From contig JAPOZO010000100.1 of assembly GCA_026706025.1 (NCBI GenBank), positions 1 through 64,000 of the forward strand: a stretch of DNA of 64,000 nucleotides, in the 5' to 3' direction. The DNA is from Candidatus Poribacteria bacterium (GTDB taxonomy: Bacteria; Poribacteria; WGA-4E; WGA-3G). A model generated the notes under the pieces. The model made no database searches, was not told the DNA's origin, and was given only the letters and a program-made list of their open reading frames with translations. The translations under genes and the position numbers were made by a program. Below are positions 1 to 64,000 of this stretch, one piece after another (position 1 is the stretch's first letter; every line of letters begins with the position of its first letter).

Positions 1-1644
1 AAGGAATACGAAAGCGAACCCGCCAGACATAAAAGCGACTGCGCTGATATCGGGTTCTTTCGGGTGCTGCAGCCAACTTTGAAGTGGGTTGAAACTCTCC
101 CAGCCGAATCGTCCGACAACGCCTTGGCATTGTGCGAGTACGCCGTAATGATATGCCACTTGTAAATAGGTCCAGAATGTTGCGAGTGCACCGACAGCGA
201 TAGCAAGAGCCATGCCTAAGAGCAAGGTTTTACCGGGCATACCTGAGCGTTCGCCGATCCGTAGAGATTCCATCTGGTTCGGCATCGGGTGTGAGCGGTT
301 GCAGCGGTTAAAAGCGTAGAGGAAGGTCATCACGGTGAGGTTGGCACCCCCCAATTGCCGGGTCCCGAACATGCTCACCATCATCTGCCGTGGATTGATA
401 CCGATGACCTCGTGGTACGGGGGGCCAAGTTCGGCGCGCACGCGTCCTATCGCAATCGCAAAGGCGATAAACAGTGCATAAAACACACCAATTGCCCATA
501 ACGACATGCCTGCCGCGTAGCAGAATCCGAAGACAAGCCCGATGCTCACTACTGTGAGAACAGCCACTGTCCGGTAGGAGAAGGGTTCTCTGCTATCGTC
601 TCCGCGTTCGCGCCCGATGATATGTCGGAAGAAGCGTACGAAATGCCGTCGGCTCATCCAGAGTGTCAACACAGCGATACCGACCCAAGCCCCCGAAGCC
701 CGGTCGTTGAGATGCAGGACGCTGATATTCGTGACACCGACTGCGCTCGCAATGACGCGTTCTGCGCGCGTGAGCCAAAAGAAGAACCATGTTGAGAAGG
801 CAAGGTCAAGCGGCATAAAGTAGGTGAGCCCAACAACCGCAAGGTTAAAGGACATAGAGGCGTAGCCGATTGCGTTCCAAGGGCGTTCTGTAAAGTGCTG
901 ATCGAGCCGGTAATTCGGTGGTAGGGCGGGGATAACAGGGAAAATGTCGTGCAGTCCAGCCATCACGCGAAGCAGGGCGGCGATTCCAAATCCGAACCAC
1001 AGGGCGCGGGATCGGAAAAAACTGCGATTGGTTGTCATTTGTAGTGGCAGTTGTGTTAGCGGGAAACTTAGTTTTTCACGTTCCATCCACTGCTTGCGGA
1101 GGAGCAGCCCTAAACAGAGGAGTGAACCGTAGAGTAGAAAAATAAAGCCTGACCAGAGGAGTGCCGGTCTTATCCAGATGCGGAGATGTTCTGCCCAATA
1201 GATGCTGGATTCGCCTTCATAATACCCCGATAGAAACTCGAATTCGTGGACTGTGAGCCATGCTGGAATGTGATGGAGGAAGAGTTGTGCCCATTCGTTT
1301 TCAGGGCTTGCGAACCAGAAAGGATGTGCGAGTGTTCCCATCAGAATCGCCATCATTGCATGCCCTGAGATCGTGGACACCATTGTCACCATTATATAGA
1401 TGAGTAGCAATTCTGCAGGTGTGAATGCAATACGGGGTGAAAGTTTACGGAGCAGGACGTTGAATGCTATTAGCACAAGTAGTGTGAAAACAGCATTGGA
1501 AAACGGGGATACCAGTGTGTAGACTGCATACCAGAGTTCGCTGGCGATGCCCACCCAGTAAGCGTTAACGACGACTAAGATTAATCCGACGATGAGTGCT
1601 TTTTTCGTGATGACATCGGGCGGGTTCGCGGTTCTGGAATTCAT
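1..1644 (-). CDS. DUF6785-like polytopic membrane protein (partial, C-terminus outside window)
   Basis: The reading frame opens at an ATG at 1644 and stays open for 548 codons to the window edge, so the C-terminus is missing. The product is very hydrophobic with many predicted membrane segments. It aligns along its length with the complete 641-residue protein at 46769-48694: both share ENEW-QLF near residue 110, RKQWMEREKLSFP against RKQWIESERLSYP, and the DDSREP loop. I recall such proteins as DUF6785/DUF6784 in Planctomycetes-like genomes; substrate and function are unknown. The frame is directly visible, the family name is from memory. Confidence 0.8.
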   Translation of the reverse strand, partial: MNSRTANPPDVITKKALIVGLILVVVNAYWVGIASELWYAVYTLVSPFSNAVFTLLVLIAFNVLLRKLSPRIAFTPAELLLIYIMVTMVSTISGHAMMAILMGTLAHPFWFASPENEWAQLFLHHIPAWLTVHEFEFLSGYYEGESSIYWAEHLRIWIRPALLWSGFIFLLYGSLLCLGLLLRKQWMEREKLSFPLTQLPLQMTTNRSFFRSRALWFGFGIAALLRVMAGLHDIFPVIPALPPNYRLDQHFTERPWNAIGYASMSFNLAVVGLTYFMPLDLAFSTWFFFWLTRAERVIASAVGVTNISVLHLNDRASGAWVGIAVLTLWMSRRHFVRFFRHIIGRERGDDSREPFSYRTVAVLTVVSIGLVFGFCYAAGMSLWAIGVFYALFIAFAIAIGRVRAELGPPYHEVIGINPRQMMVSMFGTRQLGGANLTVMTFLYAFNRCNRSHPMPNQMESLRIGERSGMPGKTLLLGMALAIAVGALATFWTYLQVAYHYGVLAQCQGVVGRFGWESFNPLQSWLQHPKEPDISAVAFMSGGFAFVFL

Positions 1645-1758
1645 GTTTTGTATTCAAATACTCGCTGATGCGAATGAAAGTGAATGCGATGGTTCAGCGA
1701 AGCCATCCTCTATTAAGCAAATTTACGCAAAATCGGGGAATTAAACCTCTTCCGAGGC

Positions 1759-1788
1759 GGTAGGTGCGGTTAGGAAACCGCGCCTACC
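1759..1788. repeat. Hairpin repeat of the GGTTCGGTT/AACCGAACC type
   Basis: GGTAGGTGCGGT and ACCGCGCCTACC form a 12-bp stem with one G-U pair and a loop of about 6 nt. It lies between the S41 protease stop and the start of the partial membrane gene. Related arms occur near 16807, 17010, 43730, 56100 and 58900, so it is a dispersed element. It could also act as a transcription barrier, but no T-run follows it. Confidence 0.6.
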
Positions 1789-1849
1789 AGGGAATTGCGT
1801 AAATCCTGATGAAGTATGCTATGGACACGGGTAGCTTTGATAAAATTAG

Positions 1850-3394
1850 CTATTCCTCAGTGGTCGTTTCAGGTTCTACGGGTGTATTGGCATGTGTAGT
1901 TGAAGGCGATTCTGTCTCTTCTGGTGGGTTGAGATACTTTTCAACTTCATTGTTATTAATGATACGGATCGCCTCTTGCAATTGCTGGTCGTGTGCCAAA
2001 TCGACGACCTGTTCAATACCGACATGGAAGTTAAAGAGTTGCTCAGCGCGCTGGCTCAACCATTTTAGATTCACGTGAATCCCTTCTTCTTGAAGCATTT
2101 GCTGGAGTTTCGGGAGTTCAGTTTCCAGGAGTGAAAAATCTTTGGGGATTTCACCGGGATCTGTGTAGTTATCATCAATCCATTTTGTGACAAAATCCCT
2201 GAAAGTATTACTTGCATCAATTTTTCGTAGCATGATCCCTTCAATCTCATCGGGAACTTCATCGGTAATAGAGACTTGTGGGCTGATACCTACTCTGTTA
2301 ATTGAGGTGCCGTTTGGTGTATAATAGGCGGAGATCGTGAGCGACATAGAAGCCTCGTCTAACAGTTCGTAGCGTTTTTGGACGACTCCTTTGCCGTAAG
2401 TTTTTTGCCCAACGAGGATACCGCGGCGCGTATCTTTAATTGCGCCTGCTACGATTTCGGAAGCGCTTGCACTATATTCATTGACGAGTACAATGAGCGG
2501 GATATCTGGTGGGCAGAGGAGATTAGATGTTGCTTGATACGCCTCATTAAATTCACCTTTTCTCCCTTTCGTCGAGACGATAACGCCTTCATCAATAAAG
2601 GCATCAGCGATGTGATAGGCAGCGTTCAGCAAGCCACCCTGATTGTCCCGCAAGTCCAAGATAAGTGCTTTCATACCAGCGGTTTTATGTGCTTCGAGGG
2701 CGTTATTAAACTCTTCTTCCGTGCCTTCTGTCCGTCTGCTACCTATAAAACCTGTGATTCGGATATAACCGATGTCTCCGGCAAGCATGGTTGACTTGAC
2801 GCTGTTGATCGGGATTTTGCCGCGTGTTAGTGTTACTTCAAAAGGGTCAATGAATTTACGTTGGATGGTAATTGTCACATCGGTACCGAGCCTGCCTCTA
2901 AGTAGATCGATCACATCGTCGAGTGTCATTCCGGTTTTTTCGCTAATGTGAATTCGCTGACCATTAACTTTGGTAATGTAATCTCCCGCTTGAAGATTGG
3001 AACGTGCGGCGGGTGTATTCGGTATCGGTTTAGAAATTTTGATGAAGCCTCGATGGTCGGGGTAAATCTGGACACCAAGTCCTCCAAATTCTGCGTTGTA
3101 AAGATCTTCAATAGCGCGCTGATGCTCGCGCTTTGGGACATAATACGTGTATAGATCCCCGAGCGATGCCAGTGCGCCTTTAATCGCACCACGATACATC
3201 AGATTGGTATCTTCTATCGGTTTATAGTTATTTGCCTCGGCAATTTGGATCACTTGATCCAATGTCTCAATGAGCATCGCTTTCGTGACACGTTCATCTC
3301 CACTCATCGCATTTTTTTCATTGGGATTAATGAGCAGGAACGGAATACCGATGGCGAGGATTAAGACGATGAAGGACAAAGTGTATCTTCTCAT
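1850..3394 (-). CDS. S41 family C-terminal processing peptidase
   Basis: 514 residues, the usual length for CtpA/Prc-type serine proteases that trim periplasmic or membrane proteins. An N-terminal membrane anchor spans about residues 5-22. A PDZ domain occupies about 105-180 (GLGVQI, AGDYITKVNG) and the S41 catalytic core about 200-370. The Ser-Lys dyad is readable as S310 in SASASEI and K335 in TYGKGVVQ, spaced 25 residues apart as in the family, so the enzyme should be active. The C-terminal tail is acidic and Thr/Glu-rich. A sigma70-like promoter precedes it. The neighbours give no specific substrate. Confidence 0.93.
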   Translation of the reverse strand: MRRYTLSFIVLILAIGIPFLLINPNEKNAMSGDERVTKAMLIETLDQVIQIAEANNYKPIEDTNLMYRGAIKGALASLGDLYTYYVPKREHQRAIEDLYNAEFGGLGVQIYPDHRGFIKISKPIPNTPAARSNLQAGDYITKVNGQRIHISEKTGMTLDDVIDLLRGRLGTDVTITIQRKFIDPFEVTLTRGKIPINSVKSTMLAGDIGYIRITGFIGSRRTEGTEEEFNNALEAHKTAGMKALILDLRDNQGGLLNAAYHIADAFIDEGVIVSTKGRKGEFNEAYQATSNLLCPPDIPLIVLVNEYSASASEIVAGAIKDTRRGILVGQKTYGKGVVQKRYELLDEASMSLTISAYYTPNGTSINRVGISPQVSITDEVPDEIEGIMLRKIDASNTFRDFVTKWIDDNYTDPGEIPKDFSLLETELPKLQQMLQEEGIHVNLKWLSQRAEQLFNFHVGIEQVVDLAHDQQLQEAIRIINNNEVEKYLNPPEETESPSTTHANTPVEPETTTEE

Positions 3395-3437
3395 GGGAGT
3401 TCCTCTGTATTTTTAGGTTTGATTAATGTTCGTCACT

Positions 3438-3466
3438 ATTTTAACACGGATGCAACATTCTGGCAA
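3438..3466 (-). promoter_or_regulatory. sigma70-like promoter for the S41 peptidase
   Basis: On the minus strand TTGCCA (3461-3466) and TAAAAT (3438-3443) are separated by 17 nt, about 45 nt upstream of the ATG at 3394. Position and spacing fit; no transcript evidence exists. Confidence 0.45.
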
Positions 3467-3484
3467 TAGATTTTTTCCGAGTGG

Positions 3485-4393
3485 TCAGTCGGAATGCGGT
3501 TGTGTTTTCCAGCGATTGTGAAGCCACAGCCACTGTTCTGGATATTTATGGATGTAGGTCTCCAACTGTTTCAACATTTGTGTCGTGTATAATTCGACAT
3601 CTTGCTCGAAATTGTTGGAAGGTTCGGTGTAGATGGGAGTTGAAATATAGACATGGTGCTGACCGTCGGGGTGGCGTATGTCGAGTGAAAAGAGGAGCGG
3701 TGCGCCGGTCTTGAGGGCAAGCACAGCAGGACCGCGAGCCGCGGAAGCCGTCTTCCCCAGAAACTCGACGAATACGCCTTCGGGCCCGGCGTTCTGATCG
3801 GCGAAGAACCCGACCGCCTCGTTGTTTTTAAGGGCGCGCAGCGTTTCACGGACTGCTTGTTTCCGCGGAATTAGTTTCAGGCTCATCTGCTGGCGGTGCT
3901 GCCAGATGTAGGTGTTGAGCAGATCATTTTTTATAGGGAAAGCGATGGCTTTCGCTCGGTCTGGGATCAAGGCACCGTATACGAGTGAAAGGAGTTCCCA
4001 ATTTCCGAAATGTGCGAGAAACACGATCGCGCCTTTACCGCCTTCTAAAGCAGCATGGAGATTTTCCCCGCCTTCTACAGTGACTTCGTTCCAAATGTTT
4101 TCGGCGTTGAGTTTGGGAAATCGGAGGAATTCAATGCAGGTTTTGCCGACATTGATGAAACTTGCCTTACAGATTTCTCTGCCCTGCGCTGTTGTGAGTT
4201 GACTGCCAAACGCAATCTGTAGATTATGCAAGGCAATCTCGCGCCGTTTTTTGCTAACATGATAGAATAGGATTCCTATACCACGTCCGAATTGTAGTGC
4301 CCACTCTTTCGGAAGTTGACGGCACCACCACCCGAAGAGGGAGACTATCCTGTATATCCATCTATCTTTCCATTTACCGCGCGCATTAGGCAT
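3485..4393 (-). CDS. LpxL/HtrB-type lysophospholipid (lipid A) acyltransferase
   Basis: 302 residues from the ATG at 4393, chosen over an upstream ATG at 4465 because AAGGA sits about 8 nt before it. The protein shows the acyltransferase HX4D/E signature as HFGNWE, the downstream FFADQN block, and the K-A-PAVLALKTGAP region typical of lauroyl/myristoyl acyltransferases. These enzymes transfer an acyl chain to Kdo-lipid IVA at the inner membrane. Its presence implies a Gram-negative envelope with lipid A or a related lipid. Family assignment is firm; the exact acyl substrate is not determinable. Confidence 0.88.
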   Translation of the reverse strand: MPNARGKWKDRWIYRIVSLFGWWCRQLPKEWALQFGRGIGILFYHVSKKRREIALHNLQIAFGSQLTTAQGREICKASFINVGKTCIEFLRFPKLNAENIWNEVTVEGGENLHAALEGGKGAIVFLAHFGNWELLSLVYGALIPDRAKAIAFPIKNDLLNTYIWQHRQQMSLKLIPRKQAVRETLRALKNNEAVGFFADQNAGPEGVFVEFLGKTASAARGPAVLALKTGAPLLFSLDIRHPDGQHHVYISTPIYTEPSNNFEQDVELYTTQMLKQLETYIHKYPEQWLWLHNRWKTQPHSD

Positions 4394-4630
4394 CCCGTTT
4401 TTCCTTTGTGTGTGAATCCAATAATAGATAGAGTATACCACACCTATTTGTCTGAGGCAAAGCATTCGTTTCTATGTTAAGATCATTTATGGTGCGGTTC
4501 GCGCCTATCGGGCCTCGGGGCCGATTGAATGTTCCTGACTTGACACGAAGACGTGAAACCTATAGAATACCTTCATAGGGGAACGTTAAAGTATAGTTTA
4601 TCGGTATTACGGGCGATGGGTGGTGGACAG

Positions 4631-5548
4631 ATGTTAGATTCGACTGATACGTTAAAGACAGACAATAGGCAGATGACCACGTTACAACCGATGGAACTCG
4701 GTGGTATTCTGGATAATGCTTTGAGTCTTTACCGAAATAATTTTCGGCTCTTTTTGGGGATAGTCGCTATCTATTTCATCTTAATAGCGTTGCAAGAGGC
4801 GGTAGTCGTCTGGTTATTAGAAGGCACCAACACACCGAACCTTGACGACTTCATTTCTGATGTGGATAGTCTATTAGACAATCTTGTATATATGTTCTGT
4901 GTTGGTGTTTCTGTCATTGCAAGCAGTGAAATCTATTTAGGCAGACCGGTCACATTTCAAACCGCATTACAGCAGTTCTGTTCCCAATTTCTGATATATC
5001 TTGGTGGATCGCTGCTTTTTTTGATGCCTTATATGATTTTAACATTAGATTCAATTGAGATATTAATAATAGCACCGCTCTCATTGCTCTCTCTGCCTTT
5101 TTTGTGTGTATTTTATATAAGTTGGGTTTTCTACGGGCACGCTGTATTGCTTGAGAGGTTTAGAGTTAGGGCAGCATTTGGACGGAGTAGGATATTAGTC
5201 CGAGGGACCTGGATGCGCGTCTGCAGCATAACGCTTGCAATTTTATTACTTGAAATAGGCATATATTATATATTAGGGGGCTCTTTGGGTGTTGTCTTAG
5301 CCTTATTGGGCATCGTTCAAGAGGGTAGCCTCATGGAGATGATTGGAGATCTGTTGCGTTTGAAATACATAGACATTCGCCCAACATCTTTGGATTCGCT
5401 GATTATGTATATTGTCTATCTTGGATGGGATGCCTTTACGCTCCCGATTTATGCCATCGGGGTGACACTTCTCTATTTCGATTTGCGTATTCGGAAAGAA
5501 GGATTTGATATTGAGATGCGGGTCCGTAATTCACAGGATTTGATGTAA
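4631..5548 (+). CDS. Multi-pass membrane protein with DLRIRKEGFDIEM tail (paralogue 1)
   Basis: 305 residues from the ATG at 4631. An upstream GTG at 4553 is possible, but the 4631 start aligns with the N-terminus of the paralogue at 5607. The layout is a short soluble N-terminus, the motif LQPMELGGILDNALSLYR, about six membrane segments and the C-terminal signature LLYFDLRIRKEGFDIEM. The same bookends occur in the genes at 5607 and 13854. Such proteins are often annotated as glycerophosphoryl-diester-phosphodiesterase membrane-domain or YIP1-like, without enzymatic residues. It heads the MoxR/DUF58 envelope cluster. Function unknown. Confidence 0.8.
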   Translation: MLDSTDTLKTDNRQMTTLQPMELGGILDNALSLYRNNFRLFLGIVAIYFILIALQEAVVVWLLEGTNTPNLDDFISDVDSLLDNLVYMFCVGVSVIASSEIYLGRPVTFQTALQQFCSQFLIYLGGSLLFLMPYMILTLDSIEILIIAPLSLLSLPFLCVFYISWVFYGHAVLLERFRVRAAFGRSRILVRGTWMRVCSITLAILLLEIGIYYILGGSLGVVLALLGIVQEGSLMEMIGDLLRLKYIDIRPTSLDSLIMYIVYLGWDAFTLPIYAIGVTLLYFDLRIRKEGFDIEMRVRNSQDLM

Positions 5549-5606
5549 AGCGTGAAGTGTGATAGAATAAACAGATACAATAGTTATTTTTTGAACAGGA
5601 GGAACT

Positions 5607-6482
5607 ATGAACGAACGTAACGATTTAGTACAGACAGATAATAGTGAAATGACTTCTGCGCCCTTGCAACCGATGTCTTTTGTGGATATTTTGGATGGGA
5701 TGTTCAGTCTCTATCGGAGCTATTTTCAACTGTTTTTTGGTATTGTTGTCGTTTATTTTGTGGTAGGGTTTGCGGTCAACCTTATTTCTGTGGCTACTGC
5801 TATTGATGCGGTACCGAGTACTGCTATTATCATATCAGTATTGACGACTGTTGTGAGTATTTTAGTGGCTCTTTTGGTTGTTGCGGGGTTGGCTTATGCG
5901 AGTGCCCAGGTATACTTAAGCAAGGACATTACTTCTCAAGCAGCCTTGCAACAAGCATGGCGACGTTTTTTCCCGCTTCTCGGTAGTACGATTCTCTATT
6001 ACTTGGTTGTAATATGTTTATCTATTACAATTATCGGTTTACCGTTCGCAATCTATTTTGCGTTTCGGTGGGGTCTCTATACACTTCCTGTGTTGTTTGA
6101 GGAAACTACACCGAGGCACGCGTTGCGACGGAGCACAGAGTTGGTCAAAGGTACTTGGTGGCGAGTGTTTGGGATTAGTATAGCGATTACTATAATCGGT
6201 TTCATGATAGCGTTTATTCTTCAGACATCTTACGCCATTCTTTTTGCTGCGTTAACTGGCGGAATCGGAGGCGGGGATGCAGATTTTTTGGGGATGATTC
6301 GCCGTCTATTTGCCCCGACTCCTATTGATATTGGATGGGCGTATTATACGATTTATACTATCGGTTCATTGATCATCGCTGGACTCGCGATGCCGATTAG
6401 TACCATCGGTTTTGCGCTACTTTACTTCGACCTCCGGATCCGGAAAGAGGCTTTTGATATTGAGATGCAGGTGCCCGATTAA
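5607..6482 (+). CDS. Multi-pass membrane protein with DLRIRKEAFDIEM tail (paralogue 2)
   Basis: 291 residues starting 58 nt after paralogue 1, with AGGAGG about 6 nt before the ATG. It has the motif LQPMSFVDILDGMFSLYR, about six hydrophobic helices, and the tail LLYFDLRIRKEAFDIEMQ. It is clearly homologous to the proteins at 4631 and 13854, so at least two duplications happened here. It is probably cotranscribed with the following genes. No catalytic motif is visible and the role is unknown. Confidence 0.82.
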   Translation: MNERNDLVQTDNSEMTSAPLQPMSFVDILDGMFSLYRSYFQLFFGIVVVYFVVGFAVNLISVATAIDAVPSTAIIISVLTTVVSILVALLVVAGLAYASAQVYLSKDITSQAALQQAWRRFFPLLGSTILYYLVVICLSITIIGLPFAIYFAFRWGLYTLPVLFEETTPRHALRRSTELVKGTWWRVFGISIAITIIGFMIAFILQTSYAILFAALTGGIGGGDADFLGMIRRLFAPTPIDIGWAYYTIYTIGSLIIAGLAMPISTIGFALLYFDLRIRKEAFDIEMQVPD

Positions 6483-6527
6483 GAGCTTGGATGGACACTT
6501 TCCGCACACACCGGAAGGGACATTGGA

Positions 6528-7616
6528 ATGGTTGACAACCAAGGCGCGAATCTTGCGCGAACAATTTTCACACAGTATCGAGACAATTTTGGGGTGTTCT
6601 GGCGTATCATGTTACCGATTGCTATTATTGCAATCGTTTTAGAAGTTGTGGTGTTTTTTCACAGTGTCACACGCTTTGAAAAGTATGTTGATGGGACATT
6701 TCGCGAAGATGTCTATACAACTGTCAGTAATGTTAACACAATCAGGGGCGTTCACCCGACGCTTTCACTGCCGAAAACGAACGCTTCAGCAGAAACATCT
6801 GAACCCGATGTCAGTTGGGGGATCCTGCCGATTCCGTATTTCACTTCAACAGAGCGTGGCGGGATTACATGGCTATGGGGACTTAATTTCCGAAGTTTTG
6901 ACTACAGTCCTCTAATTCTCCTGCTGCTAACGCTCTGTCCGTTATCACTTGCTGTTGCTCGGATATCGCGTGGCTCGGCTTCAGAGGCATCAGTTCCGCT
7001 CACCGCTCGTGATATATGGCGGTCCACTGGACGTAAGGCACTGGCAGTCTTTGGTGCCTCTCTGCTATTCGTCCTGATTGTGGATGTAGGTAGTTATCTC
7101 TATATTTTAGCTTCGTGGTTGATACCGTCACAGGTTCATGCATTACCTATAGAACTACTGTCTATTTTGATGATAGTTTACCAAGCCTATGTTCTGGTAA
7201 CGTTGAGCCTCTACAATCTGTGTCTCATCCTTGAGAACACCTCCATCGTAGGTATTTTTCGCCGCAGCCATGCTTTGGTTAGTGGGGCAAGGTTGCGGTT
7301 TTTCGGGGTTTATCTTCTAACGGGTTGGATCGCGTCGGTTATGACTTCTGTTGTACTTGGTGCCGTCTTATTGGGATTTTCTGTGTTTATTCCTGATCTT
7401 GCCCAGGTTCGCGATGCGTTGTCACCACTGAGATTTTTAACGCTGTTCATCGGCGGCGATATTGAGGTTGTCCTGCCCGAGTTATTGAGTGTTCCAGTTA
7501 CAGTAGCAATTCTTATCGTCAAGGGGTTGATTGCCACCTTTTTGGTGCCGATATGGGCAATTCTAACGACCCATCTCTATTTTGAAGGCGTAGATGGAAT
7601 AAAAGAGGCGGTATGA
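6528..7616 (+). CDS. Divergent multi-pass membrane protein of the same cluster
   Basis: 362 residues with about six to seven hydrophobic segments. It begins with ARTIFTQYRDNFGVFWRIM, an analogue of the LYRNNF segment in the two upstream paralogues, but it has a long periplasmic-looking loop (about residues 50-110) and lacks the DLRIRKEGFDIEM ending (here HLYFEGVDGIKEAV). Its stop overlaps the ATG of the DUF4129 gene by 4 nt (ATGA), indicating translational coupling. Probably a scaffold or transport-like partner; function unknown. Confidence 0.75.
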   Translation: MVDNQGANLARTIFTQYRDNFGVFWRIMLPIAIIAIVLEVVVFFHSVTRFEKYVDGTFREDVYTTVSNVNTIRGVHPTLSLPKTNASAETSEPDVSWGILPIPYFTSTERGGITWLWGLNFRSFDYSPLILLLLTLCPLSLAVARISRGSASEASVPLTARDIWRSTGRKALAVFGASLLFVLIVDVGSYLYILASWLIPSQVHALPIELLSILMIVYQAYVLVTLSLYNLCLILENTSIVGIFRRSHALVSGARLRFFGVYLLTGWIASVMTSVVLGAVLLGFSVFIPDLAQVRDALSPLRFLTLFIGGDIEVVLPELLSVPVTVAILIVKGLIATFLVPIWAILTTHLYFEGVDGIKEAV

Positions 7617-8245
7617 GTTTGAAAATAAGCATCGGTATTTGTATGATAATGTCTCTTATGAGTCTTTTTGTCCTTTCGGTATTGGCGGCAGAGGAGCAGA
7701 TGTTTCGCGAAGAATTGGAGACACGCCGTTCAGGTACGGAGGTCTCATACGAGAAATATCGGGAGGATTTGGAGAAAATTCTTAATCCGCGTATGTGGGA
7801 TGCCGATCTCAGATTTGTGCTGTTTCCGCTTGCAGCCGTCGCGCTGGGGGCGGTGATTATCTTTTTTATTCGGCAGATCCGGATGAATTTGATTCGCGAG
7901 GCGCGCGACGAAGTTGCAGAAACCGAGTTGGAACAGGTAGAGACGGAAAGAGCAGCACTTGCCCGCGCTGACTCAGCAGAAGCCGCAAACGATTTTCGCA
8001 GCGCACTCCGTTTCTTGTATCTCTCCGCGATTTTGCACCTCCAAGAACGCGGTGTGCTTCCTTACGATAAGAGTCTCACGAATCGTGAGTACCTCCACCA
8101 AGCACAAACAGATATTGATCTGCACACTGCGCTTGGGCCTGCGATTACCGTTTTTGATGAGGTCTGGTACGGACACAAACCGTGTGATGCGGAAACTGTG
8201 GCGAGTTACCGAAATCTGCTAAAAAATGTCTACGCGAGTCACTAA
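7613..8245 (+). CDS. DUF4129-type membrane protein
   Basis: 210 residues: an N-terminal signal/anchor, a charged segment, a membrane helix at about 62-82, then a cytoplasmic helical domain with the DUF4129-like string FRSALRFLYLSAILHLQERG and NREYL. DUF4129 proteins commonly accompany MoxR, DUF58 and transglutaminase-like proteins, as here. The start codon overlaps the previous stop (ATGA). Domain name from memory, moderate certainty. Confidence 0.72.
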   Translation: MSLKISIGICMIMSLMSLFVLSVLAAEEQMFREELETRRSGTEVSYEKYREDLEKILNPRMWDADLRFVLFPLAAVALGAVIIFFIRQIRMNLIREARDEVAETELEQVETERAALARADSAEAANDFRSALRFLYLSAILHLQERGVLPYDKSLTNREYLHQAQTDIDLHTALGPAITVFDEVWYGHKPCDAETVASYRNLLKNVYASH

Positions 8246-9416
8246 ATTTATCACTACTTTGCGGGCAAAGGTGAAAATGCGAATCGTCCGAACATGTATT
8301 TCCAGTCTCATTTTGGTAGTGTTTGTTAGTTTCCTGAGTTCGTGTGATGGACCGGGATATGGTACTGTACTTTACCAGATCTTGGGGAAGTTAAAGTTCC
8401 GCGTCACGGAAATATCGGAGGTGTATCCGGCGCGTCTGTCCAGATACGATGTGTTGTTCCTGCAAGCTCTCGACCAGGCACCTACAGAAACGGAGGTTCG
8501 GGACATCCAAGATTTCGTCAACGCCGGTGGCATCTTAATCGTGGCAGGAAACAATAAAGTTTTGGACGGTCTTTTCTCGGCTTACGGCTTAGAACTACGA
8601 GATTTAAAAAAGCGGTTAGAATTCTCGCAACGAATTCCAGAGGAACCGCTGTTTCCACTACACCCGGTTGACGAAGTTCGCACGGGTACGGATTTTGCTA
8701 TTGAGGCTATAGAACGTGAAGTCGCTGTGCTTTACGGTAGAGAAAACGATGCGACGATTGTAACGCTGCACGACGGGGAAGGACGCGTTTACTTTATTGC
8801 GTCTGATTATCTGTTCAGCAGAAGTGGGATGCGGCATGGTGGTAACGCTGCGTTCCTTTATAATTTGATGTCAACGCTCCCAGACAAGGCACGCATCGGT
8901 CTCGCTGAAAGAAGATATTACACGCTTGAAACAAAGCCTCCGAATCCGTTTGTTGCATTTGTGTTTGGGACACCTGGGGGTTTGGGTGCCGTTTATATCT
9001 GCTTGACGCTTTTCATTTTTTTGGTGCTGCGGGGTCGGCGGTTCGGCAAACCTTTGGATGCAGAAAAAATAAATAGACGCTTGAGTGCCGAATACGTGCA
9101 CGCAATGACGGCTCTGTATCAAAAGGGAAACCATACGCGCAGGGAAGTTTTAAGACACATTCGTGACAGGTTCAAGGCGGATCTTGGTGCCCGTTGGCGT
9201 GTCAATCCGAATTTGGATACGGCGACCTTTTTGGCGGAATTGGCACTGCGGAGTGCTATTGATGAAGAGGGCGAACTCACAAACCTCATGGCGGATTTAG
9301 ATCCGTCTGTGAATATATCAGAGGCGCGGTTGCTCGACATTGCGAAGCGCGTTGAAGCTTACCGTGAAATTGCGAAGATCGGGAGGACAAAATTGACTGT
9401 GGGTCGAAGTTTCTAA
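8226..9416 (+). CDS. DUF4350-type protein with lipobox-like N-terminus
   Basis: 396 residues. The ORF overlaps the DUF4129 gene by 20 nt. An alternative ATG at 8277, preceded by AAAGGTG, would start a signal peptide ending in LSSC, a plausible lipobox. The extracytoplasmic domain shows the DUF4350 pattern (YDVLFLQALDQ, IQDFVNAGGILIVAG). A single membrane helix follows at about 248-265, then a cytoplasmic helical tail. The topology suggests that an outside domain is linked to a cytoplasmic partner, possibly the MoxR/DUF58 proteins encoded next. Function unproven. Confidence 0.78.
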   Translation: MSTRVTKFITTLRAKVKMRIVRTCISSLILVVFVSFLSSCDGPGYGTVLYQILGKLKFRVTEISEVYPARLSRYDVLFLQALDQAPTETEVRDIQDFVNAGGILIVAGNNKVLDGLFSAYGLELRDLKKRLEFSQRIPEEPLFPLHPVDEVRTGTDFAIEAIEREVAVLYGRENDATIVTLHDGEGRVYFIASDYLFSRSGMRHGGNAAFLYNLMSTLPDKARIGLAERRYYTLETKPPNPFVAFVFGTPGGLGAVYICLTLFIFLVLRGRRFGKPLDAEKINRRLSAEYVHAMTALYQKGNHTRREVLRHIRDRFKADLGARWRVNPNLDTATFLAELALRSAIDEEGELTNLMADLDPSVNISEARLLDIAKRVEAYREIAKIGRTKLTVGRSF

Positions 9417-9466
9417 GTTAAAGCCGTCAATCGTAGGCATTCTTCCGATGGAAGAAACCCGCTGAA

Positions 9467-9484
9467 TCCCCCTTATCAGGGGGA
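9467..9484. repeat. CCCCCTTATCAGGGGG palindrome
   Basis: An 18-nt imperfect palindrome, TCCCCCTTATCAGGGGGA, lies in the short gap before the MoxR gene. The same core recurs near 13013 and at 40557-40574. It is a dispersed intergenic palindrome like those seen in cyanobacteria. Confidence 0.7.
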
Positions 9485-9522
9485 CTTGCAACTTCCTGTT
9501 GTGGAAAGGCATTTTTTACTAT

Positions 9523-10476
9523 ATGAGTAATCTCGTTCAAACTGTTTTTGAGAAGATGAAGCAAGAGGCAGAGAAAGTTATTGTCGGACAGACAGAACTC
9601 TTTGAGCTTGTCGTCGTTAGTCTGTTTTCAGGTGGACATGTATTGTTAGAAGGTGTCCCCGGTACCGCGAAAACGCTTATCGCCAAGACGTTAGCGATGG
9701 TAGTTTCTGGCGAATTCAGTCGTGTGCAGTTTACGCCGGACCTGATGCCGTCAGATATTGTCGGTACGAGTGTCTATGATTTGACGACGAACCAATTTAA
9801 CCTAAAACGCGGTCCTGTTTTCACGAATGTCCTGCTCGCTGACGAGATCAACCGTGCGCCTGCCAAGACGCAATCTGCGCTCTTAGAATGTATGGAGGAA
9901 CGGCAGGTAAGCATTGACGGTGTCCGTCATGTGTTATCGCCGCCGTTTATGGTGTTAGCGACGCAAAACCCTATTGAATATGAGGGCACCTACCCGCTCC
10001 CCGAAGCCCAACTGGACCGGTTCCTGTTCAAATTGCGCGTCGATTATCCGGTTGCCGAGGTTGAGACGCAAATTTTGATGAACTATCACCACGGTTTTAA
10101 CGCCACGCGTCTGGAAGCAGTAGGGATCGAAAGTGTTGTTGATAGCACGTCGCTTCAGGAGTGTCAAAGCGAAATTCAAACAGTGACGGTAGAGGATTCA
10201 ATCTTCAATTATATTGTCGGTTTAGCGGCGGCATCGCGTAATTCCAATGAATTAGTTCTCGGTGGGAGTCCACGGGCTTCAATTGCACTCTTATTGGCGA
10301 GTAAAACCTACGCTGCGCTGCAGGGACGCGACTATATCCTGCCTGATGATGTTAAGTTTCTGGCACCACATGTTTATCGGCATCGTATCCTGCTGAAACC
10401 TGATGCCGAGATTGAGGGGTTAACGCCAGACGATGTGATTGATCGGCTGCTTGCGGAGGCAGAAATTCCGCGTTAG
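9523..10476 (+). CDS. MoxR-family AAA+ ATPase
   Basis: 317 residues from the ATG at 9523 (GGAAAGG about 13 nt upstream); an in-frame TTG at 9499 is less likely. Walker A is GVPGTAKT, Walker [11 protein letters not shown], and the sensor/arginine-finger segment is [17 protein letters not shown], all standard MoxR features, followed by the C-terminal lid domain. MoxR ATPases act as chaperone-like activators of von Willebrand/DUF58 partner proteins and envelope complexes. The DUF58 gene starts 8 nt downstream, the classic pairing. Confidence 0.93.
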
Positions 10477-10484
10477 GTACAAAG

Positions 10485-11840
10485 ATGCACTTTAGCAACC
10501 GCCTCCTCCTCTTCCTGCTTCCGGTAGTGATCCCGATTGTGCTTTACAACGTTTCACCGAACCTGCTGTTCGTCGGTGGTGCCTATCTGGTACTGCTGTT
10601 CGTCGTGAGTGTTATAGATTATGCTACCAATCCTTTGTTGGAGCAGGTTGCGGTCAGTCGTGAGATGAATTCCAAATTCTCGTTAGGGGTGGAGAACGTT
10701 GTGACGCTGAAGGTTATCAACCGGTCTCGGCATCGGTTAAGACTGCGTATCAAAGACGACTTTCCAGACGAGTTTTTGTATGAAACGGTGCTCCATGAGT
10801 GTCGTGTTTCGCCGACGCATTCTACGGATGTATCGTATCGGCTCACGCCGCTACGGCGAGGGGTTTACGAGTTCGTAGATATTCATCTGCAGTGTTGGGG
10901 TGTGTTGGGGTTGATTGTTCGTCGCCGACGTATTCCTGCAGCGGTGGAAATAAAGGTTTATCCGAATCTGCAGGCGGTGCGGCAGTATGAACTCTTAGTA
11001 AAGCGCGGTATGCTCCACCAAATCGGGCTTAAGACTTCTCGGCAATTTGGGGAAGGCACAGAGATGGAACGGCTGCGTGAATATTCGCCGGACGACGATT
11101 TCCGCCGCATTGATTGGAACGCGACTGCGCGCCAACGCAAACCGATCGTCCGCGAATTTGAGACGGAGCGGAGTCAAGATGTTGTGATTATGTTGGATAC
11201 CGGTAGACTCATGGCATCGCCGATTCTTTTAGAAACGTCCGCTCTGTCTGCTGAAGCATCGACTGCACAAAAGGCGATGCTTAAATTGGATTATGCCATC
11301 AATACAACTCTGATGACGGCTTACGTCTCAATGTTAAAGGGTGATAAAGTCGGGTTGATCGCTTTTGCAGATAGCGTTCACCAATATCTCGCGCCGAAGC
11401 CGGGCAAAAAGCAGTTTCTGACGATGTTAGAGACCATCTACGCGCTACCGGTGCATCCGGTTGAGCCGGACTTTGAGGAAGCGTTCAAATATCTGGCTTC
11501 GAAACAGCGTAGGCGTGCCCTCATTATCCTTTTTACGGACATCTTAGACAGTGATTCTGCCGAAGGGATCGCCGCTTATGTCTCGCAACTTTCCAAACAT
11601 CACCTCGTTGCCTGCGTGACCTTGACCGACTCTGGCATTGTTGAATTGGCGGAGCAGCGTATCCAAGACTCTAAATCGGTCTATCAGAAAACGATTGCCG
11701 AACGGTTATTGCAGGAGAAACACGCGACGTTAGAGATATTGCGCCGTCGAGGCGTTATCACGATTGATGTGCCAGCACATCAGTTGACAATGGCGGTCGT
11801 GAATAAGTATTTGGAACTTAAGGCAAAATCAAGGATTTGA
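10485..11840 (+). CDS. DUF58 domain-containing protein
   Basis: 451 residues. Two membrane helices at the N-terminus (about 8-45) are followed by a beta-rich domain. The DUF58 core includes LREYSPDDDFRRIDWNATAR and the vWA-like segment DVVIMLDTGRLM, with a partial MIDAS-like pattern (D-T-G rather than DxSxS). The C-terminal part keeps the vWA fold (ALIILFTDILDSD). It partners MoxR next door. Its 3' end overlaps the convergent SpoIIM gene by 12 nt. Confidence 0.9.
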   Translation: MHFSNRLLLFLLPVVIPIVLYNVSPNLLFVGGAYLVLLFVVSVIDYATNPLLEQVAVSREMNSKFSLGVENVVTLKVINRSRHRLRLRIKDDFPDEFLYETVLHECRVSPTHSTDVSYRLTPLRRGVYEFVDIHLQCWGVLGLIVRRRRIPAAVEIKVYPNLQAVRQYELLVKRGMLHQIGLKTSRQFGEGTEMERLREYSPDDDFRRIDWNATARQRKPIVREFETERSQDVVIMLDTGRLMASPILLETSALSAEASTAQKAMLKLDYAINTTLMTAYVSMLKGDKVGLIAFADSVHQYLAPKPGKKQFLTMLETIYALPVHPVEPDFEEAFKYLASKQRRRALIILFTDILDSDSAEGIAAYVSQLSKHHLVACVTLTDSGIVELAEQRIQDSKSVYQKTIAERLLQEKHATLEILRRRGVITIDVPAHQLTMAVVNKYLELKAKSRI

Positions 11841-12830
11841 GTGCGTAGTTGTAGCGACACTTTGTGCTTGTGGTTTAGTTGATGCGTCAGTGTCAGGGGC
11901 TTTCATTGCGAAGAGGTAGGTAAACAGCAAGATACCTGTCAGGGCACCGAACCCGATTTTGACGGCATTTGACAGCTCGGAGGGTGAGACGAAGCCTTCA
12001 ATTGTCCCTGCAACGATGAGCAGGGCCACGCATCCACCCAGTAGCCGAACAGCGATTTTGGCAGCGTCTGTCAAAGCACGTTTGCGCGTATACAATGACG
12101 GGGCGATAAGCGAATATCCTAACTTCAATCCGGCACCGCCTGCGATAAAGATTGTTGTTAGTTCTATATAGCCGTGTGGCGAGACAAACGACCAGAGTGC
12201 TAATGAAACGCCGTTGGCATGGCATAACCCTGCAATCGCACCGATATGGATACCGTTGAAGACTAAAATATAGGCGGTGCCGACCATAAATATGATGCCC
12301 CACGCGAAGGCAAAAAAGGCGACGCGGATGTTATTTGTCATCACAAAAGAGGCGAATAGGTTTCGCCATTCAGCTGACGTATCGTTCCATGCGTCATCTT
12401 CTAACTTCTTGATATGGGATACATAGTGTTCAGGGATAAGTTTTTCCGCAAAGTCGGGATTCGTCAGGCCGATCCAGTACGCTGCCGCGAATGCAACAGC
12501 GAACATGAGGAACGATGCGCCAATGAAACTGAGGTTTTCGCGAAACAGTGTCGGGAAGCCGAAGCGAAGGAACTGCCGGAGATTCCCTCGCTTGAACGGA
12601 GAGGTCTGGTAAACCGTGGCGTGTGCGCGTGATGCGAGTTCGTTGAGATATGGCACACATCGGTCTTGGGGGAAATCGCGGCGTGCTACCGCTAAATCGG
12701 ATGTGACACGCCGATATAGATAGCCGAGCCGGTTAAGTTGCGTTGCATTCGCATCTCGTGGACGGTTAAGCAATGTTTCGAGTTCGTTCCAGGTTTCTTG
12801 TTTCTTTGAAATGAATTCTGTAATTGTCAT
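11829..12830 (-). CDS. Stage II sporulation protein M (SpoIIM/DUF95) family membrane protein
   Basis: 333 residues. An N-terminal cytoplasmic helical domain (LLNRPRDANATQLNRLGYLYRR) precedes about six membrane helices. The central segment HGYIELTTIFIAGGAGLKLG is the SpoIIM-family hallmark. In non-sporulating bacteria such proteins sit with RDD and MoxR/DUF58 genes, exactly the neighbours here, so an envelope role rather than sporulation is likely. It is transcribed towards the DUF58 gene, and the two coding ends overlap. Confidence 0.87.
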   Translation of the reverse strand: MTITEFISKKQETWNELETLLNRPRDANATQLNRLGYLYRRVTSDLAVARRDFPQDRCVPYLNELASRAHATVYQTSPFKRGNLRQFLRFGFPTLFRENLSFIGASFLMFAVAFAAAYWIGLTNPDFAEKLIPEHYVSHIKKLEDDAWNDTSAEWRNLFASFVMTNNIRVAFFAFAWGIIFMVGTAYILVFNGIHIGAIAGLCHANGVSLALWSFVSPHGYIELTTIFIAGGAGLKLGYSLIAPSLYTRKRALTDAAKIAVRLLGGCVALLIVAGTIEGFVSPSELSNAVKIGFGALTGILLFTYLFAMKAPDTDASTKPQAQSVATTTHSNP

Positions 12831-13066
12831 AACGGGGAATAGTTGATAGTTGCCAGTTAGCAGTTGCCAGTTAATCTGAATGTGAATTTTTCTCTACATC
12901 ATTAAACGCTATTTCATATCAAAAATCAAGCCTTTTTATGGTAGATTACAGAATTACTTATACATCCTCTGTAAGCAGAAACCGCCCTATAAGAAACACC
13001 CCAGCAAAAACACCCCCCTTATCAGGGGGGAATTTGGAAGTTTGAAAAGGAGAGCTGCTTTCCAAA
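12831..13066. other. Intergenic repeat cluster
   Basis: It holds heptamer repeats at about 12843-12872, an arm resembling one end of the family B inverted-repeat element (12938-12970), a copy of the CAGCAAAAACACC module (about 13001) and a CCCCCTTATCAGGGGGG palindrome (about 13013-13030). The divergent promoters of spoIIM-like and RDD genes must lie here, but no clear -35/-10 pair stands out. Confidence 0.55.
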
Positions 13067-13834
13067 ATGAACGAACAATTATCGATAGAAACACCAGAAC
13101 AGATTGACATTAGTTTTCAAAAGGCGGGCATCGGGTCGCGTTTTTATGCGGCACTGCTTGATACCTTACTGCTGGTGCTGATCCTCTTTATCGGATTTTA
13201 CGTTAACCGAAATTTCATAATGGAACTCGGTGAGACGCTCGGTAACTGGCTCGGTGCGTTAGGCGGTATCATCGTCTTCGCCCTCTTCTGGGGTTATTAC
13301 ATGGTTTTTGAAGTTACAACGAACGGTCAATCACCGGGAAAACGTGCGCTCGGACTGCGTGTCATCAAAGACGGTGGCTACCCGATCGGTTTTGCGGATT
13401 CAGCGATCCGTAATCTGGTACGAGTGGTTGATTTCCTTCCCTTCTTTTATGGTGCCGGATTGATGGTGATGCTCATCACCGACGACTGGAAGCGATTGGG
13501 GGACTTGGCTGCTGGGACACTCGTCGTTAAAACGGCGCGTACGGACCTGAAACTTACAGGTGTGAACGCAAAGGCAGCGGCATCCGCTCTCAATATTTCA
13601 CCGCAAGTATTTGACTATGCGGCTTGGATCCGACCTGAGTTGGTTACAGAGACCGAGTTGGGTACGATGCGGGAGTATCTTGTGCGTCGGGGAACCCTCC
13701 CAAAAGTTCGCCGCTCAGAGTTGGCACGGACGATAGCCGCTCCTATCATCGAAAAGATGGGGGGCAGCGGTTCGGTGGATTACGAGAAATTTTTAGAAGA
13801 GGTCTACGCGCTTAAGACCCCGCAAACGCCCTGA
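13067..13834 (+). CDS. RDD family membrane protein
   Basis: 255 residues preceded by AAAGGAGA. The RDD signature is present: GIGSRFYAALLDTLLL in helix 1, GQSPGKRALGLRVI before helix 3, and DDWKRLGDLAAGTLVV. Three membrane helices are followed by a soluble C-terminal domain of about 100 residues. RDD proteins are linked with SpoIIM, MoxR and DUF58 in many phyla, supporting one functional cluster. Transport activity has been proposed for some RDD proteins; not inferable here. Confidence 0.9.
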   Translation: MNEQLSIETPEQIDISFQKAGIGSRFYAALLDTLLLVLILFIGFYVNRNFIMELGETLGNWLGALGGIIVFALFWGYYMVFEVTTNGQSPGKRALGLRVIKDGGYPIGFADSAIRNLVRVVDFLPFFYGAGLMVMLITDDWKRLGDLAAGTLVVKTARTDLKLTGVNAKAAASALNISPQVFDYAAWIRPELVTETELGTMREYLVRRGTLPKVRRSELARTIAAPIIEKMGGSGSVDYEKFLEEVYALKTPQTP

Positions 13835-13853
13835 AACAGTTAAGGAAATAGTC

Positions 13854-14825
13854 ATGCCAGAGCCAACGAATAATGGACTCCGAAAACTGCAAACAATGGG
13901 ATTTGGCGAACTCCTGGATGCGGTATTTAGCCTCTATCGTGCACATTTCCGTTCATTGCTTGGAATAGCCTCCGGTTATTTCATCGTGATGCTCATAGGA
14001 GTTTCAATCTTTTTCTTGGACGATGCGTTAGGACGAGGCGCGAAGATAATCATCTGGGTGCCAGTTATTCTTACAATCTTTGGTGTTTCTGTTTTCGTGG
14101 GAAGTGCCTTGATTTTTGCTGTTGCGGAAGTCTATCTGGGAAAGCCTATTAAGACAGGGATTGTGCTTGGGCAAGCGGTACGACAATTTTGGCAATGTTT
14201 CTTCGGTTCGCTTATTTTAGCATTAGTTTGGGGACTTCTTTTAATTTGCTTGCTAACAATCTTTGTCCTCTTAATAAGAGTATTTCTGGCACCTCTTGCA
14301 GAGGACAGTCTCTGGATTACTGCTATCGGTCTTAGTTACCTATTGACAGCGGCTTGTATCACGATTCTCTTTGTAGGTTATTGGTGTTTCTACATCTTAA
14401 CTACCTATATGGAAGTGGTATCCGTGTGGAGTGGGCTGAAACGCTGCGGAGGGTTAGTCAAGGGCACGCGATGGCGGATTATTGGCACAGTGCTGGCGAT
14501 ATTCCTACTTTCTTTCGCTATCGGTTTTATACTCCGCACTGTTTTTGCGTTTCTATTTATTCTTATAGGACTTGAAGATATAGGAAACTTTAGGGAAACT
14601 ATACAGTGGATGGCACTGTGGGAACTTCCTACAACACTGTCCGGGTTGCGTCTCTCTTACGCGCTAATGCACCTTATCAACTTAGGGATTGACACGTTTA
14701 CAATGCCGATTTGGGTGATTGGTGCTACACTCCTCTACTTCGATCAGTGTATTCGGAAAGAGGGGTTTGATATAGAAATGATGGCGACGCGTCAAGGGGA
14801 AGATAGGAATGTCAGAGCAGATTGA
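13854..14825 (+). CDS. Multi-pass membrane protein paralogue (DQCIRKEGFDIEM tail)
   Basis: 323 residues, with AAGGAAA before the ATG and only 19 nt after the RDD gene, so likely one operon. It has the paralogue motif MGFGELLDAVFSLYR, about six membrane helices, and the tail LLYFDQCIRKEGFDIEMM, matching the genes at 4631 and 5607. The family thus flanks the MoxR/DUF58 core on both sides. No catalytic residues are visible; function unknown. Confidence 0.82.
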   Translation: MPEPTNNGLRKLQTMGFGELLDAVFSLYRAHFRSLLGIASGYFIVMLIGVSIFFLDDALGRGAKIIIWVPVILTIFGVSVFVGSALIFAVAEVYLGKPIKTGIVLGQAVRQFWQCFFGSLILALVWGLLLICLLTIFVLLIRVFLAPLAEDSLWITAIGLSYLLTAACITILFVGYWCFYILTTYMEVVSVWSGLKRCGGLVKGTRWRIIGTVLAIFLLSFAIGFILRTVFAFLFILIGLEDIGNFRETIQWMALWELPTTLSGLRLSYALMHLINLGIDTFTMPIWVIGATLLYFDQCIRKEGFDIEMMATRQGEDRNVRAD

Positions 14826-14848
14826 GAACAGGAATGGCATCCAATCTC

Positions 14849-15580
14849 TCACCTGACATACGGTTCGGGGTTATGTTCTACCTCTGCCAAGAGTGTGTCC
14901 ACGTAGGTTTTGATGTGGAACAACCGACAGCCTGAATCTCCCACCTTGCCTTGTCTTAATTCGCCGAGTGCGTCCCAAAACGCGCCGAGTTTCGGACGGT
15001 TCAGCCCGATAAACGTTGCCTGTGTGTCTTGCGCAAGACGTTTGTTCCAATAGATAACCTCAACGAGATGGATATAGGTCGAGGTGTTGTAATCGACACC
15101 AATCATGAGAAGTTTAGCGTTCGCCTTGTAAGCGCGGAACATCGGTGAGTGCGTGCCGTAAGTCTTTCCCCATGGGTGGAGATCCCATGGCGATTGATAG
15201 CCTTCACGTCGGTGGTGATCTGCCACAAACGCTTCAGCGTTTTTTCCGCGTGCAGCAACGGCGTGGGAGTAGTGGTCGGAGCGATAGGTGCCGGACATCT
15301 GCCGAAAAAACTCTGTCAGCCATCCGACTGTAGAGGGGGTTGTTGGTACATCCCACGATGCGACGCGTTCTTCCCGACTCGGTAAGAGGCTGAAGGTCGG
15401 CATCAGAATCAGCCCGTCTTGTCCGACGGTTTCTTCTAATGCAGCGATGACTGTGCCTGCCCCCTCCTCAACGGGACCCAGACTTTTGAAAGATGAGTGG
15501 ATGAAGAGGGTGTCCCCTTTTTCAATGCCGAGATTGGTGAAGTCTTGAATGAGTCTCTCGCGTGTGTAAGGTGTTTTCAT
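14849..15580 (-). CDS. AAC(3)-like N-acetyltransferase
   Basis: 243 residues of the aminoglycoside 3-N-acetyltransferase/YokD fold. Visible are LFIHSSFKSLGPVEEGA, GLILMPTFS, and the HP-G-YG-HSPM segment with a conserved DYNTSTYIHLVEV helix, which matches the catalytic His/Asp/Glu region of the family. Many environmental members do not confer antibiotic resistance, and nothing nearby (integron, transposon) suggests an acquired resistance gene. The native substrate is unknown. Confidence 0.85.
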   Translation of the reverse strand: MKTPYTRERLIQDFTNLGIEKGDTLFIHSSFKSLGPVEEGAGTVIAALEETVGQDGLILMPTFSLLPSREERVASWDVPTTPSTVGWLTEFFRQMSGTYRSDHYSHAVAARGKNAEAFVADHHRREGYQSPWDLHPWGKTYGTHSPMFRAYKANAKLLMIGVDYNTSTYIHLVEVIYWNKRLAQDTQATFIGLNRPKLGAFWDALGELRQGKVGDSGCRLFHIKTYVDTLLAEVEHNPEPYVR

Positions 15581-15606
15581 TATGATTAGCCGTCAGCAGT
15601 CGGCTT

Positions 15607-16776
15607 TCAACCGTCAGTCTTGTATTTTCGCAACAATTCAACGATTTTTCCTGCGTCTGCCCTTCGCATCCGCTGCGCGACTTGCAGCGGTGTCAGACCT
15701 TTCCTATTCTTAAAGTTTGGATCCGCACCTTTGACGAGGAGTGCTTCGATTGCTGCGCGCTGTTTTTCGCTGTCCTTTATTGTTGATCGGATCGCTTCAA
15801 ACAGTGCGGTTTCGCTGTTGTTATCGAGGGCATCAACCGTGGCACCTTTTTCGATGAGCAGATTGATGACTGTGAAAAAGCCTGCTTTCGCGGCATAGTG
15901 TAACGCCGTTTTTCCTTTGTAATTCCGTACATCGATATCAGCACCGAGTTCCAACAGCCTCAGAATTTCGTCTGGATGCTCGCCGTTATCGCCCCGGCAG
16001 GCGTAAACGAGCATGGGCCATCCCATGTCACCCTGATCGTTTATGTCTTTCGGTGGGGCACCGTAACTTTCGAGGAGCTTGCTCATTTCGGAACCGTCGT
16101 CCAGGATCCGTGGTGCTTTGTTCGGATCCGCCCCATTCTTGAGTAATAACGCGGTAATTTCTATCCGGTTCCCTGAGACGGCGTAATCCAGAAAGCGTTC
16201 GCTATAGGGTTCGATTGTCGCCCCTCGCGAGATGAGCAATTCAACGATTGCCGGGTCTTCGCCCCTGATCGCATAGCAGAGCGGCGTTGCCCACGCCGTT
16301 TTTCGGTGCTCAAAGGTGTGCGGTTTTCCCGCAGGTAGCATGACGGCTTGAAGATAGGCACTATTGACGAGACTTGGGTCGTTATCAAGATGCGAGCGGA
16401 CAGTATCGTAATCGGCAAGGTAGGCGGCGGTGTGGATGTCGATTGTCGCGCCGTGTTGAAGTAGATAGTCTGCCACAAGGTCGCGTCCTTCGTAGCGTGC
16501 GACACAGTAGGGTGTTATCTCAAGGCGGTGTTGGATATGATAGCAACCGGGTAGGTTTATGTCGGCACCGCGTTCAAAGAGGAATTGCACCATCTCCAAT
16601 TTCCCGCGATATGCCGCTTCCCACAACATCGTCCGACCGTGCGAACCGACGGTGTGAATCCAAGCGGGGTTATCGTCAAGCAGTTGGCAAACAGTTTCGA
16701 TATCACCGCGACCTGTCGCTGCGACAACAATTTTAAGGAAATCGCTCTGGTTTCCAGTGAGTTGGACTTTTGGCAT
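15607..16776 (-). CDS. Ankyrin-repeat protein
   Basis: 389 residues made almost wholly of ankyrin repeats, with consensus blocks such as GRTMLWEAAYRGKLEMVQFL, GKTALHYAAKAGFFTVINLL and GLTPLQVAQRM. About eight repeats are recognisable, some diverged. No signal peptide or catalytic domain is seen, so it probably works as an intracellular protein-binding scaffold. Ankyrin proteins are frequent in sponge-associated bacteria, though that link is contextual only. Confidence 0.9.
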   Translation of the reverse strand: MPKVQLTGNQSDFLKIVVAATGRGDIETVCQLLDDNPAWIHTVGSHGRTMLWEAAYRGKLEMVQFLFERGADINLPGCYHIQHRLEITPYCVARYEGRDLVADYLLQHGATIDIHTAAYLADYDTVRSHLDNDPSLVNSAYLQAVMLPAGKPHTFEHRKTAWATPLCYAIRGEDPAIVELLISRGATIEPYSERFLDYAVSGNRIEITALLLKNGADPNKAPRILDDGSEMSKLLESYGAPPKDINDQGDMGWPMLVYACRGDNGEHPDEILRLLELGADIDVRNYKGKTALHYAAKAGFFTVINLLIEKGATVDALDNNSETALFEAIRSTIKDSEKQRAAIEALLVKGADPNFKNRKGLTPLQVAQRMRRADAGKIVELLRKYKTDG

Positions 16777-17253
16777 TTATATGTTCCTTCTCTGTTTCCA
16801 GACCCGGTAGGTGTGGTTTCCTAACCGCACCATAGGTGTCAATTTAGCGACTTTAATGGCATTTTGTCGAGTAGATATAAACATACTGAAGAAACACCCT
16901 ATCAAAAACCCCTTACAGGGCTAAGGTCCTTACTTGATACCGCTGCTATAAACATATCGTCCTTACAGGACTGAAGAGGTTTTTGAAGTTATCAAGGTTT
17001 CCGCGTAGAATCCGGTTCGGTTGGGAAACCGAACCTACCGGCCTGGAGGTCGCGACGGTTATTTTTCTTAAATTGACACTTATGGTGTGGTTTCCTAACC
17101 GCACTCGTGTTATTAATTCTGAACTGTGATTTTTGTGATTTTTGTGATAAGAGAACCCATCACAAGCAACTGAAAACCGAGTCAATTGAGTCCCGTAGGG
17201 GCGAGTTGTGCTCGCTATACTACCGGCCTCGGGCATAAATGAACTAACCTTGT
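16777..17253. other. Intergenic region with several dispersed repeats
   Basis: No credible gene is seen. From left to right: an inverted copy of the GTGTGGTTTCCTAACCGCACC hairpin arm with the AATTGACACCTAT segment reversed (about 16807-16850), two TATAAACATA...CTTACAGG hairpin units (about 16900-16975), the composite 120-bp repeat at 16966-17086 and another TGTGGTTTCCTAACCGCAC arm at about 17085-17105. Confidence 0.6.
16966..17086. repeat. Composite ~120-bp dispersed repeat, copy 1
   Basis: This segment, from GGACTGAAGAGG to TTGACACTTATGGT, matches 43679-43797 at roughly nine bases in ten and more loosely 56060-56213. It contains the GGTTCGGTT...AACCGAACC hairpin in its middle and ends in an AT-rich tract. 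Confidence 0.75.
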
Positions 17254-17988
17254 TTAATCCGTATCTATAACGCGCGGGCGACTGCCAATGGATGGCGGCA
17301 ACAACATCCGTTTCTGTTGTTCCGTCAACTCGCCGTATTTGCTGATGTCGTAATAGATATTCGACCATGAGGAGTGTCCGGGACTGTATTTATAGAGCAA
17401 CGACCGCCGTTGATGTTTTGCCTTCCACGGCATTGTTCCATGAACGAGGGCTTCGGTGAAAAAGACGACATCCCCTGTTTTGATGGACGGTTGGACGACG
17501 TAGTGTGTTGGACGCTCGAATCGCCGCACCTCTAATGGGATTTCCCGCAAAAAATTGCTCTTGTGGCTTCCTGGAATACAGGCGAATCCGCCTGCACCTT
17601 CCGGGGCATCTGCTAAGTTGTAAGCCATCACGGATAAACCGTTGCGCATGATGCCGTCGCGGTATTTGTACCAGTGATCCGCTTCGGGTCCACCGGGGCC
17701 ACCGCCATCTTCGCCACCGTGCAATCCATTAATCTGTGGGCCTTCCTCCATGAAGATGGCGTAATCGTGGTCGAGTCGGACGTGTGGACCTAATAACTCA
17801 AGGAGATACGGTAGGATTTTCGGATGATCAATGAGCCGCTTAAAGGGTTCACCCCAGAGACTCGGCGGTCCCTGACGCTCACCGTTGTCGATAATATCGT
17901 TCATCTCAGCGACTTCATCGTCGGTCAAGACGTTCTTTATGACGAGGTAACCTTCAAGGTCTACCTGAAATTTTTCTTCACCTGTCAT
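17254..17988 (-). CDS. PhyH-family dioxygenase, tandem copy 1
   Basis: 244 residues, a phytanoyl-CoA dioxygenase-like Fe(II)/2-oxoglutarate enzyme. The double-stranded beta-helix core shows LHGGEDGG (near residue 90), GGFACIPGSHKSNF (about 132-145), and the distal metal His with its Arg in ALVHGTMPW...RRSLLYKYSPGH. The usual HxD metal motif appears as HGG, without Asp at +2. Two further paralogues of identical length follow at 18302 and 19170. The substrate is unknown. Confidence 0.87.
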   Translation of the reverse strand: MTGEEKFQVDLEGYLVIKNVLTDDEVAEMNDIIDNGERQGPPSLWGEPFKRLIDHPKILPYLLELLGPHVRLDHDYAIFMEEGPQINGLHGGEDGGGPGGPEADHWYKYRDGIMRNGLSVMAYNLADAPEGAGGFACIPGSHKSNFLREIPLEVRRFERPTHYVVQPSIKTGDVVFFTEALVHGTMPWKAKHQRRSLLYKYSPGHSSWSNIYYDISKYGELTEQQKRMLLPPSIGSRPRVIDTD

Positions 17989-18086
17989 GGTTGTAGTTCC
18001 TTTTGTTTCGCTGTCAGCGGTTGGCTATCAGCCGTCAGCCATCGGCTGTCAGCAAAGAGGTTTCTTATATGGATAACCAACTACTA

Positions 18087-18278
18087 TAAGGCAAGTTGCC
18101 CCTTGTTTATTCTCACTGCGAAGCAATAGCACCCCTACGGGGTGCGGTCGCTTGAATATACCATTTTCTATAGATATAACACCCCTACGGGGTGAAGACA
18201 ATGTCCGAAAAACTGTGTTACAATACGCAGAAATACCCAAGCAAAAACCCCAAAAATCCTTGGTAGCAAATTGGGTTA
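18087..18278. repeat. Family A inverted-repeat element, copy 1
   Basis: 192 bp bounded by TAAGGCAAGTTGCC and TGGTAGCAAATTGGGTTA, imperfect inverted repeats. Inside are two hairpins with identical stems, CACCCC-TAC-GGGGTG, about 57 nt apart and each preceded by ATAGC or ATAAC, and the module GAAATACCCAAGCAAAAACC near the right end. It sits between the first two tandem PhyH genes. Confidence 0.8.
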
Positions 18279-18301
18279 CTATATACAGACCTTTTGGTTT
18301 T

Positions 18302-19036
18302 TTAATCTGGCTCAATGACTGGTGGTCTTCTGCCGATGGAGGGTGGCATCAGCATCCGTTGCTGTTGTTCCGTTAACCCGTCGTATTTACTGATGTCGTA
18401 GTAGTGTCCTGACCAAGCGGAATGTCCGGGACTGTATTTATAGAGCAATGATCGGCGTTGATGTTCCGCTGTCCAGGGCATTGTCCCGTGGACGAGTGCT
18501 TCTGTGAAGAAGAGTACGTCCCCTGCTGCCAGAGCGGGTTGGACGACGTAGTGCGTGGAACGTTCAAATTGGCAGACCTCTGACGGGATCTCCCGCAAGA
18601 AATTGCTCTTATGGCTTCCGGGAATACAACCGAACCCGCCCGCACCTGCCGGGGCATCGGCTAAGTTATAGGTCATCACACATAAGCCGTTGCGCATGAT
18701 ACCGTCGCGGTATTTGTACCAGTGATCGCCTTCGGGACCGCCGGGTCTACCGCCATCTTCACCGCCGTGCAGTCTACCGCCTTTCTGTCCTTCTTCCATA
18801 AAGATGGCATAGTCGTGATCTAAACGGACGTGCGGACCCAATAGGTCTATGAGATATGGCAGGATTTTCGGATGATCAATGAGTCTTTTAAAGGGTTCAC
18901 CCCAGAGGCTTGGGGGTCCCTGACGTTCTGCGTTATCGATGATGTCGTTCATCTCGGCGACTTCATCGTCGGTCAAGACGTTCTTTATGATAAGGTAACC
19001 TTCAAGGTCTACCTGAAATTTCTCTTCACCTGTCAT
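18302..19036 (-). CDS. PhyH-family dioxygenase, tandem copy 2
   Basis: 244 residues with the same organisation as its neighbours: N-terminal MTGEEKFQVDLEGYLIIKNV, LHGGEDGG in the metal-motif position, GGFGCIPGSHKSNF, and ALVHGTMPW...RRSLLYKYSPGH with the distal His and 2-oxoglutarate Arg. It differs from copy 1 mainly in the loop after the HGG motif and in the cap region (residues 150-175). The three copies probably arose by tandem duplication with later functional divergence. The substrate is unknown. Confidence 0.87.
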   Translation of the reverse strand: MTGEEKFQVDLEGYLIIKNVLTDDEVAEMNDIIDNAERQGPPSLWGEPFKRLIDHPKILPYLIDLLGPHVRLDHDYAIFMEEGQKGGRLHGGEDGGRPGGPEGDHWYKYRDGIMRNGLCVMTYNLADAPAGAGGFGCIPGSHKSNFLREIPSEVCQFERSTHYVVQPALAAGDVLFFTEALVHGTMPWTAEHQRRSLLYKYSPGHSAWSGHYYDISKYDGLTEQQQRMLMPPSIGRRPPVIEPD

Positions 19037-19169
19037 GGTCGTAGTTCCTTTTGTTTGGCTATCAGCCGTCAGGGGATTGGCTATCGGCTATCAGTAATCG
19101 GCTGTCGGCAAAGAGCGTCTGACACCGATAACTGAACATTGATTACAATATATAGATTTCCAGTCCTTT

Positions 19170-19904
19170 TTAATCCGGATCTATGACGCGGGGTCGTCTG
19201 CCGATGGAGGGTGGCATTAGCATCCGTTGCTGTTGCTCGGTTAACCCCTCATATTTGCTGATGTCGTAGTAGTTGCTCGACCACGCGGAGTGTCCGGGAC
19301 TGTATTTATAGAGCAACGACCGGCGTTCATGGTCGGCTGTCCAGGGCATCGTCCCGTGAATGAGTGCTTCGGTGAAGAACAGCACATCTCCGGCTTCGAC
19401 GGGCGGCTGGACGACGTAGTGCGCGGGACGCTCGAATCGGCGTACTTCCGATGGGATTTCCGGTGCGAAGTTACTCTTATGGCTCGCTGGGATACAGGCG
19501 AATCCGCCTGCGCCTGCGGGTGCGTCCGCGAGGTTGTATGTCATCACAGACAATCCGTTCCGCATGTGACCGTCTCGGTATTTATACCAGTGATCGCCGA
19601 CGTGTCCACCGGCGCGTCCACCGTCCTCGCCGCCGTGCAACCCGCCGCGTCCTTGACCTTTCTGCATAAAGAGAGAGTAATCGTGATCGAGTCGGACGTG
19701 CGGACCTAATAGATCAATGAGATACGGCAGGATTGTCGGATGGTCGATGAGCCGTTTGAAGGGTTCACCCCAGAGACTCGGTGGTCCTTGGCGGTCTCCG
19801 TTATCAATGATGTCGTTCATCTCGGCGACTTCGTCGTCGGTCAAGACGTTCTTTATGACGAGGTAGCCTTCAAGGTCTACCTGAAATTTTTCTTCACCTG
19901 TCAT
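19170..19904 (-). CDS. PhyH-family dioxygenase, tandem copy 3
   Basis: 244 residues, the most upstream of the three tandem copies in transcription order. It carries LHGGEDGG, GGFACIPASHKSNF (PGSHK changed to PASHK) and ALIHGTMPW...RRSLLYKYSPGH. As in the other two copies, the HxD motif reads HGG. An in-place ribosome site (AAGGAG) precedes the ATG. The separate spacers contain family A and heptamer repeats, so single-operon transcription is possible but not certain. Confidence 0.87.
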   Translation of the reverse strand: MTGEEKFQVDLEGYLVIKNVLTDDEVAEMNDIIDNGDRQGPPSLWGEPFKRLIDHPTILPYLIDLLGPHVRLDHDYSLFMQKGQGRGGLHGGEDGGRAGGHVGDHWYKYRDGHMRNGLSVMTYNLADAPAGAGGFACIPASHKSNFAPEIPSEVRRFERPAHYVVQPPVEAGDVLFFTEALIHGTMPWTADHERRSLLYKYSPGHSAWSSNYYDISKYEGLTEQQQRMLMPPSIGRRPRVIDPD

Positions 19905-19946
19905 GTGTACGAACTCCTTTCGTTCTGGCGGTCAGCGGGTGTGAGA

Positions 19947-20687
19947 TCAAATAAACTGTGTTGTGAGTTCGGAGAGTTTGGTTATTGTTCTCCCATCAAG
20001 TGTGAACTCTTTTTTCCCTAAACTATCTTTATCGACGTTGAAGTCAAAAGCGTTGCCGTCATTTTCCCTTTGTATCAGTATCGGGACAATACCAGCATCG
20101 CGGGCGGCTTTCGTATCGTCTTCTGTGTCTCCGACATAAACAACTTCTTCAGGCTTCATCCCCGTCTGCTCAAGAGCCGAATCAAATATTCGTGGATCCG
20201 GTTTCTTGATACCCACCTCAGCGGAAATAACGACCGAATCGAAAAGGGGTGTCAGACCGAGTTCGCTGAGAACGGAATGAACGTGCGGTGGATGGTCGAA
20301 ATTGGAAATGAGGGCGAGTTTTTTGGAACGCTGTAGTGTTTGCAGCACGTGTAATGCCTCAGCATCGAGCGGTATATGTTTTTGCCAAGCACTGGCAATT
20401 TTGTTTGCGATCTCTGTTATATCTTCAGCGGTTAGATTCAGTTTTAAATCGGAGCAGAGGTTTTGGATACGTTGTTCAAACACCGTCATATTGTGTTGCT
20501 GCGGTGTTGGTTCGTTTTTACCGAAAAACTGATCGCAGCTTTTAGCAAATGATTCAATTGAACGCGTCAATCCGTGCAATCTGAGTTGTTTATGAAATTC
20601 GTTTAACCAATCAGACCATGCGGCATCCATATTTCCGTACACCAAGAGTGTCCCGTATAAGTCAAAGAAAATTCCGTTAATGGTCAT
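19947..20687 (-). CDS. HAD-superfamily hydrolase
   Basis: 246 residues from the ATG at 20687 (GGGACACAAA upstream); an ATG at 20699 is also in frame. Motif I is FFDLYGTLL (nucleophile Asp; the +2 position is Tyr as in the dehalogenase subgroup), motif II ALISNFD, motif III the Lys in KKPDPRIF, motif IV YVGDTEDDTKAARDAG. An inserted helical cap lies at about 20-95. Likely a phosphatase or dehalogenase of small molecules. It overlaps a small upstream ORF by 11 nt. Confidence 0.88.
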   Translation of the reverse strand: MTINGIFFDLYGTLLVYGNMDAAWSDWLNEFHKQLRLHGLTRSIESFAKSCDQFFGKNEPTPQQHNMTVFEQRIQNLCSDLKLNLTAEDITEIANKIASAWQKHIPLDAEALHVLQTLQRSKKLALISNFDHPPHVHSVLSELGLTPLFDSVVISAEVGIKKPDPRIFDSALEQTGMKPEEVVYVGDTEDDTKAARDAGIVPILIQRENDGNAFDFNVDKDSLGKKEFTLDGRTITKLSELTTQFI

Positions 20688-20841
20688 TTTGTGTCCCATT
20701 CCCCAATAATAGATTGCGGCGCGGCTTTTGTTGTAAACCGTCTAACAGTTGCCAGTTCAAACGGCTTTCCAATTTTTGGGTGCCGTCTTGCGTCAGATCG
20801 AAAAGCGTGCGTTGATCTCTCATGTGCAAGGGTTCCTTCAT
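20677..20841 (-). CDS. Possible 54-residue small protein coupled to the HAD gene
   Basis: An ATG at 20841 with AGGGG 8 nt upstream opens a 54-codon frame (starting MKEPLHMRDQRTLFDLTQD) that ends at 20677, overlapping the HAD start at 20687 by 11 nt. The ribosome site and the overlap suggest translational coupling. The sequence is hydrophilic and mostly helical, with no recognised family. It could also be a leader peptide or a gene remnant. Confidence 0.45.
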   Translation of the reverse strand: MKEPLHMRDQRTLFDLTQDGTQKLESRLNWQLLDGLQQKPRRNLLLGNGTQNDH

Positions 20842-21142
20842 TTTCGTGCCCCTAATCCGAGTTAATATGAAAATGATAACATATCTAAAGGACGGATGTC
20901 AATTATTATACCATTAGTGGCAGGACCATTCAATTTTAAGAAATTATTGGATTGGATGTCTTTTTTTGCAGGATCCGGTGCGAAATCCAGCGAAATCCAG
21001 CGAAAATTTCAGCGTTTTTTCATAATACATAACATAAATTAAGTATTATCATCTGCGAATGCGAAAAGGACAACACCCAAAACGGACAATTGAATGACCC
21101 CGCATTCGCGGGTTTCTTTGGGCATCGTTTTTCTGGTATTTC
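20842..21142. other. Intergenic region with one GC-rich hairpin
   Basis: The first part is AT-rich and probably contains the promoter of the small ORF and HAD gene. At about 21099-21120 CCCGCATTCGCGGG is followed by TTTCTTT, a terminator-like hairpin reading on the plus strand although no plus-strand gene precedes it. An earlier CGAATGCG (about 21056) could pair with CGCATTCG instead. No coding frame is convincing. Confidence 0.4.
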
Positions 21143-21341
21143 TAACGCGAGTTGCCACCTATTATAGACATAGCACTCCTACGGAGTGCGGTCGCTTAAA
21201 TACGCCGTTTCTATAGACATAGCACCCCTACGGGGTGAAGAAATGACTTGAAAAAGGCTTTGGAAATCCGCTGAAATACCGTTTTTGCTTGGGTGTTTCT
21301 TAAGCCAAAACACCAACATTTGTTAGTAGCAACTTGGGTTA
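21143..21341. repeat. Family A inverted-repeat element, copy 2
   Basis: 199 bp bounded by TAACGCGAGTTGCC and AGTAGCAACTTGGGTTA. The two internal hairpins are CACTCC-TAC-GGAGTG and CACCCC-TAC-GGGGTG. The first differs from the other copies at both paired positions (C to T matched by G to A), preserving pairing. It lies 61 bp beyond the stop of the helical gene at 21403. Confidence 0.85.
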
Positions 21342-21402
21342 TTTCTACCTGTTCTCATCGCGTCGGTCTCTATCATCTGGCATTGAAAGTTTCCTTTGTG
21401 GG

Positions 21403-22110
21403 TTACCACTCCTGTGGCGTATACGCGATGTGTAGTCTTGAGACATTTGCGAGTTTTGCTTCCAGTGTTTTGAGGGAGATAAATAATTTCATCAAGTGCT
21501 GTTCTTCCTTCAACCGGAGGTCATACCATTTCACCAGCGATTGATCTGTGGCGTAGAGATTTCGGAAAGCGTCGTCCCGTACCTCTTGCATTCTGGCTTC
21601 TGCGTGTGCTGTCTGGTAACGGTTATAAAGTTCGTGTAAATGTTCAATTTTTGCGTCAATCTTTTCCAACCGCGCTATTTGTGCTTCGACGCGTTCGCGG
21701 AGTGTGTCTTTCAAGAGGGTGTCCATCCGGGCATAAGTGATCCCGAGTGTCTCACGGATGTGTTCTTGGTGCAGGTCGTAAAGGGTTTTAAACCGGCTTT
21801 TTGCGAAGACGGCACTGCTTGGGTCGCAGATCCGAAGTCTATCGGAGAGTCTTTTTCTGAATGTATCATCTGCGCGATCTTGGGTGTACCGTTCGGGGAA
21901 TTGCTCTATAATCCCGATGACGACATCGCCGCGTGCGAACCCTCTGGCGAAAAGTGAGATGGCGTATTCTATCTCGTCGGGTGAGAGTTGGATGGGTGGC
22001 AAGGCTGCGACTTCTCGGACTTCTTCAAGTTCTATGTCGTCATAAACGAGCGGTTTCTCTTCAATTGCGGGTGGTAACTGTGTTTTTGGGTTCTGGTGTT
22101 CTGTGTTCAT
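21403..22110 (-). CDS. Helical protein of unknown function
   Basis: 235 residues from the ATG at 22110, chosen because AAGGAG sits 8 nt upstream; the longer in-frame ATG at 22212 has no ribosome site. An acidic N-terminus with Pro is followed by a helical segment (SPDEIEYAISLFARGFARGD) and then a long, charged, probable coiled coil (about 105-210). I recognise no family. It lies downstream of, and in the same direction as, the phosphorothioation-like operon, but 394 bp away, so a link is only positional. Confidence 0.72.
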   Translation of the reverse strand: MNTEHQNPKTQLPPAIEEKPLVYDDIELEEVREVAALPPIQLSPDEIEYAISLFARGFARGDVVIGIIEQFPERYTQDRADDTFRKRLSDRLRICDPSSAVFAKSRFKTLYDLHQEHIRETLGITYARMDTLLKDTLRERVEAQIARLEKIDAKIEHLHELYNRYQTAHAEARMQEVRDDAFRNLYATDQSLVKWYDLRLKEEQHLMKLFISLKTLEAKLANVSRLHIAYTPQEW

Positions 22111-22504
22111 GGTTTTATCTCCTTGCGAAATGCTGCGAATGTTTCCGCAGGTTGTTTTGATTTTGATGTTATCATACTCATAATATAATATAATATATTT
22201 TAAGTATATCATATATAAAGTATAAAGTCAAGGGAAATATTTGGTTTTTTGGTGGGTGTTTATGGTAGGGTTTGAAAATGTGTGGACATTTGCCGGTGTC
22301 CGCACCTCTGACACTGTTTCCGAACTTCGCCAAAAATGGGAATAGTGAGTGGCTTCCCAATTTTTTTCAGTATGTAATGAATTGCACTCTAATGAATCTT
22401 TCTATCTTGCCCTTTGCCATAAAAATGCCGTCCCTATTGAAGAAAGGGCGACAAACTGATCTATAACAGTTGTCTTGGGGTCAAGACACTCCGCTACTAA
22501 TGAT
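22111..22504. other. AT-rich spacer, no gene seen
   Basis: The first 120 bp are strongly AT-rich (runs of TATAATATA near 22190) and may hold the promoter of the gene starting at 22110. GTGCGGACACCGGC-like complementary stretches near 22285-22310 (GACATTTGCCGGTGTCC) form a small hairpin that could terminate the operon ending at 22505. No coding frame is convincing. Confidence 0.4.
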
Positions 22505-23929
22505 TTACCAAGACATAGTCGATTTCCGGTCCTCAACCTGTTGCCATAACTCATCAATTTCCTCTTCAGGTGGTGCTGACATTAGAAAATTCTTCCACTG
22601 GTTTTTCAGATTCTTGGCAAAATCTTCATCTTCATATTCTAAACCCAGAATCCACTGTTGAATTATACGACCACAACGGACAGCGTTAGCACGTTCTTCA
22701 CTTCGCATCACCCACCTACGCTGTCCAGTTCGGGTTACAGTAGGAACTAATAAGAAATACTGCCACGGAGCTTGATGGAGCTGCCATTCCAATTTGTTCA
22801 GTCCTTTCAACGCATATTGGACAGTGTCAGGAGTAGGGTTTTCAAGATCAGGGAGTCGTCTATTGAGCAGTTCTCGTGCTATTTCTACCAGCATCTGTTG
22901 TCCGATGGGCCAAAACAGTAGGTGATCCATTCCATCTTTATCTTTCCTATCTGTAATCTCATGGAAGCGCATTTTCATCGGATCGTTATGAAGGATAGGA
23001 AGTTCAGCGAGTAGTCCCTCCCAATATATCAGTAATTCGTCGTAGAGGCTATCAATGTATTCCTCAGGTGGACGAAATTTTTTGAAGGTTTTCAGATCGG
23101 CACCTTCATCACTACCTTGTCCCCATCCTGTGGAAATTCTGTTTGATGAACTCAGCAATCTAATATTCATTTCATACAGCGTTTCAATGCTGGTAAAATA
23201 TGAATCTCCAGTTTTGAGATTTTTGCCCTTTGTAGTCTTAATTCTATCCGATTCTAACTGTCTACGAGCATCTGTGTGAAAGAAAGTGTGATCAGTAATC
23301 AATCGTCGTGTGAGAATAGCAAATGTGTCGTCTTCGTCCATAATGATGTTAGTTGCCTGATCCATCGGTTTAGCATAGCGATTGAGATTAGAAAAGAGGC
23401 GGCGATACTTTTGCATGAAAGTTTCATTAGGTTCGTTCTGACTCGGCACAACAACGATAACAGAAATTTCGTCATTTTCAAAATCAGCAGGTGCTCCATC
23501 GGATGCAGAGTCAGTTCGATCCAGCAATGTTTTAATTGCTGATAAGCGGTGCTGACCGTCTAAGGCATAGTATTTTTGAGTTCCGTCGAATTGCAAGACA
23601 CCGAATGCTTCGTTAAGCCGACGATCACCACGAAAAAGTGTGAAACGTGGATCTGCTGTAACCTCAACAGCATGGAATTTTGGATTGCCCTCAAGTGCAG
23701 CAACGACAATTGAGGAAAAGAAACGGTTCGGCTGACGTTTCAAATATTCCACAATATCTTTCTTTACTCTACTTTCATCTAATACTCGCTGAATTGCTCT
23801 ATCAAGTGTGCGATCATCATGGACTTCGGAAGCGTACTTTACATTTTGGCTTAGTTCGCTGGCACTCATTTTGACAGTATAATAGTCCCATGTGCCCATT
23901 CGTGAACGTAAGGCTGGATACATATTCAT
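22505..23929 (-). CDS. DGQHR-domain protein (DndB-like), copy 1
   Basis: 474 residues. The defining motif ALDGQHRLSAIKTLL lies at 122-136 (DGQHR 124-128), preceded by RFFSSIVVAALEGNP and followed by a ParB-like region with FMQKYRRLFSNLNRYAKPMDQATNI. DndB-type proteins bind or regulate DNA phosphorothioation systems, and a related motif occurs in the NTPase domain of SspE. It is last in an operon after DUF4007, ATPase, PP-loop and GIY-YIG genes. The copy at 24115 is a paralogue matching throughout. It could be a regulator, a modification sensor or an NTPase effector. No nuclease motif was recognised in the C-terminal half. Confidence 0.85.
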   Translation of the reverse strand: MNMYPALRSRMGTWDYYTVKMSASELSQNVKYASEVHDDRTLDRAIQRVLDESRVKKDIVEYLKRQPNRFFSSIVVAALEGNPKFHAVEVTADPRFTLFRGDRRLNEAFGVLQFDGTQKYYALDGQHRLSAIKTLLDRTDSASDGAPADFENDEISVIVVVPSQNEPNETFMQKYRRLFSNLNRYAKPMDQATNIIMDEDDTFAILTRRLITDHTFFHTDARRQLESDRIKTTKGKNLKTGDSYFTSIETLYEMNIRLLSSSNRISTGWGQGSDEGADLKTFKKFRPPEEYIDSLYDELLIYWEGLLAELPILHNDPMKMRFHEITDRKDKDGMDHLLFWPIGQQMLVEIARELLNRRLPDLENPTPDTVQYALKGLNKLEWQLHQAPWQYFLLVPTVTRTGQRRWVMRSEERANAVRCGRIIQQWILGLEYEDEDFAKNLKNQWKNFLMSAPPEEEIDELWQQVEDRKSTMSW

Positions 23930-24114
23930 AAAAACGTTACCCTCTATTAGGTTTGATAGTTTCGGATTGTAAAGTCTCCAGTGTTAATGGATATTAGGGA
24001 CAATATCCATGAATTCCCCACTGATGTATGGAAAATTTATACTCAGAATGATTTTCATCAGCTTAATGATGACATGTCTGTTAAACAAGTATCAATTTCA
24101 CAACAATTAATGAA

Positions 24115-25536
24115 TTATCCGGATATAGAGGACTTCATTTTTTCAACTTGTTGCCACATTTGGTTGCATTCTTCGTCAGGTTGTGCTGGAATTAGTAAGG
24201 ATGTCCAGAGTTCTTTAAGATCTTTGACTTCGTTTTGATCAAGTTCATCTAGTCCTATGACCCATTGTTGAATTCTACGACCACAACGAATTGTTCCTGC
24301 TCTTTGCTCATTTCGCATAGCCCACTTGCCTGCTGTATTGTGAATTAATAAGAAGTAACGCCAAGGGGCATGATGCAATCTCCATTCTAGTTGTCCAAGT
24401 CCGACTAATGCTTCGCGGACAGCGTCAGGGGTGGGATTTTCGGGATCGGGAAGGCGTTTGTCGAGTAAAATTCTCACGATTTCTGCTAGCATTTGCTGTC
24501 CAATTGGCCAAAACAATAGGTGATCGGTTCCATCCTCATTTTTTACCTCTGGAAGTTCATGGATTCGCATTTTGGTAGTAGGTACATTGTGGAGCACGGG
24601 CAGCTCAGCGAGCAGGGCTTTCCAATACATTTCCAATTCTTCGTAGAGGCTTTCAATGTATTCCTCGGGTGGACGGAATCTTTTAAAAGTATTTTCATCC
24701 TCGCCTTCTGCACTGGTAGGTCCCCACCCCGTAGTTTCTCTCTGTTGTGATTTCAGCAAAGTGATATTCATCCCATACAAGGTTTCAAGACTAGTAAAGT
24801 GCGGGTCGTTAACCGTGAGATTTTTGGTCTTTGTCTTGATCCGTGTTGAATGCTTTTGTCGTCCTTCAGGTGATTTAAAGAACGGATTTTTGTTGATTAA
24901 TCGTCTTGTAAGAATAGCAAATGTATCATCTTCATCCATAATAATGTTTGTTGCATTATCTGTCTTTTTGGCGTAGCGATTAAGGTTTGAGAATAGTCGG
25001 CGATACTTTTGCATAAAAGTTTCATTAGAATCTGTTTGATTTGGTACAACGACAATGACAGAAAACTCGTCGCTCTCAAAATCTTTAGGAGCTCCATCGG
25101 ACAATGGAGGACCTAGAAGGGTTTTAATTGCTGACAGGCGGTGCTGGCCATCTAAGGCGTAGTATTTTTGAGTGCCGTCAAACTTCAAGAGGCCGAATGC
25201 TTCATTAAGCCGTTGATCCTCGCTAAAAATTATAAATTGCGGATCTTCAGTGATCTCGACCGGATAGAATCTCGGGTTTCCATGGAGCGCAGCGACAACG
25301 ATTGAGGAAAAGAAGCGATACGGTTGACGTTTTAAATATTCTACAATATCCTCACTGTCTCTCAGAGTACGTTGGATTTCCTCGTCCAAGGTAAGTTGAA
25401 TTTCTTCGTCAGAAGAACTTTCGTAGTATACTGCTGAAGCGAGTTGGACATTATCAGCCAATTCGCGAGCACTCATTTTCACGACATAGTAATTCCAAGC
25501 ACCCATTTTTGAACATAAAGCTGGATAAAGATTCAT
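24115..25536 (-). CDS. DGQHR-domain protein (DndB-like), copy 2
   Basis: 473 residues, with GGAGA 9 nt before the ATG. DGQHR occupies residues 129-133. N-terminal MNLYPALCSKMG and the C-terminal half parallel copy 1, with divergence concentrated at residues 35-65, where this protein has an acidic insertion, and near the end. It begins 38 nt after the GIY-YIG gene, suggesting cotranscription. Retention of both copies with intact DGQHR suggests distinct roles, perhaps hetero-oligomer formation; that is inference. Confidence 0.85.
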   Translation of the reverse strand: MNLYPALCSKMGAWNYYVVKMSARELADNVQLASAVYYESSSDEEIQLTLDEEIQRTLRDSEDIVEYLKRQPYRFFSSIVVAALHGNPRFYPVEITEDPQFIIFSEDQRLNEAFGLLKFDGTQKYYALDGQHRLSAIKTLLGPPLSDGAPKDFESDEFSVIVVVPNQTDSNETFMQKYRRLFSNLNRYAKKTDNATNIIMDEDDTFAILTRRLINKNPFFKSPEGRQKHSTRIKTKTKNLTVNDPHFTSLETLYGMNITLLKSQQRETTGWGPTSAEGEDENTFKRFRPPEEYIESLYEELEMYWKALLAELPVLHNVPTTKMRIHELPEVKNEDGTDHLLFWPIGQQMLAEIVRILLDKRLPDPENPTPDAVREALVGLGQLEWRLHHAPWRYFLLIHNTAGKWAMRNEQRAGTIRCGRRIQQWVIGLDELDQNEVKDLKELWTSLLIPAQPDEECNQMWQQVEKMKSSISG

Positions 25537-25574
25537 TAGTATAAATCTCCATTAGATTTGAAAGTTAGTAAACA

Positions 25575-26015
25575 TCAAGCGGGGCGACCTTCTGTTGTCC
25601 TTGCAGGAATGCTTTCCTGTTTGCGATTGGCTGGTGGACCAAAACATTTTATTAGATGTGCCTCAAGTTCCTGTACCTGATTGGAATTTATTTCAGTATA
25701 CCAATATTCAAGGTTATCACTGAAACATTCTTTTGCCTCTTTCACACCTCTCTTAGGTTTGTTGCAGTGCCTAAGAAATCGTTCCCGGATAGAGTCCTCT
25801 GATCTACCGACATAAATGATTTCATACAAATTTTTAAACGGGTATTGATTGAAATTCACCTTTCTGAGTTTAAGACATATTGCATACACACCTGGACCCT
25901 CTGGAACATTATCTTGGTACAAAGGATCTAATCTCGTACGCGACCAACAAGTTCCGCTCATGACTTTCAGCAGATTATCCCAATGCTGTTTTTCAAGTGT
26001 CCAACCATAGCGCAT
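25575..26015 (-). CDS. GIY-YIG nuclease-fold protein
   Basis: 146 residues. The GIY-YIG core reads GVYAI (42-46), IYVGRS (67-72), Arg in SIRERFLRH, Glu in QELEAHLIK (E118) and Asn in PPANRK (N130). All five typical catalytic positions are filled, although the first motif has Val for Ile. There is no extra DNA-binding domain beyond about 35 N-terminal residues. It sits 60 nt after the PP-loop gene and 38 nt before the DGQHR genes, suggesting it is the nuclease component of this operon. Confidence 0.82.
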   Translation of the reverse strand: MRYGWTLEKQHWDNLLKVMSGTCWSRTRLDPLYQDNVPEGPGVYAICLKLRKVNFNQYPFKNLYEIIYVGRSEDSIRERFLRHCNKPKRGVKEAKECFSDNLEYWYTEINSNQVQELEAHLIKCFGPPANRKQESIPARTTEGRPA

Positions 26016-26075
26016 AATATGTCTTAATTCAATTATTTGCTGTCTTTTTTACAATAACCAAAAGGCTGTTCGGCA

Positions 26076-26912
26076 TTACTTATGGCAAATCAGGCACGGT
26101 TCTTCGTCATCCTCATCGTCGTGGACATCCGTGAGGATCTCTATTAGACGACGATTCGGTTTCGCTGTTTTCTTAGATGCCATAGCCTTTTCAGTATTTG
26201 CCTTGATCTCCGCTACCCGTTCTGGATCGGATAACTCCTCTAAACTTTCACCTTGGCACCACGTGAACCGTTCTCCCGTCTCTGGGTTGAATTTCTCGTA
26301 TTCTTTGGCGAGTTCAAAGAGGTCTGGATGCTGCTCTAACAGTCCCACCCACTCGGATTTGCGCTGGAAGAAGCAGAAGTAGCACCCAGAACGCGTTCGC
26401 CATTTGTAATAGTCAGGTAACCCGAGTCCACTTTCCTCCAGAATTTGATAGACATCCTCTTTAGTGATGCCGTCCTCTTTGAACGGGTATTTGGGTTCAA
26501 TGTTACGATGGGCGGAGGTCTTTGGAGGTTTGTAACCGATGCGATCTTCGTCGGCGCGGATAGCAATGTAGTGATATGCTCTGTCTTCGCCGATGTATTC
26601 TTCGAAAGGTCTTATTTTAAGGTTAACGGTGCACCAACGGACTTGTGAAGACGGCAGCAAGCCTCCATAAAGCGTCAACCAGTGATCGAAATCTCGGTTT
26701 CTGCTGGCATCAGTGTCCATATTGAGGCGCACAATAGGTTTGCCGAGGAATACTTCTAACCGGTCCAAAAACTCATAAGTTTCCGGCAATTCCTTACCAG
26801 TATCAGAAAAGAAGTATTCCATCTCCGGCACCCTGTCCCGCATATAAACGGCGAGTGCGGAACTGTCTTTTCCTCCAGAGAGACCGAGCAGATGGCGTGT
26901 TTTTTGTCCCAT
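26076..26912 (-). CDS. PAPS-reductase-family PP-loop protein (SspD/DndC-like)
   Basis: 278 residues from the ATG at 26912 (GGGAG 6 nt upstream); a TTG at 26924 is less likely. The ATP-pyrophosphatase P-loop SGGKDSSALAVYM is near the N-terminus. Cysteines in RWCTVNLK and SGCYFCFFQRKSEW resemble the Fe-S/thiol positions of DndC. A Cys-rich ending (EEPCLICHK) could add a ligand. DndC/SspD activate the DNA backbone with ATP for sulfur insertion. Context with DUF4007 and a large ATPase favours SspD over a metabolic PAPS reductase. Confidence 0.85.
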   Translation of the reverse strand: MGQKTRHLLGLSGGKDSSALAVYMRDRVPEMEYFFSDTGKELPETYEFLDRLEVFLGKPIVRLNMDTDASRNRDFDHWLTLYGGLLPSSQVRWCTVNLKIRPFEEYIGEDRAYHYIAIRADEDRIGYKPPKTSAHRNIEPKYPFKEDGITKEDVYQILEESGLGLPDYYKWRTRSGCYFCFFQRKSEWVGLLEQHPDLFELAKEYEKFNPETGERFTWCQGESLEELSDPERVAEIKANTEKAMASKKTAKPNRRLIEILTDVHDDEDDEEPCLICHK

Positions 26913-26984
26913 GTTTTCTCCCAAGGTAGTCGTTTACTTTTTATAATCATAACATATATGTGCCAAAAGGTCAAACTGTGCGAT

Positions 26985-29900
26985 TTATTTTTCCTCTTCC
27001 ATCAATTTTTGTGAGATACGTGCTAAGATGGCGAGACGAAATTCGGAATTTCCATCTACGTCAAATTTATCAAACACTTGCTCAATTTCCTGTTCTATTT
27101 TGTTAGCCTGTTCTTCGGTTGTGGCCGGTAAAGCGACAACCTGCTCCTGTTCAGGATGGTTGGGCCTTGTAATACCTATCCGAATTAGTTTGCCTGCCGA
27201 TGATTCAGTGTGCTTCTGTTTTTCGTATGACACCGCTTCAAAGTGCCGAAATTTCCTTGCAAGTTGAGAGAGGTTACTTTCAAATTGTGCTTTGTCCAAA
27301 TCTACCCATGATGCAGGCGGCTTTTTGACAAGAAGGGTTGCGATTGCCTCAAGCCAACTCGTGAAATCATGTCCAGCACTATAAACATTGATTAAAAAGC
27401 CTTTGAGTTCAGTGTCGATTGTTACTTCCAACAAGGGCTCAGCTCTGGCAGCCAATTCTGCGCGGAATTTTTCTTTTTCGGGACTCAAATTGAAGGCTTC
27501 TACGAGCAGCTGCTCAACTGAATTTAGTAAATGGTCATAAGCCTGTTCTAATTCGGATAATGCTTCTTGCAGTGTGTTGAAAAAATCCGAGACTACTTTT
27601 GCATCTGTTGCTGTTTCTGCATCAAAAGGGGGGAAACCGAAGGCATCTGGTAACTGTTTAAAAAGAAGCTCATCAGGCTCACGCGCGGTCTGAACAACTT
27701 TACGGAGATTTGTCGCTCTATCGCTTAATTCGTGTGTTGCTAATGTGTACTTCGGGAGCTGCGCAATAAAGCGCATGAGCGGCGTGACCACCGTTAACAG
27801 ATCTAGCTTTTCGGTTTTCACCGGTTGGTTGAGCATCTGCAAAAATTGTGCGAATACATCCGCACGGATACCGGCCATCCGAAACCGCTTTAGTTCAAAT
27901 TGATGTGGTGCTTTAAGTAGCCTTTCAAGGACCGGCATTGACAAATCAGCAATAAAGGATCCATTTTCATAGAGCGCGACTTCTGTTTTGTAATGAAGCA
28001 TCACAGCGCATAAGAGAATTGGGAGTGGACCCTCCCTTAGGCCTAATGGCGGCTCCTTGAGGCATTGATAGAAATTTTCGACGGGTTGTCGATCGCTTTC
28101 ACACTTGACAAGAAACGCTTCAATTGCTTCCCATGTAGCTACCATTCTACCATTATCATTTAGTGTTTCTGGTGGATGGAATCCCCACACACCTGAGACT
28201 TCGCGATGTATGCCTGTATTCCATAAGAGGGAACGGTAGATACTCATCTGGGGTGGATAACCGGTGAAACCTAGGTTTTTCTTAGCACTGTCTTCAAGCA
28301 TAGCTTGAATTAATTTCTTTCGTGCGGTTGTTACAGCACCAGAGATCTTACGTCGATTGATTAGTTCGTTCCGAATAAGAGGCGTCTTGTCGTAAATATC
28401 GTCACAGATTTTTGACAGATATGTGTTCCTTGATTTTGGCGAGTTAATACTTGCAGGTTGCCCCATATGATACCATGTACAAGAACCCTCACTGCCTCCC
28501 TCAAAAATGTTTGTTAACCTATCAGATACTTCTTTTTCTGCTTCTATCATCCGTGCGGAGAGTTCACGTCTCGCAACTGCATCACTGTCGAGTTCAGGTG
28601 TGTTTTCCTCAATCCAACGTAAACGGACGAGTTCAGTTACAGCATCATTCAGAAAACCGATGGAATTTGGAATGGCAATTAACGTCGCTTGGTGCTTTAC
28701 GGTATCTATTTCACACGCTGTTTCAATCAGTTGTGCGACTTCTTGTTCGTTTGCAGGTAGTGCATAGAGCAGAAGTCCATCCGCATCGCCGAATGGTTCT
28801 TTCAAGTTTGCGTCAAAGTTTTCAAGATCGGTGTACCGGACAGTAAAGTAGCGCAACGTACCGGTTTCAAATAGATGCCTTCGGGCGACGAGGGGACGTG
28901 TTGAGGTATAGTGTGACAAATTGGTGGCGAGTGGGGCTTTGGTGTCAACGTGCGTTGATGCCTCACGGAGTTTTACCTCAATGTCTATGTCGCTTCCTTC
29001 CCAAAGCGCGTAAATATTATTGTAACGACGGTAGGTGACAATTGAGCGGCTTTTCAAAATTGAGAGGGCGTTCTTAAATTCATTGGCAAATTCTTCTGTG
29101 TTATCGTCTAGCGCGTAATAGAGCAACCGCTCTGAGGCTTTCAGGTTGGGAATTGCTTCGCCAACAACTCCGAGTAGTCCAATGGTTTTAATGAGTTGGA
29201 GTACCATAGGAGCGGGATCTGACAATTGATTTATAGCAGATTCAATTTCTGCCCACTTCTTGCCATTATATGTAGTGTAGAGCCGATTCCCTTGTGTAAC
29301 ATTGAGATAGTCGTACAGATCCGCAAGCGAGAACGTAGGTAGAGAACTGCCATCGTAATGTTGAAGGGATAAGAAATCTTGTAGTCCGTTTGGTTCATTT
29401 GAGCTGAGGAAAGCGAAGAGAGAACGTTCGTTTTGTGCGAACCGCCGGAAAAGCGGACCGATAAGGAGTGCCACCGTCGGATGAAGCGGTAAGCAACTCT
29501 CTAATAAATAAATAAATTCGTTTTCGTCAAGTTGACGCGGCTTAAGTCCTAAGTCAATTGCTGTATTCAAGTTGTTCTTCTGGAAAACTTCTGAGCACCT
29601 TTCTAATGCTGTTCCAACTAAATGGAGGACCTGTTCTGTAGATTCTGAAAAAGCAATATCCTCGAATCTTCCTTGAACTTTTGCCCACTCTTCTTGTTGT
29701 GATTTACCGACGCGTTCAGCATAGAGTTCGAAAGCCTGATGAAGAATCGTTATTAAGAAGAGTGGCGTTTTCGCACTTCGGTCTGCAAATTCGGCAAGTG
29801 TCTGTAGAACAAACATATCCCCTTGTGCCGGGTGTTGTGTGGCGTACTCGAGAAACTTTCCGAGTTCGTCGATCACAAGTAGAAGACCTGAGCCGCCGGA

Positions 29901-30479
29901 TTCACAAATCTCATGCGTTGCTGACTCAAATAGGACAGTGATTTCTGAGGCAGATGAGGGCATTCCATTTTCTACTGTTTCCAACAGATTTTCGAGGTCC
30001 TGTAACAATGAAGTGGAAGTTACTGTGTCGTTGGAAAAGGTGAGTCTATGCCTTAAACCTCTTAGGAGATTGTGTGAGAGTGACGCGCGTTCTCCAGAGA
30101 TGAGCACGGGACAAAACCCTGATAGTGTTTTTTTCCCGTTTCCATTTGGACTCACAAATCGCTCATAAAGCGAAACATCCGCAACTCTCAACACTTCTAG
30201 TGCCTGTTGAGTGGTAGGAGCATCAGGGTTTCCAAGGAGTTTTGCGGCGAAGAGGGCAAATGCTGATTTTCCTGACCCATAGGGGCCAGTGAGCGACCAC
30301 GCCTTTGATGACGCTTCATTTTCAAGCGTTGAAATGACTCGTGATAACGTTTCCCGTGCAGTAGCGGTCAAAACGTATCCATCTAAGGCGTTTTCCGTAT
30401 AGAAGTCGCGTTCGAGATGAACTGAACGCTGGAAACGCCCTTTAACTTGGAAGAGATCTGATAAGGGAACATTATCCAT
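26985..30479 (-). CDS. Large P-loop ATPase of the phosphorothioation-like operon (SspC-like)
   Basis: 1164 residues. Walker A is GPYGSGKS (65-72), Walker B LLLVIDE (199-205). It starts LSDLFQVKGRFQRSVHLERD, an N-terminal segment like those of large AAA-type ATPases in BREX and Ssp systems. The rest is mostly alpha-helical without a recognisable helicase or nuclease motif. Its start overlaps the stop of the DUF4007 gene by 8 nt, so they are translationally coupled. In Ssp systems SspC is the ATPase that works with SspB and SspD. The assignment to SspC rests on context; the length is unusually large. Confidence 0.82.
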   Translation of the reverse strand: MDNVPLSDLFQVKGRFQRSVHLERDFYTENALDGYVLTATARETLSRVISTLENEASSKAWSLTGPYGSGKSAFALFAAKLLGNPDAPTTQQALEVLRVADVSLYERFVSPNGNGKKTLSGFCPVLISGERASLSHNLLRGLRHRLTFSNDTVTSTSLLQDLENLLETVENGMPSSASEITVLFESATHEICESGGSGLLLVIDELGKFLEYATQHPAQGDMFVLQTLAEFADRSAKTPLFLITILHQAFELYAERVGKSQQEEWAKVQGRFEDIAFSESTEQVLHLVGTALERCSEVFQKNNLNTAIDLGLKPRQLDENEFIYLLESCLPLHPTVALLIGPLFRRFAQNERSLFAFLSSNEPNGLQDFLSLQHYDGSSLPTFSLADLYDYLNVTQGNRLYTTYNGKKWAEIESAINQLSDPAPMVLQLIKTIGLLGVVGEAIPNLKASERLLYYALDDNTEEFANEFKNALSILKSRSIVTYRRYNNIYALWEGSDIDIEVKLREASTHVDTKAPLATNLSHYTSTRPLVARRHLFETGTLRYFTVRYTDLENFDANLKEPFGDADGLLLYALPANEQEVAQLIETACEIDTVKHQATLIAIPNSIGFLNDAVTELVRLRWIEENTPELDSDAVARRELSARMIEAEKEVSDRLTNIFEGGSEGSCTWYHMGQPASINSPKSRNTYLSKICDDIYDKTPLIRNELINRRKISGAVTTARKKLIQAMLEDSAKKNLGFTGYPPQMSIYRSLLWNTGIHREVSGVWGFHPPETLNDNGRMVATWEAIEAFLVKCESDRQPVENFYQCLKEPPLGLREGPLPILLCAVMLHYKTEVALYENGSFIADLSMPVLERLLKAPHQFELKRFRMAGIRADVFAQFLQMLNQPVKTEKLDLLTVVTPLMRFIAQLPKYTLATHELSDRATNLRKVVQTAREPDELLFKQLPDAFGFPPFDAETATDAKVVSDFFNTLQEALSELEQAYDHLLNSVEQLLVEAFNLSPEKEKFRAELAARAEPLLEVTIDTELKGFLINVYSAGHDFTSWLEAIATLLVKKPPASWVDLDKAQFESNLSQLARKFRHFEAVSYEKQKHTESSAGKLIRIGITRPNHPEQEQVVALPATTEEQANKIEQEIEQVFDKFDVDGNSEFRLAILARISQKLMEEEK

Positions 30480-31404
30480 AATATCTCTCTAAAAATTCCA
30501 TCGGATTTAGATCCTTATGTCGAGAAACCTGTTTCAGGTCAGCAGTTTCGTCATATCGTAACGCACTATCGGTGAGGTCTTCAAGTCTTTCAAGATACAA
30601 GATCATCGTATTTTCGTCTAATCTGAAGATTCGTCCGGGGCTTAGTGGGTCATACATCAATTCTCGAAACGACATTTCAGCAGTTGCAGAGAAACGAGCA
30701 TCCCAAAAGGCAACCAGCGTTGCTACGACAATTTCAATCGGCAACGATTCTTTTTCGCCTCGTTGGAATTCGTATCCATCTCTATCGGGCAATTCAGCGA
30801 GTAAGTTGAGTTCAACAAGCGGACAATCAAAGGTTTCCTCGGCTACGGCGGTGTCAGAATTGTGACGTGACTGGCAATAGGTTCGGATAAAGCAATGGAC
30901 ATCTCGTTGAAGTGTGTTGTCAGCGACCGATCGCATGGATTCCTTTTGCTGCAGTGTCCACTCGTACAATTCTGTTTTGAATGTATCGGATACGAATTGG
31001 TTTTCCCTTAAAATGTTAAATGCCCAGTACCATGCGGTTGCCTGATTAATATTCGTTGCGATTTTCCAGTGAATCAACCACAGAGTGGCGGGGTCGTCAA
31101 GGTACGGATCAAACCCATCTTTGTCGTCAAAAATGGCTTTGCCGAAGGGAGTGGGAACAAACCGCCCACGTTCATAAGGGGCCGTCCTAATAAGCCCCAC
31201 AACGTTACACCAATGCCGGATGGAAGCCACCATGTTTTTTCCGACCCCTAAAGTAACAGAAGCGTCTTCTGATGAAAAGATAATCGGGTCATCTGTTACA
31301 GCATCAACGCCTTTTTTCAACCACGTGTACCTAAAAGGAAATGTCTGGTGGCCCGAGAAGGAAAAGTTAATGTTATCTAAATTAGATGTGGACTGAATTT
31401 TCAT
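30472..31404 (-). CDS. DUF4007 protein (SspB-like)
   Basis: 310 residues with the DUF4007 hallmarks GHQTFPFRYTWLKKG (18-32) and LGVGKNMVASIRHW (52-65), then a helical body. From memory, DUF4007 is the family of SspB, which was reported to nick DNA during single-strand phosphorothioation. It is the first gene of the operon. The overlap with the ATPase start (8 nt) suggests fixed stoichiometry. The family is clear; its biochemical role here is inferred. Confidence 0.88.
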   Translation of the reverse strand: MKIQSTSNLDNINFSFSGHQTFPFRYTWLKKGVDAVTDDPIIFSSEDASVTLGVGKNMVASIRHWCNVVGLIRTAPYERGRFVPTPFGKAIFDDKDGFDPYLDDPATLWLIHWKIATNINQATAWYWAFNILRENQFVSDTFKTELYEWTLQQKESMRSVADNTLQRDVHCFIRTYCQSRHNSDTAVAEETFDCPLVELNLLAELPDRDGYEFQRGEKESLPIEIVVATLVAFWDARFSATAEMSFRELMYDPLSPGRIFRLDENTMILYLERLEDLTDSALRYDETADLKQVSRHKDLNPMEFLERYYG

Positions 31405-31501
31405 GTTTTTTTACATGCCTTAAGGTGATTCATAGTTGCTAAGTGGATAAGTAGGAAAAATCTCCTTTCTCATACAATTTCCCCCAATCAGAAATTTATT
31501 G

Positions 31502-31951
31502 CTAAGCGGGTTGTAGGTGTGGAAATCCTATGTCCACTGGATTTGGAGAAACCCTCGCTGGCAGGTAGAAGGAAGGTGTCTCACTGTTTTTTTTCGAGGT
31601 TTGAATCAGACCTCGGAGTGCCTTGTTAACAGAGGCATAGTCTGGAAATGCTTCAAAAACATCGGGTTCTAACTTGACAACGAAGTTACCGGACCCCTTC
31701 GGTGTTTGGTCTACAACCCTTCCGGTTAAGTGGAAGGAAGGTGTCTCACTGTTTTTTTTCGAGGTTTGAATCAGACCTCGGAGTGCCTTGTTAACGGTTG
31801 CATCATCTGGAAATACCGCAGCAATATCAGATTCTAACTTGATAAAGTTACCAAACTGATTGCGCGTAGGACCTAACTTCCGGACCCGCAAACTTCTTAG
31901 GTCATACTCTGGACGAAGTTCGTCTTGAACTATCGCGTGATTCTTGTTCAT
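31502..31951 (-). CDS. BrnT-associated antitoxin with internally duplicated domain
   Basis: 149 residues. It starts with DELRPEYDLRSL, typical of small antitoxins next to BrnT-like toxins, followed by a ribbon-helix-helix-like unit (IKLESDIAAVFPDDATVNKA) that is repeated as VKLEPDVFEAFPDYASVNKA. Both units end in LRGLIQTSKKNSETPSF. The second half is a recent in-frame duplication (see the 63-bp identical DNA repeat). Single-unit relatives are about 80-90 residues. It lies 95 bp downstream of the BrnT gene in the same direction. Its stop lies about 100 nt upstream of the DUF4007 start. Confidence 0.65.
   Translation of the reverse strand: MNKNHAIVQDELRPEYDLRSLRVRKLGPTRNQFGNFIKLESDIAAVFPDDATVNKALRGLIQTSKKNSETPSFHLTGRVVDQTPKGSGNFVVKLEPDVFEAFPDYASVNKALRGLIQTSKKNSETPSFYLPARVSPNPVDIGFPHLQPA
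31568..31795. repeat. 63-bp exact direct repeat within the antitoxin gene
   Basis: Positions 31568-31630 and 31733-31795 are identical over 63 bp, 165 bp (55 codons) apart, so the duplication preserves the frame. Exact identity, including an 8-T run, argues for recent origin or gene conversion. Confidence 0.9.
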
Positions 31952-32046
31952 AAGTTTCTTTCTCTTTGCAGGTTGTATTTGCTGGTATTAATCGAGTGAA
32001 TCATACTTCAGCAAAAATCAAGAACAAAGTAATCTTATATTTTCTT

Positions 32047-32319
32047 TCATCCTTCTTGGTATTTTTGTCTCTCACTGGGAGTAACTTCTCTCGCGGAGAT
32101 CAATCGAATCACATTTTCTTTATCGGTAAATGATACAAATAATAAATTACGTTGTACTGACTGACCAATGATAATATATCGGTCTTCCTCAGAAGAGTGG
32201 ACTGGATCATCAAAAATAATATAAAAATGATTTCGGAAAACAGTTTTCGCTTCATCAAATGACACGTTGTGCTTCGACAGGTTCGTCGCGGCTTTATTTT
32301 TATCCCACTTAAATTTCAT
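32047..32319 (-). CDS. BrnT-family toxin
   Basis: 90 residues matching BrnT: N-terminal FKWDKNKAATNLSKHNVSFD, the RxxxIG-like strand EDRYIIIGQSVQRNLLFVSF, and the C-terminal IRLISAREVTPSERQKYQEG with the catalytic-type Arg and Glu/Gln residues. BrnT is a RelE-fold ribonuclease toxin normally neutralised by BrnA. Here the downstream partner is not a classic BrnA but the duplicated DELRPEYD-type protein. The gene flanks the putative defence operon. Confidence 0.88.
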   Translation of the reverse strand: MKFKWDKNKAATNLSKHNVSFDEAKTVFRNHFYIIFDDPVHSSEEDRYIIIGQSVQRNLLFVSFTDKENVIRLISAREVTPSERQKYQEG

Positions 32320-32728
32320 TAAGACTAACCTAACATTAGGTGTATTAAATTGTTCACTTGAAGTCCGAATCTATCAGTATAAATCCAGTTAAAAACACTG
32401 TTAGTTTTGTTATTATTACCTCAATAATTTTCTCAAACAACGAATAACAAAATGGAATGTCTGGTACCTTTGAAAAAAGAAAGACTCGTCAGGTACAGTG
32501 GGCTTATGGGTTTGGTGATTAAAAAATTCTCCATATTACTTATTATACGATAAATAATAAAAAAAAACAACAGGTTTTTGTGAAGTGAAGTTAAGAAATC
32601 GGACTCGTGGATATAAGAGGAATGGTATGTCGCGCCGTTTGAGTATGAATAGAAAAAATTCACTCTCTAAATGATCCGAGAAATCTGTGTAAAATGCAGC
32701 GTGAATAACTTTCCGTGGTTACAGTGAA
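32320..32728. other. AT-rich spacer, no supported gene
   Basis: About 410 bp markedly richer in A+T than the flanks, with an A-run near 32561. A 76-codon minus-strand frame exists (32433-32663) but has low-complexity aromatic and hydrophobic content without a ribosome site or family match. The composition is consistent with the edge of a transferred island. Confidence 0.4.
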
Positions 32729-32968
32729 TCAGTAGCGATTTTCAAAACGGGTGTTTGCACGGACTTGGGGTTCAATTGATAACCGGCATTCAAGCGTATT
32801 CAGTATACTCCTAAGCATGTCCAACAGCGGCGCATTCGCCCCAGATAATGCTTCCAAAAAGGTTTCAGGGTCAATGCTGGTGTGTTTAGAAAACTCAGAA
32901 ATCCCGCCCTGCGATTCTACAAAGGTCTGGAGTCCCCTTACGCGCTTTCTCCGTGCGCACCTCGGCAA
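32729..32968 (-). pseudogene. HTH (HigA-like) segment frameshifted from the Phd gene
   Basis: This frame encodes GLQTFVESQGGISEFSKHTS followed by IDPETFLEALSG and LLDMLRSILNTLECRLSI, resembling the HTH of HigA-like antidotes. Its only start is a weak TTG inside the overlapping Phd gene. Removing one G from the GGGG run (plus-strand CCCC at 32934-32937) would fuse it in frame to the Phd protein as ...EVRTEKARKGLQTF, giving about 172 residues. A real frameshift or an assembly indel is therefore likely. Confidence 0.55.
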
Positions 32969-33215
32969 TTGCTTGTTCGATATCTGCTTGTGCTTCTTCT
33001 TCGCTCACTGCTGGCACTTTTTTCCATATTCTATCCAACACTGAAAAGGCTTTCTCGCGCTGTTGAAGCATCTCCTCGTAGGCCTCAATGGGAACAATGG
33101 CAGCAAGCGACTTGTTGGCATCTTTGACAATCAATCGGTCTCCGTTGCGGTAGACACCATCGAGCAATTCGCCAAGTTTCTGTTGTAATTCCGTTGCTGA
33201 GACTTCTTTTCTCAT
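32895..33215 (-). CDS. Phd/YefM-type antitoxin
   Basis: 106 residues. The Phd N-terminal fold is readable: KEVSATELQQKLGELLDGVY, then GDRLIVKDANKSLAAIVPIEAYEEM. The C-terminal stretch (KGTPDLCRIAGRDF) looks like out-of-frame sequence after a G-run, because the neighbouring frame continues with an HTH domain. No Doc, RelE or PIN toxin is adjacent, so it is an orphan antitoxin or a fused regulator. A five-fold ACGTCACA array lies 230 bp upstream. Confidence 0.8.
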   Translation of the reverse strand: MRKEVSATELQQKLGELLDGVYRNGDRLIVKDANKSLAAIVPIEAYEEMLQQREKAFSVLDRIWKKVPAVSEEEAQADIEQAIAEVRTEKARKGTPDLCRIAGRDF

Positions 33216-33681
33216 CGTTTTCTCCGATTATTATCGTTGGTATACGAGACACGAAGGATATTTTTAAGTATACCATAGATTCGCCGAAAGGTCAAAGGTT
33301 TTTGTTAAATTAGAGGAACGTCGCGTAAATTCCTATACGGTCGTAGGAGTGGGAAACGAGAAATCACACAAAAAACGCTCACAAACGCCTATGGAGACTG
33401 GATTTACAGCAAAAATCAGAAAATTATCAAAAAAAAAAACGCAAAATTACGTCACATTCCTACGTCACACGTAGTTTCTGCACGTTACATGTGACGTTTT
33501 AAACGTCACATTAACGTCACATCTTAACTCTCACTGCAAGGCAAACTGATAACTGAAAGGTTTTCGCAGAAATACCTATGCAAAAACACTCGCGCCTACA
33601 ACAAGAGATTGAAACAGAGGCTGGTGATGTGTTATAGTAACAGTTAATTGTAAGCTATATTAGAGAGACGACTCACCTGAC
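33216..33681. other. Intergenic region with operator-like array and repeat modules
   Basis: It contains the promoters of the divergent Phd and SUMF1-like genes, a run of nine or more A (about 33430), the ACGTCACA array at 33449-33521, a CTCACTGCAAGGCAAACTG motif (about 33529) that recurs across the window, and a CGCAGAAATACCTATGCAAA module (about 33567). No gene is seen. Confidence 0.5.
33449..33521. promoter_or_regulatory. Array of ACGTCACA motifs
   Basis: ACGTCACA occurs at 33449-33456, 33462-33469, 33503-33510 and 33514-33521, and inverted as TGTGACGT at 33490-33497. The last forms a near-perfect palindrome with ACGTTACA at 33482. Six related octamers in 73 bp is far above chance and suggests a multi-site operator or other binding array. 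Confidence 0.55.
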
Positions 33682-34401
33682 ATGCACATTGAAACACTTG
33701 ATTACCCTTTAATCCATATTCCTGCTGGGGCGTTTACGATGGGGACGATTCCGACTGGGATGCGGAAGACGGATCCAGAGGAACCGCAACGGAGCGTCCG
33801 ACTTGATGCTTATGCTATCGGTATGTATCAGGTCACGAATGCACAGTATGCGGAGTTTGTGGAGGCGACGGGGTACGCGCCTCCGGAGTTCTGGGACGAT
33901 GAACGTTTCAACGCGCCGGATTTTCCGGTCGTTGGGGTGAGTTGGTACGATGCTGTCAATTTTTTGGAGTGGCTCGGTGCGCTGGAAGGTGTGGCGTATC
34001 GGTTGCCGTCGGAGGCGGAGTGGGAGAGAGCGGCGCGCGGCACGGATGCTCGTGAGTATCCTTGGGGCGATGTATGGGATGCGAGTCGGGCGAATACGTC
34101 GGAGTCGGGGAATAAGCGGTTGCTGCCTGTCGGGAGCTATGCGTCGGGTGTGAGTCCTTGTGGGTGCTACGATATGGCGGGTAACGCTTACGATTGGTGC
34201 TTCGATTGGTTTCACATGGAGGCGTATAAGTACTCGTCTGATGAGAATCCGTTGGGTGCGAGTGAAGGTCGGCGGAAGGTGATTCGGGGTGGTTCGTGGA
34301 TTGCACGGGGTGAGTTTGCGGCGCGTTGTGCGAATCGTGCGGCGTATGAGCCGATTCGAGGGCTTCATAACGTCAGTTTTCGGGTTGCGGTGGATCTGTA
34401 G
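33682..34401 (+). CDS. SUMF1/FGE-fold protein lacking the catalytic cysteines
   Basis: 239 residues of the formylglycine-generating-enzyme fold: IPAGAFTMG near the start, YPWGD, GNAYDWCFDW, RGGSWIARGEFAARCANR and the closing FRVA. In true FGEs the stretch after GGS carries two active-site Cys; here both are replaced (WIARGEF), so formylglycine formation is unlikely. Such proteins may be binding or EgtB-like relatives. No signal peptide is visible. A canonical sulfatase lies 3.6 kb downstream, but this protein probably does not mature it. Confidence 0.85.
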   Translation: MHIETLDYPLIHIPAGAFTMGTIPTGMRKTDPEEPQRSVRLDAYAIGMYQVTNAQYAEFVEATGYAPPEFWDDERFNAPDFPVVGVSWYDAVNFLEWLGALEGVAYRLPSEAEWERAARGTDAREYPWGDVWDASRANTSESGNKRLLPVGSYASGVSPCGCYDMAGNAYDWCFDWFHMEAYKYSSDENPLGASEGRRKVIRGGSWIARGEFAARCANRAAYEPIRGLHNVSFRVAVDL

Positions 34402-34649
34402 AATGGTTTTCAGTTATCAGTTATCAGTTTTCAGAAAGAGGGTTCTGATTAAGGTAATCTTTTTTCAATGCCCCTTTGCATCTCTGGTTTTGACGAGCAT
34501 CGGCGCGGTTGCTTGAAGATTAAATAAATATTTCGGTAATTCTTACAGATCGCGAGCACAGCTCGCTCCTACCAAGAGGTTTTTGATGCATTACCGAATT
34601 AAATTCTTAAACTTCATCAAACCGCGCCTGCTAATTTGAGTGCCGTGAT

Positions 34650-35804
34650 ATGGATAAGAAAGAATTAACCAAACACTATCAAGATTTTCGGGATGCGTTG
34701 TTGGTGTGGTTTGAACGTTACCAGCGCGAGATGCCGTGGCGCAATACGGACGATCCGTACCGGATTTGGGTCTCTGAGGTGATGCTCCAGCAGACACAGG
34801 TTAAGAAGGTTATAGACTATTATGAGAAGTTCATCGCGAGATTTCCGAGTGTGCAGGATTTGGCGGCTGCGCCGCTACAAGATGTGTTGAAAGTCTGGGA
34901 AGGGTTGGGGTATTATGCGAGGGCACGGAATCTCCACAAAGCGGCACAGGTTATCGTGAACGAACTGGATGGGGAAATCCCATTGGACTATGCGACTTTT
35001 CGGAAGTTGCCGGGTGTTGGCGATTATAGTGCGGCGGCGGTGCAGAGCATCGCTTTTAACGCGCCATACGCGGCGGTGGATGGGAACATCAAACGCGTGT
35101 TGGCGCGCCTGTTTCTGATGGATGCGCCGATTAACGATGCGAAGTCGGCGAAATTGTTTCAACAAAAAGCGGATGCGCTTTTGGATCGGGACGCGCCAGG
35201 ACTTTTCAATCAGGCGATGATGGAGTTGGGGGCAATGGTCTGTCGTCCGCAGTCGCCGACGTGTCTGGTGTGTCCTGTGAATGCGTTTTGTGAGGCGTTC
35301 GACACGATGCGTCAGGAGGAGTTTCCGAAACGGCGCGAGTCGAAACCTACACCGGAACACTCTCTCGCTGTTGGGGTTATCTATAATTCGGCAGGTGAGG
35401 TACTGATTACGCAACGGCAACTTGATGGACTGCTCGGTGGACTCTGGGAGTTCCCCGGTGGTGAGATTGCTGATGGTGAAACTGCTGAGGTGGCGTGTGT
35501 TCGCAATATCGCTGAGGTTGTCAATCTCTCTGTCAGGAATGTGCGGTATCTGACGCGCGTGAGGCACGCGTTTACGCATTTTAAGATCGTGGTGGATGTG
35601 TTTCGGTGTGATTATGAGGCGGGTGAGGTCGTGTTGAATGGACCGCGGGATGCAAAGTGGGTTGCGGTTGCGGCACTGCGGGATTATCCGCTTCCGCGTG
35701 CGACGCATAAGTTTTTGGATGAGTTAATAGCCGTCGGCTGTCAGCGGTCAGCAGTCAGCAAGAACAGCCGTCAGCCGTCAGCGATCAGCAGTCAGCAAGA
35801 ATAG
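34650..35804 (+). CDS. mutY: A/G-specific adenine glycosylase MutY
   Basis: 384 residues. Removes adenine mispaired with 8-oxoguanine. The catalytic Glu is E43 in WVSEVMLQQTQV, the HhH is LPGVGDYSAAAVQSIAFN and the conserved Asp is D143 in AAVDGNIKRVL. The 4Fe-4S loop is C-x6-C-x2-C-x5-C (CRPQSPTCLVCPVNAFC). A NUDIX-like C-terminal domain (GGLWEFPGGEI) follows. The last about 25 residues (after DELIAVG) are encoded by heptamer repeats (CAGCCGT/CAGCAGT), so the tail is an extension by repeat invasion rather than a family feature. Confidence 0.96.
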   Translation: MDKKELTKHYQDFRDALLVWFERYQREMPWRNTDDPYRIWVSEVMLQQTQVKKVIDYYEKFIARFPSVQDLAAAPLQDVLKVWEGLGYYARARNLHKAAQVIVNELDGEIPLDYATFRKLPGVGDYSAAAVQSIAFNAPYAAVDGNIKRVLARLFLMDAPINDAKSAKLFQQKADALLDRDAPGLFNQAMMELGAMVCRPQSPTCLVCPVNAFCEAFDTMRQEEFPKRRESKPTPEHSLAVGVIYNSAGEVLITQRQLDGLLGGLWEFPGGEIADGETAEVACVRNIAEVVNLSVRNVRYLTRVRHAFTHFKIVVDVFRCDYEAGEVVLNGPRDAKWVAVAALRDYPLPRATHKFLDELIAVGCQRSAVSKNSRQPSAISSQQE

Positions 35805-35835
35805 TTTCCATCAGCCATCAGCAGTCAGCAAAGAG
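35729..35835. repeat. Heptamer repeat tract running out of mutY
   Basis: Degenerate 7-nt units CAGCCGT, CAGCGGT, CAGCAGT, CAGCGAT and CAGCCAT, partly separated by CAAGAATAG or CAAAGAG spacers, cross the mutY stop at 35804. Similar tracts occur in at least ten other gaps of the window. Confidence 0.75.
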
Positions 35836-35936
35836 GGATTAGATTCACCCAACAACTTTCGGTAATCCCAACCGCTCTTTACTGACGGCTGAGAGGTTTT
35901 TTCGCAGAAAAAACCGCCCTGACAACTGACAACTAA

Positions 35937-36878
35937 TTATCCAAACCGTGCTTCGTATTTTTCCCAGACTTCATCGGGTAACGGTGTGCTGGCGGCACGG
36001 ACGTTTGCTTCGAGTTGCTCAACGTTGAGACTCCCGATGTTGTTGCCTTGAATCCGCCCTTCTTTTAGACAGAACTGGAGTGCGAGTTGAAGCAGACTGA
36101 TTCCTTCTTCAACGCACCATTCCCAAATTGGGTACGCTGCTGCAACATCACCTTCTTTTTTCCAGCGTCCACGTTCAATTTCTGCATCGATATCAACGCC
36201 TGTGAGGATACCGCGTAGGATCGACCAGCCGTTCATGACACCGATGTCGGCTTCAGCGGCGGCGGGCAGCACCTCGTCAGCGGCGGTCTGGCGGATGAGG
36301 TTGTAGTCGTTGAAGCACAAGATGAGATCGACATCGCCTGTTGCCATCGCCTTGAGATGGAAATCGTGCTGACGCATGCCGTATCCGACGTAGTTCACGA
36401 GTCCACGGGCTTTGCACTGGAGCAGCCCGTCAAGCGTGCCACCCTTTTCGAGGGTGGGATCAATTTCTATGGGATCGTGGATGAGCATCCCGTCAAAGTA
36501 GTCTACGTTGAGAATTTGGAGTTGGTCTTCGACGTCAGCGATTGTGCGTTCGGCGGAATAGTCAGGTCTGCCTTGTCCGTAGCCGCCCCACTCTGCGGCG
36601 GAGTGGCAGCAGAGTCTGCCGGTAATAATGACATCCTCGCGCGGGATCTCCTTCATCGCCAGCCCAAGTTTCCGTAAGGAATCGCCATAACAGCGTGCGC
36701 AATCGAAATGGTTCACACCGATGGATATCGAGTGTTTGATGAGTGCGATAGCGTCTTCATCTGAGACGAATCCGAAGTTGTTTCCGAACCCCTGCGTGCC
36801 GAATGGAACGACAGGGATACTCAATTCCGTTCTTCCCAATCGTCGTCTCGGAATTGTCGGTAGGTCTTGATTTGCCAT
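35937..36878 (-). CDS. Aldo/keto reductase
   Basis: 313 residues of the AKR TIM-barrel fold. FGTQGFGNNFG is at the N-terminus, NHFDCARCYGDSLRKLG holds the catalytic Asp and Tyr, the Lys/His positions follow (DVIITGRL; GMLIHD), and GSLNVEQLEANVRA is the C-terminal cofactor-binding segment. Probably an NADPH-dependent sugar or carbonyl oxidoreductase. The neighbours suggest carbohydrate metabolism, but no operon is evident: repeat tracts border both sides. Confidence 0.9.
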   Translation of the reverse strand: MANQDLPTIPRRRLGRTELSIPVVPFGTQGFGNNFGFVSDEDAIALIKHSISIGVNHFDCARCYGDSLRKLGLAMKEIPREDVIITGRLCCHSAAEWGGYGQGRPDYSAERTIADVEDQLQILNVDYFDGMLIHDPIEIDPTLEKGGTLDGLLQCKARGLVNYVGYGMRQHDFHLKAMATGDVDLILCFNDYNLIRQTAADEVLPAAAEADIGVMNGWSILRGILTGVDIDAEIERGRWKKEGDVAAAYPIWEWCVEEGISLLQLALQFCLKEGRIQGNNIGSLNVEQLEANVRAASTPLPDEVWEKYEARFG

Positions 36879-36898
36879 AGAGAATTCCTTTCTATTGG

Positions 36899-37010
36899 TT
36901 GTCGGTTCATAGTTGTCAGTACTCAGTACGCTGCGCTTTCAGTTATCAGTTAAAGAGGCACCTGATCAACCACAGCACCTCTTAACTGAAAACTGAAAAC
37001 TGATAACTCC
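36899..37010. repeat. Heptamer repeat tract
   Basis: Units CAGTTAT, CAGTACT, CAGTACG and CTGAAAACTGATAACT in both orientations fill the gap between the aldo/keto reductase and the DUF1080 gene. Confidence 0.65.
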
Positions 37011-37634
37011 TTAATACTGATCCGAGCCTTCAAGTGGGAGTGGGACTGCCCAGACGTTCCGGTATCTAACATCGTTGCCGTGGTCTTGCAGACGGAGTGG
37101 CCCTGGCTCGGCAGCCTCGCCGACGCTTCCGCCTGTTGACCCAGCCAGCTGCGCGTTATTGATGATGACCAACCCGTTCTGGATGACGGTGATGCGTGGC
37201 CCTTCAGTCATCTCGCCTGCGTCGTTGAAACGCGGTGCGCGGAAGGTAATATCGTAAGACTGCCATTCGAGGGGTGGTTTACAAGCGTTGACGAGCGGTG
37301 CGAACTGGTTGTAGATTGCGCCACAGTCGCCCATGCCGGGAACGTCAATACCGTAGGAGTCCAAGACCTGAACTTCGTATCGACCTTGGAGGAATACGCC
37401 GCTGTTGCCTTTTGCTTGTCCGGAGGCTTCAGGCATATCGGGGCACCTGAATTCGATATGCACGAAGTGATCCGTGAAGGTTTCTTTGGTGATGATGTCG
37501 CCGGTGCGTGGAATGACGAGCATTGCGTCGCCTTCGACTTCCCAACCGGGTGCGCTGCCGTCGAGGCTTGTCCAGTTGCTGAGGTCTGTACCGTCAAAGA
37601 GGACAACTGCGGATGCTGGTGGTGTTTGTGTCAT
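37011..37634 (-). CDS. DUF1080 (concanavalin-like 3-keto-glycoside hydrolase) protein
   Basis: 207 residues. The family pattern is visible: VVLFDGTDLSNWT, WEVEGDAMLVIPRTGDIITK, HIEFRCP, GNSGVFLQGRYEVQVLDS, CGAIYNQ, EWQSYDITFRAPRF and GPLRLQDHGNDVRYRNVWA. These proteins are lectin-like jelly rolls, and some members are glycoside hydrolases acting on 3-keto-disaccharides. No signal peptide is seen, unlike many relatives. It adjoins a strong promoter region for the plus-strand sulfatase gene. Confidence 0.88.
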   Translation of the reverse strand: MTQTPPASAVVLFDGTDLSNWTSLDGSAPGWEVEGDAMLVIPRTGDIITKETFTDHFVHIEFRCPDMPEASGQAKGNSGVFLQGRYEVQVLDSYGIDVPGMGDCGAIYNQFAPLVNACKPPLEWQSYDITFRAPRFNDAGEMTEGPRITVIQNGLVIINNAQLAGSTGGSVGEAAEPGPLRLQDHGNDVRYRNVWAVPLPLEGSDQY

Positions 37635-37714
37635 GAGTTTTCCTTTCGCGTGTTATGCGTTGAAAATAACGATTTTTCACTATTTTAAGGAAAATCGTTT
37701 TTTTGTCAAGGGGG

Positions 37715-37912
37715 TTATCAGTTGTCAGGGGAATAGTTATCAGTACGGTTTTCTGCGAAAACCTTTCAGTAGTCAGTTTTCAGTTAAGAAACACTTTGGT
37801 TACGGCGCACGGAGTGTGTCTACTACAGGGAATAGTTATCAGTACGGTTTTCTGCGAAAACCTTTCAGTAGTCAGTTAAGAGGTTACGGCACACGGAGTG
37901 TGCCTACTACTT
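37715..37912. repeat. Heptamer repeats and a ~100-bp imperfect tandem duplication
   Basis: The stretch from GAATAGTTATCAGTACGG occurs at 37731-37828 and again from about 37830. Each copy holds the hairpin GGTTTTCTGCGAAAACC, heptamers, and an ACGG-ACACGGAGTGTG-CTACTAC hairpin. Confidence 0.75.
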
Positions 37913-37929
37913 TGCAAAACCGATTTCCG

Positions 37930-37957
37930 TTGACAAAAACATTTGTGCAAGTATAAT
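37930..37957 (+). promoter_or_regulatory. sigma70-like promoter for the sulfatase operon
   Basis: TTGACA (37930-37935) and TATAAT (37952-37957), both consensus, with a 16-nt spacer, 37 nt before the ATG at 37994. Confidence 0.65.
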
Positions 37958-37993
37958 GAGAGCAAATCCGATAATGTTCATGAAGGCGCTTAG

Positions 37994-39451
37994 ATGTCCA
38001 CGCAAGGTCCCAACCTACTCTATATCCACTCTGATCAGCATGACCTCTATGTAACCGGTTGTTATGGTGACCCATTGGTGCAAACCCCGCATCTTGATAG
38101 CCTTGCTGCCGAAGGGGTGGTTTTTGATAATGTCTATTGTCCGTCGCCAATCTGTGTGCCGTCTCGGATGTCGATGCTGAGCGGACGCTATCCTCATGAA
38201 AATGGCGTATGGACGAACAGCCATATCCTCGATTCTGGGATCCCGACTTTCGCACATGCGATGGGTGCAGCGGGGTATCAACCGGTGCTTATTGGACGGA
38301 TGCATGCGTTGGGGCCGGATCAGCTGCACGGGTATGCGGAACGTCTCGTTGGGGATCACGGACCGAACTATCACGGTGGCGGCGGTGTCGATCACGGTGA
38401 ACTTTCTGGAACTGCGGGATCCGCGCGTGTGAGTCTCGAAAAATCGGGCGCGGGACAGAGTGCGTATCAGGTTCACGATGAGGACGTGACGGCAGCGACG
38501 GTCGATTATCTCAATCGGCTCGGTGTCCAGAAACGGGCAGGGCTTTTGGATACGTCGTTTTCGATTTCGGTTGGGTTCATGTTGCCGCATCAGCCGTTTG
38601 TTGCGCGTCAGGAGGATTATCAACTTTACGAAGGACAGATGACGCTGCCGCGGAATCCTGAACCTTTTTCGGAGACGTTGCATCCGTACTTCCAATGGTG
38701 GCGTGAGAAGTGTGGTATCGTTGAGGTTTCCGATGCTGAGATTCTCCGCGCACGCGCGGCGTATTGGGCACTGGTTACGCGGATGGATGTGATGATTGGA
38801 CAGATATTGACGGCACTCCGAGAAAATGGTTTAGACGAGAACACACTCATCCTTTATAGTTCGGATCACGGTGAACAGGTCGGTGAACATGGGCTTTGGT
38901 GGAAACAGACGTTCTATGAGCATTCGGTGAAGGTGCCTGCGATTTTATCGTGGCGTGGCACGTTGCCAGAAGGTGTGCGGTGTAATCGCGTCGTGAGTGC
39001 GTTGGATTTGAATGCGACGATGCTCGATGCACTCGGTGCCCCGGCTTTGCCACATTCTCGCGGACGGAGTACACTGCCGCTGCTCCGCGATGAAGATGTG
39101 CAGTGGGAAGACACCGCTTTCTCAGAGTATTGTACCGATGATGGCTGCTATCATCGTATGGTTCGCGATGGCGAGTGGAAGTTGAACTACTATCACGGGC
39201 AACCGCCGCAGCTTTTCAACTTGAAGGAGGATCCGAACGAATTACATGACCGTGCAGCGGATCCAGAGTGCCGAGACATCTTGGCGGAATTGACACAGAA
39301 AGTATTAGACGGCTGGGACCCAGAGCAGGTCGCAGCACAGATGGCAGCGAAGCGTGCAGACACACAGCTCCTCGGTAGATGGGGACGGAACACACAACCG
39401 GCAGACCAGTACCGTTGGAATTTGTTACCAGAGATGGATTATTTGGATTAA
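37994..39451 (+). CDS. Sulfatase (type I, Cys motif)
   Basis: 485 residues. The sulfatase signature C-V-P-S-R lies at 54-58 (ICVPSRMSMLSGRYPHENG), where Cys becomes formylglycine. Metal-binding residues are visible in YIHSDQHD and in YSSDHGEQVGEHG. No signal peptide is seen, suggesting a cytoplasmic location or a non-standard export signal. It is followed 11 nt later by a PhyH dioxygenase in one operon under a consensus promoter. The maturation enzyme is not evident in this window, because the FGE-fold protein at 33682 lacks the needed cysteines. Confidence 0.93.
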   Translation: MSTQGPNLLYIHSDQHDLYVTGCYGDPLVQTPHLDSLAAEGVVFDNVYCPSPICVPSRMSMLSGRYPHENGVWTNSHILDSGIPTFAHAMGAAGYQPVLIGRMHALGPDQLHGYAERLVGDHGPNYHGGGGVDHGELSGTAGSARVSLEKSGAGQSAYQVHDEDVTAATVDYLNRLGVQKRAGLLDTSFSISVGFMLPHQPFVARQEDYQLYEGQMTLPRNPEPFSETLHPYFQWWREKCGIVEVSDAEILRARAAYWALVTRMDVMIGQILTALRENGLDENTLILYSSDHGEQVGEHGLWWKQTFYEHSVKVPAILSWRGTLPEGVRCNRVVSALDLNATMLDALGAPALPHSRGRSTLPLLRDEDVQWEDTAFSEYCTDDGCYHRMVRDGEWKLNYYHGQPPQLFNLKEDPNELHDRAADPECRDILAELTQKVLDGWDPEQVAAQMAAKRADTQLLGRWGRNTQPADQYRWNLLPEMDYLD

Positions 39452-39462
39452 GGAGAGACAGC

Positions 39463-40326
39463 ATGGCGAACAGTCCGATACTTAAAGGTGCGCGTTTTAG
39501 TGAAGAGAAAACCGCGGAGATTGCCGAGCAATTCTTCCGTGATGGGTTTGTGCATATTCCGGGAGTGCTGACAGATGGGGAGGTGAGCGCGATACGGGAG
39601 AAGACGGACGAACTTTTTGCGGACCCGGAACTTATGGCGCGAACGAATCCAGACCTTGCGGATGTTAGGTATATCCAGATGGGTGCGCACGCTGAATCCA
39701 AGGAATCACTCCCCTTCGTTTTACGGAATACGATTGAATTGGATCCGATCTTCCGGGATATGCTCCTCCGTGAACCGATTCTGAGTCTGGCGGAGGCGAT
39801 TGTCGGTGAGAACTGCAAGTTTTGTGGGCAGAATGTGCTTCGGAACCTCCCTGGACTCTCGATTGACACGTGGCATGTGGACGGTTCTGTGCATTTTCCT
39901 GTCACCGAGGAGATGCCACGCCACGACCCACGCCTACGGATGCCTGTGATGTGGTTTACTGTCCAGATGGCGTTGAACGATATTGATACCATAGAAGAGG
40001 GACCGACGCAGTATGTTCCCGGGAGCCACTACTCCGGTAGGCATCCGAACGACCAAGAAAATCCTGAATTTGAAGGCAACAAACCCGTCTCTATTTTCTG
40101 TAAGGCAGGCGATATTTACTTACAGGATCCGCAGTGTTGGCACCGCGGTGCGCCGAACTTGTCTAACAAGACGCGCTATATTATACAATCGCAGTATGCG
40201 GCGTATTGGGCGTATTGGCGGTTTAGTCTTTGTAACGGGGTGCCTGTGCCTGAAGAGGTAATCAAAAATGCGGATGATCGGTTGATGAGCCTTTTGGGAC
40301 GGCCGCGTGTGAGTGGTGTGAATTAG
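39463..40326 (+). CDS. PhyH-family Fe(II)/2-oxoglutarate dioxygenase
   Basis: 287 residues from the ATG at 39463, which has AAGGAGAG just upstream; the longer frame back to 39379 overlaps the sulfatase. It carries a proper HxD metal motif (DTWHVDG), GPTQYVPGSH and the distal His in WHRGAPNLSNKTRYIIQSQ with the downstream Arg. It contrasts with the HGG-type tandem paralogues at 17-20 kb. Operonic pairing with a sulfatase suggests joint processing of a sulfated or alkylated substrate; that is inference. Confidence 0.9.
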   Translation: MANSPILKGARFSEEKTAEIAEQFFRDGFVHIPGVLTDGEVSAIREKTDELFADPELMARTNPDLADVRYIQMGAHAESKESLPFVLRNTIELDPIFRDMLLREPILSLAEAIVGENCKFCGQNVLRNLPGLSIDTWHVDGSVHFPVTEEMPRHDPRLRMPVMWFTVQMALNDIDTIEEGPTQYVPGSHYSGRHPNDQENPEFEGNKPVSIFCKAGDIYLQDPQCWHRGAPNLSNKTRYIIQSQYAAYWAYWRFSLCNGVPVPEEVIKNADDRLMSLLGRPRVSGVN

Positions 40327-40556
40327 TCGTTTAAAGCGGCGGTATATCCGATTTGACCTGATCTTAGTTGGGCACTCTCAAACAGTCTGAATGCCCGTTA
40401 GAGGCGTTCAGACCGGAAACCCAAACGAACAGTTTATGCTCCAACGGGACAATTGAGGTTACTATAACAGGACTCACGCAAATTGGGTTCAAAAGCAATA
40501 TATTTCACCCAAAAATGCCTCGCAGTGAGAGTATTTCAGTTATTTAACCCCCCAAA

Positions 40557-40574
40557 TCCCCCTTATCAGGGGGA
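40557..40574. repeat. CCCCCTTATCAGGGGG palindrome
   Basis: TCCCCCTTATCAGGGGGA, the same palindrome as at 9467 and about 13013, in a 290-bp gap without genes. The gap also has GCCTCGCAGTGAGAG (about 40517), the reverse of the CTCACTGCGAGGC motif. Confidence 0.7.
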
Positions 40575-40616
40575 CTTTAAAAGGAAATGCGTAAGCCCTA
40601 TATAATTTCCATGTTA

Positions 40617-41870
40617 TTATTTAATCGAAGCACTTATTATTCTGCCTGTAGGTGGATCGCAGGAGCAGGTCATGTAAGTCGGTGAAGGTGGATCCCCCTC
40701 CCAATTAACAGGATTCTGATCCCATACCACGTTAACCGATATTGCTGAATCCGTTGTTTTAATGAGGGCTTGAGCAATGTATGTCCTTGGATTGTTTGGA
40801 TCGATGCGCGAGTTACAGGGCCAGCTGGGGATAGAATAGCAACTTAGGTCATCAATCTCTCTTATCGTTATGTTTCTGCCGCCTGAAGTGATTGTAAATC
40901 CAGGGTTGTCTACTGTAGGCGTTCCCATGTAGTTTTCTGGGTAGTACACCGACACTGACCACTCTCCACCGTAGTACATTGCGTCCGGCGTAGGGTGGCG
41001 GGGCGGATCTGGTTCCACATTCCCACTGTTACCAGTACCGAGTTGATTGTTTGTTAGCGATGGTGGCGGTGGCGGTGGTGGTGGTGTGTTATCACTGGGC
41101 GGATCTTGCGGTGGTGGTGGCGGTGGCGGTGGTGTGTCGTCCGGGTTGTTATTATCATTCGGATCATCGCCAACATTGCCACCAGGCTGAGCACCGGTTT
41201 GTGGTGGTGGCGGCGGGAGCGGCTGCTGTTGCGTGTCGTCCGTGGGTGTATCTTGTGGTGGTGGCGGCGGGAGCGGCTGCTGTTGTGTGTCGTCCGTGGG
41301 TGTATCTTGTGGTGGTGGCGGCGGGAGCGGCTGTGGTGCCTCATCGGCATCAGAGACAACAATGTCACCGGACGGGACACCGGTTTGTGGCGAGGGATCT
41401 TCTTTCGCCTCTGTCAATGTCTCTACAATCTCGGTGGTATCCATTATCTTTTCTGCGCGTACAATTTCCTTGCCTTCATGATAGAACATATAAACGAGTT
41501 TTTCTGGATGAATATGAATGATGGGGCCATTGACACTATCTGCCTTTTCTGTGTCTTTGGGGATAAGTGTCAGACATGCTGAATCGGTACCATTCTGTAG
41601 GCAAACGAACTCTTCATTAGGTGACACCATATACTGGTCTACCATATCATTAGTTGCCGTCATTGAGCCGGTATAAGGCATATCAGAACAACCGGCTATA
41701 GAGAAAAAAGCGATTAGGATACCGCTGATGAAACTTAACGATAAAGATTCAATTTTGCGCAGCTTCACCTTTATGCGCTGAATACTTTCGAGTGTTGTCA
41801 AGACATCGACCGCCGTTTTAACACAGTTAGGATGGGACATATCAGTAATTTCTAATTTTGTTTTTGTCAT
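40617..41870 (-). CDS. Membrane-anchored Pro-rich protein, possible lipoprotein
   Basis: 417 residues. A cytoplasmic N-terminus of about 45 residues precedes one hydrophobic helix (SFISGILIAFFSIAGC) that ends in a lipobox-like Cys. An extracellular segment follows, then a Pro/Gln/Asp-rich spacer (about 185-290) built from tandem 18-residue units (QPLPPPPPQDTPTDDTQQ) and PPPPPP runs. A C-terminal beta-rich domain (GGEWSVSVYYPENYMGT) completes it. It resembles a surface-exposed domain lifted by a rigid stalk. Family unrecognised. Confidence 0.7.
   Translation of the reverse strand: MTKTKLEITDMSHPNCVKTAVDVLTTLESIQRIKVKLRKIESLSLSFISGILIAFFSIAGCSDMPYTGSMTATNDMVDQYMVSPNEEFVCLQNGTDSACLTLIPKDTEKADSVNGPIIHIHPEKLVYMFYHEGKEIVRAEKIMDTTEIVETLTEAKEDPSPQTGVPSGDIVVSDADEAPQPLPPPPPQDTPTDDTQQQPLPPPPPQDTPTDDTQQQPLPPPPPQTGAQPGGNVGDDPNDNNNPDDTPPPPPPPPQDPPSDNTPPPPPPPPSLTNNQLGTGNSGNVEPDPPRHPTPDAMYYGGEWSVSVYYPENYMGTPTVDNPGFTITSGGRNITIREIDDLSCYSIPSWPCNSRIDPNNPRTYIAQALIKTTDSAISVNVVWDQNPVNWEGDPPSPTYMTCSCDPPTGRIISASIK
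41203..41340. repeat. 54-bp tandem repeat coding the Pro-rich stalk
   Basis: Units start at 41203, 41257 and 41311 (the third partial). They are nearly identical, so the stalk length can vary by unequal recombination or slippage. Confidence 0.85.
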
Positions 41871-42226
41871 GTACGACTTCTCCTTACATTAATTCTAACG
41901 TGAGATTATAAACACAAACGATTAGGACTCATGTTGCGTTTCACTCTACCGACACAATTTTGGCGTTCAATGAATGTAAGAGGGTTTTCGTTAAATGATG
42001 ATGTACTGCGTTCCGTTGAATTGCGGATTATCACAGATTTCTTGAATTTGGAGTCTCCAATATCTTCCGTTCAACAGATTGGGGAGTGGGCAGATCAATA
42101 CGGGTGAACGGCACAGTGACTGTGCCTACTACTTTTTAGGGTGAACGGCACAGAGACTGTGCCTACTACTTTTTAGGGTGAACGGCACAGTGACTGTGTC
42201 TACTACTTTTAACAAGAGGGAAGGAT
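41871..42226. other. Divergent intergenic region with tandem hairpin repeat
   Basis: The first 230 bp hold no recognised gene and probably the promoters of the Pro-rich protein and the amidase. The 37-bp tandem repeat at 42102-42210 fills the rest, ending 16 nt before the amidase ATG. Confidence 0.5.
42102..42210. repeat. 37-bp tandem repeat x3 with hairpin
   Basis: Units begin at 42102, 42139 and 42176. Each contains GGCACAGTGACTGTGCC, a palindrome (the second has GAGACTGTGCC), and ends TACTACTTTT. A related unit lies at 37885-37912. The array directly precedes the amidase ribosome site. Confidence 0.85.
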
Positions 42227-43633
42227 ATGTGTGAAACACCACTTTATTTCAAAACTATTACTGAGATTTCGGAAGATATTGCTTCTAAGCAATTATCGCC
42301 TGTGGAAGTGACAGCTGCGATGCTGGCGCGCATTGAGCAGCTTGATAGTCGGTTGCACAGTTACGCCACGGTGACAGCAGAGCAGGCGATGGCTGCCGCA
42401 CAAGAAGCGGAACAGGAAATTAACGCCGGAACGTATCGCGGTCCGCTTCACGGTGTTCCGATTGCGGTGAAAGACCTCTGCTTTACGAAGGGCATCCGGA
42501 CAATAGGCGGGGTGGAGGTGCTTGCGGAGCATGTGCCTGCGTTTGATGGTACAGTCATCACAAGACTCGCTGCTGCGGGTGCAATCCTGCTCGGTAAGCT
42601 CAATCTGACGGAAGGCGCGATGGGGGGCTACAATCCGAATTTTGATATTCCCCAGAATCCGTGGAACCCCGATCGGTGGACGGGTTCGTCATCGAGCGGT
42701 TCTGGTGTTGCAACGGCGGCGGGGTTGTGTTTCGGTTCGCTCGGTAGCGATACAGGCGGTTCCATTCGCTTTCCGTCAGCGGCGTGTGGTGTTGTCGGAT
42801 TAAAGCCGACGTGGGGGAGAGTGAGTCGTTACGGTGTGCTTGCACTCGCCGAATCGATGGATCATGTCGGACCGATGACGCGAAGTGTGGCTGATGCGGG
42901 GATTATGCTGGCGGCGATCGCTGGTTCTGACCCGAACGATCCGACTTCTCTGCCTGCCCCGGTGCCGAATATGCTTGAGCGAATTGGACAGGACCTCCGA
43001 GGTGTCCGCATCGGGTTTGATGAGCACTATGCGACGCACGGTATTGACGTTGAACTCGCTGCTGCGGTGCGCGCGGGTGTGGCAACCCTCTCGGCTCAAG
43101 GGGCTGAAATTGTTGAAGTTAAATTGCCTGACGTGGATGAATACGTCTCGGTGTGGCCCACGCTGTGTGCTACTGAGGCGGTGGTGGCACACGCGGCCTA
43201 TTATCCCCTTCGACGGGATGCCTACGGGCCTTGGTTCCAAGGCTGGCTTGATATGGGTGCGAAGGTAACAGGGGCGGCATACGCGAAGGCGAACAATTTA
43301 CGAGCTGCATGTACAGGGCATCTCAGACGGGTGTTTGCGGAGATTGATGTGTTGGTGTGTCCGTCGATGTCCGCCCCCCCACACGTTGTCACGCCAGAGG
43401 TATTATACGGACCGTATGACCCCCGGGACCGGGAACCGAAGTTCCAGCGGTTCACCGTGCCGTTCAACTACAACGGCGCGCCGACGCTATCTGTGCCGTG
43501 CGGCATGAACAGCGAAGGGCTACCGTTGAGTATCCAGTTTGTTGGGAAGCATTTGACAGAGCCGTTGTTGTGTCAGGTTGGTCAGTCTTATGAAAGCGCG
43601 ACACCGTGGCAGGATCTTCATCCGGATGTTTAA
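42227..43633 (+). CDS. Amidase-signature family amidase
   Basis: 468 residues. The Ser-cisSer-Lys triad is visible: Lys in VPIAVKDLCFTKG, and the signature GSSSSGSGVATAAGLC...LGSDTGGSIRFPSAACG with the cis-Ser and nucleophile Ser. RBS GAGGGAAGG precedes the ATG. The family includes GatA and many catabolic amidases. Absence of gatB/gatC next to it favours a catabolic amidase, but GatA cannot be excluded. Confidence 0.9.
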   Translation: MCETPLYFKTITEISEDIASKQLSPVEVTAAMLARIEQLDSRLHSYATVTAEQAMAAAQEAEQEINAGTYRGPLHGVPIAVKDLCFTKGIRTIGGVEVLAEHVPAFDGTVITRLAAAGAILLGKLNLTEGAMGGYNPNFDIPQNPWNPDRWTGSSSSGSGVATAAGLCFGSLGSDTGGSIRFPSAACGVVGLKPTWGRVSRYGVLALAESMDHVGPMTRSVADAGIMLAAIAGSDPNDPTSLPAPVPNMLERIGQDLRGVRIGFDEHYATHGIDVELAAAVRAGVATLSAQGAEIVEVKLPDVDEYVSVWPTLCATEAVVAHAAYYPLRRDAYGPWFQGWLDMGAKVTGAAYAKANNLRAACTGHLRRVFAEIDVLVCPSMSAPPHVVTPEVLYGPYDPRDREPKFQRFTVPFNYNGAPTLSVPCGMNSEGLPLSIQFVGKHLTEPLLCQVGQSYESATPWQDLHPDV

Positions 43634-43678
43634 TTCTACACAAATGTTGAAAAAACACCCAAGTAAATAAATCCTACG

Positions 43679-43797
43679 GAACTGAAGAGGTTTTTGAAGT
43701 CATCAATGTTTTCGCGTAGTATCCGGTTCGGTTAGGAAACCGAACCTACCGGCCTGGGGGTCGCGACGGTTATTTTTCTTAAATTGACACCTATGGT
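43679..43797. repeat. Composite ~120-bp dispersed repeat, copy 2
   Basis: Matches 16966-17086 almost base for base from the GGTTTTTGAAGT segment to AATTGACACCTATGGT, including the GGTTCGGTTAGGAAACCGAACC hairpin. It lies between the amidase and the SMP-30 gene. Confidence 0.8.
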
Positions 43798-43841
43798 ACA
43801 CCGCAAAACCGAACCTACCGACCTGGGGGTTGCATAGAACA

Positions 43842-44873
43842 CTACTTCTGTGGTAGGCGATACCCCTCTTTTGTCGTTTGGATGCTGTAGAGGCAATGTT
43901 CTGCTGTGATGTAGAGGGTCTTGTTCGTTTTGCCGTGTCCAAATGCGACATTGGTGGGTTTATCGGGTGTCTCGACGTAAGCGAGTTCTTCACCGTCAGG
44001 TGTGTAAACGCGGACGCCGGGTCGGGTTTCATCGCGCACTGCCACCCAGAGATTGCCCTCTGCATCGACGACCATACCGTCTGGCCCGTCCTGTGGTGCG
44101 TAATCAACAAGTACTTTACGGAAAGTTGCGGTGCCTTCCGGCGAGAGATCATAAGCGAGGAGTGCCATCTGTCCTTTATGGGGTTCCATGTCATCGGGGA
44201 GGTTACTACCCATGGCGCCGTTGTCGTGACTGATGACATAGAGGGTCTTTTGGTCCGGCGAGACGGCTACACCGTTCGGTTTGCCGCCATCCGTGACAAC
44301 GAGATGAATAGACCCGTCAGGATCAATGCGATAGACCCCAAAAATGGGTTGTTCGACGGGTTCGTGTCCGGCGTACCGTGGGTCCGTGAAATAGATGCGT
44401 CCTTGCTCATCAATCGCGAGATCGTTCGGTGAGTTGAAAGGTTTTCCGTTATAGAGACCGGCGATAATCTCAGTTTTACCGGTTTCCATGTCTGTGCGGG
44501 TAATCCTACGTCCCCCGAAATCAGCCCCTTCTGCAACAACCAAGCGACCTTGTGCGTCAAACTCCATACCGTTGGACATCCCACTCGGCGAACGGAAAAC
44601 GGTTGTTTCACCGGTTTCCGGGTTGTATCTCATGATATGTCCGGCTTGCATATCGGTCTGATCTGTGAAGGTGATGTCGCTGAAATAGACTGTGCCATCT
44701 GGGGCGACGGTGGGTCCTTCTGTGAAATGTGCGTCGTTAAAGAGTTCTGTGAGTTCCGCGCCCGGTGCAATAATGGGGTCGCTGTCTGCAGCATTTCCAT
44801 TCAACGCAGGTGCTAATGCGAGACCTGCAGCAATAGTGCAAGCGAGGGTTTGTGAAACATTTAGATTCGGCAT
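43842..44873 (-). CDS. SMP-30/gluconolactonase-like exported protein
   Basis: 343 residues. An N-terminal signal peptide (hydrophobic to about residue 28, cleavage near GNA-AD) indicates export. The six-bladed beta-propeller pattern of the SGL family is clear: FTEGPTVAPDGTVYFSDI, NGMEFDAQGRLVVAEG, SPNDLAIDEQGRIYFTDPRY, NGVAVSPDQKTLYV and DGMVVDAEGNLWVAV. The divalent-metal positions (Glu, Asn, Asn, Asp) are present. Likely a periplasmic lactonase in sugar catabolism. Confidence 0.92.
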   Translation of the reverse strand: MPNLNVSQTLACTIAAGLALAPALNGNAADSDPIIAPGAELTELFNDAHFTEGPTVAPDGTVYFSDITFTDQTDMQAGHIMRYNPETGETTVFRSPSGMSNGMEFDAQGRLVVAEGADFGGRRITRTDMETGKTEIIAGLYNGKPFNSPNDLAIDEQGRIYFTDPRYAGHEPVEQPIFGVYRIDPDGSIHLVVTDGGKPNGVAVSPDQKTLYVISHDNGAMGSNLPDDMEPHKGQMALLAYDLSPEGTATFRKVLVDYAPQDGPDGMVVDAEGNLWVAVRDETRPGVRVYTPDGEELAYVETPDKPTNVAFGHGKTNKTLYITAEHCLYSIQTTKEGYRLPQK

Positions 44874-44974
44874 ATTTGATCTCCTTTGTCGTTAACTGTA
44901 AACAACTATCCCAGCGCGTGTGCCAAAAAGTATACGTTAGCTATGCCGTCTTGTCAACAGAAATTGTAAAAAAA

Positions 44975-45004
44975 TTGCATTTTAATCTAAGTCTCAAGTA
45001 TAAT
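44975..45004 (+). promoter_or_regulatory. sigma70-like promoter upstream of hicBA
   Basis: TTGCAT (44975-44980) and TATAAT (44999-45004), spacer 18 nt, about 128 nt before the HicB ATG. Confidence 0.5.
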
Positions 45005-45131
45005 ACAAATTACCCTAAGGTGTAGGGGCGGTGCCTTTTCCTACTCGTGTTCTCGGCAACGCAAATAATACGAATGAAGTCAATAGAAGAGTATTAGTCA
45101 TGATATAGTGATATGAAAGGAGAGGTCGAGG

Positions 45132-45350
45132 ATGAAATTTAACGCAGTTTTCAAAAAAGTTCCAGAGGGTTACATCGGATTTGTCGAAGAATTGCCCGGT
45201 GCGAATACACAAGGTAAAACGCTTGAAGAAACGAGGGCAAATCTCCGAGAGGCAATTGAACTGACGCTTGCGGCGAATCGCGCCCTTGCTGAAGAAGATA
45301 TCGCGGAGTTACAAGATGTCATTCGTGAACCTATTTCTGTGCGGTTATGA
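45132..45350 (+). CDS. hicB: HicB-family antitoxin
   Basis: 72 residues: KFNAVFKKVPEGYIGFVEEL and GANTQGKTLEETRANLREAI match the HicB partial RNase-H fold. AAAGGAGAGG precedes the ATG. It overlaps the HicA gene by 4 nt (ATGA). Upstream placement of hicB, the antitoxin, is one of the two known orders. It lacks a C-terminal RHH or HTH extension, so DNA binding may need another region. Confidence 0.9.
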   Translation: MKFNAVFKKVPEGYIGFVEELPGANTQGKTLEETRANLREAIELTLAANRALAEEDIAELQDVIREPISVRL

Positions 45351-45532
45351 AAAGGCGCGAGTTCGTTCGCCATCTTGAAAAGAATGGTTGTGAATTTTTT
45401 CGCGAAGGCGGCAACCATACTATTTATGTTAATCGCCAAACACGGCGTGTCGCACCTGTCCCAAGACACCGGGAATTGAACAGATTCTTAGTGCGGAAAA
45501 TTTGTAAAAATTTGGAAATTCCGTTTCCATAA
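45347..45532 (+). CDS. hicA: HicA-family mRNA interferase toxin
   Basis: 61 residues with the HicA double-stranded-RNA-binding fold: MKRREFVRHLEKNGCEFFRE, GGNHTIYVN with the catalytic His, and PVPRHRELNRFLVRKICKNL. Coupled to HicB through a 4-nt overlap. It appears intact. Confidence 0.9.
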   Translation: MKRREFVRHLEKNGCEFFREGGNHTIYVNRQTRRVAPVPRHRELNRFLVRKICKNLEIPFP

Positions 45533-45581
45533 GGCTTATATTTACTGAGTGGCGGGATCCTACCACACCTCAGGAACGGTG

Positions 45582-46598
45582 TTAACCCATTGGATGCGGT
45601 CCATGTGTTGCCACGCCTTGTCGGGCATGTGCGTAGACGGCATCCTGAATTTCAAGAATCTTTACTGCATCGGCAACTGTCGGCTCGAAGGTGTCGTCGT
45701 TGCGGATTGCGTCAAATGCTTTGCCCATTATCCCCTGAATCCTTGCGCCGTGTGAGATGTCTTCGCTGAACTGCACGCCTTCTGTTGTATGCACTTCAAT
45801 CAAGGGTTCACCGTTGCGACCATATTGCTCAAATACGGATGCCTTCGTTCCTATGAATCTAAAAAAATGATCGCCACCGCGTGTGCCGGACGGGTAGTTA
45901 TAACCGGATTCAATAATACCGGTGATCCCGCTCTCCGTGCGTAGTACGCCGATACCGCTATCCTCGACACCTCGACTGTACATGGCGTTAGACATAACCG
46001 CACCGACGACTGTAATTGGTTCGTCGCCGACGAACTGGAGGAATGTATCAATACCGTGTGCTGCCTCAACTGCCCAACATCCGCCGCCGGATATGCTCGG
46101 ATTGTTGTGCCAATAAGAGGGTGTCGGATCGTAACGGGATGGGGGACCGTTATTGAGTCTGCTGTTATATAACGTCAGTTCTCCCAAGCTGCCATCAGCG
46201 ACCATCTCTTTGACGACACTCACGATTCGGCTTGCCCGGTTCGGTAGCACAAGCGCGCTGAATACACCGTGTTTTTCGGATGCCTCAGCAGCAGGACGGA
46301 GCCTATCGGCACAATCTGCGAATGGTTTGTCTAAGAGGTAGGGGATACGTCGATCTACGCATGCCTGTACATGCTCCCCCATTTCAATGTGTTTACCAGC
46401 GACAAGCACAGCGTCCGGTTTGCTTGTGTCGAGGCACTCGGCTGCTGTCTCGAATCCGGGACATTGAAAATCGTCGATTAACTGTTGTCGAGGTTTGGGT
46501 TCGCTGTCCATAACCGCGACAATCTCGTGTTCGAGTTCTTTCGCGGTGCGTGCCATGCTGCGTCCGTGGTGGCTATAGGAAAGTACTGCTAATTTCAT
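45582..46598 (-). CDS. Gfo/Idh/MocA family oxidoreductase
   Basis: 338 residues. The Rossmann N-terminus is KLAVLSYSHHGRSMARTAKE (a GxGxxG variant), with DAVLVAGKHIEMGEHVQAC and the catalytic-region LLDKPFADCADRL (E-K-P changed to D-K-P). The C-terminal alpha/beta domain includes the AVEAAHGIDTFLQFVGDEP segment with the His-Asp pair. Probably an NAD(P)-dependent sugar or cyclitol dehydrogenase. The N-terminal glycine motif is atypical, so cofactor binding may differ. Confidence 0.85.
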   Translation of the reverse strand: MKLAVLSYSHHGRSMARTAKELEHEIVAVMDSEPKPRQQLIDDFQCPGFETAAECLDTSKPDAVLVAGKHIEMGEHVQACVDRRIPYLLDKPFADCADRLRPAAEASEKHGVFSALVLPNRASRIVSVVKEMVADGSLGELTLYNSRLNNGPPSRYDPTPSYWHNNPSISGGGCWAVEAAHGIDTFLQFVGDEPITVVGAVMSNAMYSRGVEDSGIGVLRTESGITGIIESGYNYPSGTRGGDHFFRFIGTKASVFEQYGRNGEPLIEVHTTEGVQFSEDISHGARIQGIMGKAFDAIRNDDTFEPTVADAVKILEIQDAVYAHARQGVATHGPHPMG

Positions 46599-46611
46599 TT
46601 TTTAGCTCCTT

Positions 46612-46766
46612 CAATAGTTTTCAGTACGATTTTTTCTGCGAAAAAATCTTTCGGTTTTCAGTTGTCAGTTAACAGTACTCAGTTTTCAGTTAAGAGGGCT
46701 CTTGTAACTGATAACTCTCACTGCGAGGCAAACTGTTAACTGTTACCTAATTCAACTGACAACTAT
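46612..46766. repeat. Heptamer repeat tract with GCGAAAAAATC hairpin
   Basis: CAGTTGT, CAGTTAA, CAGTACT and CAGTTTT units plus the GATTTTTTCTGCGAAAAAATC palindrome and CTCTCACTGCGAGGCAAACTG occupy the gap between the Gfo/Idh/MocA and DUF6785-like genes. Confidence 0.7.
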
Positions 46767-46768
46767 TA

Positions 46769-48694
46769 TTATCTGTAGAACGAATACATCTGTACTCCTG
46801 TAAAGAGCCGAATGAGTACCCATATACCGCCTATCATGAATTCACCGAGGATGAGTCCGAGAAAGAGCGGATAGGCTTTGCGATACAGCCGAATCCCGCC
46901 GACTTTCAGCAATATCGTTTTGATGCCCCAGCTGAGGAATATTGAGAACCAGAGTCTACCGATCGTCGATTTTTCACCGGCGACGAGGTAACCTGCTGGA
47001 TGGAAGGGCCAGAACGGGAACACTGTCCGAAGCCACCAGAGGAAGCCGGTGAAGAGTGCGCCGATACCGATGAAAGTCACGGCGGCAGCGTCGGTTTCGG
47101 TAGGGTGTGAGATCCAATTTTGGAGGAGGTTGTACCCACCTGTGCCGAGATCACTAACGACCCCGATATTGTATCCGACGAGGAGGTATGCCCAAAACGA
47201 TGCGAGGATCCCTACCACTGCCGCGAACATCATTGCGACAATGAGTCTGCCGGAACGCATGCCTGATTCCTCGGCGAGTTTGAAGCCTTCGAGTGTATGC
47301 GGCATCGGGTTTGCACGGGAACCGCGATTGAAGGTGAGGTAGAGACGCATCATCGTCAAACTACCGTGCGAAAGGATTCGGGTGCCGAAGATGTCGGTAA
47401 GGATACCGTGCGGTGTTGCATAGGTGCGAATCGTCGGCGGACCGACTTCGGCACGGATACGGGTGAGACTCATGGATAAGAGGTAGTAAATAAGGAAATA
47501 GAGACCGATTGTCCAAATTGCCATCCCACCTCGGTGTGAAAAGACGAATAGAAATATCAACCCACCCACTAATCCGAATGCTGCCCAGCGGTAGCGCATC
47601 GGTTCTCTGCTGTCGTCGATTTCACCGGGTGAGTGGTACCCCCGAAAGATATGCTTCGCAACGCGAAGAAAGAAGCGTCGTCCGCCCCAGAGCGCGAAGC
47701 AGGAGAGTACGAGGTAGCCCCCCATTATCTGTTGCCAGTCGTAAGGGAACCCCGGCATGATATCGAGTCCAAGCGCGCTGCCCAATATCCGTTCTGCTTT
47801 CCAGAACCAATAGAAGAACCAGACAGAAAATGACATCTCTAACGGCATTAGGTAGGCGAGTCCGACAGCGAATGAGCGGATATAGATAGGTGTCCAACCG
47901 ATAGAGTTCCACGGTTTTTGGGTGAAGTATTGACCGATCTCGGCGTGCCGTACTGGGATTTCGGGGAGTTCAGGGAAGAGGACATGTATACCGTTGATGA
48001 GGTTGATGCCGCCTGCAATCGCGAATCCGAGCCACATCATTTTTGACTTGAAGAGTCGTCCATCAAGCCTCGTCATCTCCAGTGGCAGCTGCACAATCGG
48101 ATAGGATAGCCGTTCACTCTCAATCCACTGTTTTCGGAGGAAAACGTCGATACAGATCATCACCCAGATAAGGACGGTCAGAAACACCGTCCACCAGAGG
48201 ATAGGACGTAGCCATCCGAGCAGATGTACCTTCCGATAAACCGTGCTTTCGCCATCGTAAAACAATTTTAGGCTTGCTTCGTTGTTAGAGGTCAGCCACG
48301 CGGGTAGGTGTCGCCAGAAAAGTTGTTTCCATTCGTTTTCGGGGGTTGCGAACCAGTAACCGTCCGAGATTGTCGGGATGACGGTTTGCATCATATCGTG
48401 CCCGGCAATTGCGGAAGAGAGCGAGAGCATGGCGAAGATCGTCAGCAGTTCACCCTGTCTGAAAGCGAACTTTGGCAGGAACCGCTTTAGCAGTAGGTTG
48501 AACGGGATGAGTACCATCAACGTGATAACCACGTTGTAGATGAGCGACATCGTGGTCGGGAGGGTACTCCAGAATTTGAGGTGGTTTGCCATGATGAAGT
48601 AGGTATTCACCGGAATCAGTAGCAAACCGAGTGCAATGGCACGAAAGGTTACGCCCGGATGGGGAGCTTGGTTTTTCAAGGTCGCGTCTGGCAT
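46769..48694 (-). CDS. DUF6785-like polytopic membrane protein
   Basis: 641 residues with about 14 membrane segments and no signal peptide beyond helix 1. It is the complete paralogue of the partial gene at 1-1644: FATPENEWKQLFWRHLPAWL, RKQWIESERLSYPIVQLP, RPWNS-like QKPWNSIGWTP, DDSREPMRYRWAA, LTRIRAEVGPP and PMPHTLEGFKLAEESGMRSG. The last blocks resemble peptide-transporter-like proteins in gene neighbourhoods of carbohydrate catabolism, but no substrate can be assigned. Confidence 0.8.
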   Translation of the reverse strand: MPDATLKNQAPHPGVTFRAIALGLLLIPVNTYFIMANHLKFWSTLPTTMSLIYNVVITLMVLIPFNLLLKRFLPKFAFRQGELLTIFAMLSLSSAIAGHDMMQTVIPTISDGYWFATPENEWKQLFWRHLPAWLTSNNEASLKLFYDGESTVYRKVHLLGWLRPILWWTVFLTVLIWVMICIDVFLRKQWIESERLSYPIVQLPLEMTRLDGRLFKSKMMWLGFAIAGGINLINGIHVLFPELPEIPVRHAEIGQYFTQKPWNSIGWTPIYIRSFAVGLAYLMPLEMSFSVWFFYWFWKAERILGSALGLDIMPGFPYDWQQIMGGYLVLSCFALWGGRRFFLRVAKHIFRGYHSPGEIDDSREPMRYRWAAFGLVGGLIFLFVFSHRGGMAIWTIGLYFLIYYLLSMSLTRIRAEVGPPTIRTYATPHGILTDIFGTRILSHGSLTMMRLYLTFNRGSRANPMPHTLEGFKLAEESGMRSGRLIVAMMFAAVVGILASFWAYLLVGYNIGVVSDLGTGGYNLLQNWISHPTETDAAAVTFIGIGALFTGFLWWLRTVFPFWPFHPAGYLVAGEKSTIGRLWFSIFLSWGIKTILLKVGGIRLYRKAYPLFLGLILGEFMIGGIWVLIRLFTGVQMYSFYR

Positions 48695-49000
48695 ATAGGG
48701 GTTGAACTTGGGGTTTATTGTGATATGTTTTATTGAACGTTGAATAGATGCTGGATTGTCCTACTATGAACTTAATTTCCTAAGGGTTATGATTTTAATT
48801 TTCCCACAGCAAAGTGTCTATTTTGACGCGGATAACACCTAAAACACTTTTTTAAAGTCTTATGATATACATTATATCCGCCATCATTCAGATCGTAGGA
48901 AGCGCAATAATGCACGTCGCATTTGGGCGAGTACGCCGCAGAATTGCGCCACTACGAACCAGGTTTCCGTTCATGAGAAACGGTTATTCAGAAATAGTGT
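48695..49000. other. Intergenic region, no gene seen
   Basis: About 300 bp that includes the presumed promoter of the DUF6785-like gene and a fragment of the CGCATTTGGGCGAGTACGCC segment (about 48922), which also occurs at 56125 and 58928 inside other repeats. Confidence 0.45.
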
Positions 49001-49069
49001 TTATTTGAAAATAGCGACGATAATCGAGATGATAATAGCACCAACGGCACACGCGGTCGTTATCCAGTT
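49001..49069 (-). other. In-frame membrane-helix tail after a TGA stop
   Basis: Immediately after the TGA of the coiled-coil gene the same frame continues as NWITTACAVGAIIISIIVAI plus FK and then TAA at 49001-49003. The 22 residues form a typical membrane helix. With TGA read as Trp the junction would be ISGM-W-NWITT. This is either a nonsense mutation (TGG to TGA) or a readthrough-controlled tail. Confidence 0.55.
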
Positions 49070-49279
49070 TCACATTCCCGAAATTGCTTGTTGCTTACCC
49101 GTGAGTTCCGATATACCATTCTCAACGGTGCGGAGTCGGGTATCCACTCCATCTAACCGAGTATCCACCCTATCTAAACGCTGATTGATTTCATTAAAAC
49201 GCTGGTTAACTTGATCAAAGTTTACTCTGACCTGATCAAAGCCGTCTTTCATCACCTGATAGAGTTCTTCATTTGTCAT
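49070..49279 (-). CDS. Small coiled-coil protein (likely truncated tail-anchored protein)
   Basis: 69 residues, nearly all coiled coil, with repeated heptads such as FDQVNQRFNEINQRLDRVDT and RLDGVDTRLRTVENGISELT. Proteins of this style usually end in one membrane helix; here that helix is encoded in frame behind the TGA stop. The ATG is preceded by AGGAGAACAGAAGAA. Function unknown; could oligomerise or anchor a partner. Confidence 0.72.
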   Translation of the reverse strand: MTNEELYQVMKDGFDQVRVNFDQVNQRFNEINQRLDRVDTRLDGVDTRLRTVENGISELTGKQQAISGM

Positions 49280-49326
49280 TTCTTCTGTTCTCCTTTGGCT
49301 TTTTGATAAAAATTATACCACATCTC

Positions 49327-51054
49327 CTATTTTGCGTCACCTTCTTTTTTCAATTTCCTTCTCGCTTGCCAGTAGGCGAACTGACGGAGATAGTAGTTGA
49401 GGTTTTTGTGGATTTTCTCGAACTCTGGCACGAATGGACACCTTCCGCCGAGGACGATTAGTTCCACCTTGGCACGCGTCATCGCAACATAGAAGACACG
49501 ACGTTCCTCTGTGAGTTCACTATCAGGACGCGGGAAACGTCGCTCAAGTGTGTTATGAATGAGGATAACCTTTTCCCACTCCCGTCCTTTTGATTTGTGA
49601 ATTGTTGTTATTTCAGGGGCTGCTGGGTTATTGGCAAGCATCGCTTGAATCTGATCGGTTTCGTAGTTGGTGCGTGCTAAAACGGCGGTTTCTTGTGATG
49701 ATCCTAACTCGCGTCGTAAAGCAGCTGCGATGGTTTCAGGGGTTGTCTCTACGGTTTTTATGTGCTGTCGCATCGGGTTGTGGGCGCGGAGGTTTTTTCG
49801 GATTCGGGGTGCGTTGCGTTTAATCAACGCTCTGGCGTGTTCAACAATGGTGGATGTAGAACGATAATTGCGCGTGATTTCATATTTTGTTACGTTTCGT
49901 TGGTTGGTGAATGCCAGCATGATTTCTGAGTTACCGCCGCGAAAGCCGTAAATCGCCTGATCGTCGTCACCGACAGCGAAGATGTTCTCAGAAAGACGTG
50001 AAATCAGTTGGAAGTCGGCGGGTGCAATATCTTGAAACTCGTCGACAAGGACGTATGGGTATTTGTCGCGATAGGTTTGGCGGAGGTCGGGACAGGTCTC
50101 AAGTAGGTTCGCGGCGTGGATAATCATGTCCTCGAAATCGACAGCGTTTGCTTCGGTTTTGAGGCATTCATATTTTATTGCAAATGCTCGCGCCACAGGG
50201 TCGTCAAATGTGGTTGGGTCGAACAGCCCTGTGATGACTTGACGTTTCGCACGCATGACTGTCTCTTTTATGTCGTCGAAACGGTCGCGGAGATTCTCGA
50301 AATCGGGGTGTGTGTCGAAATTTTCTTCGTAAGGGATACCGAAATGCTGGCAGAACATCTCAAGGATGAGTTGATTGCTGTACTGCCTCCGTAGCGGATC
50401 TGCGCGGTTGAACACGCTTGCGCGGTCTCTGTAGTACGCAATCCAGTGTGCTTCACGACGGTTCGCTTCTCGTCCTTTGACCCGTTCTATCACTTTGAAA
50501 CTGAATTGTGTCTCGCCTTCATGTCGGATGGCTTGTCGGAGTCTGTCGTTTGATGAATGGTTGAAGTGTTCTTTTTCACGTCGTTCTGGGTTCGTGGTCT
50601 GTCCGATGTAGCACTTACCGGTCTCTTTGTGCTCGATTTTATAGATGGCGACCTCGGTTGTGGTGGCTTCGCGTTCAATCTGTCGCCGTTCTTCTGCAAT
50701 GATTTGGTCAATCTCTCCCGACCAGATTTCGGGGATATGGCTAAATTCTGCGCGTTTATAGTTTTCGGTGATAATGTCTTTGCCGAAGGCGTGGAGTGTA
50801 CGGATAACAGGTTTTTGGGAGGTTTCAGTTTCGGATGCCGTGAGTTCCCGCGAGATTCGGGTTTCCATCTCTTCAACGGCTTTTCTGTTAAAGGCGATGG
50901 CGAGGATCTGTGAAGGTGGGATGTTATGTGTCTGGATGAGGTTCAGGATTCGTGCGGTTACGACTGTGGTTTTGCCGCTGCCGGGTCCTGCGATGACGAT
51001 TGCGGGGCCTGTGACGTGGTTAACGGCTTTTTCTTGGTTTCTATCGAGTTTCAT
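49327..51054 (-). CDS. SF1 (UvrD/Rep-like) helicase with inserted GIY-YIG nuclease domain
   Basis: 575 residues. Helicase motifs: I GPGSGKTT (23-30), Ib TLHAFGK (86-92), II VLVDEFQD, III GDDDQAIYGFRGG, IV YEITRNYRS, V TTIHKSKGREW, VI RRVFYVAMTRAK. Between motifs Ib and II, at about 134-220, lies a GIY-YIG domain: AIYKI (136-140), CYIG (148-151), Arg 158/159, Glu 201 in RREAHWIAYY and Asn 216 in VFNRADP, so all catalytic positions are present. It replaces part of the 1B subdomain, and the 2B subdomain is almost absent (about 15 residues between IV-linked segments and motif V). Likely a nuclease-helicase acting on branched or damaged DNA, perhaps defensive. Confidence 0.9.
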   Translation of the reverse strand: MKLDRNQEKAVNHVTGPAIVIAGPGSGKTTVVTARILNLIQTHNIPPSQILAIAFNRKAVEEMETRISRELTASETETSQKPVIRTLHAFGKDIITENYKRAEFSHIPEIWSGEIDQIIAEERRQIEREATTTEVAIYKIEHKETGKCYIGQTTNPERREKEHFNHSSNDRLRQAIRHEGETQFSFKVIERVKGREANRREAHWIAYYRDRASVFNRADPLRRQYSNQLILEMFCQHFGIPYEENFDTHPDFENLRDRFDDIKETVMRAKRQVITGLFDPTTFDDPVARAFAIKYECLKTEANAVDFEDMIIHAANLLETCPDLRQTYRDKYPYVLVDEFQDIAPADFQLISRLSENIFAVGDDDQAIYGFRGGNSEIMLAFTNQRNVTKYEITRNYRSTSTIVEHARALIKRNAPRIRKNLRAHNPMRQHIKTVETTPETIAAALRRELGSSQETAVLARTNYETDQIQAMLANNPAAPEITTIHKSKGREWEKVILIHNTLERRFPRPDSELTEERRVFYVAMTRAKVELIVLGGRCPFVPEFEKIHKNLNYYLRQFAYWQARRKLKKEGDAK

Positions 51055-51078
51055 ATTTGGGTAGGTTAATTAAGTGCG

Positions 51079-51105
51079 AAAACCTCCAAAACTATCGGAG
51101 GTTTT
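51079..51105 (-). terminator. Hairpin terminator-like structure
   Basis: AAAACCTCC (51079-51087) pairs with GGAGGTTTT (51097-51105) around a 9-nt loop, 60 nt beyond the stop of the gene at 51167. The stem ends in TTTT on both strands, so it may work in both directions. Confidence 0.5.
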
Positions 51106-51166
51106 CATGCCTCAACACTATTTGATTGATAGTAGTGTCTCTGAAACTTTCACAAAACCCTCTCGC

Positions 51167-51685
51167 TTATGACAAAAGCCGCTTCCCCAATGTTTCGAGA
51201 TTTCGTATTTGGAGTTCTTGCTCTTCAGCAAGGAGTGCATCCATTTCTTGCGTCTCTTCCGATTCTAACATTTTTTCACCGTTTAATGCCAAGAGTTCTG
51301 CTAAACGTTCTTGTTTTTCTACGGGTAGAGGTTCAAATCCGAAACTAACATGTCCCGTCCTAATCATTTCAGCCACGTCCATCTTTGTACTTAAAACTTC
51401 TCCAGTCCCAGCATTAACACGTATTTCTCCAACTTCAACAGGAGGGTCAACATTGGTAAAAATAGGAACTATCCATAAAGGTGGCGTTGATTCTTTAAGA
51501 ATAGGTTCTTTTGCCATCAAGCATCTACCCGCGCGCTTTCGTAAAAAAGTTAGAGCGGTGTCTCTTACTTCGTCGCGTTCGAGTTGAAACAACACAAAAT
51601 CTTCAAGTGAAATTTTAGATACTTTTGCTTGTTGCGTCAGTTTTTCATATAGATAGTCTGGTAAAGAAATTGTCAGTGGACGCAT
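51167..51685 (-). CDS. RHH-like N-terminal protein of unknown function
   Basis: 172 residues, GGAG 8 nt before the ATG. The start RPLTISLPDYLYEKLTQQAK with SLEDFVLFQLERDE resembles a ribbon-helix-helix or CopG-type N-terminus. The middle has GEIRVNAGTGEVLSTKMDVAEMIRTG, a small beta-hairpin module. The C-terminus is helical with many Glu (EKMLESEETQEMDALLAEEQ). It may be an antitoxin-like regulator; no toxin gene is adjacent. Confidence 0.65.
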   Translation of the reverse strand: MRPLTISLPDYLYEKLTQQAKVSKISLEDFVLFQLERDEVRDTALTFLRKRAGRCLMAKEPILKESTPPLWIVPIFTNVDPPVEVGEIRVNAGTGEVLSTKMDVAEMIRTGHVSFGFEPLPVEKQERLAELLALNGEKMLESEETQEMDALLAEEQELQIRNLETLGKRLLS

Positions 51686-51723
51686 ATTGAATTCTCCAGC
51701 AATAGTTGTGAGCTCGTCTATCT

Positions 51724-51913
51724 TAACGCAAGTTGCTACCTATTTATAGACATAGCACCCCTACGGGGTGCGGTACCTTAGATACACCGTTTCTATAGAC
51801 ATAGCACCCCTACGGGGTGAAGAAAATACTTGAAAAGTGTTGTTGAAATACGCAGAAATACGCAGAAATACCCAAGCAAAAACACCAAAATCTGTTAGTA
51901 GCAACTTGGGTTA
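51724..51913. repeat. Family A inverted-repeat element, copy 3 (best preserved)
   Basis: 190 bp with terminal inverted repeats TAACGCAAGTTGCTAC and GTAGCAACTTGGGTTA (one mismatch). Hairpins CACCCC-TAC-GGGGTG at 51756-51770 and 51804-51818, 48 nt apart, each preceded by ATAGACATAG. GAAATACGCAGAAATACCCA is partly tandem before the AAGCAAAAACACC module. Confidence 0.88.
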
Positions 51914-52023
51914 TCCTACATGAAGTTTACCACACCTGTGCCAATTTTTCAACCAGTATTCAGTCAAAGAATGTTTGACATACATCAAAGCTCTCCTACC
52001 AACAGCTGAAAACTATTCCTAAT

Positions 52024-52455
52024 TCATTTCGGGATGCGCCGGACCCATAATAGCAATGCCACGTTCATCGCGCCGATGAAGCCGAAGACGTAGGATTGGA
52101 TGCCTACCAACGTGTCGAGTGAGCGGATGAGGAACGGACAGAAAATCGGCAATCCGAGTGCAACGCATGTGTAAAAGGTTAGGAGTTTCGCCCCTTTTGC
52201 TTCCCAGAAGGTTATCTGCCGCTTTAAAACCTTTAAATACGATTGCTGCCACAGGCGAGAGTTCCACTTCCCCTGCATAAACCCCAGGGCGATTCCTAAA
52301 CCGAAGCCGAAACTTGACCAACGGAGGTCAATACGAACGTCTTGCGAAATGACGGCAACCCAGAGGAGCTGCCCCAGTACCGAAAGCACGATAAATGCCC
52401 AAAAGATGGGCAATTTCATATAGAATGGAAGGAGACGCCGCGACAATTTATCCAT
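52024..52455 (-). CDS. Small membrane protein of unknown function
   Basis: 143 residues with about three to four membrane helices (WAFIVLSVLGQLLWVAVI; FGLGIALGFMQ; LLTFYTCVALGLPIFCPFLI; YVFGFIGAMNVALLLWV) and basic ends. It is not coupled to a neighbouring gene; the PurQ gene lies 240 bp upstream across a family B repeat. Family unrecognised. Confidence 0.65.
   Translation of the reverse strand: MDKLSRRLLPFYMKLPIFWAFIVLSVLGQLLWVAVISQDVRIDLRWSSFGFGLGIALGFMQGKWNSRLWQQSYLKVLKRQITFWEAKGAKLLTFYTCVALGLPIFCPFLIRSLDTLVGIQSYVFGFIGAMNVALLLWVRRIPK

Positions 52456-64000: not shown

What the first reader, a model, noticed from the sequence alone, without database searches (positions are those of the whole stretch)
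49327..51054. UvrD-type helicase with a GIY-YIG nuclease domain built into subdomain 1B
Motifs I-VI of an SF1 helicase are intact, and a full GIY-YIG domain (residues about 134-220, with Tyr138, Tyr149, Arg158, Glu201, Asn216) interrupts the chain between motifs Ib and II. The 2B subdomain is nearly missing. I know of no described protein with this internal arrangement; it would couple unwinding to structure-specific cutting.
Basis: partly seen in the sequence, partly recalled or inferred. Interest (0 to 1): 0.82.

Follow-up and report, generated by a model that had tools for sequence, protein, structure and literature searches.

The report
Helicase with nuclease in its arm
In one family of mostly sponge-associated bacteria (Candidatus Poribacteria), a DNA-unwinding motor protein carries a DNA-cutting domain spliced into the arm that in related helicases touches the fork, an undescribed arrangement that would let one protein both open and cut branched DNA.

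Summary
Window 49327-51054 (minus strand) encodes a 575-aa SF1A (UvrD/PcrA-type) helicase with all motifs. A complete GIY-YIG nuclease domain (residues about 134-222) is inserted in subdomain 1B. It sits in the loop of the 1B helix-loop-helix, a few residues before the position of D. radiodurans UvrD Arg142, which touches the ss/ds junction. Subdomain 2B is gone (about 8 residues remain). The inserted domain is I-TevI-like (Z 12.8) and has all six catalytic residues. The catalytic Arg is 159, not 158. The protein is conserved in 54 of 59 genomes of one Candidatus Poribacteria family, often behind purL-purQ, under purifying selection (dN/dS 0.12 in the nuclease). It was found nowhere else in GTDB species genomes, viral contigs, phages, plasmids, NCBIfam, PADLOC, PHROGs or the papers searched. 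Twelve genomes carry a tandem paralogue; in most, 1B holds two GIY-YIG copies, the second having lost its catalytic Arg and Glu, and several have GrpE and S1 domains fused behind. Best reading: a deregulated (2B-less) 3'-5' translocase that delivers a junction-proximal nick, a chromosomal housekeeping nuclease-helicase. Architecture is near certain; activity and substrate are inferred.

The parts
49327..51054 (-). gene for the 575-aa helicase with inserted GIY-YIG domain (stop codon 49327-49329)
50716..51054 (-). residues 1-113: subdomain 1A first part (Q7, Walker A GPGSGKTT 23-30, Ia, TLHAFG 86-91) and entry into 1B
   Evidence: motif residues invariant
50659..50715 (-). residues 114-132: first helix of the 1B helix-loop-helix
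   Evidence: DSSP of AF2 model; alignment to own-genome PcrA and to PDB PcrA/drUvrD
50389..50655 (-). residues 134-222: inserted GIY-YIG nuclease domain; Y138, Y149, R159, H163, E201, N216
50152..50382 (-). residues 225-301: rest of 1B, starting with the second helix of the helix-loop-helix; Q228 lies at the position of drUvrD Arg142
   Evidence: position by alignment, inferred
49900..50151 (-). residues 302-385: 1A second part with motif II VDEFQDI (337-343) and motif III GDDDQAIYGFRGG
49435..49899 (-). residues 386-540: subdomain 2A with motifs IV, V (TIHKSKG), VI (VAMTRAK)
49615..49638 (-). residues 473-480: short linker where about 180 residues of 2B sit in PcrA
   Evidence: (query 476 to PcrA 374, query 479 to PcrA 558)
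52024..52455 (-). context: conserved upstream 143-aa ORF, no Pfam match; purL-purQ-ORF143-helicase order in 32 of 47 loci
52698..55938 (-). context: purQ (52698-53489) and purL (53530-55938), conserved neighbours
   Evidence: names assigned by reading the sequence; synteny

Best explanation
It is a chromosomally fixed, vertically inherited SF1A helicase-nuclease. The UvrD-type motor (1A/2A) moves 3'-5' on single-stranded DNA. A phage/I-TevI-type GIY-YIG catalytic domain sits in the loop of the 1B helix-loop-helix, the element that in D. radiodurans UvrD touches the ss/ds junction. Loss of 2B removes both the usual regulatory domain and the GIG-motif duplex grip, so the nuclease domain probably serves as the duplex contact. 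The motor loads on an ssDNA gap or fork arm, runs to the junction, and the nuclease nicks the duplex at or just ahead of it, releasing flaps or resolving stalled branches. Shown here: architecture, catalytic-residue conservation, purifying selection, fixed locus, lineage restriction. Inferred: translocation polarity, nuclease activity, junction placement on DNA, substrate, role in DNA repair or fork processing.
For: Domains. I-TevI fold and residue correspondence: R159 = I-TevI R27, E201 = E75, N216 = Asn of the terminal motif. All six nuclease residues and all helicase-motif residues checked are invariant in 45-47 homologues. dN/dS 0.12 in the nuclease against 0.06 in the motor and 0.13 in the rest of 1B. 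Helicase part superposes on drUvrD/PcrA/Rep at Z 26-29. Insertion between PcrA K138 and F139 and drUvrD E138 and T139, three to four residues before Arg142; Arg142 of the alpha5-alpha6 HLH contacts the unpaired nucleotide at the ss/ds junction (PMC3797037). 2B is a regulatory subdomain of UvrD-type helicases (PMC13238157). Present in 54 of 59 genomes of the family, mostly in constant synteny with purL-purQ.
Against: No biochemical data. GIY-YIG domains usually rely on extra DNA-binding modules (NUMODs, RING, UvrB-binding) that are absent here. The gene is missing from one complete same-genus chromosome (G021), so it is not essential there. The full-length AF2 model is weak in 2A (residues 365-374 and 395-429 under pLDDT 50), so the orientation of the nuclease relative to the motor is not established. 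The 1B alignment that places the insertion is a low-similarity region.
Confidence: 0.55

Rival explanations
1. Domesticated or still selfish homing endonuclease: the GIY-YIG domain is a mobile-element relic tolerated in the 1B loop of a helicase and contributes nothing to helicase function.
For: Closest relatives of the domain are phage homing endonucleases. GIY-YIG is known to invade unrelated genes, such as an HsdR subunit, without clear function (PMC1564403).
Against: No Hint/intein domain, no Rfam match in 44000-56000, no NUMOD-type DNA-binding domain, no insert-less orthologue in the family, catalytic residues invariant in all homologues, dN/dS 0.12, fixed locus.
Confidence: 0.12
2. Anti-phage defence effector of the Gabija/UvrD-nuclease kind.
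For: Best PADLOC matches are GajB helicases (E 1.4e-64), and helicase-nuclease combinations are common in defence (PMC10952713).
Against: The match is to the UvrD core only; no GajA-type partner among the flanking genes examined; stable vertical inheritance next to purL-purQ, unlike defence islands; no relative in plasmids or phages.
Confidence: 0.15
3. Excision-repair shortcut: the GIY-YIG nick and the UvrD removal of the cut oligomer, steps done by UvrC and UvrD in nucleotide excision repair, are joined in one chain.
For: Combination of a GIY-YIG nuclease and a UvrD motor matches the two activities (inference from known pathway; domains).
Against: Nuclease is I-TevI-like rather than UvrC-like (Z 12.8 against 6.7). 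A normal UvrC (PF08459) and a PcrA-type helicase are present in the same genome. No UvrB-binding or damage-recognition domain.
Confidence: 0.1
4. RNA-linked function (R-loop or transcript-associated processing), as the S1 and Hfq-like domains of the tandem paralogue hint.
For: Tandem paralogues carry S1 repeats, GrpE and once an Hfq-like stretch.
Against: The window protein has none of these domains; its motor and nuclease families act mainly on DNA.
Confidence: 0.08

Closest known systems
UvrD/PcrA/Rep SF1A helicases
   Same: 1A/2A core, all motifs, fold match Z 26-29
   Different: GIY-YIG inserted in the 1B helix-loop-helix; 2B absent
I-TevI-type GIY-YIG homing endonucleases
   Same: fold (Z 12.8), all catalytic residues, nearest sequence families
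   Different: no NUMOD DNA-binding tail, not in an intron or free-standing; embedded in a motor protein
AddA/RecB and AdnAB helicase-nucleases
   Same: UvrD-type motor and nuclease in one chain
   Different: their nuclease is a C-terminal PD-(D/E)xK-type domain (own knowledge); here it is a GIY-YIG domain inside 1B
Gabija GajB
   Same: UvrD-like core is the best PADLOC match
   Different: GajB has no nuclease domain and works with GajA (PMC10681800); no GajA among the flanking genes examined here
Tlr8p of Tetrahymena
   Same: GIY-YIG and a putative SF1 helicase in one protein (PMC1564403)
   Different: there the GIY-YIG is C-terminal, after the helicase, in a mobile element
HsdR of Methylococcus capsulatus (MCA0838)
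   Same: GIY-YIG inserted inside a motor-containing protein (PMC1564403)
   Different: type I restriction subunit, Slx1-like domain, single recent insertion absent from a close homologue

Membership tests
SF1A UvrD-type helicase | motifs Q, I, Ia, Ib, II-VI in a 1A/2A core | tested here: met
   fold Z 26-29
SF1A UvrD-type helicase | subdomain 2B with GIG motif (typical of UvrD/PcrA/Rep, variable in other SF1A) | tested here: not met
   about 8 residues where PcrA has about 180; hence UvrD-like SF1A, not a UvrD/PcrA/Rep orthologue
SF1A UvrD-type helicase | 3'-5' DNA unwinding | not testable with these tools
   needs biochemistry
GIY-YIG nuclease superfamily | fold | tested here: met
   I-TevI Z 12.8, rmsd 1.9, 85 residues; UvrC N-domain Z 6.7
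GIY-YIG nuclease superfamily | catalytic Tyr, Tyr, Arg, Glu, Asn | tested here: met
   Y138, Y149, R159, E201, N216 invariant
GIY-YIG nuclease superfamily | metal-dependent phosphodiester cleavage | not testable with these tools
   needs biochemistry
GIY-YIG homing endonuclease | C-terminal NUMOD/HTH DNA-binding modules | tested here: not met
   no such Pfam match
Intein | Hint splicing domain flanking the endonuclease | tested here: not met
   no Hint/intein match in Pfam or NCBIfam
Gabija GajB | adjacent gajA (OLD/TOPRIM ATPase-nuclease) | tested here: not met
   flanks are purL, purQ, ORF143 and DUF6785/Gfo-Idh genes
UvrC/Cho | UvrB-binding or Cho C-terminal domain | tested here: not met
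   UvrC is a separate gene

The most novel reading that the evidence does not exclude
A new enzyme class, confined to one bacterial family, in which subdomain 1B of a 2B-less SF1A motor was rebuilt around a nuclease that cuts at the fork junction during translocation. It diversified into tandem forms pairing an intact and an Arg/Glu-less GIY-YIG copy with GrpE and S1 modules, that is, a composite machine joining fork cutting with RNA binding or chaperone recruitment.
Probability: 0.25. Interest if true: 0.82.

Novelty: new variant of a known kind. Interest (0 to 1): 0.62.

Why it matters
Known helicase-nucleases attach the nuclease at an end or in a partner subunit. Here it sits in the arm that in a related enzyme touches the fork junction, and the regulatory 2B subdomain is gone, so motor stepping and cutting could be directly coupled. 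The 575-aa size makes it a compact, testable system for how a translocase positions a cut, and a natural 2B-less SF1A helicase. The GIY-YIG survey read here (2006) recorded only a C-terminal fusion to an SF1 helicase and one recent insertion into HsdR.

Tried and rejected
Intein or group I intron: no Hint match, no Rfam match, continuous frame in the homologues. Assembly chimera: excluded by homologues on single-contig chromosomes. Phage or plasmid origin of the whole gene: no record covers 80% of the query; hits are UvrD, PcrA, HelD or phage helicases; viral GIY-YIG hits inspected are in ORFs separate from any helicase. TAL-effector hits in PDB cover only residues 18-95 and mostly pass on no single stretch; taken as repeat artefacts. 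Searches of other phyla with the 1B+GIY profile gave nothing but one helicase-only hit; those samples are small for most phyla and, as the tool states, an empty answer without a positive control shows little. The GTDB-wide scan used two exact peptide patterns and could miss diverged members. Papers on GIY-YIG with UvrD or with inserted domains and helicases gave no description. Full-model search of viral predicted structures returned helicases and other NTPase proteins only.

Full report
What is there. The minus-strand ORF 49327-51054 encodes 575 aa. Pfam gives UvrD-helicase (4-385, E 7.9e-60), UvrD_C (E 9.4e-22) and, inside the first, GIY-YIG (136-210, E 5.1e-9, above its gathering score). 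NCBIfam gives PcrA/Rep/UvrD models far under their equivalog cut-offs and the group I intron endonuclease model over 136-216. The GIY-YIG segment alone matches phage homing-endonuclease families at 8e-17 and 2e-16.

Where the insertion sits. Aligned with the genome's own PcrA and a second insert-less UvrD-type protein, residues 133-224 have no counterpart. The own PcrA aligns along its length to PDB PcrA and to D. radiodurans UvrD. Through it the insertion falls between PcrA K138 and F139 and between drUvrD E138 and T139. [quoted passage not shown] the aligned residue here is Gln228, invariant or nearly so. The AF2 model agrees: helix 114-132, GIY-YIG 134-212 mostly at pLDDT about 86-97, then helix 227-238. 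Its helicase part aligns to drUvrD, PcrA, Rep and UvrD at Z 26-29. The whole model has mean pLDDT 78.9 and parts of 2A under 50, so relative domain orientation is not relied on. 2B is absent: query 476 aligns to PcrA 374 and query 479 to PcrA 558.

The nuclease domain. Folded alone it matches I-TevI at Z 12.8 (rmsd 1.9, 85 residues), well above UvrC (6.7) and Slx1 (5.4). Sequence alignment to the two solved I-TevI chains, which carry Ala at R27 (1ln0) and at E75 (1mk0), puts R27 on R159, E75 on E201 and the terminal Asn on N216; the R27 naming rests on my knowledge of I-TevI and the aligned letters, E75A is in the entry title. H163, four residues on, is also invariant. All six positions are invariant in 46-47 homologues.

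Distribution and history. In the phylum search 54 of 59 genomes of the window's family match across the 1B+GIY profile; three further matches in another family of the order are GIY-YIG-only. The GTDB-species scan returned 47 Candidatus Poribacteria loci and two unrelated partial hits. In 32 of the 47 loci the gene follows purL-purQ-ORF143 or the part of it that the contig holds. The same purL-purQ-ORF143 block without the helicase occurs in genomes of two other families of the order and in G021, a single-contig same-genus genome that lacks the gene. So the gene was fixed at this site early in the family and can be lost. Median dN/dS is 0.064 in the motor core, 0.121 in the GIY-YIG domain and 0.129 in the rest of 1B: the nuclease is under purifying selection like its surroundings. 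Phage and plasmid collections hold no protein covering 80% of the query.

Paralogues. Twelve genomes have a second, usually adjacent copy. Two of the ten long ones examined have one GIY-YIG domain; eight have two in 1B. A further two-copy case (L032) is cut by a contig end, as is a partial one (L018). In all nine second copies the catalytic Arg and Glu are lost, while first copies keep Tyr, Tyr, Arg, His and Glu in 11 of 11 and Asn in 8 of 11. Several have GrpE and S1 repeats C-terminally, one an Hfq-like stretch. A normal separate GrpE gene exists. On the core tree the family and its paralogues group apart from the two own-genome UvrD proteins; several inner supports are weak (0.53-0.79).

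Mechanism. SF1A motors move 3'-5' on ssDNA, and 2B regulates and often inhibits monomers (established knowledge; PMC13238157). A motor without 2B and with a nuclease in the junction-contacting loop of 1B is best read as a translocase that delivers a nick at the ss/ds junction. Cleavage, polarity, strand and substrate remain untested. Stable inheritance beside purine genes and presence in nearly all family members favour a housekeeping DNA-processing role over defence, although the best PADLOC match is GajB through the common helicase core. A complete UvrC is also encoded, so it is not a replacement for it.

Known or new. The 2006 GIY-YIG survey lists a C-terminal fusion to a putative SF1 helicase (Tlr8p) and one insertion in HsdR, not this arrangement. 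No paper found describes it. Both domains are known families; their 1B nesting with 2B loss is a new variant.

Noticed in passing
L041:611-5704(-), L046:1044-4931(-), L044:7094-11386(+), L043:5045-9076(+), L047:5738-9196(+): Tandem paralogues with two GIY-YIG copies in 1B (second lacking catalytic Arg and Glu) fused to a GrpE domain and, in most, S1 repeats; L047 also has an Hfq-like stretch (E 6.6e-5).
   Followed up: partly
L040:1930-5670(-), L039:6394-8820(+): Paralogues with a single GIY-YIG copy and long C-terminal extensions (S1 repeats in L040).
   Followed up: partly
L043, L044, L045 first GIY-YIG copies: The terminal catalytic Asn is replaced (I, K, D), suggesting decay or changed activity in these paralogues.
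   Followed up: partly
window 51167-51685 and 52024-52455: Two conserved neighbouring ORFs (172 and 143 aa) without any Pfam match; the 143-aa one is syntenic with purL-purQ in other families of the order too.
   Followed up: partly
window 35729-35830, 42102-42210, 61615-61720: Three separate short tandem arrays all with a 37-bp period; the unit at 42102 contains a dyad with 8-bp arms, GGCACAGTGACTGTGCC.
   Followed up: no
G045:C1:4553187-4553669 and G029:C239:36345-36605: Additional diverged GrpE-like ORFs besides the normal grpE.
   Followed up: no
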